Source: Verrucomicrobiota bacterium
Lineage (GTDB): Bacteria; Verrucomicrobiota; Verrucomicrobiia; Limisphaerales; JADLHS01
Reading direction: 5' to 3'
Assembly: GCA_029573725.1 (NCBI GenBank)
Contig: JAKQDQ010000181.1
Span: forward strand, 434,001 to 498,000
DNA length: 64,000 nucleotides
Of this stretch, positions 1 through 64,000 are shown piece after piece (within the stretch, counting starts at the first letter, position 1; the number at the start of each line of letters is the position of its first letter). Both the position numbers and the translations under genes were made by a program. Below the pieces are notes generated by a model. It saw only the letters and a list, made by a program, of their open reading frames with translations, was not told the DNA's origin and did no database searches.

Positions 1-2805
1 CCGCACTGGCGCCTGCTGTTTACATTAGTCTCCGGCCTGGGACTTGCACCAATGAGCAGTCGGGCGACCCCGTTGATCCTGGATGATTTCAACTATGCCA
101 CCACGCCGGCGGCGCAGACGGCCTGGGTCGGCGGGGCGGGACCGGCCGTGAACATGTTGAACAGCGGGGCGTGGGGGGCGGAACGCGTGATGGTGGCCAA
201 TTGCGACTTTGCCACGCGCGAAACCCGTTGCTTTTGGGATCGCCAAGTGGCGCTGGACCTCTCGCCGCACGCCGTGTTTGAGCTGGAAGTGTATGCGCCC
301 AATCCCGCCGCCATTTCCTCCTTCACCTTGTATTTCCGTTCTGGCGGCGGCTGGTACGGCGCTTCACTGCCGCTGACCCGGACCGGCTGGCAAACATTGC
401 GCTTCAGTCGTGGCGACTTTACGGCGGAAGGGACGCCCGCCGGCTGGCAGCAGATTGATCAAATCCGCCTCTCCCCCTGGAAGGCGCGTTCCGAGAACAC
501 CTTCCTCGCGTTCCGTGAACTGCGCGCGTTCACTCCAACGGTGTTGGTGGTGCGGGACACGACCAGTTCCAATCCCGATGTGGTGCAGGAGACTGTGGAG
601 CGGCATCTCGCCTGGCTGGGAAGCTACAACATTGACTGCGGTGTGATCACCCGGACGGAGGTCGAGGCGGGGTTGTTGCAACAAAGTCAACTGGCCATCC
701 TGCCGTACAACGAAACGGTGTCGGAAACCGAGATGTCCAACTATGAATCCTTTGCGGCCGCGGGCGGAAAATTGATCGTGTATTACCAGTTGCCGGGCCG
801 TCTGGCGGCCTTGCTGCGCGTCCAGGTCACCGGTTGGATGCAGGGAAATTTTGCCACCTGGCACTTTGCGGATCCCAATATTGCAAACCTGCCCACGCGG
901 GTGCAGCAGGCGTCCTGGAACATTACCACGGCCGTGCCGGGCGGCCCCCAAGCGCGCGTCACCGCCACCTGGGAGAACGCCCAGGGGCAGGAGACCGGCC
1001 AGGCGGCCTGGCTGGCGAGCGACCGCGGCTTTTTCATGTCTCACATTCTCCTCGGCGATGATGCGGATGCAAAATCCTTCGCCTTGCTGTGTCTGACGGG
1101 CTCGCTCTTGCCGGATGTATGGCCTGCCGCCGCGACGGGGGCGATCAATCAAATCGGACGGGTGGGGCCGTACCTCGATTACGACACGGCCACCTCAGCG
1201 ATTCACCTCCAGGCCGCGCCCACGTTGCGGGCGCACCTGGTCGAAAGCGAACTGCTGCTGGCCGCCACCCATCGCACCCTGGCGCTGGCCGAACACACGA
1301 CGAACCATCACGCGCAGGCCGTTGTGGCCGCCCACACCGCGCGCGCCCACTTGCTGCAGGCGTACGCGTTGAGTTTGAAACCCACCTATCCCGAAGTCCG
1401 CGCGTTTTGGGAACATCACGCCACGGGGCCGTATCCAGGCAACTGGCCCGCCGCCATGGAGGCGCTGGCCACCCATCAATTCAATGCCGTTTTCGTCAAC
1501 CTGCTTTGGGGTGGCCTGGCACATTACAACAGCGCCTATCTCCCCCACTCGGCCGAGTTCAACCAGTACGGCGACCAGATCACGGCGTGCGTCAACGCCG
1601 CCCACGCGCGCGGTCTGCAGGTGCATGTGTGGAAGGTTTGCTGGAACTTGCTGGGCGCGCCGCAAACATTCATCAACTCCATGCGCGCCGCGCAGCGCAC
1701 CCAGGTGTCCAGCGCGGGGACGCCCACGGACTGGCTTTGCCCCTCGCATCCGGACAACTTCGCCCTGGAAACCAATTCCCTGCTCGAAGTGGTGCGCAAT
1801 TACGACGTGGATGGCCTGCACTTTGATTACATCCGTTACCCGGATGCGGATCATTGTTACTGCAGCGGCTGCGCCACCCGCTTCCAGGCCCAAACGGGTC
1901 TCGCCGTCGCCAACTGGCCGGCGGAGGTGCTGACCCCCGGCGCGTTGCGCACCGCCTTTCTCGACTGGCGGCGCGCCCAGATCACGCATCTGGTCGAAGT
2001 CGTTTATGCCCAGGTGAAGGCCCTGAAACCCCAGGTCCAGGTCTCGGCAGCCGTCTGGCCGGACGCGCCCGGAGCTTATGATGGCGTGGGGCAGGATTGG
2101 CGGCTGTGGGTCACCAACGGCGTTCTGGATTTCGTCTGTCCGATGGACTATTCCACCACGGCGGCGGAGTTCGTCAATACCGTGTCCCGCCAGCTTGAGT
2201 GGGTCGGGGGGCGCATGCCGATGTATCCGGGCATTGGCGCGTGGCAAATCCCGACCGATGTCACCTTGGTGCAACTGCAGGCCACCCGGGCGGCCAACAC
2301 GGGTGGATTTGTCGTCTTCGAACTCAGTCCCGAAAGCGTCACCAACCTGCTGCCGGTCATTGGCGCCGGCGCCACCGCTGCCGATGAGCCGGATCTTGAT
2401 CAGGATGAACTGCCGGATAGCTGGGAATTGAAATGGTTCGGCAATCTCACCACCGCCGGACGGTTCACCAATTTCGATGGCAACCGCCTCAACGACTATG
2501 AGGAATACGTGGCTGGCCTTTCGCCCACCAACGCCCTGGATGGCCTCCAACTCAACAGCACCTTGACCCACCAACAGCTCCAGCTCGCCTTTGTTGCTCG
2601 GGGCACGGATGTGCCCGGCTACCGGAATGCCACCCGCTACTACTGCCTGGAAACCACCGCCGCGCCCCAATCCGGCTGGCTGCCTGTGCCGGGGTTCGCG
2701 GCGATGCCGGCGGCCCCGGGCGTGCATACCGTGACCTGTGAGGTGCCAGACCCGGCTGGTCAGGCGTTTTATCGCTTGCGGGTCTGGCTGCAGCAACAAC
2801 CCTGA
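1..2805 (+). CDS. Secreted GHL10-like glycoside hydrolase, 5' partial
   Basis: The reading frame is open from base 1. An ATG at 52 exists, but the codons before it (HWRLLFTLVSGLGLA) look like the hydrophobic core of a signal peptide, so the true start lies upstream of the window. The N-terminal ~150 residues begin LILDDF and read as a galactose-binding-like beta-sandwich. The middle (~500-780) resembles the GHL10/DUF187 TIM barrel, with the characteristic DGLHFDYIRYP segment holding the candidate catalytic acid. After it comes a Ca-binding-like stretch (DLDQDELPDSWE) and a C-terminal ~100-residue beta domain ending FYRLRVW, common at the ends of secreted verrucomicrobial proteins. It is probably an extracellular or periplasmic polysaccharide-processing enzyme. 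Substrate cannot be told from sequence. Confidence 0.8.
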   Translation, partial: PHWRLLFTLVSGLGLAPMSSRATPLILDDFNYATTPAAQTAWVGGAGPAVNMLNSGAWGAERVMVANCDFATRETRCFWDRQVALDLSPHAVFELEVYAPNPAAISSFTLYFRSGGGWYGASLPLTRTGWQTLRFSRGDFTAEGTPAGWQQIDQIRLSPWKARSENTFLAFRELRAFTPTVLVVRDTTSSNPDVVQETVERHLAWLGSYNIDCGVITRTEVEAGLLQQSQLAILPYNETVSETEMSNYESFAAAGGKLIVYYQLPGRLAALLRVQVTGWMQGNFATWHFADPNIANLPTRVQQASWNITTAVPGGPQARVTATWENAQGQETGQAAWLASDRGFFMSHILLGDDADAKSFALLCLTGSLLPDVWPAAATGAINQIGRVGPYLDYDTATSAIHLQAAPTLRAHLVESELLLAATHRTLALAEHTTNHHAQAVVAAHTARAHLLQAYALSLKPTYPEVRAFWEHHATGPYPGNWPAAMEALATHQFNAVFVNLLWGGLAHYNSAYLPHSAEFNQYGDQITACVNAAHARGLQVHVWKVCWNLLGAPQTFINSMRAAQRTQVSSAGTPTDWLCPSHPDNFALETNSLLEVVRNYDVDGLHFDYIRYPDADHCYCSGCATRFQAQTGLAVANWPAEVLTPGALRTAFLDWRRAQITHLVEVVYAQVKALKPQVQVSAAVWPDAPGAYDGVGQDWRLWVTNGVLDFVCPMDYSTTAAEFVNTVSRQLEWVGGRMPMYPGIGAWQIPTDVTLVQLQATRAANTGGFVVFELSPESVTNLLPVIGAGATAADEPDLDQDELPDSWELKWFGNLTTAGRFTNFDGNRLNDYEEYVAGLSPTNALDGLQLNSTLTHQQLQLAFVARGTDVPGYRNATRYYCLETTAAPQSGWLPVPGFAAMPAAPGVHTVTCEVPDPAGQAFYRLRVWLQQQP

Positions 2806-2867
2806 GGCGACCTTGCACGCATCTCAAAACTTTGCGACCCCGGCCGCACCAGGGGCAACGGCCTCTC

Positions 2868-4220
2868 TCAAGGTGTATAGTAGAGTTGGTAAAACACGTG
2901 GCCGTCCGGCGTGAGCGAGCGGGTTTCAGTGTCCGCTGTGGCTGTAAAGGTCGAGGTCGTCCAAGTGTTGAAGTCGGAGGTCTGGCGCAGCGTGTACGTG
3001 GTGCCCGGCAACAGATCGCTCAGGTGCAGGTTCAGATGGTCTCCGGCGGAGGTGATCGCCAGCCGGGGCGGCACCGTAATCCGGATATCGTCCACGTAAA
3101 AGGTGCCGGACCGGCCCGGGCTTTCATCCGTGCCGTTCCAACCTTCCACCAGAATGCGCCAACGTACCAGGTTGCCCGTGTCCACAATGGATTGTTGCCA
3201 GAACCAGCCGGCCGGGGCCTGCACCCATTGCCAATCCGCCGCCACCACCGGGGGGGTGGCCGTGTAATGTATGGCCGCACCGGCACTGTCGTAGAACGAG
3301 AGATAAAAGACCGTGCCGTCATCCACCACCGGTTCCAACGAAGGATCGCCTTTTACCCGGAACTGCACGACCGCATTGGTCGGCAGCGAAAATGGCGCGA
3401 CCTCGGCCGACATGACCGCTCCCCACGGGTACCGTCCCGATGCAAAGTCAATCGCCAGTTTGAGGGCCTGATTTCCCTGGGGGGCTGGACTTTCCAGAGA
3501 CGCGCTCGTGGCCGTGGTCGCCGGACTGTTCAGGATGCTGTAAAACGCATGCAACGCGGCATCATCCGTATATCCTTCAAAATCATCAATCAGCGCCCGC
3601 ATCGGTGCAGCCGGAGGGAAATCAATCAACGGCGTGTCGCGCACTGTAAGGTCGTCCAGACGGATCGTCGCGTCGAAAGGTTGCCCCGCTGGGTCGCCTT
3701 GTCCGTAAATGACCACTTTGAATTGCACGATGTCGCTCTGATTGGGCGCCCCGGGGGAGTTCCAGGGCAGTTCGATGTTGTTGGCCAGCAAATTGACCAT
3801 CTGCCAACTGGTACTGGTGGGGATGGCCGTGCCCCAGCGACCGAAGTTGCCCTGCGAATCGTAAACATACACGTAGAGCTGGGAAAATGTGCCGTTCTGA
3901 AATTGGGGGTCGCCGGCCAGCCGGAACGAAATGTATTGCCCGGGCACAATCGCGGTCGGCGTGTCCAGCACAGGGCCGCTTACAATCTGCGTTTCCCAGG
4001 GCGACGCGCCAAAATACCGGTAAATTTCCAATGAATTGGTGCCGGTGGAGTTCGCCGCCACGTTATCCGATAACTGCACAAACCCGCTGTCTGTGGTCCA
4101 GTTGGCATACAAATCATCGTTGCTGGCATATTCAAAATCTTCGATGACCGTCTGACCGTGGGCTCCGAAAACCAGCAGTGCGCCGGCCAGGGCTGGAAGT
4201 GTTAGGCTTTGGATTTTCAT
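2868..4220 (-). CDS. Secreted protein with two tandem beta-sandwich (CBM-like) domains
   Basis: A 450-aa protein with a clear signal peptide (MKIQSLTLPALAGALLVFGAHGQ). Two related domains follow. One starts VIEDFEYAS (~25-200) and the other LIDDFEGYT (~210-385). Each ends in a strand of the type RLDDLTV or YVDDIRI, as seen in galactose-binding-like or CBM11/CIA30-like sandwiches. A short C-terminal module (TYTLRQTSDFNTWTTS...HVFYQLYYT) is the usual end piece of secreted proteins in this phylum. There is no catalytic motif. It is convergent with the glycosidase to its left, which has the same kind of N-terminal domain, so a role in binding extracellular carbohydrate is plausible but inferred. 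The start has no good Shine-Dalgarno sequence. Confidence 0.65.
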   Translation of the reverse strand: MKIQSLTLPALAGALLVFGAHGQTVIEDFEYASNDDLYANWTTDSGFVQLSDNVAANSTGTNSLEIYRYFGASPWETQIVSGPVLDTPTAIVPGQYISFRLAGDPQFQNGTFSQLYVYVYDSQGNFGRWGTAIPTSTSWQMVNLLANNIELPWNSPGAPNQSDIVQFKVVIYGQGDPAGQPFDATIRLDDLTVRDTPLIDFPPAAPMRALIDDFEGYTDDAALHAFYSILNSPATTATSASLESPAPQGNQALKLAIDFASGRYPWGAVMSAEVAPFSLPTNAVVQFRVKGDPSLEPVVDDGTVFYLSFYDSAGAAIHYTATPPVVAADWQWVQAPAGWFWQQSIVDTGNLVRWRILVEGWNGTDESPGRSGTFYVDDIRITVPPRLAITSAGDHLNLHLSDLLPGTTYTLRQTSDFNTWTTSTFTATADTETRSLTPDGHVFYQLYYTP

Positions 4221-4475
4221 AATTTAAGGAAATGCGGCTGTTGGACTGGGCATGACCCTAGCTGGCGTGCCGAGGAAGTGTCAAGGCCTGTTCGGTTGCT
4301 TGTGATGACGCGGTAACCGGTCTGCGGGAGGGGCGTCCTGTCTCCTGGTTTGAGGGGGCGAGGACAACGGGTGCCGCGGAGCAGGGTACGCTTCCCGCCG
4401 GATGGTTGGTGTTGCCGGCGTTACTACTGGTGTGACGTCCGGTGGTAGCATTCCGGCCGCGGCCCCACCGGCGGA

Positions 4476-5216
4476 TTATCTGGCGAGTCGCGCTGCGAGC
4501 TGATCCACATTGGCCGGAGTCACCAGGAAGTAAAACCGGTCAAAGATTTCACCCGGCATTCCTGCCACGTTGGCCGCAGCACCGGGGTCGGCATCCGGGC
4601 GCGGCACAATTACTGAGCGCACCTGGTTTTGTTTGAGTGCGGCCAACCAATGGGTGCTGCCCTGCGGGTCATAAAGGAACCAGGGCGTGGTGACCTTTGT
4701 CCCGGTGGCGAACAGCGCTTCCCAACCAGCCGGCACGGGCGCCAGTCCGACAAATGCCAGGGCGGTGGCATGTTGCGCCACCAGTTGCTGGTACGCGGCC
4801 AGGGGGATTTGACCGGCCCGGGCGGCTTTTGGCGGCGCGTTCAAGTGGGCGATTTCCAATTGCCACTCGGGATGTCCGCGCAAGAGGGGGGCTCGCAAGG
4901 CGTTGACATAGGCTTCCACCTGCGCGGTATCCAGCGCTCCGGCCGGAGGCAACACCAGGACGATCGTTCCCGGCTGCCCGGCAATCGCCTCCTGCACCTG
5001 ATTGGCCAGAAAGAAGCTGACCACAGCCAGCGGGCGGTTGGGCGCAGGGACGGTTTCGGTGAACAGCGTCCTGCGCACCTGCCAAAGCAGCACGCCCACC
5101 AAGCTGAGGCAACTCAATATTATCAAACCCTGTCCAATGCCGGCGGCCCGGCGGCGCACAAAAAATCCGGCGACACCCAGGGCCAGAGCGCCCGCCAGCC
5201 ATAGAGGGTAGTTCAT
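4476..5216 (-). CDS. Membrane-anchored protein of unknown function
   Basis: 246 residues. Two hydrophobic segments lie at the N terminus (~5-20 and ~29-46, separated by RRRAAGIGQG), followed by an extracytoplasmic domain of about 190 residues rich in Ala, Pro and Gln. I do not recognise the domain. It contains alternating beta-like and helical stretches (GTIVLVLPPAG, ATALAFVGLAPVP, VRSVIVPRPDADPG), possibly a Rossmann-like or periplasmic binding-protein-like fold. It starts 27 bp after the prepilin gene ends and on the same strand, so the two are probably cotranscribed. It could be an assembly or anchoring partner of the prepilin. That is inference from position only. Confidence 0.55.
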   Translation of the reverse strand: MNYPLWLAGALALGVAGFFVRRRAAGIGQGLIILSCLSLVGVLLWQVRRTLFTETVPAPNRPLAVVSFFLANQVQEAIAGQPGTIVLVLPPAGALDTAQVEAYVNALRAPLLRGHPEWQLEIAHLNAPPKAARAGQIPLAAYQQLVAQHATALAFVGLAPVPAGWEALFATGTKVTTPWFLYDPQGSTHWLAALKQNQVRSVIVPRPDADPGAAANVAGMPGEIFDRFYFLVTPANVDQLAARLAR

Positions 5217-5243
5217 ACGTGGTTTGCGCGGGGCGGGGTGGAG

Positions 5244-5996
5244 TTAGTACACCTTGACGATGTCAAAGATGTTGGTGGGTGCATTTTTGAGCGACTCCAC
5301 ATGGCCGTCCACAAAGACGCCATTGGCGCGCCCCATTTTGTGATTGGGAGATTTGGTGCCGGTGTACATGTCAAACAGGGCGCTGCGATCATTGCCGCCA
5401 TTGTGCCGATAACAGACATTGGCAATCGAGCTGACGTCGGGATAGAGCAGGGCGTCGTAGCCCTGGGTTTCCCCATACATGATGGTGGCAGCGGGTTGCT
5501 GGATTTGGTGCGACGCCATGTCCAGCCGGACATTGTTGATCCGATAACTCTGCGCGTAACAAAGCCAGCCCCAATATCCGCCACCGGGACTGGACGGGCA
5601 AAGGAACACGCGGTTGGTCTGCATCCCCGCCGCGTTCACCTTCCGCCCGAGGTAGGTGGGCAACACCCGGTACCAGATCATCTCAAAAGGATATTGCCAG
5701 TCCATGCCGGTATAGCCCAGCGGCAGCACCTTGAAATCCGCTTCGTACATGAGCGCCGCCAGCATCAGTTGACGCTCGTTGTTGGCACAGAACGCCGCCC
5801 GCCCCTTGTCTTTGGCCTGGGCCAACACCGGCAACAACATTCCGGCGAGTATGGCAATGATGGCGATCACCACCAACAATTCGATCAGGGTGAAGGCGCG
5901 CCCCGGCCTCCGCGGGGTTGCGGTGGGCGTCGTCACCACAGGGAACTTGGCCTCTCGCGGCGCGGGATCGGGCATGGTGTTGCGTGTGCTTGTCAT
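5244..5996 (-). CDS. Prepilin-like protein (type IV pilin/type II secretion pseudopilin-like)
   Basis: 250 residues. A charged leader of about 34 residues ends at the prepilin peptidase site before [19 protein letters not shown]. This is the classic class III signal, in which the Glu at mature position 5 is retained and the hydrophobic helix follows. The C-terminal region has [18 protein letters not shown], close to the H-X9-DG motif of the large pilin-like families of Planctomycetes and Verrucomicrobia, with one extra residue in the spacer. Such genomes carry many of these proteins, whose individual roles are mostly unknown. It heads a two-gene unit with the membrane-anchored protein after it. 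Confidence 0.85.
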
Positions 5997-6206
5997 GGGG
6001 CTATACCTGCGGATTCACCAATTAACGGTATTCCGCGGACCCCAAGGAGACAACCACAAACGGACGGTCACTCAAGTCGGATTGCATAAACCTCGCGCGG
6101 CGGCGGCCCGGCGCGTGGGTGATCTTGCCTGTAACGCCATCATCTTCACGCCCGCCTCTCTGGAACGGCTGCCAAAACGCACCCGCAGCTTCAAGTCTGG
6201 CGTTCG

Positions 6207-6446
6207 TCACGCGGGTTCGTGCCAGGTGGCGCGGTGCGGACGCAGGGTGTTGCGGATGGGGGCCAGGTGAGCTTCATCCACGATCACAAAACAAATCGAG
6301 TGCAGGGCATTGAGCGTTTCCACCCCGGTCTGGTCCGCGGGCAGTTTGTTGGCCTGCAGAAATTCTTCAATATGATGTTCATGATGCGCGGCGGTCTGCT
6401 GAGCTGTCGGGCCGCGAAAGTCCCAGATGAGTTTGATCTTCTTCAT
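6207..6446 (-). CDS. Small conserved-looking protein of unknown function
   Basis: 79 residues beginning MKKIKLIWDFRGPTAQ. The same frame is open up to 6683, but the added residues are Pro/Arg-rich and look non-coding, so I place the start at 6446. The protein has a His/Glu-rich segment (HHEHHIEEFL) and a hydrophobic strand (ICFVIVDEAHL). I do not recognise a named family. The composition and the clear change from low-complexity to globular sequence at the chosen Met support a real gene. There is no adjacent gene on the same strand to hint at function. Confidence 0.5.
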   Translation of the reverse strand: MKKIKLIWDFRGPTAQQTAAHHEHHIEEFLQANKLPADQTGVETLNALHSICFVIVDEAHLAPIRNTLRPHRATWHEPA

Positions 6447-6790
6447 GATAAATGACCCCATGCCGCCACTCCCGACTGGTGGGTTGGAGGGCGAGGGGAA
6501 GGGGAGGAGGGCAGATTTTCCCTTCACACGGTAAATTCGACGGGCCAACCAACCATCCACCCTCGGGCAGCTTCGCAATTCCCATCCGCGTTGACAATGG
6601 GATTTCTCCGACGGGGATTCCTCCGGCAGCAGGGGTGGCGGCACCGTCCGTGTCTGGGTGGTCCGGCGGGTTCCGGGAAACACTTTCTTTTATGGAAAAG
6701 TTCGGATACTAACTTCGTCGCGCGCAATGAGATTTACGCAAATTCAGCAACGGCCCGTGTGCCGGTTGCCCCGGTGCTGACTCTTCTGCC
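6447..6790. other. Intergenic stretch, no gene seen
   Basis: This is the divergent spacer between the small 79-aa gene and the lipoate ligase gene. It includes a G-rich tract around 6482-6510. A TTGACA occurs at 6591-6596, but no credible -10 element sits 16-18 bp after it. Promoters for both flanking genes should lie here, but I cannot place them. Confidence 0.4.
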
Positions 6791-7519
6791 ATGAGGTTGC
6801 TGGATCTTTCCCTGCCGTCGCCCGCTGAGAATCTGGCCCTGGACGAGGTGTTGCTGGAAGCGGCGGAGCTGGAGCAGGGCGAGGAGGCGCTCCGTTTTTG
6901 GGAATCTTCGACGCCGTTCGTGGTGGTTGGTTATGCCAATCGGATTGCGTCCGAGGTCAACACAGCCGCCTGTGCAACGCTGGGGATTCCCGTGCTGCGA
7001 CGCTGTTCTGGCGGCGGCACCGTCGTCCAGGGCCCTGGCTGCCTCAACTACGCACTCACGCTGCGCATTACCGCCGCCGGGCCGACGCGGAACATCACCA
7101 GCACGAACCGGTTTGTCATGGCGCGCCACGCGGCGGCCCTGACCCCGCTCCTGCCACGCCCTCCCGCGTCGCCGGGCGAGATTGCGGTGCGCGGGCACAC
7201 GGATCTGGCGATTGGCGCAGTAAAGTTCTCCGGCAATTCCCAGCGCCGGCGAAAGCAATTTCTGCTCTTCCACGGAACGATCCTTTATGCATTTGACCTC
7301 CGGCTGTTGAACCGGCTGCTGAAATTTCCATCGCATCAGCCTGCTTATCGCGCGAGCCGTCCTCATGACGAATTCGTGACCAATTTGCAGGCGCAGCCCG
7401 CTGAAATTAAACGGGCGCTGGCCAAAGCCTGGGGGGCAATCCCCGCCAAGCCACCTCCTCCCATGCCGGCCCAACTTCTGGAAAAATATCGGTCGAGCGC
7501 ATGGAATCAGCGGTTTTAG
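6791..7519 (+). CDS. lplA: Lipoate-protein ligase A family protein
   Basis: 242 residues of the BPL/LplA catalytic fold. Recognisable parts are the N-terminal SLPSPAENLALDEVLL segment, the substrate-loop motif RRCSGGGTVVQGPGCLNYAL (family consensus RRxSGGGxVxHD-like), and the lysine-containing KFSGNSQRRRKQFLLFHGTI that positions the acyl-adenylate. Such enzymes attach lipoate or octanoate to the E2 and H proteins of 2-oxoacid dehydrogenases and the glycine cleavage system in the cytoplasm. The protein is shorter than E. coli LplA because it lacks the C-terminal accessory domain, as is common. An octanoyltransferase (LipM-like) role cannot be excluded. Confidence 0.8.
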   Translation: MRLLDLSLPSPAENLALDEVLLEAAELEQGEEALRFWESSTPFVVVGYANRIASEVNTAACATLGIPVLRRCSGGGTVVQGPGCLNYALTLRITAAGPTRNITSTNRFVMARHAAALTPLLPRPPASPGEIAVRGHTDLAIGAVKFSGNSQRRRKQFLLFHGTILYAFDLRLLNRLLKFPSHQPAYRASRPHDEFVTNLQAQPAEIKRALAKAWGAIPAKPPPPMPAQLLEKYRSSAWNQRF

Positions 7520-7536
7520 GGCAACCGGCTGCGGGC

Positions 7537-8691
7537 TCAAATGGCGGCTGTTACGATGACTCGTAACGCTTCCGGACTTAATTCGATCGGATTGGCTTTC
7601 ATGCTGCTGGCGGTGGCGGCTTTTTCCAGCAATTCCGGAAAGCAACCGGCATCGACGCCGTAACTCCGCAGCGGAGGAATTTTCAGCTCGGCCACCAGGT
7701 CCGCCACCCACCCAACGCCGTCATCCGCCCGGGCCGCTGCGCTTCCAGTCAACAACTGCGCCACTTGATCGTACCGCGCGCAGGCCGCTTCGCCGTCGGG
7801 GGTTTGGCGCAAGGCCTCGAGATTGGCGGCCATCACCGCCGGCAGCAAAGCGGCGCAGAGGGCGCCGTGTGGCGCTGGAAACATGCCTCCCAGGGGGCCC
7901 GCCAGCCCGTGTACGGCACCGAGACCGGCATTCGCCAGGGCCATGCCGCCCAGCCAGCCGGCGAGAGCCATATCACTCCGGGCGGCACCGTCGTCGCCCT
8001 GATGGTAAGCCCGGCGCAACGACCTGGCCACCAGCCCGATTCCCTGGCGGCATATCGCGTCGGTGAGGGGGTTGGCGCGACGACAGACCAGCGGTTCGAT
8101 GAGCTGAGTCAACGCATCCATTCCGCTGCTGGCGGTCAGCGCGGGAGGCAGCCCATGGGTCAGTTCCGGATCAATCAACGCTGCCGTGGGCAACATCAGT
8201 GCGCTGCGCAGACTCACCTTGATCCGCCGCTCCGGCACACGCAGGACCGCGTTGCGGGTGGCTTCGGCTCCCGTGCCCGCCGTGGTGGGGATGGCCAGAC
8301 AGGGGCGTGACGGCTGCGTCAATTTCCTCCCCAGCCCGACGATTTCCAGGTAATCCAGCGGCGTTCCGCCGTTGGCCAGCAACGCGGCAATGGCCTTGCC
8401 CGCGTCCAGGACGCTGCCTCCGCCACAGGCAATCACCAGATCACTGTGCGCGGTGCGTGCCAGCTCCAGTCCTTGCGCCACGAGGGCTGGTGTGGGCTCG
8501 GTGGCGACGGGGTAAAGGGCGGCCTGCACGCCCGCCGGCTGCAGGATGGATAAAATCCTTTCGACTGGCGTCGAGCTGGCGCCGGTCACCAGCAACGCCC
8601 GCGGGCCGAACGCCGCGGCCAGCCGGCCCAGTTCGGCAAGCTGTCCGGGACCGAAGAGAGTCCTGGTTGCGGTGGCAAACTCAAAATTCAT
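7537..8691 (-). CDS. Iron-containing (group III) alcohol dehydrogenase
   Basis: 384 residues, full length for the family. The N terminus FEFATATRTLFGPGQL is typical. The nucleotide-binding GGGSVLDAGKA motif is present (~96), followed by PTTAGTGAEATRNAVL. Metal-ligand regions include SGMDALTQLIE and the two His-containing segments AVHGLAGPLG and FPAPHGALCA. It should oxidise or reduce a small alcohol/aldehyde with NAD(P) and a divalent metal, probably Fe(II), in the cytoplasm. Substrate is not deducible. It is convergent with the lipoate ligase gene (17 bp apart) and 98 bp downstream of the small sensor-like gene, so it may be read through from that unit. Confidence 0.88.
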   Translation of the reverse strand: MNFEFATATRTLFGPGQLAELGRLAAAFGPRALLVTGASSTPVERILSILQPAGVQAALYPVATEPTPALVAQGLELARTAHSDLVIACGGGSVLDAGKAIAALLANGGTPLDYLEIVGLGRKLTQPSRPCLAIPTTAGTGAEATRNAVLRVPERRIKVSLRSALMLPTAALIDPELTHGLPPALTASSGMDALTQLIEPLVCRRANPLTDAICRQGIGLVARSLRRAYHQGDDGAARSDMALAGWLGGMALANAGLGAVHGLAGPLGGMFPAPHGALCAALLPAVMAANLEALRQTPDGEAACARYDQVAQLLTGSAAARADDGVGWVADLVAELKIPPLRSYGVDAGCFPELLEKAATASSMKANPIELSPEALRVIVTAAI

Positions 8692-8789
8692 GCTGGCGGG
8701 ATGGCGGCGTCCGGCGAACGGAGCGGGGCGGCACGCCGGGGATCATGCACTTGCCGCAGACGATCACCGGGGCCTCGTGCCTGCCCGGA

Positions 8790-9155
8790 TCAGTCCACGC
8801 GGAGCTGCTGAAAGTCGGTCAACATTTTGTGCAACGCGCTGAGGTCGAAATCGGCCGCGCGGCGGGAGACGAACGTTCCGAAAATGGTGCCGTCGTCTCG
8901 GCGGGCGCAGTACAGGATGATGCGTTCATGGGTCCAACTCAGCCGCATCGGCGGCAGTCGTTGCGCGCTGAGCACCTGAAACGTATCGGCCACAATGCGC
9001 CAGGCCTGTTCCAGCGCTGACACCGGAAATTCCCGCGCATCCACATCGCTAAAAAATGTTGCGTCGTTAAACCGGATGCCGCGCACCAGCATGCCGCGTC
9101 CCGGCGGGGTGGCCCGCAGCCATTCCAGGATCCGTTCCTTGCCGGCGTCGCTCAT
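8790..9155 (-). CDS. Small roadblock-like/unknown protein paired with a response regulator
   Basis: 121 residues, alpha/beta in appearance, with strands such as MRLSWTHERIILYCARRDDG and TIFGTFVSR. The pattern resembles the C-terminal roadblock/LC7-like domain of the response regulator just upstream, but similarity is weak and I do not claim the family firmly. The start ATG is one base after the end of the response-regulator gene, so the two are almost certainly cotranscribed and translationally coupled. A role in the same signalling output is inferred from that arrangement. Confidence 0.6.
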   Translation of the reverse strand: MSDAGKERILEWLRATPPGRGMLVRGIRFNDATFFSDVDAREFPVSALEQAWRIVADTFQVLSAQRLPPMRLSWTHERIILYCARRDDGTIFGTFVSRRAADFDLSALHKMLTDFQQLRVD

Positions 9156-9156
9156 T

Positions 9157-10293
9157 TCAGACTGCCACCTTCCGGGTTTTTACCATGGCTCCGTGGTTGG
9201 GCGTCAGCAGCACCACTGCGCGGACGCCGCCGCTCTGGATTTCCAGGCGGTCGAAATCACCCAGTGGCAGCAGTTGCGCCAGACGCTGGCCACGTTGGGA
9301 AATGAATTCAAAAAAGTTCACCCACAAATCCGGGTTGTGACACTGCCATTCGTAGACGATCTCGCCCTGGTGGGAAAGGATCAGCAGCTCATCCACTTGC
9401 GGCTGCGTGGCGACTCCGGGGGGTACAACCGGCACGTTGCCGTACGAGTAATCAATGTTCTGTTTGGAGGGGTCTGCCGCCCGTTCCGCCTCCAATTGGG
9501 TCGCTTCGGCGGTGATGTGTTCGGCCGCGGGCACCCCGGGTGCGCTGGCGGCCAGCGCCTCGCGGGTTTCATCGCTTTTGCGCGCCGCTTCCATCAACAG
9601 GAATTCCCATTGTCCGTCAATCGAACGCTGGGGAGGATCGTGGAACGGTTTCAGCACGAACTGGCCGCCGGTCAGCGCCAGCAAATGATTGAACGCCTCT
9701 TCGCCGGCGAGCGCCCCCACCTCGGCATGAATGATCTGACCGGTCTCGATGAAAATTCTGCCGGTCCCGCCGGCGTGGCTGATTTCCAAAATCGAGGAGC
9801 TGCGGGCCAGGCATTCCATCTGGATGATGTCCTGCAAGCCCACGCGTCGGAGGACGCCGCGGAAACCTTCCTCGGAATGCAGCTTCAGCAATTCATTGAG
9901 AATTCCATAAAGGCTTTGCCAGCCGGAAGGGTTGGTGGGTTTTTGCAGGAACAACTCGGCCCCGTTGCTGAGACAGGCGGTGCGGTATTTCTCTGTGACA
10001 AAGCCCGTCAACACGACCTTTTGCACGGTGGGATAGCCCCGGTTGAGCAGGGACAGCATCTGCAAGCCGTCCATGACGCCCATCTGCATGTCGATCACCG
10101 CCAGATCCACCGGCTGCTTTTGCAACATCCCAAAGGCCTGGCTGGCGCTGGTGGCGGTGAGGATTTCCCATTGGCCCTGGCTCATCACGCCCATCAGCTC
10201 GCGCACGGTTTCCAGAAACAACTCCTCGTCGTCCACGAACAGCACCCGGCGTACTGCGCCGGAGGGGGTGGCTGATGTTCCCGTCTCACTCAT
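9157..10293 (-). CDS. Response regulator: REC, DUF4388 (PATAN) and roadblock-like domains
   Basis: 378 residues. Residues ~12-130 are a receiver domain with acidic pair (VDDEELF), phospho-acceptor region AVIDMQMGVMDGLQ, Thr-containing VVLTGFVTEKY and Lys in ELFLQKPTNPSG. Residues ~145-245 match the DUF4388/PATAN pattern (LQDIIQMECLARSSSILEI, GRIFIETGQIIHAEVG, GEEAFNHLLAL). Residues ~290-375 resemble roadblock/LC7 (VDELLILSHQGEIVYEWQ). There is no DNA-binding domain, so output is probably protein-protein. It lies 106 bp after the HEAT-repeat gene and directly before the 121-aa gene. Its location after nuoABCD is unusual. Confidence 0.85.
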   Translation of the reverse strand: MSETGTSATPSGAVRRVLFVDDEELFLETVRELMGVMSQGQWEILTATSASQAFGMLQKQPVDLAVIDMQMGVMDGLQMLSLLNRGYPTVQKVVLTGFVTEKYRTACLSNGAELFLQKPTNPSGWQSLYGILNELLKLHSEEGFRGVLRRVGLQDIIQMECLARSSSILEISHAGGTGRIFIETGQIIHAEVGALAGEEAFNHLLALTGGQFVLKPFHDPPQRSIDGQWEFLLMEAARKSDETREALAASAPGVPAAEHITAEATQLEAERAADPSKQNIDYSYGNVPVVPPGVATQPQVDELLILSHQGEIVYEWQCHNPDLWVNFFEFISQRGQRLAQLLPLGDFDRLEIQSGGVRAVVLLTPNHGAMVKTRKVAV

Positions 10294-10399
10294 GTTGGCG
10301 TTTTGCTGGTTGACCCATCCGCATTGGTTTCGAGCGCGCGGGCGGAAAAAGGGAGGCGCATTTCTCCACGATCACCCTGACTGCCGCTGCCGGGAAAAT

Positions 10400-11785
10400 T
10401 CAGCGCCCGGCCATGAGCGTGGATAATCCCTTGTCAGCCGTTTGTTTAACCCATCGGTTCTTGTCATTCAATAAAGATTGTAACGCGGGAATGCTCGCGG
10501 GCAGATTCAGCCGAATGACCGCCTCCGCCGCGGCGAGCCGCACTTCCGCATCGCTGTCGCGCAGGAGGATTTGCAGCACGTCGAACACGGCATCGCCGGT
10601 AATGTCACTGCCGACCACTCCGGGCGGGCGCGCCAGTTCGTTCCCGCGCCGGCCGGTGATGCGGCGGATGAGTTGCACGGCGGCAAACTGCACGCCCGGT
10701 TCGCGGTGGCGTACGGCCTCCTGCAATTGCGGCACCAGGGACTTGGCCGTGGGGTGTCGTTCCCAGTAGGGGTCCAACGAGGCCAGCGCGCGCGCGGCGG
10801 CCTGGCGCACCCCCATGTGCTCATCCACCATCGCCAGAATCAAACGGTCCATGGAACTTTCATCGCCGAGATACCCCAGCGCGTCGGCGGCGTGTTGGCG
10901 CACTTCGGCATCGCGATCTTGGAGCAGTTCCGTGACCGCGGGCCGGGCCGTGCGGTCGTTCAAACGCCCCAGGGCCTCGGCCAGCGCCGCCCGCACCTCC
11001 CAGTCGTGATCGTGTGCCAGTGACAGAAGTGGGGGCACGGCCTGCCGGTCGCCCAGCTGCCCCAGCGCAGCCACCGCCGCCACACGCACGTTGCGCACAC
11101 GGTCGCGCAGCAGAAGAAGCAACCCGGGCACGGCTTGCTTGTCGCCCATGCTCGCAAGACTGTTGATCACGGCGACGCGCACCATCGGTTCGGGATCTTT
11201 CAGCGTGTCCAGCAGCGGTTTCAGTCCGGCAGCTTCGCCCAGCTCCCCCAGGGCGGTGGCGGCGGCAACACGCCGTTCGTAGCTGCCGCTCCGCAGCACG
11301 CTGGTCAACGGACCCAGGGCCATCGAGCCAAACATGGTGACGCGCTTGAAATCGCCACAAGCAATAAAAAATGGGATCTGCTCCACGACCGTGCGCGGCG
11401 TCCAATTCAAGGCCCGCAGGGCCTGCGCCACGTGATATTGCACGCCCGGAGTGCCGCGCAGGAGCGCCCCCACCAGTCCGTCAACCGCCGTCTTGCTGCC
11501 GATTTTTTTCAACGCCTGCGCCGCCAGCTCCTGCACCGCGTCACTGGGATCGCGCAACGCGTCAATCAGGGGTTTCAGCGCGATGGTGCCCTCGAAGTCA
11601 CCCAGGGCCGCCACGATTTCCGCCCGCACTGCGGCCTCCGGATCGCGCAAGGCGTCCATCAGCACCTGGACGGCCGCAGGATCCTTGAGCGCGCGGATGC
11701 GCTGCACCATTTCCAGGCGTTTCTGCGCAGAATCAGAATTCAAGCCGCGTTGCAGCAGCCAGAGCTTCGTGTTTAGCATCGCCAT
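10400..11785 (-). CDS. HEAT-repeat protein
   Basis: 461 residues made of about a dozen HEAT repeats of ~31 residues, with recurring units such as DPEAAVRAEIVAALGDFE, DPEPMVRVAVINSLASMG, DRVRNVRVAAVAALGQLG and DAEVRQHAADALGYLG. No signal peptide or catalytic motif is seen, so it is a cytoplasmic scaffold by inference. The start codon is 3 bp downstream of the nuoD stop, so it belongs to the nuo transcript. PBS-lyase-type HEAT proteins sometimes assist cofactor or complex assembly, so a role in complex I assembly or in the adjoining signalling genes is possible but unproven. Confidence 0.85.
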   Translation of the reverse strand: MAMLNTKLWLLQRGLNSDSAQKRLEMVQRIRALKDPAAVQVLMDALRDPEAAVRAEIVAALGDFEGTIALKPLIDALRDPSDAVQELAAQALKKIGSKTAVDGLVGALLRGTPGVQYHVAQALRALNWTPRTVVEQIPFFIACGDFKRVTMFGSMALGPLTSVLRSGSYERRVAAATALGELGEAAGLKPLLDTLKDPEPMVRVAVINSLASMGDKQAVPGLLLLLRDRVRNVRVAAVAALGQLGDRQAVPPLLSLAHDHDWEVRAALAEALGRLNDRTARPAVTELLQDRDAEVRQHAADALGYLGDESSMDRLILAMVDEHMGVRQAAARALASLDPYWERHPTAKSLVPQLQEAVRHREPGVQFAAVQLIRRITGRRGNELARPPGVVGSDITGDAVFDVLQILLRDSDAEVRLAAAEAVIRLNLPASIPALQSLLNDKNRWVKQTADKGLSTLMAGR

Positions 11786-11788
11786 AGT

Positions 11789-12949
11789 CTAACGATCCAC
11801 TTCACCGAGGACAATATCCACACTGCCCAGGATGGCGACGGCGTCCGCCACGGTGTGTCCCCGACACAGGTCCTCGAGGACGGTGAGATTGATCAGGCTG
11901 GGGGGGCGGATCCGGTAGCGGTAAGGATTCGGCCCGCCATCGCTGATGAGATAAAAACCGAGTTCCCCCTTGGGGGCCTCGATGCGTCCATACGCTTCTC
12001 CTCCTTTGGGACGAAAACCGCGCAATCTGGTTTTCGGGTCGATGATCGGGCCGTCGGGGATGGTGGCCAGCGCCTGTTCCAGAATTTTCACCGATTCACG
12101 CATCTCCAGCATGCGCACGAAGTAGCGGTCGTAAGTGTCCCCGTGCGCGCCCAGCGGGACCTTGAACGCGAACCGGTCATACAGGCCGTAGCGGTCCACC
12201 TTGCGCAAATCGTAATTGACTCCCGAAGCGCGCAGCATCGGCCCGGTGATGCCCGCATTGACCGCCAGCGCCGCGGGTAATGCGCCGACGCCTTGAGTGC
12301 GGGCGAGCAGGATTTCGTTCGTGGCGAGCAGGTTTTCGAATTCGTCAATGAAGCGCGGCGTCTCCGCCACGACTTTTTTCGCCCGGGGCACCCAGTCTTC
12401 GGGCAGATCGCAGCGGCAGCCGCCGAAGCGCATGTAATTGCACATCATGCGGGCGCCGGTCAACGCCTCGAACAAGTCCAGAATCTTCTCGCGTTCACGA
12501 AAGGCATACATCAACGGGGTGCCGGTGGCGCCCAGGTCCTGCAACAGAAACCCGGCGAGGCAGGCGTGGTTTTGCAACCGCGTGAGTTCAGCGGTGATGA
12601 TGCGGATGTATTCGGCGCGTTCCGGCACGGTCAAGCCCGCCAGCTTTTCCACCGCCAGGGTGTACGCCCAGTTGTTCGTCAGGGAGCAGAAATAATCCAG
12701 CCGGTCCGTGTAAGGAATGGACGCCAGATAGCTCATGCCCTCGCCGAGTTTTTCATGGTTGCGATGCAGGTAACCGAACACGGGTTTCAACTGGACGATG
12801 CGTTCGCCGTCCAGCACCACATCCATGCGGAATACGCCATGGGTCGAAGGATGGTGCGGCCCCATCGCCACTTCGAGCCACTGTCCGGCGGCGGCGTCCT
12901 TTGGCCGCAGCTCCACCCGGGGGACAGTCGTTTCGACTTCGGGCTTCAT
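11789..12949 (-). CDS. nuoD: NADH-quinone oxidoreductase subunit D
   Basis: 386 residues, full length for the 49-kDa subunit of complex I. Typical segments are [21 protein letters not shown] near the N terminus, [41 protein letters not shown] and a C-terminal [33 protein letters not shown]. It forms part of the quinone-binding cavity with NuoB at the membrane interface. Its start overlaps the nuoC stop (ATGA). This is a separate NuoD, not a NuoCD fusion. No nuoE-N follow; the next gene encodes the HEAT-repeat protein. Confidence 0.96.
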
Positions 12950-13581
12950 GTTGGCGCCTCCGGCAATTGATGTTTCCGGGCCTTGGCCAACACCTCGTCA
13001 TGCGGGGTTGGCTCGTATTCGTAATCGTCCGGTTCAACGTAATCTTTCCGCATGGGAAAGTCCTTGAACTCGTCCCACATGAAAATGCGCCGCAAATCCG
13101 GGTGACCATCGAAGTGGACGCCGAACAAGTCGAACACTTCGCGCTCCTGGAATTCGCAACTGCGCCAGATGGGTGTCAGAGAAGGGAGATGCGAGTCTGC
13201 CGTCCGATCCCCGGTGCACAACCGCAGGATGAGCGGTCCCTGGCGATGCTCCATGGAATACAGGTGATACACCACCTCCAGGTGCGCCGGCCGCCGGGCG
13301 GTCCGTGTTGCCTCGATTTCTTGTTCGCCTCCCTCCACCGGTTGTTTGATCTTGACCTTTTCCGTCCATTCGGCGGCAAGCCAGTCCACCCCCGTGACGT
13401 TCGAGCAATAGTCAAATCGCAGCTCGGCATGGTCGCGCAGCAGGCGGGCGACCGCCACGGCGGAATCCCGATCCACCCGCAACGAGTGCTGGCCGGAAGG
13501 GGATGGGTTGGCCACGATTTCCAGCCGGGCGGTTGGGATGGCGGCCTCCAGCCGGGATTTTATTTCTTCCAGTGAAAACAT
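12946..13581 (-). CDS. nuoC: NADH-quinone oxidoreductase subunit C
   Basis: About 211 residues starting [20 protein letters not shown]. An upstream in-frame Met at 13668 adds a low-quality N terminus that I leave out. The 30-kDa-subunit signature is present near the C terminus: [20 protein letters not shown] followed by DFPMRKDY. A Glu/Lys-rich insertion ([21 protein letters not shown]) lies mid-protein. It is a peripheral-arm subunit of complex I that packs against NuoD and NuoB. It lies about 150 bp after nuoB and overlaps nuoD by the ATGA pattern. Confidence 0.93.
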
Positions 13582-13735
13582 ACTTGGTTCATGCAAAGCC
13601 AGTGCGGCGGCCGCCAGTTCCACTGGTAATCGGCCCCTCCCACTCCGGCTGGCGTGCCCAGCCGGCACAGGGGCAAAGGTGCGCGCGCACGGGCGGCGTG
13701 ATCGTCCGTGCCGCGGGTTCCGCCGGATAATGACC

Positions 13736-14362
13736 TCATGAGTTGCTGCGGGAAATTGCCGGCGCCGTCCAGCGGTCAGGATTTTTGGGGGGCACCAGAT
13801 CGTGATCGCCGTATCGCGGCACCGGAAACTCGCTGGGCAGCTCCGGTTGCAAATGGCGGGGGCGTCGCGGGCCGGTTAATTCCTGGGCGGCGATCTGCTG
13901 TTGCAAGGTCATGAACGCATGGATCAGCGCTTCCGGCCGCGGCGGACACCCGGGAATGTGAACATCCACGGGAATAAACCGGTCAATGCCTTTGAGCACG
14001 TTGTAACCCTGCTTGAACGGACCGCCGGAGATGGCGCACGCCCCCATGGCAATCACGTACTTTGGCTCGGCCATTTGGTTGTACAGCCGCACCACCTGGG
14101 GCGCCATCTTTTTCGTGACGGTGCCGGCCACGATCATCAAGTCGGCCTGCCGCGGGGAAGGGCGGAAGACTTCGGCCCCAAAGCGCGCCAAATCATAACG
14201 CGCCATGGTGGTGGCGATCATTTCGATGGCACAACAGGCCAGGCCAAATTGCAGCGGCCAGATGGAGTTGCGGCGGCCCCAGTTGTAAAGACTTTCCAAA
14301 GTCGTTGTGAAAACTCCCTGCTTTTGCAACTCGCTTTTCAGGCCTGCATCCATCATTGGCAC
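13736..14362 (-). CDS. nuoB: NADH-quinone oxidoreductase subunit B
   Basis: 208 residues. The tetranuclear N2 cluster ligands are visible: tandem Cys in [11 protein letters not shown], a third in [11 protein letters not shown] and a fourth in [12 protein letters not shown]. The N-terminal [17 protein letters not shown] and [16 protein letters not shown] segments are diagnostic. The subunit passes electrons to quinone at the junction of the peripheral and membrane arms. The C-terminal ~45 residues ([19 protein letters not shown] onward) extend beyond the conserved core and look flexible. It starts 8 bp downstream of nuoA. Confidence 0.96.
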
Positions 14363-14370
14363 ATGAAGCG

Positions 14371-14817
14371 TCAGTCAAGGGGAGGGAGGGCTGACAGTTC
14401 CCCGCGGAAGCTGGCCCGCGCCGGGTCGCCCGCCCAGTTCAGAATTCCCTTTCGCCAGGCCCAAAGCAATCCGGCGGCCAGCAGCAGCAAAAATACCAGC
14501 AGCGACACGAATGCTCCCGCGCCCAGCCCGGTGAAGATCACGGCAAACGGGAGCAGGAACACGGCCTCGACATCAAAGATCAGAAAGATGATGGCGTACA
14601 GATAATACCCGGACTTGAAATGGATCCAGGCATCACCCTTGGATTCCAGCCCGCATTCGTAGGTGGCGAGTTTGTCCGCGCCCGGTTTGCCGGGCGAAAA
14701 GTACCGCGCCCATAATCGTCCCAGCCACAATGGCGTACAGGCGCAGAGTGCCGCCGCCACCGCCAGCCCCAACACCGGCAGGTAATTGCTGGAAACCTCT
14801 GCGGGAGTCGGGGACAT
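14371..14817 (-). CDS. nuoA: NADH-quinone oxidoreductase subunit A
   Basis: 148 residues with three predicted transmembrane helices (starting ~9, ~70 and ~102). The conserved loop [20 protein letters not shown] carries the ECG motif typical of NuoA, and [20 protein letters not shown] follows. It is a small membrane-arm subunit. The start is 3 bp after the preceding 89-aa gene, so that gene probably leads the operon. The C-terminal tail ([21 protein letters not shown]) is longer than usual. Confidence 0.95.
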
Positions 14818-14820
14818 GGC

Positions 14821-15090
14821 TCAATTCGTTTCCGGTGCGTGCCGTTTCAAGCCCACCGCGTGCGCGATGTCGTCAAATTCTTCACGACTGATGCGCTCCA
14901 GCGGTTTGCCGGATTGCTTGAGCTTTTCATTGATTTTGATGGCGGTCTCCGTCATTTGCTCATGCGTATCCTTCGACCCGCCGATCAGGGCAAAATTGGG
15001 TCCCCGGGTGATGCGTTTGTGTCCGTCCGAATCCAGCCCCACCCCCAACAGGAGGGCTTTCTTTTTGGTGGGTTTGCCGCTGTGCGCCAT
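14821..15090 (-). CDS. Small protein of unknown function preceding nuoA
   Basis: 89 residues, basic, with no membrane segment. Notable stretches are KKKALLLGVGLDSDGHKRIT and GPNFALIGGSKDTHEQM, followed by a helical region TAIKINEKLKQSGKPLERIS. I do not recognise a named family. It ends 3 bp before nuoA on the same strand, so it is very likely cotranscribed with the complex I genes, although no functional link is known to me. Confidence 0.65.
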   Translation of the reverse strand: MAHSGKPTKKKALLLGVGLDSDGHKRITRGPNFALIGGSKDTHEQMTETAIKINEKLKQSGKPLERISREEFDDIAHAVGLKRHAPETN

Positions 15091-15161
15091 GTCGGAAGGC
15101 TAGTTCGGCATCCCGACAGGGTCAAGCGCGACGGTGGCAAAACCCCGGAGCGATGCGTCCA

Positions 15162-15192
15162 AAGAAAAAGCCCTCCGGGGCACCGGAGGGCT
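15162..15192 (-). terminator. Rho-independent terminator of the HU gene
   Basis: On the minus strand a perfect 9-bp stem, GCCCTCCGG/CCGGAGGGC with a four-base loop, is followed directly by a T-run (TTTTTCTTT). It lies about 30 bp downstream of the HU stop codon and is the clearest intrinsic terminator in the window. Confidence 0.9.
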
Positions 15193-15222
15193 GAGGAAAA
15201 GTTATCTGATTTGAACGATTGC

Positions 15223-15510
15223 TTACTTCGCGCCGAGGATGGCGTCCTTGCAGGCTTTGGCCACGCGGAACTTCACGACCTTCTTGGCGGGGATTTGGAT
15301 GGTTTCGCCCGTGGCGGGATTCCGGCCCTGTCGCGCCTTGCGGTTCACCAGAACCAGTTTGCCAATGCCGGGCAGGGTAAAGGAGTTCTTGGCGTTTTTG
15401 TAAGCGAGGTCGGCGATGATTTCGAGGATCTCAGACGCTTGCTTTTTCTTGAGACCGGACCGCTCGGCGAGCTCGGCTGCGATTTGGGATTTGGACAATG
15501 CTTTAGCCAT
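15223..15510 (-). CDS. HU/IHF family DNA-binding protein
   Basis: 95 residues, the standard length. Helical dimerisation half: KALSKSQIAAELAERSGLKKKQASEILE. Beta-arm: GIGKLVLVNRKARQGRNPATGE, with the RNPATG tip containing the intercalating proline. The C-terminal helix VAKACKDAIL is complete. It is a nucleoid-associated protein that bends DNA non-specifically. It stands alone and has its own terminator, as expected for a highly expressed gene. Confidence 0.95.
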   Translation of the reverse strand: MAKALSKSQIAAELAERSGLKKKQASEILEIIADLAYKNAKNSFTLPGIGKLVLVNRKARQGRNPATGETIQIPAKKVVKFRVAKACKDAILGAK

Positions 15511-15647
15511 ATTCGTGGTTAGTTAATTTGATTCGATTGTGTGTTCAAAAGTCACTCGACAGATGCGAATTAAAGACTTTCGGTGCCGCCACGCAAGAAG
15601 ATTTTGGAAGTTTTTATTAGGAAACCGGAGCGTTTCTGGAAAATTTG

Positions 15648-16157
15648 TCAAGCGTTCGATCCGCCGGATTTTACCAGCAACGCACGCTTGCGCCGGACGC
15701 CGACTGCGGACAAAAATTTGTCCATCACCGTGTCGGAGGGGGCCGCCGGTTTCTTGGCGGCCATCAGTTTTTCCAGACGGCGCACCGCATGACGAGGACA
15801 CCGGGAGGCATTCGGGCGGCCGAGGTAGGGGTCCAGTCTGGCCACCAGTTTCAGCACCAAGGCGTCGCTCTTGTATTTGTAGATGTCCGCCATGCCCAGA
15901 TTCACCACCGGTTTGTCGAGCGATTTCAAATCGAAACGTTGATCAATAGCGTCCACTTGTGATTGGTCGAAGACGAAAATGATCTCCGCCCATTGCATCA
16001 ATTCGGGCGTAAGCTGATTGGCGGCAAAATTTGCGGTCCCGCAGGATTTCACCTTCAAATCGGGGCGTACGCTGTACAGATGTTCCGCGGTCAGACTGCG
16101 CACCTTGTTTTGGGTGCACACAAACAAGACTCGTAATTTGTGGTCCAACTCGTTCAT
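15648..16157 (-). CDS. Low-molecular-weight protein tyrosine phosphatase-like protein
   Basis: 169 residues. The N terminus has the LMW-PTP P-loop (CX5RS) as VLFVCTQNKVRSLTAEHLY, then SCGTANFAANQLTPELMQWA, which fits the fold. The usual Asp loop near the C terminus may be represented by GMADIYKYKSD. After ~115 residues comes a basic tail (RCPRHAVRRLEKLMAAKKPA) that is not part of the family core and could have arisen by frameshift or fusion. The substrate could be a phosphoprotein. An arsenate-reductase-like activity is a less likely alternative. It is monocistronic. Confidence 0.7.
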   Translation of the reverse strand: MNELDHKLRVLFVCTQNKVRSLTAEHLYSVRPDLKVKSCGTANFAANQLTPELMQWAEIIFVFDQSQVDAIDQRFDLKSLDKPVVNLGMADIYKYKSDALVLKLVARLDPYLGRPNASRCPRHAVRRLEKLMAAKKPAAPSDTVMDKFLSAVGVRRKRALLVKSGGSNA

Positions 16158-16342
16158 CGCCAGTATTCTAGCGTTAAACAGACCTGCTCGCCATGTGAAA
16201 ATTTCGCGTCATCGTGCTGTTTTCAGCAGTTTGTCTGCCGTTTCCGGGCGCGTCTCCATCGGATTTGCAACTGTTCATTCCTTCTGGCTCTGTTTAAGCT
16301 GCGGTCTGGGCGCGTTTAGCGAACAACCAAGATATTTGTGGC

Positions 16343-17242
16343 ATGATGAAACCTACTTTACTCGTTCTCGCCGCTGGCATGGGCAGCCGTTACGGCGGTC
16401 TCAAACAGATCGACCCCGTCGGCCCGCAGGGGGAAACCATTATCGACTATTCGATCTTTGACGCACTGCGCGCCGGTTTTGGCAAACTGGTTTTTGTCAT
16501 CCGCAAGGATTTGGAGGCGCAATTCAGGGAAGTGGTGGGCGCGCGCTTCGAACCACGCCTTCCGGTGGAGTATGTGTTCCAGGAATTGACCCGCTTACCC
16601 GCCGGCTTTGGTGTGCCGCCGGGCCGGACCAAGCCCTGGGGAACCACCCAGGCGATTTTGATGGCCGAACCGGTCATCCAGGAACCCTTCGCGGCCATCA
16701 ACGCGGATGATTTTTATGGCGCGGATTCCTTTCAAGTGCTCGCGCGCCAATTGCAGTCGGGCGGTCCGGATTATTCAATGGTGGGATTCATCCTGCGCAA
16801 TACGCTCTCGGATTTTGGCAGCGTGGCGCGCGGCGTGTGTGAAGTGGATGCCGCGCACTACCTCCAAAGCATCATTGAGCTCACCCGGGTGGAACGCGAT
16901 GGTGCCGGCGCCAAATCCATTGCGCCCGACGGCACCGTCACCCGCTACACCGGCGATGAGCCGGTTTCCATGAACATGTGGGGATTCACTCCGACCATCT
17001 TCCCGCACCTGCAACGCGAGTTTACGGAGTTCCTGAAGGTCAGCGGCACCACGGAAAAGGCCGAATGCTATATTCCCATGACCGTGGGGCAGCTCATTCG
17101 CCGCGGTCAGGCGCGCTGTCGCGTCCTGCGCTCCACCGCCTCATGGTTTGGCGTCACGTATCGGGAGGATCGCCCGCGCGTGGTTGCCGACATCCGCAAA
17201 TTGATTGAGCAAGGCGTGTATCCGGAAAAACTGTGGAGCTGA
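16343..17242 (+). CDS. Sugar-phosphate nucleotidyltransferase family protein
   Basis: 299 residues with an N-terminal NTP-transferase signature (TLLVLAAGMGSRYGGLKQID), followed by a metal/nucleotide site (FAAINADDFYGADSF) and the AGFGVPPGRTKPWGTTQAIL segment characteristic of this group. The C-terminal part (ECYIPMTVGQLIRRGQARCR, WFGVTYREDRP) completes the fold. It probably makes an NDP-sugar in the cytoplasm. The exact sugar is not deducible. Two adjacent Met codons open the frame, and I use the first. Confidence 0.85.
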   Translation: MMKPTLLVLAAGMGSRYGGLKQIDPVGPQGETIIDYSIFDALRAGFGKLVFVIRKDLEAQFREVVGARFEPRLPVEYVFQELTRLPAGFGVPPGRTKPWGTTQAILMAEPVIQEPFAAINADDFYGADSFQVLARQLQSGGPDYSMVGFILRNTLSDFGSVARGVCEVDAAHYLQSIIELTRVERDGAGAKSIAPDGTVTRYTGDEPVSMNMWGFTPTIFPHLQREFTEFLKVSGTTEKAECYIPMTVGQLIRRGQARCRVLRSTASWFGVTYREDRPRVVADIRKLIEQGVYPEKLWS

Positions 17243-17534
17243 TCTCCCCCGGCAGCGGCCCCCGATGCCGTCCGGCCATCTGGAGTGTGCGGGAACAATG
17301 GACCACGCGTCAGCGCGTATTCCTCCGGCAAAACCAATTTCCACGGTCCAACTCTTGCCTGTGTTCTGGAAGCTGAATGTGGCGCTTCCAGCCGGCACCG
17401 CGCGTTGTGTTCCCGGCGTGATTGCTTTCCATGGTTGGCGGAAGATTCGCGAGAATGGTGTTGCTGCCAGAGAGATGGTGCGTGCAGTGAGCCATCCGGC
17501 TTCGGAGGTATAAATAACGGCCCGCCCGGCCGGT

Positions 17535-17761
17535 TGCGTTCGAGTGTTGGACGCTTGCCGGATCGCTGTTTTCACCTGACCCGACCCGGCAGCAATGGCG
17601 AGTGGTTCCGGATCGAGGGCTCCACCAATCTGGTGGACTGGACGGTGCTTGTCACCAACAGCGTGACCGACGGCGCGATACACTTTGTTGATCCCGACGC
17701 CGACAGCCTGCCGCAACGGTTCTATCGGGTGATCCCCGGGCCTCTGCTGGCCGCCGAATAA
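17535..17761 (+). pseudogene. Remnant of a secreted-protein C-terminal cassette
   Basis: The last ~60 codons of an open frame read RIEGSTNLVDWTVLVTNSV and end with DADSLPQRFYRVIPGP, the beta-rich C-terminal cassette found at the ends of many secreted verrucomicrobial proteins. The same frame continues back to 17285, but that part is Cys/Arg-rich and does not look like a protein. No signal peptide or body is attached, so I read this as the 3' remnant of a lost larger gene. Confidence 0.4.
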
Positions 17762-18245
17762 TCGCGCTCCCCGCGTATTCATCGGCCCTCGGGGTCACGT
17801 TTTTTGACTGATCCAGCGGGAGGTTTTCTGCGCACACATGCAGATGTTGAGTGGTGGCGTGCCAACCGGGAAGATTACGGCGAGAACAAGCGGTCCGGAA
17901 AAATTTCCTGGCGGGATTGTTCCGCACCCGGCGCGCGCAGGAGGTGCGGTGTCGTTTTGTTCATGTCCGGATCACGGCGGCAGAAACGGTTGACGGCTCC
18001 AACGAAACATATCGCGTGCACCAGCGCGCGGGTGGCAGCCGCAGCCATCACCATCGGATGATTTCAGCCTGGCTGCAGCGCTGCTGACGACGCCGGGGAA
18101 GCGTACGATGTCAAGGCGTGGGATTTGGAACGCCGCGGTGGCGGACTTGGGCGTCGCGCGCGGCGCCGCCGGGTCGTCGTGCTCAGCGGCCGGGTTGTTA
18201 AGCGGCCGTCCGGAAGCGGTTGTTGCCAACCATGGAGATGCCGGT
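17762..18245. other. Intergenic stretch, nothing recognised
   Basis: About 480 bp between the decayed remnant and the 3' end of moaA. No plausible gene, RNA or repeat was seen. Short open frames here lack protein-like composition. Confidence 0.4.
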
Positions 18246-19244
18246 TCATCCGCCAATGGCGGTCATGGGACGGCACGGTTGGTAGGCGCCCCGGAAGGTG
18301 TGCTCGAACGGTTTGCGTTGCAGGGCGAGCAAAAACCGGTCGCGCACCGCGGCATCATCGGCGGTGGCGCGCAGTGTGGCGCGCAGATCAATCTCGCCAT
18401 GATCGCCCAGGCAGGGACGGATTTTGCCGTCGGCGGTCAGGCGCATTTTGTTGCAGGATTCACAAAAGTGCAGGTTGGTCATGGCCCCGATGAAACCCAC
18501 CCGCGCGCCGGTGCGTTTGAGCCGATAATATCTGGCCGGGCCGAATCCCAGCCGCCAATCTGGTTGGGGAATCAATTCGTCATGTTGCCGCAGGAGGGTC
18601 ATGGCTTCGCCGACACTCAGAAAATTTTTCTCCGTCAGCACCGCGGTGCGCGTGAGCGGCATCAGCTCGATCAGGCGGAGCGGCAGTCCGTACTCGGCGG
18701 CGAACAGGACGAGCGGCCAGATTTCCTGCTCGTTCACGCCGCGCATCAGCACCTGGTTGAGTTTTACGCAGGTGAAACCGGCTTGAACCGCCGCGTGAAT
18801 GCCCGCCAGAACCCGATGGACATCACCTCCGGTGATCCGGTGGTAGAGCGCCGGGTCCAGCGTGTCCAGGCTGACGTTTACGGTTTGCACACCGGCGTGG
18901 CGCAGGGAGGATGCGAGCGCGGCGAGCCTGGTGCCATTTGTGGAAAGGCCAATGTGTTCCACACCGCTGATGGCCGCCATGCCCCGCACGATGTCCGTCA
19001 GGTCCGCGCGCACCAGGGGTTCGCCGCCGGTCAGCCGGAACTTGCGGAATCCCAGGCCGGCGGCCACCCGGACCACGCGCAGGATTTCCGCATGGCTCAA
19101 ATGATCCGGTTTCTGCTCCCAGCCTTTGTAGCCCTCGGGCATGCAATAAAGGCAACGTTCGTTGCAACGGTCGGTGACCGAGATGCGGAGGTAGTCAATG
19201 GTGCGGCCAAACGGGTCCATACGCTTCATCAGGTCGGGGCGCAA
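18246..19244 (-). CDS. moaA: GTP 3',8-cyclase MoaA
   Basis: 332 residues, full length. The radical-SAM cluster motif is CNERCLYC in RISVTDRCNERCLYCMPEG, and the C-terminal second cluster has Cys residues in FCESCNKMRLTADGKIRPCL. The C terminus ends GG, as in functional MoaA. It catalyses the first step of molybdopterin synthesis from GTP, together with MoaC. Its start overlaps the end of mog. It is the last gene of the long minus-strand molybdoenzyme cluster. Confidence 0.96.
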   Translation of the reverse strand: MRPDLMKRMDPFGRTIDYLRISVTDRCNERCLYCMPEGYKGWEQKPDHLSHAEILRVVRVAAGLGFRKFRLTGGEPLVRADLTDIVRGMAAISGVEHIGLSTNGTRLAALASSLRHAGVQTVNVSLDTLDPALYHRITGGDVHRVLAGIHAAVQAGFTCVKLNQVLMRGVNEQEIWPLVLFAAEYGLPLRLIELMPLTRTAVLTEKNFLSVGEAMTLLRQHDELIPQPDWRLGFGPARYYRLKRTGARVGFIGAMTNLHFCESCNKMRLTADGKIRPCLGDHGEIDLRATLRATADDAAVRDRFLLALQRKPFEHTFRGAYQPCRPMTAIGG

Positions 19245-19723
19245 ACATGCGCTTCACCTTCGCGCAACAGCGCCAGCGCTTCCGTGAGCGCCGGGGCCAG
19301 AATTTCCAGGCACTCGCGCACGGCGCTGGGTTTGCCGGGCAGGTTGAGGATCAAACTGCGGCCGCGCGTGCCGGCGATGGCGCGGGAGAGGATGGCGGTT
19401 TTGACTTTGGCAAATGATCCCATCCGCATGGCTTCGCCGAAGCCGGGCAGTTCCCGGTCCAGCACCGAACGCGTGGCCTCCGGGGTCACATCCCTCGGCG
19501 TGATGCCCGTTCCCCCCGTGGTCACGACGAGATCGCAACCGACGGCATCGGTGAAGCGACGCAGAGCGGCGCAGATGGCTTCCCGTTCATCGGGGACGAT
19601 CTCCGCGTGAAATTGCGCTTCCGACAGGATACCGCGCAGGACGGCCTCAATTTCCGGACCGCTGCGATCGGGGTAAACACCGGTACTGGCTCGATCACTG
19701 ATGGTCACGCGTCCGATTTTCAT
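19229..19723 (-). CDS. mog: Molybdopterin adenylyltransferase (MogA/MoaB family)
   Basis: About 164 residues, starting MKIGRVTISDRASTGVYPD. The start ATG overlaps the moaC stop (ATGA at 19720-19723), favouring this start over an upstream Met at 19786. The molybdopterin-binding motif TTGGTGITPRDVTPEAT is complete, as is the C-terminal LPGKPSAVRECLEIL. It adenylylates molybdopterin ahead of metal insertion by MoeA. MogA and MoaB are hard to separate by eye; the SDRAS start and TPEAT favour the MogA type. Confidence 0.9.
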   Translation of the reverse strand: MKIGRVTISDRASTGVYPDRSGPEIEAVLRGILSEAQFHAEIVPDEREAICAALRRFTDAVGCDLVVTTGGTGITPRDVTPEATRSVLDRELPGFGEAMRMGSFAKVKTAILSRAIAGTRGRSLILNLPGKPSAVRECLEILAPALTEALALLREGEAHVCAPT

Positions 19724-20166
19724 GCCTTCACCTTTTTTGTGACGCGCACCGCGGTGATGCGCATGGTTTGGTCCACGGCCTTGCACATGTCATAAAGGGC
19801 CAATGCCGCGACACTCGCGCCGGTCAATGCCTCCATTTCCACTCCCGTGGAAGCCTGGGTTTCAGTGACACATTCCAACCGGACCCGGTCGCGGAGCACT
19901 TTAAAATTTATGGCCACATGACACAAGGCCAACGGATGGCAGAGCGGGATCAATTCCGCGGTGCGCTTGGCTGCCTGGATCCCGGCAATTTGCGCCACGG
20001 TGAGCACATCGCCTTTGGGAAGCGCCTTGCGCCGCAGGGCCCGGATGGTGGCGGGCTGGCAAATCAAGGTCGCCTCCGCCGTGGCGCGGCGGCGTTGTGC
20101 CGGTTTTGCGCCCACGTTCACCATGTGCGCCGCCCCCCGGCCATCCAAATGCGAAAAGGTTTTCAT
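19720..20166 (-). CDS. moaC: Cyclic pyranopterin monophosphate synthase MoaC
   Basis: About 148 residues starting MKTFSHLDGRGAAHMVNVG. This start lies one base after the moeA stop, and an upstream Met at 20274 lies within moaE-moeA. Diagnostic segments are GDVLTVAQIAGIQAAKRT, ELIPLCHPLALCHV and TGVEMEALTGASVAALALYD, with the KAVD/Lys-rich end. It converts the MoaA product to cPMP. It overlaps the mog start by ATGA. Confidence 0.96.
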   Translation of the reverse strand: MKTFSHLDGRGAAHMVNVGAKPAQRRRATAEATLICQPATIRALRRKALPKGDVLTVAQIAGIQAAKRTAELIPLCHPLALCHVAINFKVLRDRVRLECVTETQASTGVEMEALTGASVAALALYDMCKAVDQTMRITAVRVTKKVKA

Positions 20167-20167
20167 G

Positions 20168-21787
20168 TCATTCCTGGCAGGGCCAGAACTCCACCACGCT
20201 CCCGGACGGCAGTTGTCCCGTTCCGCCGGCAATGCGCAGCAACGCGTTGGCCTCCGCCAGCGCCGTAAGATCACCCGAACTGCTCCAACGCAGCGGAGTC
20301 AAGGTGGCGGCGCCGGCGGCCTGGCGCCACCGCGCGGGCCAGAAAGTTTCCCGTGCCTGGCCGTCGGAGTGCAAGTCCGTCGTCAGGCGGCCCGTCTGGA
20401 ATCCGGGCGGTTGCGCCGCGCCGGACCAATGCGCCAATGCGGTTCGCACATACAGGTTCAGGCAAACAAAATGTGCCAGCGGATTCCCGGGCAGGCCCAG
20501 GGCGAGGGTGCGGCCGCGTTGCGCCACGATGAGCGGTTTCCCCGGGCGGGCGTTGGCCTTGTGGATGTGGATTTCAAAGCCGGCACCGGCCAGCAGACGG
20601 CGGGTGAAATCGTGTTCGCCCACGCTCGCGCCGCCCGAGATCAGCAGCAAGTCAAGTGCGGGGTCCAGTTGTTGCAACTCCGCGGCCAGCCGGGCCTCGT
20701 CTTCGGCCAGCCGGCGCTGCCCGGGCGCCATGTTCCATTGACCCAGAAACTCGCGCACCAGGGTGGAATTCGAGTCACGAATCTGGCCGGGTGCGGGAAC
20801 CTGGTCCGGTGCGACGATTTCATTTCCGGTGGCCAGGTGCAACGCCCGCGGCAGCCGTGTCACCCGCGGTCGCACTCCGCCGACGCTGGCCAGCAGGCCC
20901 AACGCTCCCGCCGAGAGAACGGTGCCGGCCTGCAACAGGGGTTGACCCTTTCCGGCCGCTTCGCCCCGAAAACGAATGTGGCGTTCCGCATCGCGCTGCC
21001 GAACGCGCAGCACAGGGCCCCGCACTTCGGCGGCTTCCCTCATCACCACTTGCAGATTCGCGCAGGGCAATGCCCCGCCGGTGGCGATGCGGACTGCTTG
21101 ACCGGGATGCAGCTCGCGCGGTTTCCAATCCCCCGCCCGGATTTCATCCACGATCTGGAAAGTTCCGGACGCATCATCCAGCCGCACCGCATAGCCATCC
21201 ACCGCCGAGCGATCGCACGCCGGCTGATCTTCGGGCGCATCGACCGTTTCCCGCAGGACGCGCCCACGCGCCGCGTGCAGTGGAACGCGTTCCGTCTCCA
21301 AGGGCGGGCAGAGCTGGCGGAGCCGCTGCAAAATTGCGGTGACCGCTGAGCCGGCCTCCGGGGGGAGCGCCGGCTGTATCTTGCGTGGTGACGGCGGCTC
21401 CACTTCGGGCAGCGCGCGGCGTTTCCAGATGGGCACGTCCTGTTTCAGGCGATTCAGAAACCCGGCCAGGAGCGCGAAAGCTTCCGCGCGATGCGTGGCG
21501 GCCACGCCGACGTAAATGGCGGTGGCGCCCACGGCCACCACCCCGAGGCGATGAATCACCTGTGCCGCCAGACAGGGCCAGGTGGCCGCAAGGTCCAGCA
21601 GTGATCGGCGGATTTCACGTTCGGCCATCGGCTCATACGCCTCGTACTCCAGCGCGGCAATGGATGCGCCGTTTTCCTCCCCGCGCACGACCCCGCGGAA
21701 TTCCGCCCAGGCGCCCATCCGGGCGCCGGCCGGCGGTGGCCAGTGGTCCGGGATCGGTTCGCGGGTCAGTTGGATTTCAATGTGCAT
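20168..21787 (-). CDS. MoaE-MoeA fusion protein
   Basis: 539 residues from MHIEIQLTREPIPDHWP. Residues ~1-140 are the large subunit of molybdopterin synthase (MoaE), with FRGVVRGEENG, LEYEAYEPMA, RLGVVAVGATAI and the active-site lysine region LKQDVPIWKRRALPE. From ~155 the chain is molybdopterin molybdenumtransferase (MoeA), with DRSAVDGYAV, ATGGALP, ISGGASVGEHDF and ALGLPGNPLAHF. A single open frame without a stop or second start joins them. It therefore carries both sulfur-transfer scaffold and Mo-insertion steps. It starts 12 bp after moaD, its expected partner. Longer upstream frame (to 21994) overlaps moaD and is not used. Confidence 0.9.
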   Translation of the reverse strand: MHIEIQLTREPIPDHWPPPAGARMGAWAEFRGVVRGEENGASIAALEYEAYEPMAEREIRRSLLDLAATWPCLAAQVIHRLGVVAVGATAIYVGVAATHRAEAFALLAGFLNRLKQDVPIWKRRALPEVEPPSPRKIQPALPPEAGSAVTAILQRLRQLCPPLETERVPLHAARGRVLRETVDAPEDQPACDRSAVDGYAVRLDDASGTFQIVDEIRAGDWKPRELHPGQAVRIATGGALPCANLQVVMREAAEVRGPVLRVRQRDAERHIRFRGEAAGKGQPLLQAGTVLSAGALGLLASVGGVRPRVTRLPRALHLATGNEIVAPDQVPAPGQIRDSNSTLVREFLGQWNMAPGQRRLAEDEARLAAELQQLDPALDLLLISGGASVGEHDFTRRLLAGAGFEIHIHKANARPGKPLIVAQRGRTLALGLPGNPLAHFVCLNLYVRTALAHWSGAAQPPGFQTGRLTTDLHSDGQARETFWPARWRQAAGAATLTPLRWSSSGDLTALAEANALLRIAGGTGQLPSGSVVEFWPCQE

Positions 21788-21798
21788 GAGCGCAAATT

Positions 21799-22035
21799 TC
21801 AACCGCCGGACACGGGCGGAATCAACGCGATTTCGTCGGCCTCCGTGAACCGGGCATCGGGCGCGGCGTACTCGGCGTTTTTCGCCAGCCGTATCGAGCC
21901 GCGGTGGGGTTCCAGACCGGGATGCGCCGCCAGCACGGCGCGCCAGAGACCGTCGGCATCTGTTTCGGCGCAAGTCAGCTGCATTTCCGCGCAACGGGTG
22001 ATGTCCTTGAGCTGGGCAAAGAAAAGAATGCGCAT
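21799..22035 (-). CDS. moaD: Molybdopterin synthase sulfur carrier MoaD
   Basis: 78 residues of the ubiquitin-like fold: MRILFFAQLKDITRC at the start, AHPGLEPHRGSIRLAKN in the middle and ALIPPVSGG at the end. The free Gly-Gly terminus is the site of thiocarboxylation. It lies one base after the TSUP exporter stop and 12 bp before moaE-moeA. An activating MoeB-type enzyme is not in the window. Confidence 0.93.
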   Translation of the reverse strand: MRILFFAQLKDITRCAEMQLTCAETDADGLWRAVLAAHPGLEPHRGSIRLAKNAEYAAPDARFTEADEIALIPPVSGG

Positions 22036-22036
22036 G

Positions 22037-22819
22037 TCATTTACCGGTTAGAAAGAGTTTTGCGGAAACGATCCACAGCACGATTGCCAGGGTCCGGCGA
22101 AAAACCAGCGGCCGCCAGCGCTTCACGCCATAGTACGTGCCCAGCAAGGCGCCCATGGCTCCCAACGTGACGGCACTGATGAAGAACGGGTGCCAGATCA
22201 AGGCCCCGGCCCCGAGACCGGCCAGACCGGCGCTGGAGGTGACCACGATGAACAGCGCGGAAACGCCGCCCGCCACCTTGGCGGGGGCCCACTGGAGGAA
22301 AATCAGCAGCGGTGTCAGAAACACCCCTCCACCGAGCCCCGTGACGCCCGCCAGAAACCCGAGACCGCCACCGGTCGCCAGCGCGACTGGCAACGCAATG
22401 GGGCGGGGCTGGTCTTCGGCGGTTTCCCGCCCGCCCCAACCCAGAAACCACCCTGCGGTAAAGAGGGCACCACCCAGGGTGTAAGCGTAGCCGCGACCTT
22501 CCAGATGCAGGCGGCTGCCCAACCAGGCCGCGGGAATCGAGACCACGGCGAGCGACCAGAAGATTTTGCGATCGAAAAAACCCGCGCGACTGAAGCGGAA
22601 AAAGGCGATGCCGGCGACGATACAATTCAACCACAACGCGCCGGGGCGGGCCACGGCAGGGGGGAAACCCAGCAATGCGGCTGCCGCCAGATAGCCGGTC
22701 GCCCCGCCGTGGCCCACCGAGGAATATAGAAACGCGATCAGGCCAACCACTGCCGGCAGAACGAGCATCTGGATGTGCGTCGGTTCGCTCATGTCCTCCA
22801 TCGTGGTCGCGTCACCCAT
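22037..22819 (-). CDS. TSUP (TauE/SafE) family membrane anion exporter
   Basis: 260 residues with about eight hydrophobic segments. The two family repeats are visible: SSVGHGGATGYLAAAALLGF near the N terminus and LGFLAGVTGLGGGVFLTPLL in the middle. Members move sulfite, sulfonates, thiosulfate or other small anions across the inner membrane. Start could also be the Met at 22792. It sits between the Crp/Fnr regulator and moaD in a molybdoenzyme cluster, suggesting it handles the anionic substrate or product of the oxidoreductase, but that is inference. Confidence 0.88.
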   Translation of the reverse strand: MGDATTMEDMSEPTHIQMLVLPAVVGLIAFLYSSVGHGGATGYLAAAALLGFPPAVARPGALWLNCIVAGIAFFRFSRAGFFDRKIFWSLAVVSIPAAWLGSRLHLEGRGYAYTLGGALFTAGWFLGWGGRETAEDQPRPIALPVALATGGGLGFLAGVTGLGGGVFLTPLLIFLQWAPAKVAGGVSALFIVVTSSAGLAGLGAGALIWHPFFISAVTLGAMGALLGTYYGVKRWRPLVFRRTLAIVLWIVSAKLFLTGK

Positions 22820-22897
22820 GATCGCCTTGCGGTGCGTCCCCTTCCAGCGCGGTTGATGGACCGGCCGGTTCCGGGCACAAGGTTGGAGTCCACAACT

Positions 22898-23614
22898 TCA
22901 TTCGCCCAGGTTGCGCCGCAGCAGCGCGTTCAATTTTGCCGGGGCCAGCACCGTGATGGTTGCGCCTTTGACGGACACCAGGCGCAGTTCCCGGAACTTG
23001 GCCAGCGTACGTGAAAAGGTTTCGCTGACCGTGCCCAGTTCCGCCGCCAGCACGCGTTTTGCCATGGGCAGCTGGATGGGCACTGGCTGGAGGTCCTCGC
23101 GGTCGGGGCATCGTTTTACGAGCCAGTTGGCCAGGCGCGTTTCGACATCCTTCATGGTCAGATCCTCCAGCTGGCCGACCAGCACGCGCAAATGACCGCT
23201 CATCGCGCCCAGCATGCGCAGCGCGAGGGTGGGTTGCTGTTTCAGCAGGGCGATGATTCCGGCCTTTTGCACCAGCACCACTTGAGATTGTTCGAGCGCC
23301 CGGGCGTCGGCGGGATAACCCTGCTCCGAGGCGAGCGACACTTCGGCAAAGGATTCGCCGGGGCGGAAAACGTGAATGATCTGTTCCTTGCCGGTCGCAC
23401 TGACGCGATGCACGTTGATGGCGCCGGTCTGCACGACGTAGAATCCGTGCGCGGGTGTGCCTTCGCGGAACAGATACTCGCCTTTGCGCAGCGCCTTGAT
23501 CGTGGAAACTGCGGCCACGCTCTGCAGATCGGTCAGGGGCAGTCCGGTAAAGAGTTGACAGCTCCGCAACACGTTCACGAGCGCCAGGGTCTTGAGTTCG
23601 GTCAGGGCGGTCAT
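22898..23614 (-). CDS. Crp/Fnr family transcriptional regulator (Dnr-like)
   Basis: 238 residues. The N-terminal cyclic-nucleotide-binding-type barrel spans ~15-135 (LFREGTPAHGFYVVQTGAIN, FRPGESFAEVSLASE). A dimerisation helix and winged HTH follow. The recognition helix reads LGTVSETFSRTLAKF, with the E-x-x-S-R arrangement that FNR uses to contact TTGAT. It lacks the N-terminal cysteine cluster of FNR, with only one Cys before residue 25, so it is probably not an oxygen-sensing Fe-S protein and is more like Dnr/NnrR regulators of nitrogen-oxide respiration. It overlaps the DUF2249 gene by 4 bp. A matching site lies upstream of the oxidoreductase operon at 34446-34459. Confidence 0.9.
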   Translation of the reverse strand: MTALTELKTLALVNVLRSCQLFTGLPLTDLQSVAAVSTIKALRKGEYLFREGTPAHGFYVVQTGAINVHRVSATGKEQIIHVFRPGESFAEVSLASEQGYPADARALEQSQVVLVQKAGIIALLKQQPTLALRMLGAMSGHLRVLVGQLEDLTMKDVETRLANWLVKRCPDREDLQPVPIQLPMAKRVLAAELGTVSETFSRTLAKFRELRLVSVKGATITVLAPAKLNALLRRNLGE

Positions 23615-23892
23615 GGTCCGGCGCTCGTCTTTGTGGGGTCCGGCCAGAGATACACGCGCCAGTTCCGCCCGGCGCCACGTTCGACCCTGGAGACGAATCC
23701 TTCGCCCTGCAATTTTTCAATCAAGGGCGACGGCAGAAACGAGGCGGTGATCAACAGGCCTTCGCCGGGGCGCAGTTCCGCCACCTTGGCGAAAATGATC
23801 GCGCACGGTTCGAGGCCCATGACCTGGAACTGGTTGACGTCGAGCTTCTGGAAGCGGGCCAGCGGCGGCATATTGACGGTCAGCGGTGGCAT
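23611..23892 (-). CDS. DUF2249 family protein
   Basis: 93 residues. The pattern LDVNQFQVMGLEPCAIIFAK, followed by LRPGEGLLITASFLPSPLIEKL and a C-terminal WRVYLWPD strand, matches the DUF2249 family, a TusA-like alpha/beta sandwich often found beside Crp/Fnr regulators and genes for denitrification or haem-copper oxidases. Biochemical function is unknown. It overlaps the regulator start by the ATGA pattern, so the two are co-expressed. About 260 bp separate it from mobA upstream, room for an internal promoter, but none is clear. Confidence 0.8.
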   Translation of the reverse strand: MPPLTVNMPPLARFQKLDVNQFQVMGLEPCAIIFAKVAELRPGEGLLITASFLPSPLIEKLQGEGFVSRVERGAGRNWRVYLWPDPTKTSAGP

Positions 23893-24155
23893 GGCCGGGG
23901 GCGGTGGAGGGTTGCGGAGGAACGGGCGGCAGTTCCGGACGCAAACGGTGCCCGGGCCAGCGGCGGGATTGGAGCACGTTCCGCCGCCAATCGCCGGGTG
24001 TGTTGCTGGTTGCGTCCCATCCCCTGAGTGTCGGAAAAAATCCCGCCCATTGCACGCTCAATTATGGACTGAAAGCGCATCGCCGCGCTCACGCCGGCGC
24101 ATCGGGAACCGCATACTGCGGCGCGTTTTGTCGTGGGCGGCCGGCGATTTCATTT

Positions 24156-24728
24156 TCATCCTGCTGCGGCCACATCCGCCGGGCCATTCCAGTTGAGGAA
24201 GTTTTGTTCCTCCGCCGGCGCGACTGGAAGAGTCCGCACTGCGCGCTCGCGCTGGGCAGCTTTGGCAAAATCCCGAGCCGCCCAGCATGAATGCCTGATG
24301 GCCGCTGCGGCGAGCGCGTGGCAACGTTTCGGATAGATGGCGGCCAGCGGTTCCAATTGATGATGCAGTCTGGGCACGACTCCGGTCCGGGGGTCACAAT
24401 GCGACACCAGATTCTGCAAATAGCCCACGCTCATTCGCGGCATGTCCACCGCAAGCACCAGCAATAACGGCGACGCGCACTGGTGCAATGCCCGCTCAAT
24501 TCCGCCCAATGGACCGAAGCCCGGCGCTAGATCAAACAAGACCGGACAGCGCAAGGCCGAGTAGTCTTCGCCGGCGCGCCCCGAAATCATGATTTCCTCC
24601 ACCCCCAGCGCACGGACTTTTGCGACCGCCAGTGGCAGCAGGGGGACGCCGTCCAAGGTAATCCAGGCCTTGTCCCGTCCCATGCGCCTGGATTCGCCTC
24701 CCGCCAGAATGACGGCTGCGACGTCCAT
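24156..24728 (-). CDS. mobA: Molybdenum cofactor guanylyltransferase MobA
   Basis: 190 residues starting MDVAAVILAGGESRRMGRDK, the GTP-binding signature of MobA. The start is one base after the MOSC gene stop; a longer frame to 24755 overlaps that gene. FGPLGGIERALHQCASPLLL and LAVDMPRMS complete the site. It converts Mo-molybdopterin to the bis-MGD form needed by enzymes of the DMSO reductase family, exactly the type encoded upstream. The C-terminal region is shorter and more Ala-rich than E. coli MobA. Confidence 0.9.
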   Translation of the reverse strand: MDVAAVILAGGESRRMGRDKAWITLDGVPLLPLAVAKVRALGVEEIMISGRAGEDYSALRCPVLFDLAPGFGPLGGIERALHQCASPLLLVLAVDMPRMSVGYLQNLVSHCDPRTGVVPRLHHQLEPLAAIYPKRCHALAAAAIRHSCWAARDFAKAAQRERAVRTLPVAPAEEQNFLNWNGPADVAAAG

Positions 24729-24729
24729 T

Positions 24730-25191
24730 TCACCTCTCGCACTGCAACGCGCCACTTGTCAGAATCCGGCAACGCAGTCCACCCCGGCCGCGCAGCCACT
24801 CTTCCGCGCCAGGACCAAGCGCGCGGTTCATCCAGTAGCAGGGCTTGCTTTCCTCGACGCCCTCGAAGCGCACGCCTTGAACTTGAAACTGCTTTCCCAC
24901 GAGGGAAGGCAGGTCGGCGCCGCGCACAAAGGCATTCCGGCGCGTTGCCTGCGGCTGGGCGTCCGGCAGCTTCAACTCGCGCCGCAAGGCCTCCAGCACC
25001 TCCATCGAAAAAAACGTGATCTGCCCCTTGTAATCGTCCTTGAAGTCAAAAAACCGGTCGCCCCGGATGCCGCGGCCCGCCACACATTCGATTTTTTCGA
25101 CGGCGACAATTGGGTGCGTCCCCGCCGGTTGTTCGTGATGCCCGAAAAAGTTGTGTCCGGGCGAAATAAATAGATGCTCAATGCGCAACAT
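24730..25191 (-). CDS. MOSC domain-containing protein
   Basis: 153 residues. The pattern AVEKIECVAGRGIRGDRFFD, then TRRNAFVRGADLPSLVGKQF and the cysteine in VEESKPCYWMN, matches MOSC domains related to the C terminus of Moco sulfurase. Stand-alone bacterial members are thought to bind Moco or carry sulfur to it; some reduce N-hydroxylated compounds. The unusual N terminus ISPGHNFFGHHEQPAG contains a His-rich loop. It lies 15 bp after the HExxH gene and one base before mobA, consistent with Moco handling. Confidence 0.85.
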   Translation of the reverse strand: MLRIEHLFISPGHNFFGHHEQPAGTHPIVAVEKIECVAGRGIRGDRFFDFKDDYKGQITFFSMEVLEALRRELKLPDAQPQATRRNAFVRGADLPSLVGKQFQVQGVRFEGVEESKPCYWMNRALGPGAEEWLRGRGGLRCRILTSGALQCER

Positions 25192-25206
25192 ACCTGACTC
25201 AGGGGA

Positions 25207-26172
25207 TTACTGCGCGGCGGCCAATTCCAGGGCGGCGGACGCTTCGTAGGTTTCCAAACATCGGCTGCACAGTCCCTGCTCCGGCTGCCACGCCGGGAAC
25301 GCGGCCAGGATGCGCCGGAGCATGGCTGGCGCGAGGGTTGCGGCAACCGCCCAATGAAAGGTCGGGAACTCACACAAAGGACAGGAGCCCCCCGGCGCGG
25401 GCCGGGCCGCGTCCTGCAGCCCCCGCGGATCGGCAATCAGCGCGAGCAGGTCGGTATGACGGGGGGCGGGACAGCGCCAAAGTGAGTCCAGCGTTTCGCC
25501 CCGGCGCGCCTCCGGCCAGAACGAGTAACCCCGATCAAAGGCCAGCATGTGTTGCTCACGTGTCGCGGCCGGGGTGTGTCCGGCCGCCGCGAGACGGCCA
25601 TCAATCGTGATGTCCCAGAGCAGACGATAACGCTCGCGGGCCAGCCGCTTCTGGGCGGCATTGAGGCCGGGCAGATCCAGCGCCGGCGCGTAACCAAACG
25701 CCGGATCAAGCATGTCATGGAGGTGCATGAATTCATGGCGGAGGAAATCACGCACGGTGACGCGATGCAGCAGTCGTTCCGGGCGCAGGGCCAGCAACCC
25801 CGTGCGTTCACCGGTTTCGTTGACGTACAGTTCCGCCCCTTCGTCGTGGCGCCCGGTGGCTTTGCGCACCGCCAGGGTGGTGAGGCGCCCGCGGACGAGG
25901 ACAAATTCCTCAACCACCTCGGTCAGTGGCTGTTCCAGCCGCCATTCACGGAACCAATCCAAATGCACTTGGAAGAATGCGGCGTGGCGCGCGTCGGGAT
26001 CGCGAAGGTCATAACACTTCTCCCGCTCGCGATGGAAGCGGGCGATTTGCAGTGCGGGCGGCCGACAACTGTTGGTGGGGGACGCCCCGGCAGGCGGCCC
26101 GGACGGGGGCGGGCTGTGCGCGCGGCAGAAGACCGCAGTCTCGATGAAATCCTCGTCGTAGCGCAGTTGCAT
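25207..26172 (-). CDS. Putative zinc metalloprotein with HExxH and two CxxC knuckles
   Basis: 321 residues, not assigned to a named family. The middle carries RDFLRHEFMHLHDMLDPAFG, an HExxH metallopeptidase-type motif followed by a third His and Asp. The C-terminal third has GGSCPLCEFPTFHW and GLCSRCLETYEA, a pair of CxxC knuckles that would bind one metal. No signal peptide is seen. It begins 3 bp after the TorD-like gene and ends 15 bp before the MOSC gene, so it is embedded in the molybdoenzyme operon. A maturation protease or metallochaperone for the oxidoreductase is possible, but the sequence alone does not establish activity. Confidence 0.65.
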   Translation of the reverse strand: MQLRYDEDFIETAVFCRAHSPPPSGPPAGASPTNSCRPPALQIARFHREREKCYDLRDPDARHAAFFQVHLDWFREWRLEQPLTEVVEEFVLVRGRLTTLAVRKATGRHDEGAELYVNETGERTGLLALRPERLLHRVTVRDFLRHEFMHLHDMLDPAFGYAPALDLPGLNAAQKRLARERYRLLWDITIDGRLAAAGHTPAATREQHMLAFDRGYSFWPEARRGETLDSLWRCPAPRHTDLLALIADPRGLQDAARPAPGGSCPLCEFPTFHWAVAATLAPAMLRRILAAFPAWQPEQGLCSRCLETYEASAALELAAAQ

Positions 26173-26175
26173 GAT

Positions 26176-27244
26176 TCAGGCAGTGGGGGTTCGCGCGCCG
26201 GGCGGCAGATCCCGGAGGCCGCACGAGTCACACAAGCGGTCGGCGGATTCGTCCACGGGGCGCAACAATAAATCCTCGCTCCCGGGCGACACGCCAAAGC
26301 GCGCACATTCGGTCTCGACGAAAGTGCGGGTGAATCCGGCGAGTGCACGCAGGACGGGTTCGGTGGTGGTGGCGGCCAGGCGTCGGGTGAAGGCCGGCGT
26401 CCAGCGGCCGAGATGCTCCCGCAGGAATTTTTTTTGCGCGTCCCGGCCTTGTGCCAGCTGCTCAACCTCGAGTTGGTGGGCCAAAGCGTAGGCTTCCTTG
26501 GCTGTCAGTACGCACATGAATTCGAGTTCGAGGCAGAGGTGATCGTGTCGTTCCCCCGCGTCAGCGGCGACTTCGAGGCCGAACGCGCGATAAAACGCGG
26601 CCAGGTCGGCGAGGCGATGCGGCTGAAACAGTGGGTCGGCCTTGATGTCGCCGTATTCGATTTCGTTCAACGGACAGCCGCCGCGCGCCGCGTGGCCGAA
26701 CGTGGCGATGTAGGCGTCACGAAATCCCGCAGCGGCGTCCCGGCAGAGCGCCGCGGTTAGGGATTGAAGCGAGCTTTCCAGCGAGGCGGTTGAGTGGGCG
26801 ACACGCTGCCGAGACGCCGCTACGACGCGTACTGCCGTACTCAGGTTTTCCCGGTTGTCCTCGTTGCACAGCCAGGCCCAAGCTTCCGGCGTCGGGTCTT
26901 CGTAGGCCATGGCCAGGAAGCGGTGGATGAACGAGCGCGCCACGGCGAGGTCAATGGACGATTGGAGTGTGTCCGGACTCCTGGCACGGGCTGCCCCCTC
27001 ACCCTGACCCTCTCCCCCTCCGCGGGGGAGAGGGGACGGCAAATCGCGCTTTTCAGAAACCTTGGAGTCGCTTGTGGAAATTGCTGCCTCAACTTTGCCA
27101 GGAGCCGGCGAAGGATTCTCCCTCTCCCCTTCCGAAGGGGAGAGGGCCGGGGTGAGGGGTGAACGTGAGTCAGCGCGGTAGTTCCCAAACACCGAACGCC
27201 GGGGGGTGTCGGTCTTGGCGGCCCATTCGCCACGTAATCGAGGC

Positions 27245-27261
<17 letters not shown>
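26176..27261 (-). CDS. TorD/NarJ-like molybdoenzyme chaperone with repeat-derived N terminus
   Basis: 361 residues from MPTPSEPRLRGEW. This start overlaps the beta-subunit gene by 17 bp; a Met at 27306 is also possible. Residues ~35-90 translate the 165-bp palindromic element. From ~95 the chain is a helical chaperone of the TorD/DmsD/NarJ group, with AVARSFIHRFLAMAYEDPTP, YGDIKADPLFQP, FYRAFGLEVA and the signature ERHDHLCLELEFMCVL. The C terminus adds a CDSCG pair. Such proteins bind the catalytic subunit in the cytoplasm, check cofactor insertion and delay Tat export. The expansion is in frame, and the chaperone core appears intact. Confidence 0.8.
26995..27159. repeat. 165-bp palindromic element, copy 1, inside the TorD-like gene
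   Basis: The ends are inverted relatives: CCCCTCACCCTGACCCTC at the left and GAGAGGGCCGGGGTGAGGGG at the right. Each end also folds on itself (for example CCCTCTCCCC/GGGGAGAGGG with a short loop). The unit is exactly 55 codons, so it does not shift the frame. Its minus-strand translation begins PLTPALSPSEGERE and ends PRGGGEGQGEGA. A diverged homologue of identical length lies at 28750-28914. Confidence 0.85.
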
Positions 27262-28516
<1,255 letters not shown>

Positions 28517-28554
28517 GGTTGGTGATTCGTTAAATGGGTGAAGGGGGACATCGG

Positions 28555-29196
28555 TCAGACGGTGTAGTCAGGAATGGGTGCGCCGGTGGGATCGGTTAAT
28601 TCAGTGGCGTCGGTTTCCGAACCTGACGGAGCGCAGGTTTCCAAACCTGCGTGCGTCTCGACCTGCCCGCGCCTGGCCGATTTGGAAATCGGCGCTACGG
28701 CAGACTTGGAGGTCTGCGCCACGGGGGCGCTTGCCGGCCTGCCGTGCGCCCCCTCACCCTGACCCTCTCCTCCTCCACGGGGGGGAGGGGGCTGCAAAAA
28801 GGGTGTTTTTGGAAACCCGGATACGCTCATGGAACCCGCCGCCACTGATGCGCGGGGAAACGGCGAACGATTCTCCCTCTCCCCTTCCGAAGGGGAGAGG
28901 GCCGGGGTGAGGGGATTTGGCGTAACGCTCGACCACGTCACCGCTTTGCCCCAGCGCGCGAAGATTTCGGTAATGAGATCACGAATGAATGGTTCGCCGC
29001 GCTTCTCCAGCGCCATGTTCGGTCCGAGGTAATGCGGGTTGCGGAACAGCGCGAGGATTTGCTTGTGGCCATAGCCCATGCGCATGAACTCCTCGATGAA
29101 CGTCTCGGCCATGTCGTGCGTGGTGTCCTCGTGCGTCATGAACGCCATGCCGTTCAGTTCAAACGGATCTTCAAAATCAAATTCGTCTTTGGGCAT
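28555..29196 (-). CDS. Unrecognised small protein between alpha and beta subunits, repeat-expanded C terminus
   Basis: 213 residues from MPKDEFDFEDPFELNGMAF. The first ~90 residues look like a real, well-ordered alpha-helical protein (HDMAETFIEEFMRMGYGHKQ, ILALFRNPHYLGPNMALEKR, FIRDLITEIFARWGKAV), with no Cys and no signal peptide. From there on, the chain is mostly translated repeat DNA: the 165-bp element, then palindromes giving QTSKSAVAPISKSARRGQVE. A short end, DPTGAPIPDYTV, could be the original C terminus. I do not know the family. Its position between the catalytic and Fe-S subunit genes suggests a subunit or assembly factor. Upstream Met at 29244 lies within another repeat and is not used. 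Confidence 0.65.
   Translation of the reverse strand: MPKDEFDFEDPFELNGMAFMTHEDTTHDMAETFIEEFMRMGYGHKQILALFRNPHYLGPNMALEKRGEPFIRDLITEIFARWGKAVTWSSVTPNPLTPALSPSEGERENRSPFPRASVAAGSMSVSGFPKTPFLQPPPPRGGGEGQGEGAHGRPASAPVAQTSKSAVAPISKSARRGQVETHAGLETCAPSGSETDATELTDPTGAPIPDYTV
28633..28717. repeat. Cluster of three short palindromes in coding sequence
   Basis: Three spaced palindromes share a TTGGAA/TTCCAA-type centre: GCAGGTTTCCAAACCTGC (28633-28650), CCGATTTGGAAATCGG (28677-28692) and GCAGACTTGGAGGTCTGC (28700-28717). They lie in the 3' part of the small gene between alpha and beta subunits and are translated on the minus strand as TSKSAVAPISKSARRG and neighbouring residues. Confidence 0.75.
28750..28914. 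repeat. 165-bp palindromic element, copy 2, inside the small intersubunit gene
   Basis: Same length, same terminal sequences and same orientation as the copy at 26995-27159. The right ~40 bp (28875-28914) are identical to the other copy; the interior is diverged but alignable (for example GGAAAC.. and CGCT..TGGAA in register). It is translated in the same frame as copy 1, beginning PLTPALSPSEGERE and ending PRGGGEGQGEGA. Confidence 0.85.
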
Positions 29197-29210
29197 AAAA
29201 TCAAAGTTCC

Positions 29211-29319
29211 AAACTCCAAGCACCAAGCTCCAGGGAGACACCAAATCCCAAGCTCCAAATCTCCAGATCGCTTCGCCCGCTCTTGAAGTTTGGAGCTTGG
29301 ATGTTGGTGCTTGGAGTTT
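29211..29319. repeat. Long inverted repeat in the gap between alpha subunit and small gene
   Basis: A perfect 16-bp inverted pair, AAACTCCAAGCACCAA at 29211-29226 and its complement TTGGTGCTTGGAGTTT at 29304-29319, encloses further imperfect copies (CCAAGCTCCA and TTGGAGCTTGG). It would fold into a long hairpin in the transcript between the alpha-subunit stop and the next start, where it could affect relative expression or mRNA stability. Confidence 0.8.
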
Positions 29320-29324
29320 TCATT

Positions 29325-32300
29325 TCACTCAAACGTCCCGCCGCCGCCGCCCTCGCCCTTGCCGCTGAAATTGCCGGCAATGTATTTCTTCATCTTGTCG
29401 TTCTCGGCATCGGGGGCCATGCCGTTGAGGCCGGGTTTCCACGGGCCTTTGCCGCCCAGCCCGCCGTCCTCCGCCTTCGTGATGCGGATCAGACATTCCT
29501 TCGGCACGGTGTTGACGGCGTGGTTGTCCGCCTCGCCACCAAACAGGAAGCTCATATACGCCTTCGATTTGTGGAACAGCGTGTCGGTCTGGTGCATCGG
29601 CATGTGCCAGTTGCGCGTGACGGATTGCTGGGAGCCGAAACGGAAGTTCGAGATGTAGCCTTCCTCGGTGAGCGACAAGCCATCGGGGCGGGTCTGCTGC
29701 GCCTTCACGGTTTTCTCCGTCGCGATGAATGAGCCGTGTTTCATCATCACCACGTTGTAGGGATACGCGGCGTTGTAGGTGAGCCGCAGCATGAGGCGGC
29801 TGACCTTGTAGAACGGATCGCTCGGCGTCGCGCCAAGATACGGACGGTCGGCGGGGTTCGCGTCCACATAGACGTAATCGCCGTCGTTGATGCCGAGGTC
29901 GCGGGCGGCCTGCGGGTTCATGTGGATTTGGTGCTCGCCCACGTTCGGCAGGCGTTTGTCCACGCGATACGGGTCGCCGAAGTTCGAGTTCCAGATGAGA
30001 TGCCAGTCCACGTTCGCCCACGAGGAGTGGACGCTGTGGCGCGACTTGGGCGTGAGGCAGTAGAACTGGAATCCCTTCTCCCAGAGGAAATTCTTTGAGT
30101 TCTTCGTGTCCGCCCAGCTCAACTTCACGTTCCGCACGGTGCGTTCGTCCCAATGCTCGGCATCGAGCGGAATGCCGTAATCGTTCGGGCGCACGAGCGG
30201 ATTCGTGCTGACGATGACGTTGGGCAGATAGGGCGTGGCCTCCGGCCCTTCGCGATGCACGATGAAGTTTTCGCCGCAATCCAGCGCCGTCGGATCATCC
30301 GAGTAGGAGTTCATCCGACCGGTGTCCGTGTGGAACGGATAATTGTCATGCACCTGCTCATAGAACGGAATGCGCGGGTAACTGCGGAACAGCATCAATG
30401 CGCCACCGGGCGGGCCGTATTTGCCGGCCATGATGTCATCCACCTGATAGCCCGCCGTGGTGGTGCAGGTATCAAGCAGCCGCTGGAGGTAGATTTTGCG
30501 TTTGCCCTCGTGCTCGAATTTGAAATGCGTGTAGAAGCGCTTGTCACCGGTGACTTTTCCGAGCGCGGCGGCGATGCCGGCGAGAATCGAAAGGTCGTCC
30601 TTCGAATCGTAGAGCGGTTTGATGCCGCCCTTCCAGATTTGGAGGAACGGATTCGAGCAACTCGCCGTGACCTCCAAATCCTCGAACTCGACCCAGGAAT
30701 TGGCTGGCAGTCCAAAATCGGAGTACTCAACGCTGGCCGTCATCTGCGTGTCCATGGTCACGATCAACTCCACGTTCGGGTTGACGTTCTTGATCATCGC
30801 ATACGCCCACTTGGCGTTGTTGATCAGGTTGACGTTCGTGGTGAAGATCGCCTTGGTGGGCGACGGCATGTGCGACTTGCCGGTGAACACCTTGCGGCCT
30901 TCCTTGGGCGTGTTGACGATGAGCGGGCGATCGCCGTGATTCCAATACGCCGGCTCTTCATCCTTCGTGTAGGCGTGCGCGTGGACATCCCGGCCATGCG
31001 CCTTGGGGTCGAGGTTTTGCTCGAACGGGTCCTCGGCGATCCAGCCTTTGAATCCGTGGCCGGTCAGCTTGCTGCCCTGGAAGAGCGCGGCCTTGTAATT
31101 GCCTGCCCAGCCGTGACAGCCCGCACCGGGCTTGCCGATGTTGCCGGTGAGCATGAGCGGCAGATACGCGGCGCGATTCGCCTCGGTCGCGTGAAACCAG
31201 TGGTTGATGCCCTCGCCCTGGTGAATCGAGGTCGGCGTGATGGTCGCGATGTCCTGCGCCAGGCGTTCGATTAGTTCCTTTGGTGCGCTAGTGATCTCGG
31301 AAACGCTGTCGAGATCGTAATCCTTGAGGTGAACCTGATAGAGATTCCACGCCGTCGCCACCTCCGTTTCGCTGCCGTCGGCGAGTTTGACTTTGCCCTT
31401 CCAATCCAATGTCGGGTCAATGCCGCTGGCCGTCAGCGTGCCGCCGACGAGGTCACGGGTCAGCGCTTTCGGCGCATTCGACTTCGCGTCCCACACGACA
31501 AAATCTCCAAGCTTCGCGTGCTGTTCGTCGGTGATGCCCTGCACCTTCTTGCTCGGGCCGTCATCGGGCAGCTTGCTCGAATAATTTGGAAATACCTCCG
31601 CCGCGCGCAGGCGTTTGCCGTTGTCGGTGCGGACGAGCAGCGGGAAATCCGTGAACTGCTTCACGAACGATTCGTCATACCATTTCTTGTCCATCATCAA
31701 CCGCGTGACGCCGAGCCAGAGCGCCGCGTCGGTCGAGGGCCGGACGGGAATCCAGTAATCCGCCTTGGTCGAGGGCGCGCCATATTCGGGTGCGATGACC
31801 ACGATCTTGCAGCCGCGCTCCATGCACTCGATGAACCAGTGGGCATCGGCCATTTTGTTTTCCACCAGGTTCTTGCCGTTCATGATGATGAGCTTGGAAT
31901 TGCGGAGGTCGTTGAAGTCCGTTTCCGAATTCTGCAGGCCATGCACCCACGGATGGCCGGGCGCCTGGTCGCCGTGCCAGGTGTAATTCGACCACACGCG
32001 ACCGCCCTTGGCGTCCTCCGGCTTGACGCCGCGCACGTGCACGTCGAGCAGTGCGAGGGAATTGCAGAGGCGGTACATGCCATATTTGCCGAGCACACCG
32101 AGCAGGCCCATGCCGCCGCGCGTCTTGATGGTGCGCGTGCCCGCGCCGCCCATGTCCTCGATCATCTCCTTCGGGTAGCCCTGTGCTGCGAGCAGCTTCG
32201 CGCCGGCCTCGCCGCTGTAGCGGGTGGCAATTGCCTTCAACGCGCGGGCGATGTAATCAAACGCCTCGCCCCACGAGATGCGATCGAACTTGTCCGTGCC

Positions 32301-32804
32301 GCGCGCGTCGAACTTGTATTTCGCCTTCACCTGATCGGTCAGGTTGGGAAATCCGTCGTCGGCCCAGCGTTTCCAGCCGCGCCGCACGATGGGGTGCTTG
32401 AGGCGGTACGGACCGTACAGGATGCGATGGAAGGTATAGCCCTTGGCGCAGTGCCGGTTGCCCCAGTTGGCGGTGGCGTGCTTGCCGTAAAGATCGGAGT
32501 AGGTGTGAACGTCGTATTGCTCGCCGAGCCGGACGATGACCCCGTTGCGGACGTGGGCGGTCACCCGGCAGTTGTGGGTGTCGTTCGGCGCGCAGACCCA
32601 GGAGAACTCATGGTCGTAGGCGTATTGATTGCGGTAGAGCTGCTCCCAATCGCGACGCGGGTAGGTGGCGAGAGGATTGGGCACGTCCTCGATTTGCGGC
32701 TGGGCCTGGAGGAAGCGCAGCGGGAGAAACTGGGCGGCGGTGATGCCGGCGCCGACGAGACCGCTCGCTTTGATGAAGGAGCGACGGGAAAGATTGTCGT
32801 TCAT
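29325..32804 (-). CDS. Molybdopterin catalytic (alpha) subunit, NxrA-like, Tat-exported
   Basis: 1159 residues. A Tat signal (LSRRSFIKASG) with hydrophobic stretch leads to a periplasmic protein of the type II DMSO reductase family. H65, C71, C79 and C119 match the FS0 cluster pattern. YTWHGDQAPGHPWVHGLQ supplies the candidate Mo-ligand Asp (D279), the feature separating this family from Ser or Cys types. Segments such as LIIMNGKNLVENKMADAHWF and APSTKADYWIPVRPSTDAAL closely recall NxrA of Nitrospira/anammox organisms. Nitrite oxidation, nitrate reduction or another oxyanion substrate are all possible; sequence alone does not decide. Cofactor would be bis-MGD, supplied by the adjoining genes. 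Confidence 0.92.
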   Translation of the reverse strand: MNDNLSRRSFIKASGLVGAGITAAQFLPLRFLQAQPQIEDVPNPLATYPRRDWEQLYRNQYAYDHEFSWVCAPNDTHNCRVTAHVRNGVIVRLGEQYDVHTYSDLYGKHATANWGNRHCAKGYTFHRILYGPYRLKHPIVRRGWKRWADDGFPNLTDQVKAKYKFDARGTDKFDRISWGEAFDYIARALKAIATRYSGEAGAKLLAAQGYPKEMIEDMGGAGTRTIKTRGGMGLLGVLGKYGMYRLCNSLALLDVHVRGVKPEDAKGGRVWSNYTWHGDQAPGHPWVHGLQNSETDFNDLRNSKLIIMNGKNLVENKMADAHWFIECMERGCKIVVIAPEYGAPSTKADYWIPVRPSTDAALWLGVTRLMMDKKWYDESFVKQFTDFPLLVRTDNGKRLRAAEVFPNYSSKLPDDGPSKKVQGITDEQHAKLGDFVVWDAKSNAPKALTRDLVGGTLTASGIDPTLDWKGKVKLADGSETEVATAWNLYQVHLKDYDLDSVSEITSAPKELIERLAQDIATITPTSIHQGEGINHWFHATEANRAAYLPLMLTGNIGKPGAGCHGWAGNYKAALFQGSKLTGHGFKGWIAEDPFEQNLDPKAHGRDVHAHAYTKDEEPAYWNHGDRPLIVNTPKEGRKVFTGKSHMPSPTKAIFTTNVNLINNAKWAYAMIKNVNPNVELIVTMDTQMTASVEYSDFGLPANSWVEFEDLEVTASCSNPFLQIWKGGIKPLYDSKDDLSILAGIAAALGKVTGDKRFYTHFKFEHEGKRKIYLQRLLDTCTTTAGYQVDDIMAGKYGPPGGALMLFRSYPRIPFYEQVHDNYPFHTDTGRMNSYSDDPTALDCGENFIVHREGPEATPYLPNVIVSTNPLVRPNDYGIPLDAEHWDERTVRNVKLSWADTKNSKNFLWEKGFQFYCLTPKSRHSVHSSWANVDWHLIWNSNFGDPYRVDKRLPNVGEHQIHMNPQAARDLGINDGDYVYVDANPADRPYLGATPSDPFYKVSRLMLRLTYNAAYPYNVVMMKHGSFIATEKTVKAQQTRPDGLSLTEEGYISNFRFGSQQSVTRNWHMPMHQTDTLFHKSKAYMSFLFGGEADNHAVNTVPKECLIRITKAEDGGLGGKGPWKPGLNGMAPDAENDKMKKYIAGNFSGKGEGGGGGTFE

Positions 32805-32839
32805 ACGGGGTTCGTTAAATCGTTGAATGGTTAAACCGG

Positions 32840-34402
32840 TCAGCGTTTGGCCGTCTTGCCGTCGTCGAGGATGAGTTGATACCAGTTGCTGATCATCTTG
32901 CGGCCGTTGCGGTCCCGCTGCTCGCCGTTCCAGATGGCGAAGGCGACCGGTACCGCTTTGCCGGGACTGAACTTCACGTCGCCGCTGTCCTTGGACTTGA
33001 GGTCGCGGACGAAGAACACGCTCCAGAATCCGTCATGCCAGACGCCCTTGCCGGCGACGTTCTGTTCCTTGAGCGGTTGCGACTTGAACGAGCCGAAGCC
33101 CGCCGCGTTGGCGTCCTCGACGGGAGACTTGTGCGGTTGCGAAGTGACGTTGCCGGCGGCGTGAGCGGTGCTGTAATTGGTAAACGTCCAGGCATCGGTA
33201 TGCATGGAGTGGTAAACGGAATCCATGTCCGGCACACCGCCACCCTCGGCTTCGGCCTGCCAGCCGGCCTTCCAGCTCCAGAGGTTGACCGGGTTGTCCT
33301 TGTCGCCCATGCCGAGGAAACCGTATTTGCCTGACAGCGAAAACTGGAGCGCCGCGCCATCCTGAAAGTCCTGCACGCGAATGGCGGAGTTCTGCGGCAA
33401 CTCGTCGCGCCATTGCAGCAGCACGGCGAGTTTCTTTCCATCCGTCACCGCCGAAACCGCCACGGCGTACACTTGATTCGGCTCGGGCCAGAGCGGATTC
33501 AACGGCACGCGGACGGGATCGAGCGACTCCCAGAAATTGTCCATCGGGCCGGTGGGGATGGTTTTGACACGATGCACCCGGATGGCGCTGTCCTCGGGTG
33601 CGAGCAAATCGTTCACCGAAACATCCGTGCGCCGCAGCGATTGGATGTAATGGACCAGCGCCCAGCGTTCCGCGGGGGTCATCACGTCGTCTCCGTACGG
33701 AATCATCGGCGTGCCGGGAAGGCCGTTGTGGATGCGCAAATAGAGATCCCGGCCGGTGTGGCCGCCGCGAAAGAGTTCGGTGTTGAAGTCGCGCGGGCGC
33801 ACTGGAATTCCGCTGGCATCCTTGAGAGTGGGCACCTGCGGACCGTCGCCGGCACCGGTTTCGCCATGACACAAATCGCATTGCATGCGCTTGTAGGTGT
33901 CACGTCCCCGGACGAGTTCCTGCACTCCCGCCGCCGGCTCTGGTGGGACGGCCACCGGTTCGGTCCGCGTGCCGCTGGCGGCCGCCGCTTCAAACAGATT
34001 CACCCGTTGACCGTCGGCAAGCGTCCGTACTGTGAGGTGCTTCACATATTGCACCACCGCGTTGCGCTCGGACTCGGGCAGGTAGGAAAAACCTGGCATC
34101 GAACTGCCCGGCAGCCCGCGCGTGACGGATTGAAGCAGATCGTGATCAGTGGGCAGAGCCTGCCCCGGGGTGGATTTGATTTTAAATTGTCCGGCGCTGA
34201 AGTTGCGCGGCTTCGGATAGAGCCAAACCGAGGCCGGACCATCGCCCGCGCCCTCAGCCCCGTGACAGGCGGCACAGTGCAGTTCGTAAACGACCTTGCC
34301 ATCGGGGGGAGCGGCGGAGGATTCGGTGGGGGCCGCCCGGCCGGGTGGGGATGGCGACAGCAGCACAATCAGGCCAAAATGCAAGATGATAGGCTTCTTC
34401 AT
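32840..34402 (-). CDS. Di-haem c/haem b electron-transfer subunit (NxrC/gamma-like)
   Basis: 520 residues from MKKPIILHFG, preceded by AGAGG 5 bp upstream; a longer frame to 34558 is not used. A signal peptide ends near RAAP. Two cytochrome c domains carry CAACH (C43-H47) and CDLCH (C175-H179), each followed by GAGDGP. From ~270 the chain matches the ethylbenzene-dehydrogenase/gamma-subunit haem-b domain (LLQWRDELPQ, DGAALQFSLSG, LWSWKAGWQAEAEGG, KGVWHDGFWSVFFVRDL). Fusing the haem-b gamma domain to two c-type domains would wire the Mo/Fe-S enzyme directly to a periplasmic acceptor. First gene of the cluster, 35 bp before the alpha subunit. Confidence 0.88.
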   Translation of the reverse strand: MKKPIILHFGLIVLLSPSPPGRAAPTESSAAPPDGKVVYELHCAACHGAEGAGDGPASVWLYPKPRNFSAGQFKIKSTPGQALPTDHDLLQSVTRGLPGSSMPGFSYLPESERNAVVQYVKHLTVRTLADGQRVNLFEAAAASGTRTEPVAVPPEPAAGVQELVRGRDTYKRMQCDLCHGETGAGDGPQVPTLKDASGIPVRPRDFNTELFRGGHTGRDLYLRIHNGLPGTPMIPYGDDVMTPAERWALVHYIQSLRRTDVSVNDLLAPEDSAIRVHRVKTIPTGPMDNFWESLDPVRVPLNPLWPEPNQVYAVAVSAVTDGKKLAVLLQWRDELPQNSAIRVQDFQDGAALQFSLSGKYGFLGMGDKDNPVNLWSWKAGWQAEAEGGGVPDMDSVYHSMHTDAWTFTNYSTAHAAGNVTSQPHKSPVEDANAAGFGSFKSQPLKEQNVAGKGVWHDGFWSVFFVRDLKSKDSGDVKFSPGKAVPVAFAIWNGEQRDRNGRKMISNWYQLILDDGKTAKR

Positions 34403-34445
34403 ATACGCCTCTAAAATTAGAATAACTGCTGTCGAGGTGAATACT

Positions 34446-34459
34446 TTGACTTGGATCAA
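34446..34459 (-). promoter_or_regulatory. FNR/DNR-type box upstream of the oxidoreductase operon
   Basis: The minus strand reads TTGATCCAAGTCAA, a TTGAT-N4-ATCAA site with one mismatch. A -10-like TATTCT lies at 34419-34424 in nearly the spacing of a class II site (box centre near -40). The SD AGAGG and ATG follow closely, so the leader would be only about 10 nt. The Crp/Fnr regulator encoded at 22898-23614 has the ExxSR helix that reads TTGAT. Confidence 0.65.
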
Positions 34460-34996
34460 GCGGTTTGGCTTTTCCAAAATGTTGTCTTGGAGAGGGAGAT
34501 CCGATCGCGCCATGGAGCAATGCTTTCCGACGGCAGATTTCCGCGTTGTAAGGAGCATCAGTCGGCAGCAGGGCGCGAGGTCTCAGATGGTGGCGTCCGT
34601 TGCTCAAGCGTCCCGAGCCCCGGGCAAGGCCGGTTAGACTTGCACAAACGAGCAGGAGTGCTAGAAAATTGCCGCGTTGCATCCATCCAGACAAACTCAT
34701 GACCGAATGGATCAGGGGCTTTCAGCGCGTTGCGGGCGCAGCGATTTGCAAGGTCGGCAGCCCGGTGCGGTCAATCATCGAAATGGAGATTCACCCGTCA
34801 AAACAAACGCGATTGACCGGAAACAAAACTCCGTCCGCGTTTGCCTGGATCAGCGGGTGGGGCGGCGTTTTGGGGGGATCAGCGCGACGACAACAAGGCG
34901 TCTTCCAACTTGGAGGGTCTCGCCGCGTGCGCCGGCGCCCTGGTGCGGTGCGGCGTGGGCGGCCGGAGCGCGCACGATCGGGACTCGAAATCTATC
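34460..34996. other. Divergent intergenic region, no gene seen
   Basis: About 540 bp between the oxidoreductase operon and the sugar transporter. Frames here (including one opening at 34841) lack protein-like composition. The FNR-like box sits at its left edge. I could not place a promoter for the transporter. Confidence 0.4.
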
Positions 34997-36010
34997 ATGA
35001 TCATCATTGAATCGTACGGTGTGGCTGTGGTGATGTGTGTCATCACGATGTTGTGCTGGGGCTCGTGGGCGAACACCCAAAAGCTCGCGAGCAAGGAATG
35101 GCGCTTCCAGCTTTTTTATTGGGACTATGCGATTGGCGTGCTGCTGCTCGGATTGCTTCTGGCGTTTACCCTGGGCAGCACCGGCGAAGGGGGGCGCAGT
35201 TTCATGGCGGATCTGAAGCAGGCCGATTCGCGCTGGCTGGTTTCGGCCTTCGTCGGCGGCGTCATTTTCAACCTTTCAAATATTTTGCTTGTGGCGGCAA
35301 TTGACATCGCCGGCATGGCCGTCGCCTTTCCGGTTGGCGTGGGGTTGGCCCTGGTTCTGGGGGTTGTCACCACGTTCTTGTCCACCCACGAAGGCAATGC
35401 TCCCATGCTGGCGCTTGGGGTCGCGGCCATTGTGGTGGCCATTCTGCTGGATGCGCTCGCCTACAAACGGCTTTCCCGTAGTGATCAAAAGACGCCAATG
35501 AAAGGCATTGTGATCTCCGTCGCGGCCGGATTGCTGATGGGTTTCTTTTACAAATATGTGGCGCAGGCAATGGGGAAAATTGACCACGTGGCCGGATTGG
35601 CGGTACTCGAGCCCGGCAAGTTGAGCCCTTACACGGCGGTGGTCCTGTTCAGCCTGGGACTGTTGCTGTCCAATTTCCTCTGGAACAGCATCATGATGGT
35701 GAAACCGTTCACGGGTCCGCCCGTGCGGTTTGGCGATTACTTCAAGGGCAGCGCGCGGCTGCATCTGGTCGGCCTTCTGGGCGGGATGATCTGGAATCTC
35801 GGCATGTCCTTCAGCATCATTGCCAGCACGAAGGCGGGGGCCGCGTTGTCCTACGGACTCGGCCAGGGCGCGACGATGATTGGTGCGTTCTGGGGGGTGT
35901 TCATCTGGAAGGAGTTCAAAGGCGCGCCCGCCGGAACAAACAAATTGCTCGTGGCCATGTTTGTTTTCTACCTGCTGGGGCTGGCCATTTTAATTGCGTC
36001 CAAACTGTAA
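34997..36010 (+). CDS. GRP/RbsU-type sugar transporter (DMT superfamily)
   Basis: 337 residues from MIIIESYGVAVVMCVITMLC; an upstream frame to 34841 is not membrane-like and is excluded. About ten transmembrane helices are visible. CWGSWANTQKLASKEWRFQLFYWDYAIG near the N terminus and FSIIASTKAGAALSYGLGQG near the C terminus fit the glucose/ribose permease family. The ribokinase gene begins 46 bp downstream, pointing to ribose or a related pentose as substrate. That substrate assignment rests on context. Confidence 0.8.
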   Translation: MIIIESYGVAVVMCVITMLCWGSWANTQKLASKEWRFQLFYWDYAIGVLLLGLLLAFTLGSTGEGGRSFMADLKQADSRWLVSAFVGGVIFNLSNILLVAAIDIAGMAVAFPVGVGLALVLGVVTTFLSTHEGNAPMLALGVAAIVVAILLDALAYKRLSRSDQKTPMKGIVISVAAGLLMGFFYKYVAQAMGKIDHVAGLAVLEPGKLSPYTAVVLFSLGLLLSNFLWNSIMMVKPFTGPPVRFGDYFKGSARLHLVGLLGGMIWNLGMSFSIIASTKAGAALSYGLGQGATMIGAFWGVFIWKEFKGAPAGTNKLLVAMFVFYLLGLAILIASKL

Positions 36011-36056
36011 ACCGCCCGGTCTGTTCCATTTTCCCAAACCTCAACCCCTTTCCAGC

Positions 36057-37016
36057 ATGGCCAAACCTCCAGTAATCGTCGTGGGCAGTTCCAACACCGA
36101 CATGATCATCCAACTGGATCGGATTCCCAAACCGGGGGAAACCATTCTGGGCGGCCGGTTCACCACGGCGGCCGGCGGCAAGGGGGCCAACCAGGCGGTG
36201 GCCGCCGCGCGCGCCGGTGGCGCGGTGACGTTCATCGCGCGATTGGGACGCGACATGCTGGGCGATCAGGCGGTCGCCGGGTTTGCGGCGGATCGGATTC
36301 GCACGCAGTTCATCGTGCGCGACCGGCGAAGTCCTTCCGGCGTGGCCTTGATCTTTGTGGATGCCCGGGGTGAGAACAGCATCGCGGTGGCGCCCGGGGC
36401 GAACGGCAACCTGACCCCGGCCGACGTGCGACGGGCGAAAGCGGCCTTCACTGCCGGGGGCATCCTGGTACTGCAGCTCGAAACACCGCTGCGCGCCGCG
36501 CAGGCGGCGGCCGAACACGCGGTCGCCGTGGACATGCGGGTGATCTTGAATCCCGCACCGGCGCGGGCCCTGCCCAACACGCTGCTCCGGCAGCTTTACC
36601 TCCTGACGCCCAATGAAAGTGAAGCGGAATTACTGACGGGCATTGCCGTCAGCGACACGGCTTCGGCGCGACAGGCGGCGGGAGTCCTGCGCCAACGGGG
36701 GGTGCGCAACGTCATTGTCACTTTGGGCGCGCGCGGCGCGCTGGTGGATGGTGCGGATGGCGCGGGTTGGATTCCGGCGTTCAAGGTCAAGCCGGTGGAC
36801 AGCACGGCGGCAGGTGATGTGTTCAATGGCGCACTGGCTGTAGGATTGGCTGAAGGCCGGTCGTTGTTGGACGCCGCGCGGTTTGGCGCCGCGGCGGCGG
36901 CGATCAGCGTCACCCGGCTGGGTGCGCAAACGTCCGCCCCGGCGCGCCAGGAGATTGAGCGGTTGCTGGCGCTGGCCGGCAGGCGTTCGCGCCCGGATAA
37001 TCATCGCGCGGCGTGA
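36057..37016 (+). CDS. rbsK: Ribokinase
   Basis: 319 residues from MAKPPVIVVGSSNTDMIIQL. PfkB-family signature 1 is GGKGANQAVAAARAGG, and signature 2 with the catalytic Asp is DSTAAGDVFNGALAVGLAEG, where AAGD (as in E. coli RbsK) replaces the more common GAGD. The LNPAPARALP and LTPNESEAELLTGI segments are typical ribokinase elements. It phosphorylates D-ribose at O5 in the cytoplasm after import, probably by the transporter encoded just upstream. Confidence 0.92.
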   Translation: MAKPPVIVVGSSNTDMIIQLDRIPKPGETILGGRFTTAAGGKGANQAVAAARAGGAVTFIARLGRDMLGDQAVAGFAADRIRTQFIVRDRRSPSGVALIFVDARGENSIAVAPGANGNLTPADVRRAKAAFTAGGILVLQLETPLRAAQAAAEHAVAVDMRVILNPAPARALPNTLLRQLYLLTPNESEAELLTGIAVSDTASARQAAGVLRQRGVRNVIVTLGARGALVDGADGAGWIPAFKVKPVDSTAAGDVFNGALAVGLAEGRSLLDAARFGAAAAAISVTRLGAQTSAPARQEIERLLALAGRRSRPDNHRAA

Positions 37017-37061
37017 CCGCGTGGAGCGCCCTTGCGTCCGCCCGCGCCCAGCGGGAAGCGC

Positions 37062-37655
37062 CTACCAGTTCTTGCCCGTCTCCACGCGGCCATCGAAGTA
37101 GAGCACATTTTTTCCGTTGAGACGGCCCCGGCGGCCATGAAAGGGATTGGCATCTCCCAGCAGGGGCGTGTTCTCGCGGCTGCCGAACAAAATGCGCACA
37201 ATCACGCTGGCTTCATTGGTGTAGATGGTGGCCCATTCGGGGGCCAGGTAGGGCGCGTCATTCAGCCAGAAGTTCCAGGCATAACTGGTTTGTTCGGAAT
37301 CAAAAATCGCATGTTCGGCCGGGCAGCGAAAAACGTGATTGGTGGGCTGGCCGGGAAACAGCGTCGTGGTGATGGGGGGGAGATTGGTTTGCTGGCTGGG
37401 CAGATAACCGGCGCATACGGGGAGGCGGTCCCGATTATCGGCGACGTATGCGGTCAGGGCGATGCCGATTTGCCGCAGGTTGCTGATGCAGGCTGCGGTG
37501 TGAGCGCTGCGTTTGGCACGGGCCAGCGCGGGCAGCAGCAGGGCGGCCAGCACGCCGATGATGGCGAGGACCACCAGCAGTTCGATCAGGGTGAAAGCCG
37601 GGTGCGGCGGCGCAACGACGCGCGAGGCCGGAGGGTCAAGGCGTGCGGAGCGCAT
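37062..37655 (-). CDS. Prepilin-like protein
   Basis: 197 residues. A leader of about 19 residues precedes the prepilin peptidase site and [20 protein letters not shown]. The rest is a short periplasmic domain with [20 protein letters not shown] and a C-terminal [15 protein letters not shown], a variant of the FxDGHV end of the H-X9-DG group. It overlaps the previous gene (membrane-anchored 188-aa protein) by 20 bp, repeating the prepilin-plus-anchor pairing at 4.5-6 kb, although gene order differs. Confidence 0.85.
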
Positions 37656-38202
37656 GGATGGTTTTCAACAGCTCGGAAATCACGGGCGCGGTGCGGCCGC
37701 GATAATAGACGTCCTGATCGTTGTACGCCGCGGTGGCCTGGCGCAGCATCTCCCGGCCCGCCGGGGTATTGAGCCGGGCCTGCAACGAGCGGCGCGCCTC
37801 CGGCGTAAGGCTTTCACGATATTGCGCCACCCACCGTGCCGTGGCCGCAATGTTCCCGTCCCGTTGGGCCTCGGGAGAATGAGCCACCAGGAGTTGCAGG
37901 GCACGAATGTGCTCGAGATTGAAAAAATCGAGAAACGCCCGCTCGCGGTTGGCGGGATCCGTCAGGGGACCATAGCGACCTTCCAGATATTTGGCGAAGC
38001 GCTGATCCGGGTCCTGGATGTCCCGGGCTGCCACGCCCGCCTGAATTTCACGCACCAGCTCGCGCGGTACCAAGTGGCGGGAAAGCTGCCAATAGCCCAC
38101 CGCCCCAACCCCGGCCAGCACCAGCGCCACGCCGGCCAGCCGTGGCCCGCGCCGCCGCTGACGTTTGTGCCGTCCGGCCGGGTTCAGGGATGTGTTGTTC
38201 AT
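37636..38202 (-). CDS. Membrane-anchored protein of unknown function
   Basis: 188 residues from [20 protein letters not shown]; an upstream Met at 38235 is possible. A very basic cytoplasmic N terminus precedes one transmembrane helix ([17 protein letters not shown]) and a soluble, helical, Arg-rich domain ([40 protein letters not shown]). I do not recognise the family. It overlaps the following prepilin gene by 20 bp, so the pair is translationally coupled. Confidence 0.6.
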
Positions 38203-38311
38203 GTGGTAATCTCTGTTGGGTTCATGAAAATGCAACTGCGGAGCGCCTCGTTGTTGCGGCAGTCCCCGCGGTCTGGGCCAGGCACCGTTTCCCGGCGGGC
38301 CGGACCGCCGT

Positions 38312-39241
38312 TCAGTTGCTCCGGTAGCGGGCCCGGCGATCCCGCCGCCGGGCCATTTCGCTGGTATAACAGCGGCCCAGCGAGGCCTTGTGCTGTTCCA
38401 CCCATTCGGTGAGCTTGGTTTGGCCGAGCGGTGGCGCCTCCACCACCAGGCGATTTTCCATCAAGCCGCGGATTTCCTCCCGCGTGGCGATCACGTCGCG
38501 CACCAGCCATCCCAGCACCCGACAGCTCCAGTAGCCGAGCGCGGGGGGCACGCCGATGATCACACGATGCAAACCCAGTTTATGCGCGATCATCTCCACC
38601 AACTCCCGGTAGGTGAACGTTTCCGGGCCGATGGCCTGCACAATTTTGTTCTCGCCGGCCAGTGCCTCCTGTACCGCCGCTGCTGCCAGATCGTCCACAT
38701 AGATCGGCTGCAACCGGTAATCGCCTTTTCCATACACGCCATAGACCGGCAGATGGCGCAGGGCCCACGCGATATTGTTGATCAGGATGTCCTCCTTCCC
38801 GAACAAAACTGTGGGGCGTAGAATTCCATAGGAAAGCCCCGAGGTCATCAGGGTCTGTTCCAGCTCGGCCTTGCCGCGAAAGTACGGCAGGTCGGAGTGC
38901 CGGTCGGGATGGGTGATGCTGATGTGGACGATCCGGCGCACGCCCGCCTGTTGCGCCGCGGCAAACAGGACGCGCGTATTCGCCACGGCTTGGGCGTGGG
39001 TGAACCGCCGGTGATCAAACCGCACCCAGTACGTGTTGATCAAGGCCGCCACGCCTTCCAGGGAACGTCGCAGCAACTCGGGACGGTCAAAGTGAAAAGC
39101 CGCCGCTTGGATCCGGTCGCCGAACGGATTTTCCCGGTGCAGGGAATTGGTGAGGGTCAGCACCTCGTGGCCGGCGGCGAGCAGGCGCTGCGCGATGTAG
39201 CGCCCCGAGTAGCCGAATGCACCTGTAACTGCTATCCGCAT
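38312..39241 (-). CDS. NAD(P)-binding NmrA-like dehydrogenase/epimerase
   Basis: 309 residues. The Rossmann dinucleotide motif is VTGAFGYSGRYIAQRLL at the extreme N terminus, followed by an atypical-SDR pattern (INTYWVRFDHRRFTHAQAVA, HISITHPDRHSDLPYFRGKA, YGILRPTVLFG). The active-site Tyr-x3-Lys is not in standard position (YFRGKAELE), as in NmrA/complex I 39-kDa-like members that bind but may not turn over substrate. A role in quinone, carotenoid or sugar metabolism cannot be chosen by sequence. Confidence 0.8.
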   Translation of the reverse strand: MRIAVTGAFGYSGRYIAQRLLAAGHEVLTLTNSLHRENPFGDRIQAAAFHFDRPELLRRSLEGVAALINTYWVRFDHRRFTHAQAVANTRVLFAAAQQAGVRRIVHISITHPDRHSDLPYFRGKAELEQTLMTSGLSYGILRPTVLFGKEDILINNIAWALRHLPVYGVYGKGDYRLQPIYVDDLAAAAVQEALAGENKIVQAIGPETFTYRELVEMIAHKLGLHRVIIGVPPALGYWSCRVLGWLVRDVIATREEIRGLMENRLVVEAPPLGQTKLTEWVEQHKASLGRCYTSEMARRRDRRARYRSN

Positions 39242-39373
39242 GCCCTGCTGCTCGGTGTGCCTGTCGGACTGCCGCGCGCCGCCCGTCCAGAAATCCGTGG
39301 CCGCGATGGCCGGGACCGACAGCGCCGGTTCCGTGCTTGTCGGACGCCCGCCCCACCGCCGGCGTCGTCCGGC

Positions 39374-40144
39374 CTACTTCTTGATGAACGGAGCGAACAG
39401 GTCGATCGGCACCGGCAGAAAGGTGGTCGTGTTGTGTTCACTGGAGATTTCGCGCATGGTTTGCAGGAAGCGCAACTGCAGTGCGATCGGCTCCTGGCTG
39501 ATCATCTGGCCGGCCTGCACCATTTTCTCGGCCGCCTGGAATTCGCCCTCGGCATTGACGATCTTGGCGCGGCGCTCGCGCTCGGCCTCCGCCTGCTTGG
39601 CCATGGCGCGTTTCATGCCGTCCGGCAGCGCCACATCCTTCACCTCCACCGCGGTGACCTTGATGCCCCACGGGTCGGTCTGCCGGTCAATGATCTCCTG
39701 CAGTTTGTGGTTGATTTTATCCCGATGCGCCAGCAACTCGTCAAGCTCCGCCTGGCCCAACACGCTGCGGAGGGTCGTCTGCGCAATCAAGGAGGTCGCC
39801 TTCAAAAAGTTCTCCACCTTGACCACTGCCGACACCGAATCAATGACGCGAAAATAAACCACGGCATCCACCGAAACCGGCACGTTGTCGCGGGTCATGA
39901 CCTCCTGCTTGGCGACATCAATGGTTACCACCCGCAAATCCATCTTCACCATGCGATCCACAAATGGAATCAACAAAATGAGTCCCGGACCTTTTTCGCC
40001 CAGCAGCTTGCCCAGGCGAAAGATGACGCCGCGCTCGTATTCGCGCAAAATGCGCATCATGTTCGGCAGCGCAATCGAGCCAAGGATGAAGAGGGCGACG
40101 GCCCACGGCACGAGTTTCACCAGGAAGGAGATCGGTTCAGGCAT
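39374..40144 (-). CDS. Slipin/stomatin-like SPFH (band 7) protein
   Basis: 256 residues with one N-terminal membrane helix and an SPFH domain (~30-190). Typical segments are [40 protein letters not shown] and [21 protein letters not shown] short coiled region [20 protein letters not shown] follows. It starts after the NfeD-like protease gene with a 6-bp gap. Slipins form membrane microdomain scaffolds and in archaea are cleaved by the partner NfeD protease. Confidence 0.92.
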
Positions 40145-40150
40145 AGGTGT

Positions 40151-41446
40151 TTAATTTAACGGGGTTTTTGGTTTTACGGTCAACGTCAATCCGTTCACGG
40201 CGAGCACCACCACCGGCTGGCCGGCTTCCACGGGCACCGCGGACACGGCGTTCCAATGTTCGCCTTCGATAAATACTTTTCCCTGCGTGGCGTCAATGCG
40301 CGTCACGGCGGCCACCACCTGGCCAATCAGGGTTTCGCGTCCGACCCGCACCGGCAGCAGCTGGGCCTTCAGCCCGGCCCCGGCCACAAAAATAAAGAAC
40401 AGCGCGGTCACCACCACGCCCGGCACGATGTACCCCAGCGAAAGCCGGAATCCCGGCTCCGCCTTGTCGAACAACATCAGGGCCCCCAGCAGAAACGCAA
40501 TGATGCCGCCCGCGGTCAGCACCCCATGCGTGGCCGCAAAAACGTCGGCAACAAACAGCAGCAGGGCAAGTCCGATCAAGGCCAGGCCCGCAATGTTTAC
40601 CGGCAGCACCGAGGCCATGTACAACGCGAGGATCAGCGCGATGCCGCCCACCACACCGGGCAGAATCGCCCCCGGATTGCTCAACTCACCAATGATGCCG
40701 TAGATCGCCATGAGCATCAGCAGGAACATGACTTCCGGGCGCCACAATAATTGAAACACCCTTTCGCGCGCGATCATGGGGATGACCTCAATCTCCGCCC
40801 CCCGCGTATGCAGGATGCGCCCGTGCGCCTCACGCCCGTCCAGTTGGTCGAGCAGATCGGGCAAATCTTTGGCCACGAGGTCAATCACGTTGATTTGCAA
40901 CGCCTGCTCCGCGGTGATGGCCGCGCTCTCCTTGACGGAGGAACGGGCCCATTCGACATTGCGGTTGCGTTTGGCTGCGATGGTTTCGATGTAACTGGTC
41001 GCGAAGTTCTCCAGCTTTTGCTTCATCGTGTCATCGGGCTTCGCCTCGCCGCCGGCGGGGTTGCCGCCGATGGCCACCGGGTGCGCGGCGCCGATGCTGG
41101 TGGTGGGGGCCATCGCCGCAATATCGGCGGCAACGGTGATGAAACAGCCGGCGCTGCCGGCATGTGCGCCGGGCGGGGCCACGTAAACCACAATCGGCAC
41201 CGGCGCGGCCAGGAATTTTTGAACAATGACCTTGGTGGAGTCGAGCAGACCGCCCGGAGTGTCGAGTTGGATGATCAGGCACTCGTCCTGCCGGGCCCCC
41301 GCCACTTCCACGGCGCGTCCCACGTAGTCCGCCGTGGCCGGACCGATGGCCCCTTCGATTTTCATCAAACCCACTTTGGCGGCCTGCAGCCTTGGCCCAA
41401 AGCCAGGCAGGAGCGCAAGCAACACAATTGACAGCCATCGGTTCAT
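40151..41446 (-). CDS. NfeD-like membrane serine protease
   Basis: 431 residues. A signal peptide is followed by a ClpP-like domain with GGLLDSTKVIVQKFL and the nucleophile region AHAGSAGCFITVAADIAAMA. A candidate catalytic Lys lies ~40 residues on. Four to five transmembrane helices (~235-345) follow and a C-terminal OB-fold (GKVFIEGEHWNAVSAVP). Long-form NfeD proteins pair with slipins in a two-gene operon, as here, and act in membrane quality control. It is divergent from the ECF sigma factor gene. Confidence 0.9.
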   Translation of the reverse strand: MNRWLSIVLLALLPGFGPRLQAAKVGLMKIEGAIGPATADYVGRAVEVAGARQDECLIIQLDTPGGLLDSTKVIVQKFLAAPVPIVVYVAPPGAHAGSAGCFITVAADIAAMAPTTSIGAAHPVAIGGNPAGGEAKPDDTMKQKLENFATSYIETIAAKRNRNVEWARSSVKESAAITAEQALQINVIDLVAKDLPDLLDQLDGREAHGRILHTRGAEIEVIPMIARERVFQLLWRPEVMFLLMLMAIYGIIGELSNPGAILPGVVGGIALILALYMASVLPVNIAGLALIGLALLLFVADVFAATHGVLTAGGIIAFLLGALMLFDKAEPGFRLSLGYIVPGVVVTALFFIFVAGAGLKAQLLPVRVGRETLIGQVVAAVTRIDATQGKVFIEGEHWNAVSAVPVEAGQPVVVLAVNGLTLTVKPKTPLN

Positions 41447-41601
41447 CTCTTTTCCGCCACCTTCAGCCTATCAAGCGCCGGCCCGTCCGCAAATCTTTTA
41501 CGCGCCAGCCCCACCGCTCCGGTCCGACCCGGGGGCTCCTGACTCTCCGGCAAAACAGACTCCCCAAATGCCGGCGCTCCGGCCACACTCCACCGTACGC
41601 A

Positions 41602-42231
41602 ATGACCGCTGTTGCCACAGATGCCGAACTGGTGCGCCGCGCGAAGGCCGGAGATCTGGCCGCCTTCGAGGCGCTGGTCTTTCGCCATGAGCGTCAAATC
41701 TACACCCTCGCCTGGCGGCTGGTGCAGAATCAACAGGATGCTGAAGATGTGACGCAGCAGACCTTTCTCGGCGCGCTGGAAGGACTGGCCGGGTTCCGGG
41801 AGGCCGCGCGTTTCACCACCTGGCTCAACCGCATCGCCACCTACGCCGCCCTGAAGATCCTCCGCAAACGCCGGGGCCTCAACACGATTCCGCTCGAAGC
41901 CGCATCCGCGGCGGCGGAGGACTATGCCTCCCTGCCGCGCCCCGAGTACATCGCCGACTGGCGGGAATCGCCGGAGCGGCTGGTGGAACGCAACGAAATC
42001 CGGGAACTGCTGGATGCGGCGCTGACCAGGCTGGACGACAAGCATCGCCTGGTTTTCATCCTGCGCGATGTGGAGGGATTATCCGTCGCCGAAACCGCCG
42101 CCGCGCTGGGGCTGACCGAAGGCAATGTAAAGGTGCGTCTGCTGCGCGCGCGTCTGCAATTGCGCGAGCAGTTGACCCGCGTCCTGGGTGATCCGGCCCG
42201 GCAGTTGCCGCGCCCGCCGGACCACGGGTGA
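41602..42231 (+). CDS. ECF-family RNA polymerase sigma factor
   Basis: 209 residues from MTAVATDAELVRRAKAGDLA; an upstream frame to 41392 is not protein-like. Region 2 is LVFRHERQIYTLAWRLVQNQ with DAEDVTQQTFLGAL. Region 4 carries the HTH RLDDKHRLVFILRDVEGLSVAE, then LGLTEGNVKVRLLRARLQLRE. A zinc-finger protein follows 49 bp downstream, the usual anti-sigma partner, then an RND efflux set on the same strand. The efflux genes are therefore likely targets, but no promoter motif was found. Confidence 0.93.
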   Translation: MTAVATDAELVRRAKAGDLAAFEALVFRHERQIYTLAWRLVQNQQDAEDVTQQTFLGALEGLAGFREAARFTTWLNRIATYAALKILRKRRGLNTIPLEAASAAAEDYASLPRPEYIADWRESPERLVERNEIRELLDAALTRLDDKHRLVFILRDVEGLSVAETAAALGLTEGNVKVRLLRARLQLREQLTRVLGDPARQLPRPPDHG

Positions 42232-42280
42232 AAATTAATTGTAACTTTCCGCCGCCAGGCGGCTCAAATTCAGAACAGAC

Positions 42281-42538
42281 ATGAAATGTGCCGAGTTGAT
42301 GCAGCTGTTGAACGAATACGTGGATGGTTCGGTGGATCCCGCCATTTGCACCGCATTCGAACAACACCTGGCCGGCTGCAATCCCTGTCAGGTGGTCGTG
42401 GATAACATCCGCCAAACCATCACCCTGTACCGCAACGGCCAGCCCTATGGGCTGCCCCGGAAATATCAACGGCGTCTGCACGCCGCGTTGCGGCGCCGGT
42501 GGAGACAGACCCATCCGTCTGGTCCGGCGTCGTCTTGA
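42281..42538 (+). CDS. Zinc-finger anti-sigma factor-like protein
   Basis: 85 residues. The N-terminal half has the zf-HC2 pattern: MKCAELMQLLNEYVDGSVDP, then FEQHLAGCNPCQVVVDN, giving the HxxxCxxC metal ligands. There is no transmembrane segment, so it is a soluble member. The C-terminal third is Arg-rich. It follows the ECF sigma gene directly and is expected to bind it. Confidence 0.88.
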   Translation: MKCAELMQLLNEYVDGSVDPAICTAFEQHLAGCNPCQVVVDNIRQTITLYRNGQPYGLPRKYQRRLHAALRRRWRQTHPSGPASS

Positions 42539-42742
42539 GCGCGGCCGGCGCCGCAGTTTGGTGGGGACCGAATCTTTGTAACCTTTTCAACCTTCGCGGC
42601 CCGGTAAGAGCAACAGGTGATGTTGACCACCAAAATGATGCCTGGCGTGTTGACCAGCGGTGCAGCCGGTGGCGCCGCGTTTCGCCGGGCACGGTGCCGG
42701 CCGGCGACCCTGGATAATTGAACGGTTACCATTTGCCCAGCC

Positions 42743-42976
42743 ATGAAAATGCAATTCATCATTCGTCGGTTCGCCGGAGGATTCGTTCTCGCCAGCCTGC
42801 TCCTTGCGCATTATCACCGGCCTTATTGGTTGTGGGTCACTGCGTTCGTTGGAGTCAACCTGCTGCAATCGTCCTTCACCCGCTTCTGCCCGTTGGAAAC
42901 CCTGCTCCAACACTGCGGGGTGGGCCGGGAGGCGGCAGATTCGCGACCGGCCGCCGCGCCACCCCGGGGGTCATGA
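42743..42976 (+). CDS. DUF2892 inner-membrane protein
   Basis: 77 residues with two hydrophobic segments (GGFVLASLLLAHYH, YWLWVTAFVGVNLLQSSF) and the family-typical end FTRFCPLETLLQHCGV. DUF2892 (YgaP-like C-terminal) proteins are small and often next to efflux, sulfurtransferase or metal-stress genes. Their function is unknown. The stop overlaps the TolC-family start (ATGA), indicating cotranslation. Confidence 0.82.
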   Translation: MKMQFIIRRFAGGFVLASLLLAHYHRPYWLWVTAFVGVNLLQSSFTRFCPLETLLQHCGVGREAADSRPAAAPPRGS

Positions 42977-44286
42977 AGCCGGCCTGGGGAATTTTCAACT
43001 TGTTGCTGGCCCTGAGCTGGAGCCGCGCCGGGGCGGTGCCGTGGACTTTGCCGCAGGCGCTGCAATTCGCGATCACCAACAGTCCCGAGGCGCGCATTGC
43101 GCAGCACCGCATTGCCGCCGCCCAGGCCGGGCTGGCGCAGGCGCAGGCCGCTTTTTCACCGCAGTTGCAGTTCCAGTCCGGCTATCTGCGCACCGACAAT
43201 CCCATGCTCGCTTTCGGCAGTTTGTTGAACCAGCGCGCCCTGGGGCCCGGCCTGAACTTCAATGACGTGCCCGATCAAGACGACCTCAATGTCAAAGGCT
43301 TGCTGACGGTGCCGCTTTACGCGGGCGGAGGAAATGTCGCGGGGCGCGCCGCTGCGCAGGCCAACGTGGCGGCGGCGCGGGAGACGGCGGCGGGCATTCG
43401 CAACGCGCTGATGTTTGAAGTGGCACGCACTTACTATACCGTCATCAAGGCGCGTGAGTTCATCCAGGCCACCGAGGCCAGCGCGCGCGCCTATGAATCC
43501 AACCTGGCAATCGCCGCGCGCCGCCACGAAATCGGCACCCTGCTCAGATCCGAGGTGCTGGATGTGGAGGTGCGGTTGGCCCAGGCCCGCGAAGCGGCCG
43601 CGCAGGCGCGCAACGCCCACGCGCTCGCCCGGCGCGCATTTCAGAACGTGCTGGGAGTGGAGGCGGAAACGATTGAAATTGCCGATCCTCCGCCGGCGGA
43701 TCCTCCGGTCGCAGACGCAGGCGTTCCAGCGCAGCGTCCCGAGCTGGCCGCCAGCGCGCAACGGTTACGGGCGGCGGAAGCGGAGTGGCGCCGGGCGGCG
43801 GCCGGCTACCATCCCCGGCTCAGCGCCTTTGGCAGCCTGGATTACGACTATGGCTCGCGGACCGAGCGCGACGGCAGGAGCTATACCGCTGGAGTGTTGT
43901 TGCAATGGGATTTATGGGACGGCGCCGGCACGAAGGCGCGCCGTGCTGAAGCCCGGGCCGGGCTCGCCGCCGCCACCGAAGCGGACCGCAAACTGCGCCT
44001 CGACCTGGCGTTCGAACTGGAACAAGCGCGCCTGGCGCTCCGTGAAGCGACCGAGCGTCTGGACGTTACCGCAAAAACCATCGCCCAAGCCACCGAAAGC
44101 GTGGAGTTGACCCGCGCACGCTTTGAGCAGGGACTTGCGCTCGCCACGCAATTGATTGACGCGGAAACTGCGCTGGTCACGGCCCGGGTGCGTCGCGCCG
44201 AGGCCGAGGCGGATCAACGCATCGCCGCCGCCGCCGTGCGCAAGGCCCTGGGGCGGCCGCCACTGGAAACGCCTGTCCCGCCTTGA
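42973..44286 (+). CDS. TolC-family outer-membrane efflux protein
   Basis: 437 residues from MKPAWGIFNLLLALSWSRAG (signal peptide). The two OEP repeats are visible, with LPQALQFAITNSPEARIAQH, AAQAGLAQAQAAFSPQLQFQ and, in the second half, LRAAEAEWRRAAAGYHPRLS and FEQGLALATQLIDAETAL. It forms the outer-membrane exit duct of the RND pump encoded next. A longer frame to 42718 overlaps the DUF2892 gene and is rejected. Confidence 0.9.
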   Translation: MKPAWGIFNLLLALSWSRAGAVPWTLPQALQFAITNSPEARIAQHRIAAAQAGLAQAQAAFSPQLQFQSGYLRTDNPMLAFGSLLNQRALGPGLNFNDVPDQDDLNVKGLLTVPLYAGGGNVAGRAAAQANVAAARETAAGIRNALMFEVARTYYTVIKAREFIQATEASARAYESNLAIAARRHEIGTLLRSEVLDVEVRLAQAREAAAQARNAHALARRAFQNVLGVEAETIEIADPPPADPPVADAGVPAQRPELAASAQRLRAAEAEWRRAAAGYHPRLSAFGSLDYDYGSRTERDGRSYTAGVLLQWDLWDGAGTKARRAEARAGLAAATEADRKLRLDLAFELEQARLALREATERLDVTAKTIAQATESVELTRARFEQGLALATQLIDAETALVTARVRRAEAEADQRIAAAAVRKALGRPPLETPVPP

Positions 44287-44290
44287 ATTC

Positions 44291-45322
44291 ATGAAACCCC
44301 TGTTTGCCTCCCTCGGAGTGATCGCCAGTGCCCTGACCTGCGTTTTGAGCGGCTGCGGGCGACAACCGGAACGTCCGGCGCCCGGATCGCTGCCCGCCGC
44401 CAGCGTCACGGTCACCACCGTGACCTTGAAACCGCGTCCCGCGTGGGAGGAGGTTGTCGGCACCGTGCGGGCAAAATCGCGCACAGTGATCGAGGCCCGG
44501 GTCAGCGGGCGGATCGAACAAATGCCGGTCGCGCTTGGGGGACGGGTTGAATCCGGGGAGCTGCTGGTGCAACTCAACGCGCCCGAAATCGAAGCGAAGC
44601 TCCAACAGGCGCAGGCCTTGCAGCTCCAGGCTGATGCCGACCTGAAACGATTCACGGCGTTGCTGGAAACCGCCGCGCTCACCCGCGCGGAGTTCGACAA
44701 TGCCCAGGCCCACGCCCGTGTGGCGCAGGCCGCCGTGGCGGAAGCTGAGACCCGGTGGAGCTACACCCGCATCCGGTCACCCTACGCCGGAGTCATCACC
44801 CGCAAATACGCCGACGTCGGCGATCTCGCCGCGCCCGGAAAACCCCTGCTGGAAATGGAGGACGCGACGGCGTTGCGTCTGGAAGCCGATGTGCCCGAGG
44901 CGGTCATTGGCCGGTTGCATCCGGGCGATAAATTGCCGGTGCGTATCTCGTCACTGGCCAGTGAACTCGAAGGTGTGGTGCGCGAAATCGCCCCCGCTGC
45001 CGATCCGAACAGCCGCACCTTTCTCGTGAAACTGGATCTGCCTCCGGCCCCCGGACTGCGCCCGGGTCAGTTTGGTCGCGTGGCCATGGTCGTGGGCGAA
45101 ACGACCGCCCTGCGGGTGCCCGTGCCGGCCGTGGTGCGGCGCGGCCAAATGGAGATTGTGTTTGTCGCGGTGGCGGGGCACGCGCAGCTGCGCCTGGTGA
45201 AAACAGGCGCCCGCGTTGGTGCCGAAATCGAGGTGGTCTCCGGGGTGAACGCCGGAGAACAAGTCGTCACCGCCAACCCGGCCACCCTGCAGGACGGTCA
45301 ACCCCTGACGTTCCAGCCATGA
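44291..45322 (+). CDS. RND efflux membrane-fusion lipoprotein
   Basis: 343 residues from [23 protein letters not shown], whose LSGC lipobox suggests lipidation after cleavage. The periplasmic adaptor fold is present: barrel-sandwich half-motifs [20 protein letters not shown] and [20 protein letters not shown] flank a coiled hairpin (~105-165), then beta-barrel and proximal domain ([20 protein letters not shown]). It connects the pump to TolC. The stop overlaps the pump start (ATGA). Confidence 0.92.
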
Positions 45323-48300
45323 AGGGGAACCCCGGACAACCTGTCGTGCCGCCGCCCGGTCTGGCGGGCCGGTTGGCGCGCGACTTCATCAATTCCAAGC
45401 TCACCCCGCTCCTCGTCGTGGCGTCGGTGCTGCTGGGCGTGTTCGCCGTCATCATGCTGCCGCGCGAAGAGGAACCGCAAATCAAGGTGCCGATGGTGGA
45501 TGTCCTCGTCTCCATGCCGGGCTTCAGCGCCAAGGAAGTCGAGGAACGTGCCACGCGGCCGATGGAGAAACTGCTCTGGGAAATTCCGGGGGTGGAATAC
45601 ATCTACTCGACGTCGAAACCCGGTGCGAGTCTGGCCATTGTGCGGTTCCAGGTGGGCGAAGATGCCGAGCGCAGCCTGGTCAAGCTGAATCAGAAGCTGC
45701 AGCAGAACTTCGATCGCATCCCGCACGGTGTGGCTGCGCCGTTGATCAAGGCCCGGTCCATTGACGACGTGCCGATTCTGGCGCTGACGTTTCACAGTGC
45801 GCACTACGACCATCTCACGCTGCGCCGGCTGGTTGCCCAGGTGGATGATGCGGTGAAGCAGGTGCCCCTGGTTGCGGAAACCGCGATCATCGGCGGTGCG
45901 CGGCGGCAGGTTCGTGTGCTGCTGGACCCGGCCCGGCTGGCGTCGCGCAACCTCTCGCCGGCGGGCCTGGTGCCGATGTTGCAACAGGCAAACCGGCAAT
46001 TCACCGCCGGCGGTTTGACCAGTGAAAACCGTGAGCTGATCATCGAAACCGGTGCCTTTCTGCGCACCGCCGAGGAGGTCGGCGGCGTGGTCGTGGGGGT
46101 GTTTGGCGGCCGGCCGGTGTACCTGCGCGAGGTGGCGGACATCTTGGACGGTGCGGAAGAACCGGGCCAGTACGTCCTGTTCGGCGCCGGCGCCGCGCAT
46201 CCGGCGGCGGCGCCGGCGGGTGAGACGCCGGCCGTCACGCTGTCCATTGCCAAGCGTCCCGGCGCCAATGCCATCAGCGTGGCGGAGCGGGTGCTGCGCA
46301 AGGTGGACACGCTCCGGGGACGCGAAATCCCGGCCGACATTTCCGTGGCCGTCACCCGTCACTACGGCGAGACCGCCGCCGAGAAATCCAACGAACTGTT
46401 GTGGCACATGGCGGTGGCCGTGCTGGGGGTTTCCGTTCTGATCTGGCTGACCCTGGGGTGGCGGGAAGCGCTCATCGTCGGCGTGGCCATTCCCGCCACG
46501 CTTGCGCTGACCTTGCTGGTGTTTTATTTGCATGGCTTCACCCTGAACCGCATCACCCTGTTTGCGCTGATCTTCAGCATCGGCATTCTGGTGGACGACG
46601 CCATCGTGGTGGTGGAAAACATCGTCCGCCATTTCCATCTGCCCGGCAACCAGGGGCGGTCGTGGACGGCCATCGCCATTGAAGCCGTCGGCGAGGTGGG
46701 CAACCCGACGATTCTGGCCACCTTTGCGGTGATCGCCGCCGTGCTGCCGATGGCGTTTGTCGGCGGATTGATGGGGCCGTACATGCGTCCGATCCCCATC
46801 GGCTCCAGCGCGGCCATGTTTTGGTCGTTGCTCATCGCCTTCATCGTCACGCCCTGGGCGGGCGTGCGGATTTTGCGTTGGGGCCGGAAATACGCGCGTC
46901 TCACGGAAGGCCCGGCGGGTGGTGCGAACCGGCAGCCGCACCGGCATTCGGAACACCCCGAGGATTTTTTCACCCGGCTCTACCGCCGGCTGATGGATCC
47001 ACTGATCTATCGCGCGAAGTGGCGCTGGTTGTTCCTGACCGGCATCGTGGCCCTGCTGCTCGGGGCGATGGCCTTGGTCTACGCCGGCTGGGTGAAGGTG
47101 AAAATGCTGCCCTTCGACAACAAGAGCGAGTTTCAGATCATCTTGAACATGCCCGAAGGCAGCGCGCTGGAACGGACCGCGCAGGCCGCCCGGGAAATCG
47201 CCGCGGCGATTCGCACCGAACCGGAAGTGACGGATTACCAGATTTACGCCGGAGTGGCCTCGCCGTTCAATTTCAACGGACTCGTGCGTCATTATTTCAT
47301 GCGGCACGGCGCCAGCGTGGCCGACCTCCAGGTCAATCTCGTGCCCAAAAGTAAACGCCGGGCGCAGAGTCACGACATCGCCAAACGGGTGCGGCCGCGC
47401 GTGGCGGCAATTGCGCGCCAGTACGGTGCGCGGGTGGCCGTGGCCGAAGTGCCGCCCGGACCACCGGTGCTGCAGACGCTGGTCGCCGAAATCTACGGAC
47501 CGGATGAGCCCTCCCGGCATGCGCTCGCGCGTGAGGTCATCAACATTTTCACCAACACGCCCGGGGTCGTGGACACGGATTGGTACATCGAAGCCGATCA
47601 ACCCAGGGTCCGCTTCGTCATTGACAAGGAGAAAGCCGCGCTGCACGGCATCAGCGCGGAAACCATTTCCCAGACGCTGGCCATCGCCGTCGGGGGGCAG
47701 TCCGTGGATTTGCTGCATGCGCCGCATGACAAGGAGGACGTGAACCTCGTGTTGCAGCTGCCACTGGCCAGGCGCACCAGTCCGGAGGAGCTGCTCGCGT
47801 TACGCGTGCGCTCCGGTGATGCAAACGCCCTGCCGGAACCGGGCCAGGCCACCAGCGCCCCGCCGCTGGTGCCCCTGCGGGAGCTGGTAACCCCGGAACA
47901 CACCCTCACCGACAAGAGCATTTACCATAAAAACCTGATGCCGGTGACCTACGTCATCGGGGATGTTGCCGGCGCCATCGAAAGTCCGGGGTATGCCATT
48001 TTCCGGATGAACCGGGCCCTGGCCAGGCTGGACGCACGCGCGTTTGGCGGTGCCGCCGCCGGCCTCAAAATATACAATGCGGTCCAGCCCTTCACCGATC
48101 ACGCGCCGTCCATCAAATGGGATGGCGAATGGCACATCACCCTCGAAGTGTTCCGCGATCTCGGGCTGGCCTTCGGCGCGTGCCTGGTGCTGATCTACGT
48201 CCTGATGGTCGGCTGGTTTCGCTCGTTCTTTACTCCCGTGGTCGTGATGATGGCGATTCCGTTCTCACTGATCGGCATCCTGCCGGCGCACGGCGCCCTG

Positions 48301-48633
48301 GGCGCATTTTTCACCGCCACCTCGATGATCGGCTTCATGGCGGGGGCGGGCATTGTGGTGCGCAACTCCATCATCCTGGTGGATTTCATCGAACTGCGTC
48401 TGCGCGAAGGCATGCCGCTGGCCGCCGCGGTGGTGGACGCGGGTGCGGTGCGGTTCCGGCCCATGCTGTTGACCGCCATGGCCGTGGTGGTGGGGGCGGC
48501 GGTGATTTTGGCCGACCCGATCTTCCAGGGGCTGGCGATTTCCCTGATGGCGGGCGAAGTGGCTTCATTGTTCATCAGTCGCATGGCCGTGCCAGTGTTG
48601 TATTACATGGCTTTTCGACACCAGCGCGCCTGA
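45319..48633 (+). CDS. RND-family efflux pump, inner-membrane subunit
   Basis: 1104 residues with twelve membrane helices in two halves. The proton-relay acidic pair is in [17 protein letters not shown] of TM4. The first helix follows [20 protein letters not shown]. The second half has [20 protein letters not shown], typical of the HAE/AcrB group and metal/drug pumps of the CzcA branch. The N terminus [20 protein letters not shown] is longer than usual. Substrates unknown. An oddity is an His-containing linker ([16 protein letters not shown]) before the second half. Confidence 0.93.
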
Positions 48634-48767
48634 CGGCCAGCCGGGGTCGCCGCCGGCCGACCGCCGGGGCCGCGGGGCGGCGCGCGACGCATTTCCGCCG
48701 GCGAAACTGGTTTGGGAAAATTCAGCTCAGACAGTTTTTGTCCTACCGTCACCTTCAAACTGTCGGC

Positions 48768-48953
48768 ATGAAATTGGAATTCTCCAGGTGGTGGCGACGT
48801 GCCTGTGCGGACAAGACGGTGATCGCCTTTGGCGGGGCGCGGTTGGTGCGGAAGCCTTCCGGACGGGTGGAGTTGGTCGGCGGATCAAGTCACGAGCGGC
48901 AGTGGGCGCAGGAGTGGGCCGCCCTGTTTTTCCACGAAGCGATCGTGGTTTAG
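48768..48953 (+). CDS. Small protein of unknown function
   Basis: 61 residues: MKLEFSRWWRRACADKTVIA, a Gly/Lys/Arg-rich turn, then an acidic-aromatic end (WAQEWAALFFHEAIVV). Composition is protein-like. It is convergent with the cytidine deaminase gene, overlapping its 3' end by 4 bp. It lies 134 bp after the RND pump, so may be separate. I cannot assign a family. Confidence 0.45.
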   Translation: MKLEFSRWWRRACADKTVIAFGGARLVRKPSGRVELVGGSSHERQWAQEWAALFFHEAIVV

Positions 48954-49357
48954 CCGAGCGCGGCCGGCTTGAAGGCGGCCGGCAACAGATCGGCGACGCG
49001 AAATGTGCGGACCCGGTCCAGGTGGTTGCTGTCGGCCACATAAACCCTGGCGCGGGGCGCGTATTCGGCCAGCAGTTGACGGCACGCGCCGCAGGGCATG
49101 GCGCCCCCCGCGGTCCGCGCAACCACGGCGAGGGCGGTCAGATCATGCCGGCCTTCCGACAGCGCCTTGAACAAGGCAACCCGCTCCGCACAACAGGTCA
49201 GCCCGTAACTGGCGCTCTCGACATTGGCGCCGGTAATGATTTCGCCGTGCCGCGTCCGCAGGGCGGCGCCGACCCTGAAGTGTGAATAGGGGGCCACGGC
49301 ATGTTGGCGCGCGCGCGCGGCGGCTTGAATCAATGCGTGGAGGTCAGGCCTGGGCAT
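48950..49357 (-). CDS. cdd: Cytidine deaminase
   Basis: 135 residues from MPRPDLHALIQAAARARQHA; an upstream Met at 49375 lies deeper in the previous gene. The zinc site is NVESASYGLTCCAERVALF (Cys and catalytic Glu) and GAMPCGACRQLLAEY (two Cys). APYSHFRVGAALRT is the substrate loop. It deaminates cytidine and deoxycytidine for salvage. It overlaps the purine nucleoside phosphorylase gene by 14 bp, so both salvage enzymes are co-expressed. Confidence 0.93.
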   Translation of the reverse strand: MPRPDLHALIQAAARARQHAVAPYSHFRVGAALRTRHGEIITGANVESASYGLTCCAERVALFKALSEGRHDLTALAVVARTAGGAMPCGACRQLLAEYAPRARVYVADSNHLDRVRTFRVADLLPAAFKPAALG

Positions 49358-50192
49358 AGGCTTTGCCGAATTCAAGCAGCAGGCGGGCGCCCGCCGTTTT
49401 GACCCGTTCCGCCGTTTTGAGCACGTCCTGATGGGAGAGGGGCTGCCGGCTCAGCCCGGCGCCCAGATTGGTGATGCAGGAAAGCGCCGCCACGCGCAGC
49501 CCGAGTTGCCGGGCGACGATCGTTTCGGGCACGGTGCTCATCCCCACGGCATCCGCGCCCAGCCGCGCGAAGGCTTGAATTTCTGCCGGGGTTTCATAAC
49601 TCGGACCGCTCACCGCGAGGTAAACCCCCTGACGCAACGCGATCCTGGCCGCCCGGGCCGCGCGCCACAGCAATTTGGCCAGGGCCGGGTCGTAGGCCCG
49701 GGTCAGATCCACGAAGCGGGAAAAGCCGGGAATGGAGCGCCCGCGCAGCGGATTCACGCCCATCAGATTGATGTGATCCGTCAGTTGCATGAAGTCTCCC
49801 GGGCGAAATCGCCGGTTGATCGCTCCGGCGGCATTGGTCAGCAATAAATCACGCACTCCGGCCGCCGCCAGCACGCGAATGGCAAAGGTCACGCGATCCA
49901 TCTCCTGCCCCTCATAGTAATGCACGCGACCGCTCAACGCATAGACGGGGGCGGATCCGAGCGTGCCGATGATCAATTCGCCGGCGTGCCCGGCCACGCT
50001 GGTTTGCGGGAAACCCTCGAGTTTCGCATAAGGCAGGCGGCTGACCACCAGAATTTCAGACAGCACTGATTGGAATCCGCTGCCCAGGACCAGGCCGAGG
50101 GTCGGTCGCAGCCGGCAATGTTTGAGCAGGCGGTTGGCCGTGGCCCGTACCGCGGAGGACACCGTGGGATTTACAAGTGGATTCGGTTTCAT
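49344..50192 (-). CDS. punA: Purine nucleoside phosphorylase (trimeric type)
   Basis: 282 residues from MKPNPLVNPTVSSAVRATAN; the frame is open to 50492, but the extra residues are not protein-like. Phosphate-binding LGLVLGSGFQSVLSEI and GRVHYYEGQEMDRVTFAIRV fit class I/II PNP. The base-binding region is TNAAGAINRRFRPGDFMQLT and SGPSYETPAEIQAFARLGAD, followed by GMSTVPETIVARQ. It phosphorolyses inosine and guanosine. Cotranscribed with cdd. Confidence 0.93.
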   Translation of the reverse strand: MKPNPLVNPTVSSAVRATANRLLKHCRLRPTLGLVLGSGFQSVLSEILVVSRLPYAKLEGFPQTSVAGHAGELIIGTLGSAPVYALSGRVHYYEGQEMDRVTFAIRVLAAAGVRDLLLTNAAGAINRRFRPGDFMQLTDHINLMGVNPLRGRSIPGFSRFVDLTRAYDPALAKLLWRAARAARIALRQGVYLAVSGPSYETPAEIQAFARLGADAVGMSTVPETIVARQLGLRVAALSCITNLGAGLSRQPLSHQDVLKTAERVKTAGARLLLEFGKAYAQA

Positions 50193-50337
50193 CAAACTTA
50201 CCTCGACGTGTTCAAAGCTAATCAAGAACCAAGGGGAGTAGCGAGCGGAAGTTTCGGACCGACGCCCGCGTGAAACCAGTTTGACCACCGTTGCCCGGCC
50301 GGGGCGCGGCGGACGACGGCGCATCCGGCCAGTACGC

Positions 50338-51156
50338 ATGTATCCGCAACCAAGAACTCTGACCGGGCACTGGCGCGGCAAGCTCGGCGCGGCCGCCGTG
50401 GCGGGATTGTTGGGGATCACGGCGGTTTTGCTCGCTTCATGGGCGTCGCCCCTGCGATGGCCCGTGTTCGTTCTGATTGGCCTCGTGCTCACGGCGGCCG
50501 CCGCCGGCTGGCTTTGGCGATATTGCTCGCGTCAGCTCGCGGAGGAATTGCGCCAGCGCGACCAATCCTTCCTGCAGCTCATGGCCCACGCCCTGGACTT
50601 GACCATCGTCACGGATAATCAGGGCCGCGTGGAATTTGCCAGTCCCGCCGTCACGCGGTTTCTGGGAGGTGATGCGCAGCAACTGGTGGGGAACAGCCTC
50701 TACCAGTTCATTCACCCCGGCGATGTGCCGGGCGTTCAATCAACCCTCCAAAATCTGACGCTGCACTGCGGCAAACCGGCGGGGCTGGAATTCCGGCTGC
50801 GCCATGCGGACGGCAGCTGGCGTCCGCTCCAGGCGGTGGGGCACAGTTTTTTCATCTGGGGATCCCAGCAATTCATCGCGTTCAGTGCCCGCGATCTCAC
50901 CGAGATCCGGAAATTGCAGGAGCAGGTGCGCCAGGCGCAACCCGCGGCCGGAGCCGGTCATCAGTCGGTGCGCAGCACGGCCCACGACATCAACAACTCC
51001 CTGGCGGTGATTCAAATGCGTCTGGACCTGCTCAAGCAGAGCGGGCTGTCGCCGGAGGCTCTGTCCGAATCGCTTGAAGCCATCGAAAAAGCGGGTCGTC
51101 GCGCGGCGCAACTGACCCGGCAGTTGTTAACGCCGAATCAACCACCCGCCCCCTGA
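50338..51156 (+). CDS. Membrane PAS/HisKA protein lacking an ATPase domain
   Basis: 272 residues from MYPQPRTLTGHWRGKL (an upstream Met at 50281 is alternative). Two transmembrane helices (~17-35 and ~40-59) precede a PAS domain with PAC (~75-195: LDLTIVTDNQGRVEFASPAV, FRLRHADGSWRPLQAVG). A HisKA-like dimerisation region with the phospho-His motif TAHDINNSLAVIQMRL ends the chain at ~270. The HATPase_c domain is missing, with a stop after QLLTPNQPPAP. It may be a truncated kinase or a sensor that works with a partner ATPase. Confidence 0.75.
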   Translation: MYPQPRTLTGHWRGKLGAAAVAGLLGITAVLLASWASPLRWPVFVLIGLVLTAAAAGWLWRYCSRQLAEELRQRDQSFLQLMAHALDLTIVTDNQGRVEFASPAVTRFLGGDAQQLVGNSLYQFIHPGDVPGVQSTLQNLTLHCGKPAGLEFRLRHADGSWRPLQAVGHSFFIWGSQQFIAFSARDLTEIRKLQEQVRQAQPAAGAGHQSVRSTAHDINNSLAVIQMRLDLLKQSGLSPEALSESLEAIEKAGRRAAQLTRQLLTPNQPPAP

Positions 51157-51212
51157 AGCCCCCGTCCCGACCTGACCCGGTCGCTGAATCCCAAGGTCCG
51201 CCGGTGTGGAGT

Positions 51213-53534
51213 TCAGTGTTCCAGGCTCCGCAGTAACTGGCGCGCCGCGGCAAACTCCGGACTGATTTCCAGCGCCCGCGCGGCCGCGGCGCGGGCTTCC
51301 TCCTCGCGCCCCATCCGCACGAGCACCGTGGCGCGCGCATACGGAATTTCCGCCGCATGGGGAGTCAGGCTTTCGGCGCGCCAGAGCGCGGTGAGCGCCG
51401 CGTCCAGATGATTTTGCGCCGCGTCGGCCAGGCCGAGATTGTACCAGGCGCGCGCCCATTGGGGGTTGAGTTTGACCGTTTCCGCCAGGGCGTCGCGCGC
51501 CGCGGCGGGTTGGCCGTGCTCATTGAGGGCGAGGGCCAGTTGGAAGCGGTATTCGGCATTGGTCGGAGCCAGGCGGCAGGCCGTCTCAAGGGCGTTCACC
51601 GCTGCGCCCGCCTGGCCCGCCGCCCCCAGGGCCAGACCCAGCGCCTGCTGCAGCGGGGCTGAATGTGCGTCCCAGCCGGCTGCGCGCCGGAAATAATCCA
51701 GGGCCGGGCGAGGTTCGCCACGATCCAGGTGAAACACACCGAACTGCAGCGCGCCGACGGGTTGATCGGCATTGAAACGCAGTTGCGTCAGCAAATCGCG
51801 TCCGGCCCATGAGTTGGTGTCCAGTGTGCGGCGCAAGGCCCAGGCGGCTTCCGTCCGCACCCAGCGCACCGGATCTGCCAGCCGCTGCTGCAGCGCGTCC
51901 CGGACCGCGGAATCACCCGTGGGCACCAAGGGCGCCAATCCGCGCCCTGCCATGGCGCGCAGCAGTGCATTGGTGTGCTGCAGCCCGGTCAACAAAGCCT
52001 GACGGACTTCAGGTTGATCCGCCCAGGATTGCAACAGATTTGCCGCAACTGCCTGCCAGAAGGCGTTCGTCTCCGCACGCAACATGGTCACCAGCCCGGG
52101 GGCGGCGGCGGGATGGTTCGCTCTTGCCCGGGCAATGGTCGTGGCCCGGGTGCGTTCCAACCGATTCGTGCGGGGACCATACCACCGGGCGAGCGCGGCC
52201 GCGGCCCAGGCGGCGCTTTGGTTTTCGTGGCAGCGATTGCAGGCGTTTGGAATGCCCAGCTCCTGCGTGAGCCCCGGATCCGGAATGGTGAACCCATGAT
52301 CGTGACGCGGATGACGTTGCATATAGGTGGTCACGGGCATGTGACAGTGGACGCACTCGGTACCGCTGCCGATCCGGGCGGCCGCCTGATGCTCGGCTGC
52401 GGGCATGGCGGTGACCTGGTGGAAGCTGTGCGTCTGTGGATCAATGCTCGGGGCGCCCTGGGCGGAGGGCTGACCGTGACAACTCAGGCACATTTGGTTG
52501 CCCGGCCGGCGCAATTGGCTCGTGTGCGGCTCGTGGCAGTCCGTGCAGCGGACGCCGGCGGCATGCATCCGGCTGCCGAGAAATGCCGTGAACTCGTAGT
52601 CCTCATCGTGCACCTGTCCGTCCGGATAAAACGCGTCCGTTTCATCGGGAATGGTCAATTGAAAATGATCGTAAAAATCGGCGCCCGGCTCGAACTCGCC
52701 GGTCAATTCGCCCCGCCGGGAATGGCATTGCGCGCAGGTGGAAAACATTTGCGACCGCGAGAGACGGCGGAGCGTGGGGTCGCCGCTCTGCTGCGGATGC
52801 CGCGTCTGCCAGGCCAGATGATCCGCCATTGGTCCGTGGCAGGCTTCGCAACTGACGCCGCGCTCGGCCATGGTCGTGCGATAACCATCGGTGTCCACAT
52901 CGTAGTTGCGGCGCACGCGTGTGTTGTGGCAGGCGGCGCACATGCTGTTCCAGTTCATCCCCCGCCCCGTCCAGTGACCCCATTCACCGGGCTGACGGTC
53001 CTCATCGCCAAACACATCAAACCACTCCTGCCGGTGCGGATCATAGGCCACTTCCGAGGCCTGGTAGCGTCCGTTTGTTGTGGCCACCAAGTACTGGCGC
53101 AACGGCGCCACCCCGAGAACCCGCTCCGGGATGAAGGGATGAACCCGGCCATCCGCCCCGGCTGTGACGATCTGAAAAAACTGGTTCGTTCGGCGCAATT
53201 CCGAGGTTTGTCCACCGTGTGGCAGCCGGCGCGGCGGCACAAACGCGTCCTGATCCAGGGCGGCGGTGACGGGGCGTTCCGCCCGGGCATGGTGTGACTG
53301 TTCCCATTGCGCGTAAATGGCCTCATGGCAGGAGCGGCAGGACGCCGACTTGCCGTAGCGGGCGTACAACGCGGGTTCGGGCAGGGGAGCGGTCGTTGGG
53401 CCGTGAGGGGATTGCGGCGGACTGGAGATGTGGGATTTCAACCATCCCATGATGCCGAGGAGGGCCGCCAGCGCCACGATGGCGAGAAGCGCGCTTTTCG
53501 TTCGCGATGCGGGCCTGGCGTGAGGTCGGTTCAT
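51213..53534 (-). CDS. Octahaem cytochrome c fused to HEAT and TPR repeats
   Basis: 773 residues. An N-terminal membrane helix or uncleaved signal (LLAIVALAALLGIMGWL) leads to a periplasmic chain. Eight CxxCH motifs lie between ~66 and ~435: CRSCH, CAACH, CEACH, CAQCH, CTDCH, CLSCH, CVHCH and CNRCH. They match the cytochrome c-554/octahaem-like domain. From ~460 the chain has HEAT-like helices (LLRAMAGRGLAPLVPTGDSA), then five or so TPR units (LGLALGAAGQAGAAVNALET, ALNEHGQPAAARDALAETVK, NPQWARAWYNLGLADAAQNH). It is probably a periplasmic electron-transfer protein with a protein-interaction tail. Redox partner unknown. Confidence 0.88.
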   Translation of the reverse strand: MNRPHARPASRTKSALLAIVALAALLGIMGWLKSHISSPPQSPHGPTTAPLPEPALYARYGKSASCRSCHEAIYAQWEQSHHARAERPVTAALDQDAFVPPRRLPHGGQTSELRRTNQFFQIVTAGADGRVHPFIPERVLGVAPLRQYLVATTNGRYQASEVAYDPHRQEWFDVFGDEDRQPGEWGHWTGRGMNWNSMCAACHNTRVRRNYDVDTDGYRTTMAERGVSCEACHGPMADHLAWQTRHPQQSGDPTLRRLSRSQMFSTCAQCHSRRGELTGEFEPGADFYDHFQLTIPDETDAFYPDGQVHDEDYEFTAFLGSRMHAAGVRCTDCHEPHTSQLRRPGNQMCLSCHGQPSAQGAPSIDPQTHSFHQVTAMPAAEHQAAARIGSGTECVHCHMPVTTYMQRHPRHDHGFTIPDPGLTQELGIPNACNRCHENQSAAWAAAALARWYGPRTNRLERTRATTIARARANHPAAAPGLVTMLRAETNAFWQAVAANLLQSWADQPEVRQALLTGLQHTNALLRAMAGRGLAPLVPTGDSAVRDALQQRLADPVRWVRTEAAWALRRTLDTNSWAGRDLLTQLRFNADQPVGALQFGVFHLDRGEPRPALDYFRRAAGWDAHSAPLQQALGLALGAAGQAGAAVNALETACRLAPTNAEYRFQLALALNEHGQPAAARDALAETVKLNPQWARAWYNLGLADAAQNHLDAALTALWRAESLTPHAAEIPYARATVLVRMGREEEARAAAARALEISPEFAAARQLLRSLEH

Positions 53535-53578
53535 GCCGGAAGGAAGTCACCGAGGCGCGGTGGAGTCAACGGCCGGCC

Positions 53579-55054
53579 TTACGGTTCCCGCCCCACCTCG
53601 CGAACGCGAATGTACGGACGCAACAACAGCAAACCCAGCGGACAAACGGTGGCCACCAGCGCAAAGAACAACCACATGGTCGCGGAATGCCGTTCACCCA
53701 CCTCGGGACAGTACTTCGCCAGCAGCGGACCGGACGAAATGGTGGCGATCACCTTCCCCAGCAGGAGGGGAATGTAGGACAGGGCCGAGTAGGAGGCTTC
53801 CTGCCCGGGCGGCGCGATGGCGGCGGCGTATTCATAGACGCGCGGGGAATAAAACGCCTCGCCCACGGAAAATATCGCAATGTAGAGTGCGATCATCACG
53901 TAATAGGGATGAATGCTTCCGGTCAGGTTCAGGTATCCGTGTCCGATCAGGTTGCCCAGCCAGCCGTCGGCGGCGGTTTGAAACCACGCCGTGGGCAGCG
54001 CCATCAGAAATACCGATCCGGCGGTGATGGCGCCGCCGATCATGGTCATGCCATAGGCCGGAAAGCGTTGGGTCAACGCGCCGACGAACGGCACGAGAAT
54101 GATGACCATCCAACTGTTGATGTTCCACAGCGTCCCGACCTTTGCCCCTTCGCCCAGCTCCCGGATGCCAAACGTGGGGAACACGTAATACATCACCATC
54201 AGGATGGATTTCAAACACGCGATCAGCGCCAGGAAACAGAGCAGCCGGTAAAAACTGCGTTGCTTGAACAGCCCCGCAAACAAGTCCACCGTGTCCCGCG
54301 CCGCCTGCGCCACCGTGCCGAACAGGGCCGTCACCATGTTGCCCGACGGTTCGTGCCGGGCCGTTTGCTGCCGGCGCACCCCCTCGTCCGTCACCTCGAT
54401 TCCCGGGCGCATCCACCACACCAACGGAAGCAGGAGCAGTTCAATGATCCAGCTGACGCCGAACAGCGCGCGATAGGTGGTGAGGGTCGTGCCGAGCACG
54501 GGCAGGGTGAAGTGGCCGTGTTCTCCGAGCGCTTGCCGCACATAATCGAAACACAACCCGGTCACGAGAAAGCCCACGTTCATCGCCATGTACACCATGG
54601 AGAACGAAATCGAACGTTGCCGGGTCGTGGAATATTTGCGCACCGCGGCCACCAGCACCGGCGTGCCCAGGGCCTCGCCAATGGCCAGCGGAAACAAACC
54701 GCCGATCAGGGCAATCCATTGGTTCGTCGTCAACACCATCACCAGTCGCGCCACCAGACAAACCCAGACGCCGAGGAAAAAAGTTTTGCGCAACCCCAGC
54801 GCATCGGTCAGCGAACCAACCAGCAACGTGACGCCCGTCATGGTCAGCGACCACGCCAGCACCAGCGCCAGCGCCTGTTCGTCCGAGAAGCCGAACTCCG
54901 ACGAAAGCCACAGCTTGATGGTCAGGTTGGTGACCGCATAAGCCGCCACGCTGAGAAACTTGATGAGGAAGGTCAGCCACAACTCACGCGCCGCGCCATT
55001 GAGCACGAGAAATTTCCCGATGAACCCCTCGGATGCCCGCGTTGCTTCAGCCAT
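53579..55054 (-). CDS. MFS/POT-like transporter
   Basis: 491 residues from MAEATRASEGFIGKFLVLNG; about twelve membrane helices. TMTGVTLLVGSLTDALGLRK is the MFS loop 2-3 signature. The order of loops and EALGTPVLVAAVRKYSTTRQ recall the POT or oligopeptide branch, but substrate residues are not diagnostic. It is divergent from the NlpC/P60 lipoprotein gene, whose start is 134 bp away. Import of cell-wall peptides would fit the neighbour, but that is only inference. Confidence 0.82.
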   Translation of the reverse strand: MAEATRASEGFIGKFLVLNGAARELWLTFLIKFLSVAAYAVTNLTIKLWLSSEFGFSDEQALALVLAWSLTMTGVTLLVGSLTDALGLRKTFFLGVWVCLVARLVMVLTTNQWIALIGGLFPLAIGEALGTPVLVAAVRKYSTTRQRSISFSMVYMAMNVGFLVTGLCFDYVRQALGEHGHFTLPVLGTTLTTYRALFGVSWIIELLLLPLVWWMRPGIEVTDEGVRRQQTARHEPSGNMVTALFGTVAQAARDTVDLFAGLFKQRSFYRLLCFLALIACLKSILMVMYYVFPTFGIRELGEGAKVGTLWNINSWMVIILVPFVGALTQRFPAYGMTMIGGAITAGSVFLMALPTAWFQTAADGWLGNLIGHGYLNLTGSIHPYYVMIALYIAIFSVGEAFYSPRVYEYAAAIAPPGQEASYSALSYIPLLLGKVIATISSGPLLAKYCPEVGERHSATMWLFFALVATVCPLGLLLLRPYIRVREVGREP

Positions 55055-55188
55055 AAATGAGTCTGGCAATCATTTTTGAAGTCTGCATCAGAACGAATTT
55101 CAACCTTCAGGTAAAGTGCGAACCGTCCGCAAACGGAAAAGTTTTGAATTTCTCCACATCAACTGACACGCTGATTCGGATGGGCACG

Positions 55189-56361
55189 ATGAAAGTCAAA
55201 TTCAGTTGGCGGCTCTCAACGACCCTGTTCGCACTGTCAGTGGCCCTGTCCGGATGCGCGACGAAAAACACTTCAGGAAATGGCCGCGCGGCGGACCAGT
55301 TCGTCAACGTTCTGCAAGTGTTGCAGCAAGAATACGCACCCGACCCCCATCTCGCGCACTTTGACATTACCGCCACCGGCCAAGGCCCGGAATTGATTCT
55401 CACCGGCGAAACGGACAGTGCCGCCGCCAAAGCGGCGGCCTTGCAGGCGGCGCGGCAAACGGGGGCGCCGGTGGTGGATCGCATCCGGTTGCTGCCCGCG
55501 GCGGAACTGGGCGTCACCAACTGGGGGATCGTCACCCTCAGTGTGGCCAACGGGCGCGAGCACCCGGAAAACAAGGCGGAACTTGGCACGCAAATGTTGC
55601 TCGGGGAGGTCGTCCGTGTCCTGAAACGCCAGCGGCATTGGTTGCTGGTCCAGACGCCGGACCGCTACCTTTCCTGGGTGGGGGCGGATGCCATCCAGCT
55701 TTGCACCGCTGCGGAAGCCCGGACCTGGGCGCAAGGTTCGTTGCTGATTTTTACCAACCTGGACGGCGTCATCCGCGAAGCGCCGGAAGCGGACGCGCCG
55801 CCTCTGGCGGACATCATCCTCGGCAACCGGGTGCGCCGGGTGGGCGTCACCGGAGATCAACACAAGGTGGCGCTGCCCGACGGACGCGCCGGGTACCTGG
55901 CGCAATCAGCCGTGACGGACTTCTCCACCTGGAAACAAACGCGCCGGCCCACCGCCGCAAACATCGAACGCACCGCGCGGCAATTCATGGGGCGTCCGTA
56001 CTTGTGGGGCGCCAGCACGCCGCGCGGCATGGATTGTTCCGGCTTCACCAAACTCACCTTCTTCTTGAACGGGATTGAATTGAGCCGCAACGCCAGCCAG
56101 CAGGCGCGGCAGGGCACCGAAGTGCCACTGGATCAGGACCTGAGTCAATTACGGAAGGGCGATCTGCTTTTCTTTTCCCTTGCCGGGGCGGGGGGCGCGG
56201 ATGCGCGCATTACACACACGGGAATCTATCTGGGCAATCAACTGTTTATCCAGGCCTCCGGAAGGGTCCGCATCAGCAGCCTGAACCCCGATTCGCCCAT
56301 TGCCGATCAGAGCCGCATCCGCGGTCTCGTCAAAGCCCGTCGCATTTTACCGGCGAACTAA
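55189..56361 (+). CDS. NlpC/P60 family lipoprotein peptidase
   Basis: 390 residues from MKVKFSWRLSTTLFALSVAL; Met at 55180 is also possible. The lipobox is LSGCA. Two SH3b-like domains (~115-180 and ~190-255; VVRVLKRQRHWLLVQTPDRY, RVRRVGVTGDQHKVALPDGR) precede a C-terminal NlpC/P60 domain with the catalytic Cys in GMDCSGFTKLTFF and His in ARITHTGIYLGNQLFIQASG. It probably cleaves peptidoglycan stem peptides at the cell envelope. The N-terminal region (~30-105) contains a BON-like segment. Confidence 0.92.
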   Translation: MKVKFSWRLSTTLFALSVALSGCATKNTSGNGRAADQFVNVLQVLQQEYAPDPHLAHFDITATGQGPELILTGETDSAAAKAAALQAARQTGAPVVDRIRLLPAAELGVTNWGIVTLSVANGREHPENKAELGTQMLLGEVVRVLKRQRHWLLVQTPDRYLSWVGADAIQLCTAAEARTWAQGSLLIFTNLDGVIREAPEADAPPLADIILGNRVRRVGVTGDQHKVALPDGRAGYLAQSAVTDFSTWKQTRRPTAANIERTARQFMGRPYLWGASTPRGMDCSGFTKLTFFLNGIELSRNASQQARQGTEVPLDQDLSQLRKGDLLFFSLAGAGGADARITHTGIYLGNQLFIQASGRVRISSLNPDSPIADQSRIRGLVKARRILPAN

Positions 56362-56450
56362 TGGAGTTGCGAAAAACATCGCTGCACGTTCGCGAAAGAC
56401 AATCGCGGCGATGCCTTTCCGTGGCTGCGCTTGCTTGTGCGAACTGGAAC

Positions 56451-59246
56451 TCACAGGTCCAAACGTTTGCCGCCTTGGAAGGTGAACCGTACCCGGCACG
56501 GCGTTTCGTGTGGGCGGCGAATCATGAACGCGGCTTGGTGTTCGCCGGGTGATAATACAGTGGCCGGCGCGAGCGGGCCGCGTTCCGGCGGTTGCAATCC
56601 GGCCCGATGGCGCGCCGTCGGTTCCCCCGGCCAGAAGAACAGGAACTGGCCGTTGGTCAAAGTCCCGGACCAAGCCCAGCGCTGTTCCCCCAGCCTGATG
56701 ACGGGATTCGTTATTTCCGCATCTCGCTGCGCGTGCAGTTGCACTCCCACTTGAGGAAAACCATCCGGAACACGCACCGACCAGACGGCATTGGTTGCGC
56801 CCGCCGGAATTTCATGCCACGCACCGTAAACGACCGGTTGCAGGTATTGCCGTCCGGATTGTTCGAGCAGCCGATACTCGTGGCGTTTCGCCAGCAGCGG
56901 CGAATCCGGATCGCCGGGTTTGATGGCGGTCAGCGCCGGATCAATTCGCAACTGCGCCTTGATCTTTTCCGGCACGCGCCCGGAGCGGCGCAGTTTTTCG
57001 TAACGCGCAATGAGGTCCAGAATTTCCCCCGTGAACGGATGCGCCGTCGCAGCCTGGCACGACACCTGAAACGACATTGAGGAATCGTAACCAAGCGTCG
57101 CCGCCAGCACGTATTCAAACATGTCCGGCGTGCAGGTCGGGTCGTAACCGTAATACCAGCCGATGTCCAGCGGCATGCCGTCGCGGGCCAGGGAATCGAA
57201 CCAACCCGAGCGCTGATCCAGATAGCCTTTCAGGTCCCCGTGGCCGTCCGCCGAAGCGCTGCGCGCCAGCAAGTGCCAGGAGTAGTGGCTGAAGCTGCTG
57301 GCCTGCAACAGCGTGTTCTTGTTCGCGAGCTGGTCGTAAAAGGCCTGATGCAAGCGCGCATTGTAATACCAGTGTTCGCCTTGCAATTGCTCCGAGCCGT
57401 CGAAGTAAATCATGTCAATCCCACAGGTGTTCGCCACGCGCGCAAAATTTTTGGCCACCTCCTCCAGCAACGTCGTGTCCATGTCGAACATGTGATAACC
57501 GTAGGCGCGCGTCAGATGCCGCACCGGTTCGCCCTGCCGATGCGCGGTGGCTTTCGTCCCCAAGTGGCCGCGTTGACAGTCCTCAAACCCAAACGGCGGT
57601 TCCAAGGCGCGCTTTCCGTAAGTGATCAATTCATCGCCCACTTGCAACACGGTGCCTTGCCCCATGTAACCGCCGTCCTCAGCGGGGAAATTCGTCGGCG
57701 CGGTCGTGAGCGGCAGGAATTTGTCCGTGGCGCCCACGGCGGCGGCCAGTGTCGCACTCGCGCCTTTCACCAGCCGCGGATCGGGCGCCGGCGTGAGGTA
57801 GGAATCCGGTGGATAAATGGATGCAGCCAGGAAATGCAGCCCCACGCGAAAGCCCGCGTCTTTGAACCGTTGCAACGTCCGCTGGAGTCCGGCCAGGCCG
57901 TCCGGGAAGCGGTCGCGATTCACTTCGTAATGTCCGGTGCCGTGACTCCACGATTCCTGCCCGAACAAAATCGTGCTGAACCCGCCGCGCCGCGCCAGTT
58001 CCAGCCCGGCCGCAAATTGCGCTTCCCGGAAGTCGGTAAGGAAAAGATAGGATTGTTTGGTCCAAGGCGATTGTTTGTTCCAAACGCCGCCCAGTTGCGG
58101 ACTTGGCAGGCCGGCGGCCACTTCAAATCGCCGAATGGTTTCCAGAAAATCCGTTTCGCGACCAACCAGCACCCCAAACGCCGCCGGTTCGATGCCGTGG
58201 GCGCGCTCTGTTTGAACGCAAAGATTGATCGTGTCCGAAGACCACAGGGGCGAAGTGGAATCCTCGAAATCCTCCAACACCACCGTGCGCGACACGCCAT
58301 CACGTTCCACCAGCGCTTCGACGTGATCCACAAGACAGGTGACGGTCGTGCCGGCAGGCAGGCCGTTGTAATAAAAGTTCAGCGTGGTGACGTGATCGTA
58401 ACGCAAGGAATTGATCGGGCAGTTGGTGAGCGTGACCTGCCGCCAGCCATGGAAATCAATGGGCACGTAATTATCCCGGTAACCGCCGGCGCCGTCGTAG
58501 AGCTGAATCTTCAACGCTTCACCGCGACCATCCCCATGCACCCACGCGCGCAAGGCGCGGCAGCCCGTGAGATCCAACGGCGCGGCGAACTGGCGTCCGC
58601 GCATGCTCCAACCGTTGGCTTGTTCGTTGCAGGTGGCGGTGAATTGCGCCGCGAACCGACCCTCCTGCGCTTCCGTCACGGGCACAAAATCATGGTGGCA
58701 ACCCGCGCGATCCACCTGCGTGCCGCCCGCCTGCCGGTGGAACGCGTGGACGTTCGGTGTCGCGGCCATCAATGCGGCGAACTGCCCGTCCTGGATCACG
58801 CCGTTGAGTGTGTCCAGCATCCGTCCCGCGCGCGGTGCGCCCAGGTCAAACAAACCCAGCCGGGTGACGGGCCGGGTCGCTTCCAGGCGGGTCAGTCGGA
58901 ACACGACAAATCCGTTCCCGGGGATGACTTGAAACTCGGCGTGCCCTTCCGCGCCGAACCGCACGGACAGGCGCCCGCCGGACCACGAGGCCGTCTCGGC
59001 TTGATGTCGGGCGCCGTCGGTTTCCAATGTGAACGCCGGATGCCCCGCTCCCGGCCAGCGTGTGCCCCCCGCGAACTGCAGCGTGGCGGTCGGATTCGTG
59101 GTGGTAATTGCAAGCGTGGCCGGGCCGAGGTCGAAGGAGATCGCCGGGGCGGGAGGCGGGTCGGCGGTCGCAGAGGTCGTCAGCAGGGCGACAACGAGCC
59201 CGCTCCGGGCGAACCAGATGGTGAAGCGGTCCTTGATGGTTTCCAT
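56451..59246 (-). CDS. Large secreted glycosidase-like protein
   Basis: 931 residues. Signal peptide (FARSGLVVALLTTSATADPP) at ~14-30. The N-terminal domain (~30-190) resembles the beta-sandwich of GH-type alpha-galactosidases. A carbohydrate-binding-like domain follows at ~200-335 (RALRAWVHGDGRGEALKIQL, ending TVVLEDFEDS). The middle has a TIM-barrel look with FSTILFGQESWSHGTGHYEV and CGIDMIYFDGSEQLQGEHWY. A C-terminal beta domain (~770-930) closes it. The YFDGSEQ Asp is a candidate catalytic residue. No family could be named with confidence. Confidence 0.7.
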   Translation of the reverse strand: METIKDRFTIWFARSGLVVALLTTSATADPPPAPAISFDLGPATLAITTTNPTATLQFAGGTRWPGAGHPAFTLETDGARHQAETASWSGGRLSVRFGAEGHAEFQVIPGNGFVVFRLTRLEATRPVTRLGLFDLGAPRAGRMLDTLNGVIQDGQFAALMAATPNVHAFHRQAGGTQVDRAGCHHDFVPVTEAQEGRFAAQFTATCNEQANGWSMRGRQFAAPLDLTGCRALRAWVHGDGRGEALKIQLYDGAGGYRDNYVPIDFHGWRQVTLTNCPINSLRYDHVTTLNFYYNGLPAGTTVTCLVDHVEALVERDGVSRTVVLEDFEDSTSPLWSSDTINLCVQTERAHGIEPAAFGVLVGRETDFLETIRRFEVAAGLPSPQLGGVWNKQSPWTKQSYLFLTDFREAQFAAGLELARRGGFSTILFGQESWSHGTGHYEVNRDRFPDGLAGLQRTLQRFKDAGFRVGLHFLAASIYPPDSYLTPAPDPRLVKGASATLAAAVGATDKFLPLTTAPTNFPAEDGGYMGQGTVLQVGDELITYGKRALEPPFGFEDCQRGHLGTKATAHRQGEPVRHLTRAYGYHMFDMDTTLLEEVAKNFARVANTCGIDMIYFDGSEQLQGEHWYYNARLHQAFYDQLANKNTLLQASSFSHYSWHLLARSASADGHGDLKGYLDQRSGWFDSLARDGMPLDIGWYYGYDPTCTPDMFEYVLAATLGYDSSMSFQVSCQAATAHPFTGEILDLIARYEKLRRSGRVPEKIKAQLRIDPALTAIKPGDPDSPLLAKRHEYRLLEQSGRQYLQPVVYGAWHEIPAGATNAVWSVRVPDGFPQVGVQLHAQRDAEITNPVIRLGEQRWAWSGTLTNGQFLFFWPGEPTARHRAGLQPPERGPLAPATVLSPGEHQAAFMIRRPHETPCRVRFTFQGGKRLDL

Positions 59247-60240
59247 TCGTTTCGATTGTGGTTATTGCGGACCCCTGGTCGGCGGGAGAATGCTGCGGGT
59301 GATCGCTCGGAAATTCAAAGCCAAAAGACGGCCGGTATGCGTTGCGCGCTGTGTCGCTGAGGCCATCGGTTGAAAGGAATCGTTTGCCTCCCGTCCCGGG
59401 GTGCGAGTCGCCGGACGGTTTCCGCCAACTATCTGAACTATCGGCAGAGCAGTTTGACCTACGCGGCCTGGGGCTGAGGTTCGTTCAGAGCGGCAAGACC
59501 GCAGGTTTTAATACCGTTGCGGCCAAAGTTGCTGGCGCGCGCTGGGAGGCACTCTCCGTGGCAGATGTTGTCGCGCGAAGAACAGTTGGAATGGTTTGCT
59601 GAACTTTGGTTGCTTTCGGTGTGGTTGATTCCTCGTCTCGGAATTGCCAGGGCACCTGCGGGCTGGCGCAGGTCCGCGGAGCGCCGCTGCCGCCGTGGCT
59701 TGAACATCCAACCCGGCCTGCTTCCCCCAAACGGGACGGGCGGGGTTTCGCGGTTTATTGCAAGTCCGTCCGCCCGCGTGCTGGAGCGGCATTCACCGGC
59801 AGGATCTTTGTGGATTCAGGCGCCCCTTGGGAATCTGCCCCCGCCAATAACGGCGGCAGATCGCTCGCGGAAAATTTCGTCGCTCCGGGCGCCCGGTTTC
59901 TTTAGTCTGCGCCGATGCAGACGCTCAGCGAGTCGCCGGTCGCCAGTCCGGACGGGCAGACCCCATCGTGGGTCCAGGAATCCGCTGGGGGCGTATTCGG
60001 GACCGGATACTTCGCAGCGCGTGGGGATGAGATCCACGCAGTCCCGCCGGGGGGCTGGCTCGGTTTCCCGCCGGCAGCCGGCAACCCGGTGGGCGTCCGG
60101 TTGTGCAGTACGGCCAGGTCCGGCGCGTGGCGCCGCAACCATTGGGATCGTCTCCGCAGCCGCCCGGCTCGGGCTCGCGGCCACCACGTGAACTGCCGGC
60201 GCGGGGGAAAGGGCTCCGCACGGTGCCCCGTACACTCAAC
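59247..60240. other. 994-bp region without a recognised gene
   Basis: Open frames such as 59517-60191 (plus) or 59902-60235 (minus) are Arg/Pro/Ser-rich and have no sign of folded domains. I see no tRNA, conserved RNA or convincing terminator. It might hold decayed sequence or promoters of the divergent 931-aa gene and the ROK gene. Confidence 0.4.
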
Positions 60241-61191
60241 ATGGCCGTCGTAGGAATTGATCTCGGCGCGACGAAGCTGGCCGGAGCGCTTTTTGACGCT
60301 CAAGGCCGGATTCTGTATCGCTGCCGGACCCAGCGGAACACGCGCACGGACAGGGCTGTTGGCAGGTTGATTCGACAGCAGGTCGCCGACTTGCTGAAGC
60401 AAGCTGGAACACGTGAAGTGGAGGCCATCGGCATCTGTGTGCCCGGCATCGCTCATGCGAAAACCGGGCGGGTCTGGGCGCCCAACATTCCCGGCTGGGA
60501 GGATTATCCACTGCGCGACGAAATTATCTCCGCGCTCGGCCAGTCCGGGCTGCCCGTGGTGGTGGACAACGATCGGGCGGCTTACATCCTGGGGGAAACC
60601 TGGCGGGGCGCAGCGCGGCGTTGTCGCGACGCCATCTTCCTCGCCGTGGGCACCGGGATCGGCGCCGGGATTTTGGTGCAGGGCGAAGTCCTGCGGGGCG
60701 CGCACGGCATCGCCGGCGCGATTGGCTGGATGGCATTGGACCATCCGTTTGTCGCGGACTACGTGCCGTGTGGTTGCTTTGAACATCACGCTTCTGGCGC
60801 GGGTCTGGCGCGACAGGCTCAGGAGCTGTTCACGGACAATAACCATCGCCGCCGGTTCCGCGGGAAACGTCGTTTCACGGCGCAGGATATTTTCTCCGCT
60901 GCCGCGCGTGGCGACCGCGTCGCGCAGAAGTGTGTGGGCCAAGCCATCGAGTATTGGGGCATGGCGGTGGCGAATCTCGTCAGTTTGTTCAACCCGGAGA
61001 AAATCATCTTCGGCGGCGGGGTGTTCGGCCCCGCCACACGCTTTCTCCCGAGAATCCGGCGCGAGGCGGGGAAGTGGGCACAGCCGATCGCGATGCGCCG
61101 GGTGAGAATCGTGGCGTCGCAACTCGGTGGCGACGCCGGACTTTACGGTGCGGGCTTTTTAGCTTTGCGCGCCCGGCGCAACTCCCGTTAA
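60241..61191 (+). CDS. ROK family sugar kinase
   Basis: 316 residues from MAVVGIDLGATKLAGALFDA, the phosphate-1 motif of ROK kinases. DNDRAAYILGETWRGAARRC gives the conserved Asn-Asp, and LAVGTGIGAGILVQGEVLRG is phosphate-2. The usual zinc motif CxCGxxGCxE is degenerate (YVPCGCFEHHASG), so zinc binding may be lost or altered. It leads the MFS-SIS unit, suggesting phosphorylation of an imported (amino)sugar. A repressor role is unlikely because there is no HTH. Confidence 0.88.
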   Translation: MAVVGIDLGATKLAGALFDAQGRILYRCRTQRNTRTDRAVGRLIRQQVADLLKQAGTREVEAIGICVPGIAHAKTGRVWAPNIPGWEDYPLRDEIISALGQSGLPVVVDNDRAAYILGETWRGAARRCRDAIFLAVGTGIGAGILVQGEVLRGAHGIAGAIGWMALDHPFVADYVPCGCFEHHASGAGLARQAQELFTDNNHRRRFRGKRRFTAQDIFSAAARGDRVAQKCVGQAIEYWGMAVANLVSLFNPEKIIFGGGVFGPATRFLPRIRREAGKWAQPIAMRRVRIVASQLGGDAGLYGAGFLALRARRNSR

Positions 61192-61206
61192 CTCCCGGCA
61201 CGACTC

Positions 61207-62400
61207 ATGTATCGCAAGCCCCTCGTCTTCGCCGCCGCGTGCGCGGGCATGTTGCTCTTCGGCATTGTGTTCCTGTCCCTCGGCTCGGCGAACAACATGC
61301 TGGCCGAACGGTTTGGTCTCGATAACAACGCCATCGGCACGCTCACGGCGTTGTTGCCGTTCGGAATTCTCACCGGCTCGCTTGTGTTCGGCCCGGTGGT
61401 GGATCGCTTCGGTTACCAGTGGATGCTGTTTGCCGCCGCGCTGATCGTCGGCGCGGGACTCGAAGGCCTGGCCTTCGCCAACCACAAGGCCCTCGTGCAA
61501 CTGTTTGTGTTCCTGATCGGGTTTGGCGGCGGAGTTTTGAACGGCGCGACCAACGCCCTGGCCGCCGACGTGAGCGAAGGCGAACGCGGCGCGAAACTCA
61601 GCCTGCTTGGCGTGTTTTTCGGCATCGGCGCGTTGATCATGCCCGGCACGCTGGCCCTGCTCTCGAAGCATTATTCGCTCACCGCCATCGTCGCGGGCCT
61701 CGGAGCCGGCGTGCTGTTGCCCGTCGTGTATTTCGCGCTCATCCGGTTTCCCCCGCCGAAACAACGGGCCGAAACATTTTCTCCCGCGAGAAGTTTTGCG
61801 CTCTTGAAGGACCCGATTTTCCTCTTCGCCGGCCTCGCCCTCGCCATCCAAAGCGGCATGGAAGGCATGTCCAATGACTGGATGACGCGCTACTTCAAAA
61901 CCGTCACGCTCGCGGGCGAGACGGCGGAAGAATGGAAAACCCAACTGGGCCTCGTGGCGGTAACCGGTGCGATGATGTGCGCCCGGATGGTGTTGAGCGG
62001 ACTGTTGAAGCGCATCCGGTCCCAGGTCATTCTGTTTGTCAGCATCGCCATCACGGGGGCCGGGGCCGGGCTGTTGATGGTCTCGGGCAACTACTTCGTT
62101 TCGCTGGCCGCCGCGTTGTGCCTCGGTGCCGGGCTGGCGGCGGCGTTTCCCGTGGTGCTCAGTTACATTGGCGATCTTTATCCCACGCAATCGGGCGCCG
62201 CCTTCAGCACGATCTTTTTCGTCGCCCTCCTCGGCAACATGACCATCAACAAATCCTTCGGCGCCCTGGCCCAGATTCACGGCGTCGGGCAATACACCGT
62301 GGTCATGCTCGGGTGTCTCGCACTTTCGGCGATCCTGTTGTGGCTCGTCGTCAAACAACTCGGCAAACCTCAAAATCAATCAACCAGTTTAAACTTATGA
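61207..62400 (+). CDS. MFS sugar transporter (FucP-like)
   Basis: 397 residues, twelve membrane helices. N-terminal VFAAACAGMLLFGIVFLSLG, PFGILTGSLVFGPVVDRFGY and GFGGGVLNGATNALAADVSE recall the fucose/glucose branch of the MFS. It begins 15 bp after the ROK kinase and overlaps the SIS protein start by ATGA, so all three form one operon. Substrate probably a hexose or amino sugar. Confidence 0.85.
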   Translation: MYRKPLVFAAACAGMLLFGIVFLSLGSANNMLAERFGLDNNAIGTLTALLPFGILTGSLVFGPVVDRFGYQWMLFAAALIVGAGLEGLAFANHKALVQLFVFLIGFGGGVLNGATNALAADVSEGERGAKLSLLGVFFGIGALIMPGTLALLSKHYSLTAIVAGLGAGVLLPVVYFALIRFPPPKQRAETFSPARSFALLKDPIFLFAGLALAIQSGMEGMSNDWMTRYFKTVTLAGETAEEWKTQLGLVAVTGAMMCARMVLSGLLKRIRSQVILFVSIAITGAGAGLLMVSGNYFVSLAAALCLGAGLAAAFPVVLSYIGDLYPTQSGAAFSTIFFVALLGNMTINKSFGALAQIHGVGQYTVVMLGCLALSAILLWLVVKQLGKPQNQSTSLNL

Positions 62401-63164
62401 GCAGCGTCGCCAAACAATGGCTTGATCACACCCGTGCCGTCATGGACCAGATCGAGCGCACCCAACTCCCCGCCATCCGCCAGGCCGCCGAGGTCATGGC
62501 CGATTCCATCCAGGCCGGGCGCTGGGTGCATTGCTTCGGCTGCGGCCACGCCACGATTCCGATCGAGGAAATGTATCCGCGCATCGGGGGCTTCGTGGGA
62601 TTTCATCCGATGTGCGAACTGCCGCTCACGTTTTTCACGCGCATCGTCGGCGAGGGCGGCGTGCATCAATTTGTTTTTCTCGAACGCGTCGAGGGTTACG
62701 GCGTCGAGATCATGAAAGGTTACAACTTCGATCCGCGCGACACGATGTGGGTCTTCTCACATTCCGGCATCAACAACGTGAACATTGACGTCGCGCTCGA
62801 GGCCAAAAAGCGCGGCATGAAAGTCATTGCCTACGGCTCGGCCGCGGCCGCGAAGGGCAAACAAACGCGCCACTCGTCCGGCAAGACCATCTTCGACCTC
62901 GCCGATCTGGTCGTGGACACCTGCGCGCCCATCGGCGACGCGTGCGTGCCGCTCAAAAATCATCAGGACAAGGTCGGTCCGGTTTCCACGATGGCCTTCA
63001 TCACAACCGTCTGGATGACGGTCTGCACGGTGGCCGAAATCCTCGCCGACCGCGGCGTGAAACTTTACATCAACCCGTCACACAATGTTCCGGGCGACAC
63101 GACGGCCAAGCAGCGCCTCGATGCCGCGCTCGCAGAATACAAACGTCGCATTGCGGGAGTTTGA
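62397..63164 (+). CDS. SIS-domain sugar-phosphate isomerase-like protein
   Basis: 255 residues from MSSVAKQWLDHTRAVMDQIE. The SIS fold is indicated by GRWVHCFGCGHATIPIEEMY, then VFSHSGINNVNIDVALEAKK and GMKVIAYGSAAAA, the latter holding the sugar-phosphate-binding Ser residues. Organisation matches the UPF0309 (phosphosugar-binding) group. It overlaps the transporter stop (ATGA) and probably processes the phosphosugar made by the ROK kinase, as in amino-sugar or MurNAc-type pathways. Confidence 0.85.
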   Translation: MSSVAKQWLDHTRAVMDQIERTQLPAIRQAAEVMADSIQAGRWVHCFGCGHATIPIEEMYPRIGGFVGFHPMCELPLTFFTRIVGEGGVHQFVFLERVEGYGVEIMKGYNFDPRDTMWVFSHSGINNVNIDVALEAKKRGMKVIAYGSAAAAKGKQTRHSSGKTIFDLADLVVDTCAPIGDACVPLKNHQDKVGPVSTMAFITTVWMTVCTVAEILADRGVKLYINPSHNVPGDTTAKQRLDAALAEYKRRIAGV

Positions 63165-63195
63165 TTCACTTCATCCAGATCAACCGGAAACCAAC

Positions 63196-63768
63196 ATGGA
63201 ACGCGTTGAAACCAAACGGAAATTGTCGCCCGCCCAGCGGGATGAATTGCTCCGCGCCTTGAAAGACCGCTTTGAGAACAATCGGAGTCGTCACAAAGGC
63301 CTGGAGTGGGCCAAAGTTCAGGCTCGACTGGAAGCCCGCCCGGACAAACTGTGGTCGCTCCATGAAATGGAACGCACCGGCGGCGAACCGGATGTGGTTG
63401 GCCAGGGCAAGAAATCGGGCGAATACATTTTCTTCGATTGTTCCGAGCAAACGCCGTCCGGCCGCGTCAGCCTTTGCTACGACGATGAAGCCCTGGCGGC
63501 GCGCAAGGAACACAAGCCGAAGGGCAGCGCGGTGGGTCTGGCGGCAGCGATGGGCATCGAGCTGCTGACCGAGGAGGAATATCTCGCGCGCCAGAGGCTG
63601 GGCGAGTTCGATGCCAAACGTTCGAGCTGGCTGAAGACGCCGGCGGACTTCCGCCAGAAGGGCGGCGCGTTGTGGGGCGGCCGCAGTTACGGCCGCGTCT
63701 TCATCGGATGCAACGGGGCGGAATCCGACTACGCCGCCCGGGCCTTCCGCGGCTCGCTCAAGGTTTGA
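63196..63768 (+). CDS. DUF4256 family protein
   Basis: 190 residues from MERVETKRKLSPAQRDELLR; frame is open to 63085, but the extra part overlaps the SIS gene. Segments LWSLHEMERTGGEPDVVGQG, GEYIFFDCSEQTPSGRVSLC and PADFRQKGGALWGGRSYGRV are typical of DUF4256, a cytoplasmic family of unknown function. It follows the sugar operon by 31 bp, but DUF4256 genes occur in many contexts. Confidence 0.85.
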   Translation: MERVETKRKLSPAQRDELLRALKDRFENNRSRHKGLEWAKVQARLEARPDKLWSLHEMERTGGEPDVVGQGKKSGEYIFFDCSEQTPSGRVSLCYDDEALAARKEHKPKGSAVGLAAAMGIELLTEEEYLARQRLGEFDAKRSSWLKTPADFRQKGGALWGGRSYGRVFIGCNGAESDYAARAFRGSLKV

Positions 63769-64000
63769 ATCAACGGCCACAATGCGCGAATCCGCCGCGC
63801 GTGAGGCGATTGAAGCGGTGGCGCGCAATCCGTTTGGGCAGCTGGTCGCCTATCCGTGTCCATGCGCGTGAAGCGGTGGTCAGACAGCGTTTGTTGCGTT
63901 GAATACGACCGGCGCGGCGGTGATCTGCATCGCGGCTGGAAAGGGTTTGCATGCGCTGTGCGGATCTTTTGAAGAAGGGCTGCTGTCCCAAGGGCGGGCC

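Follow-up and report, generated by a model that had tools for sequence, protein, structure and literature searches.

A probable DNR/FNR-type class II operator, conserved across Limisphaerales, upstream of an operon for a nitrite oxidoreductase-type enzyme

The palindrome TTGATCCAAGTCAA on the minus strand of the window (the whole 64-kb stretch of DNA that was analysed) is, judging from the sequence, very probably a class II site through which a DNR-like Crp/Fnr protein, or its close paralogue, switches on an operon of the nitrite oxidoreductase (NXR) type together with a small nitrogen-oxide regulon. The circuit predicted here is of a well-known general kind, a DNR/FNR class II regulon, and that assignment is well supported by comparison; what is new is the stable link of a DNR/FNR-type box to NXR-type operons across the order Limisphaerales (Verrucomicrobiota). 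In the literature searched we found no FNR/DNR control of nxr for this phylum and, in the comparison with Kuenenia, no FNR-type control of nxr; an Fnr upstream of nirK has been mentioned in Nitrospira (PMC5596200).

The genes given below with coordinates all lie on the minus strand. The first gene (32840..34402) encodes a fusion protein, with a diheme-type cytochrome c part at the N-terminus and, behind it, a heme b domain like that of NXR-C and the ethylbenzene dehydrogenase gamma subunit (PF00034, PF09459; 7b04_C, 6h5l_B). It is followed by an NxrA-type molybdopterin catalytic subunit (29325..32804) with a Tat signal, matching the Kuenenia A subunit (7b04_B) over its whole length with 1724 bits (residues 5-1145), a small ORF of no recognised family whose start is uncertain (28555..29244), the NxrB-type iron-sulphur subunit (27245..28516; 7b04_A, 599 bits) and a TorD/NarJ-type chaperone (26176..26925, start uncertain as the ORF is open to 27306; PF02613, TIGR03482). 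A DUF2249 gene (23611..23892; PF10006), whose stop codon and the start codon of crp, the regulator gene, share the letters ATGA, crp itself (22898..23614) and a gene for a TauE/SafE exporter (22037..22819), homologues of which have their own class II boxes in two relatives (G187 and G004), come next, and genes for Moco lie farther down the cluster, as seen by ORF inspection. The A, B and C parts of the operon all match the nitrite oxidoreductase of Kuenenia stuttgartiensis (7b04), and the catalytic subunit has the FS0 ligand pattern C-x3-D-x3-C plus a later Cys (C/D/C/C; ligand numbering from PMC8387239); with these three subunits and the Tat signal, the predicted product is an NXR-type enzyme (nitrite oxidoreductase/nitrate reductase) of the periplasmic kind. 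The window protein differs from the Kuenenia enzyme in the extra N-terminal cytochrome c part of its C subunit, a part that resembles the Kuenenia chain 6h5l_B. Since the reaction of the Kuenenia enzyme runs both ways (PMC8387239), the enzyme of the window may work in either direction in the cell. We also observed that LTPALSPSEGERE and PRGGGEGQGEG are encoded both in the ORF at 26176-27306 and in that at 28555-29244; these stretches resemble dispersed DNA repeats translated through as protein.

Upstream of the first gene, the minus strand reads TTGATCCAAGTCAA-agtattcacctcgacagcagt-TATTCT-aattttagaggcgtat-ATG. The operator (34446..34459) lies 43 nt ahead of the ATG (34402-34400), and 21 bp downstream of it stands the -10-like hexamer TATTCT (34419..34424), from which a transcription start at 34411..34414 is predicted by spacing (about 6-8 nt past the -10). 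Centred at -41.5 with a typical start point, a class II site would give a spacer of 22 bp, so that the measured 21 bp agrees with the "near class II" spacing claimed in the first-pass annotation; sites in E. coli have been accepted as class II within 4 nt (PMC3688515). Thus the operator lies near -41.5 relative to a start point predicted from spacing, with a -10 at 21-22 bp, as it does at the FNR class II promoters of E. coli (narGHJI, dmsABC, nirBDC), two of which (narG, dmsA) likewise front operons for molybdoenzymes of the same superfamily. The window promoter would depart from these in its very short leader, of only about 9-12 nt from the predicted start.

Within the window, TTGAY-N4-RTCAA is matched in full (10/10) by the operator alone. 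The whole genome was examined by pattern search, and the sites were then read in stretches: there are 27 perfect sites compared with 11 for the reversed pattern, the exact 14-mer occurs only twice, and a perfect box followed by TAnnnT at 21-22 bp occurs once, at the operator itself (34459-34446). Many of the other perfect boxes inspected fall within reading frames and are probably chance occurrences. By the reversed control, about 11 perfect boxes per genome arise by chance, and on this count the operator could be a fortuitous palindrome in an unregulated intergenic stretch, a reading that we consider virtually negligible and reject, as it is contradicted by the spacing, by the co-occurrence with the regulator (below) and, above all, by conservation across the order: a perfect box is found within 400 bp upstream in 24 of the 27 orthologous operons (about 0.3 expected).

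These 27 operons come from those genomes of the order that gave convincing scores for an orthologue of the first gene. The remainder of the same loci (108 kb) contains only 3 perfect boxes. TAnnnT follows the box at a gap of 21 in 4 and of 22 in 8 of the 24 loci, with no other tested gap represented more than once, in line with a -10 at the place of TATTCT. The DNA flanking the boxes shows 27-32% pairwise identity, which is near random, and the orthologous loci are therefore not merely recent copies of one another; identity within the box is high by selection and was left out as evidence. Two boxes are imperfect (9/10 in G221, and just 8/10 in G100, itself a partial match), and in G041 (96% complete) the operon is present whereas both box and regulator are absent. 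In the sample of the phylum outside the order, the first gene had just a single distant homologue (36% identical), which lacked a box, and the association of box and operon thus belongs to this order. At position 5 of the left half the clade has C in 17 and T in 7 boxes, and the right half takes both A and G. The first-pass annotation had described the operator as an FNR/DNR box with one mismatch; the box stands, while the presumed mismatch (G for A in the right half) falls away, because both letters occur there in the clade.

The distance from box to ATG is 32-38 nt in nearly all orthologues, as compared with 43 in the window (in L064, L066 and L071 the start was set by eye, with an ATG at about 35-37). 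Assuming a start 6-8 nt past the -10, the leader of most orthologue messages would be 0-5 nt long, and the nearly fixed distance (window 32840-34402, L048-L072) implies almost leaderless messages across the order.

The regulator gene of the cluster (22898..23614) encodes a Crp/Fnr protein (PF00027, PF13545) whose nearest solved structure is DNR of Pseudomonas aeruginosa (3dkw, E 2.5e-26, 96 bits), far ahead of all others (FNR, 4e-14). The protein had been described as having an ExxSR recognition helix and no Fe-S cysteines, and this is borne out by the helix ETFSR and by a total of just two cysteines, C19 and C169; it is predicted to be unable to bind an FNR-type cluster. It shares with P. aeruginosa DNR the Crp/Fnr fold without Fe-S cysteines and the ETFSR helix, and with the nir/nor/nos regulon of DNR an operator of the type TTGAY-N4-RTCAA and nor genes as targets; an ExxSR helix, DNR as the nearest structure and an FNR-like operator ahead of nitrogen-oxide genes together make it a probable member of the DNR type. 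It differs in being a verrucomicrobial protein of only about 96 bits similarity, with an NXR-type operon as predicted target, and in its sensor region: C19 aligns opposite His14 of DNR in the structure-match alignment, so DNR-like heme NO sensing cannot be assumed and the sensor may differ from that of DNR. C19, H69, H141 and C169 are invariant among 37 homologues, in which the ETFSR helix is almost invariant.

In other bacteria FNR and DNR boxes are indistinguishable (PMC5398030), and the operator might be read by an oxygen-sensing Fe-S FNR, or be a repressor site. We regard either as very unlikely: FNR uses a 4Fe-4S cluster, a search with HTH_Crp_2 revealed only two Crp-type proteins in the genome, both DNR-like and neither with the FNR cysteine set, and the class II position is that of an activator (19 of 23 activated promoters in E. 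coli; PMC3688515). A third, weak HTH match (L005, C87) is by sequence a DeoR-type repressor and not a Crp protein.

The preference of the clade for a TTGAC left half raises the further question of whether the regulator is of the HcpR rather than the DNR type. HcpR (delta-proteobacteria, Porphyromonas) is likewise a nitrogen-oxide-responsive Crp/Fnr protein, and such a left half has been reported for its delta-proteobacterial operator (consensus TTGACnnnnGTCAA, compared with TTGATnnnnATCAA for proteobacterial DNR; PMC1274295). The operator letters fit the HcpR consensus in part, the clade using both T and C. HcpR targets hcp; in the loci read here the targets seen are nxr, nor and DUF2249 genes, with no hcp gene among them, and among solved structures DNR is well ahead. 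An HcpR-type protein is judged unlikely, and the DNR type is preferred.

The second Crp-type protein of the genome is a paralogue encoded at C149:58249-58959 (62% identical), and its recognition helix, ETLSR, is nearly the same, so that this protein could be the main binder of the operator and the Crp protein of the cluster could have other targets. This assignment is improbable: it is the cluster type, not the C149 type, that neighbours the operon in relatives, and the cluster-type helix hardly varies among 34 homologues. The gene for the cluster-type regulator adjoins the first operon gene, directly upstream, in three genomes (G010, G011 and G174) and lies inside the cluster in three (G036, G109 and the genome of the window, G000).

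The cluster-type regulator, our preferred binder, is also tied to the box by its distribution. Of the 245 genomes of the order, 104 encode a homologue; among the 27 that bear the operon, 26 do so, the exception being G041. In the 104 genomes with the regulator, class II sites outnumber the reversed control 15-fold (347 vs 23), compared with 2-fold (81 vs 40) in the 141 genomes without it; within families the contrast goes in the same direction (higher in 15 and lower in 1 of 20 mixed families; none of 5000 permutations as extreme), and as the genomes are related, these figures describe an association and not independent events. Given the twofold enrichment without the regulator, other proteins may use similar boxes. 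With DNR as its nearest structure and box abundance following the regulator across the order, the first-pass proposal that the operon is controlled from an FNR/DNR-type class II site, to which the Crp/Fnr protein of the cluster probably binds, gains support.

The suggestion that the regulator also controls itself through a box of its own found no support: no box lies within 350 bp upstream of the window crp, and just 3 of 37 homologues have a perfect box before them. With its start inside the end of the DUF2249 gene, and in the same orientation as the operon, crp could be reached indirectly, by read-through of the cluster. In several relatives (L036-L042, L081, L083, L092, L095) a perfect box is located about 730-1020 bp after the start of crp, preceding the next gene, which in two cases is the nxr operon.

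A search for the same box elsewhere in the genome, as had been proposed, found the second identical copy of the 14-mer ahead of norC-norB, about 350 bp before the first ORF; the NorB identity of this locus was confirmed. Perfect boxes also precede a DUF2249/TusA-domain gene (C73:398019), a second DUF2249 gene (C30:1057; 34 nt before the ATG) and a hemerythrin-domain gene (C30:11382). In relatives, class II sites precede genes for a norC-like cytochrome, DUF2249 proteins, TauE, a molybdopterin Fe4S4-domain protein resembling NapA, and others, several of these names resting on fragments and on reading of the sequence. Near norC-norB (L021:736-2637) we noted an NnrS-like gene (weak match) and a gene for an Rrf2-family regulator, because of which a second NO-type control may exist there. 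Beyond each of two boxes on contig C73 (L020:14545-14620 and 18019-18095; G000:C73:394545 and 398019) the same ATTGACATCC stands 28-29 nt farther on, with TAGTCT or TACGCT 16 nt after the TTGACA, and these may be class I promoters whose operator would lie near -72.

We propose that a dimer of the DNR-like Crp/Fnr protein of the cluster (or of its paralogue) would bind TTGATCCAAGTCAA, whose centre lies some 40-41 bp upstream of the predicted start, and would recruit RNA polymerase to the TATTCT promoter, acting as an activator rather than a repressor. The NXR-type operon would thereby be turned on together with norC-norB, the DUF2249 genes and a hemerythrin. The make-up of the regulon leads us to guess at nitrogen oxide/NO under low oxygen as the most likely signal. 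More tentatively, and with rather less than even confidence, we suggest a regulon common to Limisphaerales: a DNR-like regulator whose sensor site differs (the invariant C19, H69, H141 and C169) would drive NXR-type enzymes for nitrogen-oxide respiration, from promoters that yield nearly leaderless messages.

Because the enzyme can work in either direction, it is difficult to say what NXR-type genes do in uncultured bacteria. A DNR-type control in common with NO reductase argues for nitrogen-oxide respiration over aerobic nitrite oxidation in Limisphaerales, and the short promoter fragment and the regulator provide a handle for testing the role of NXR in these bacteria.
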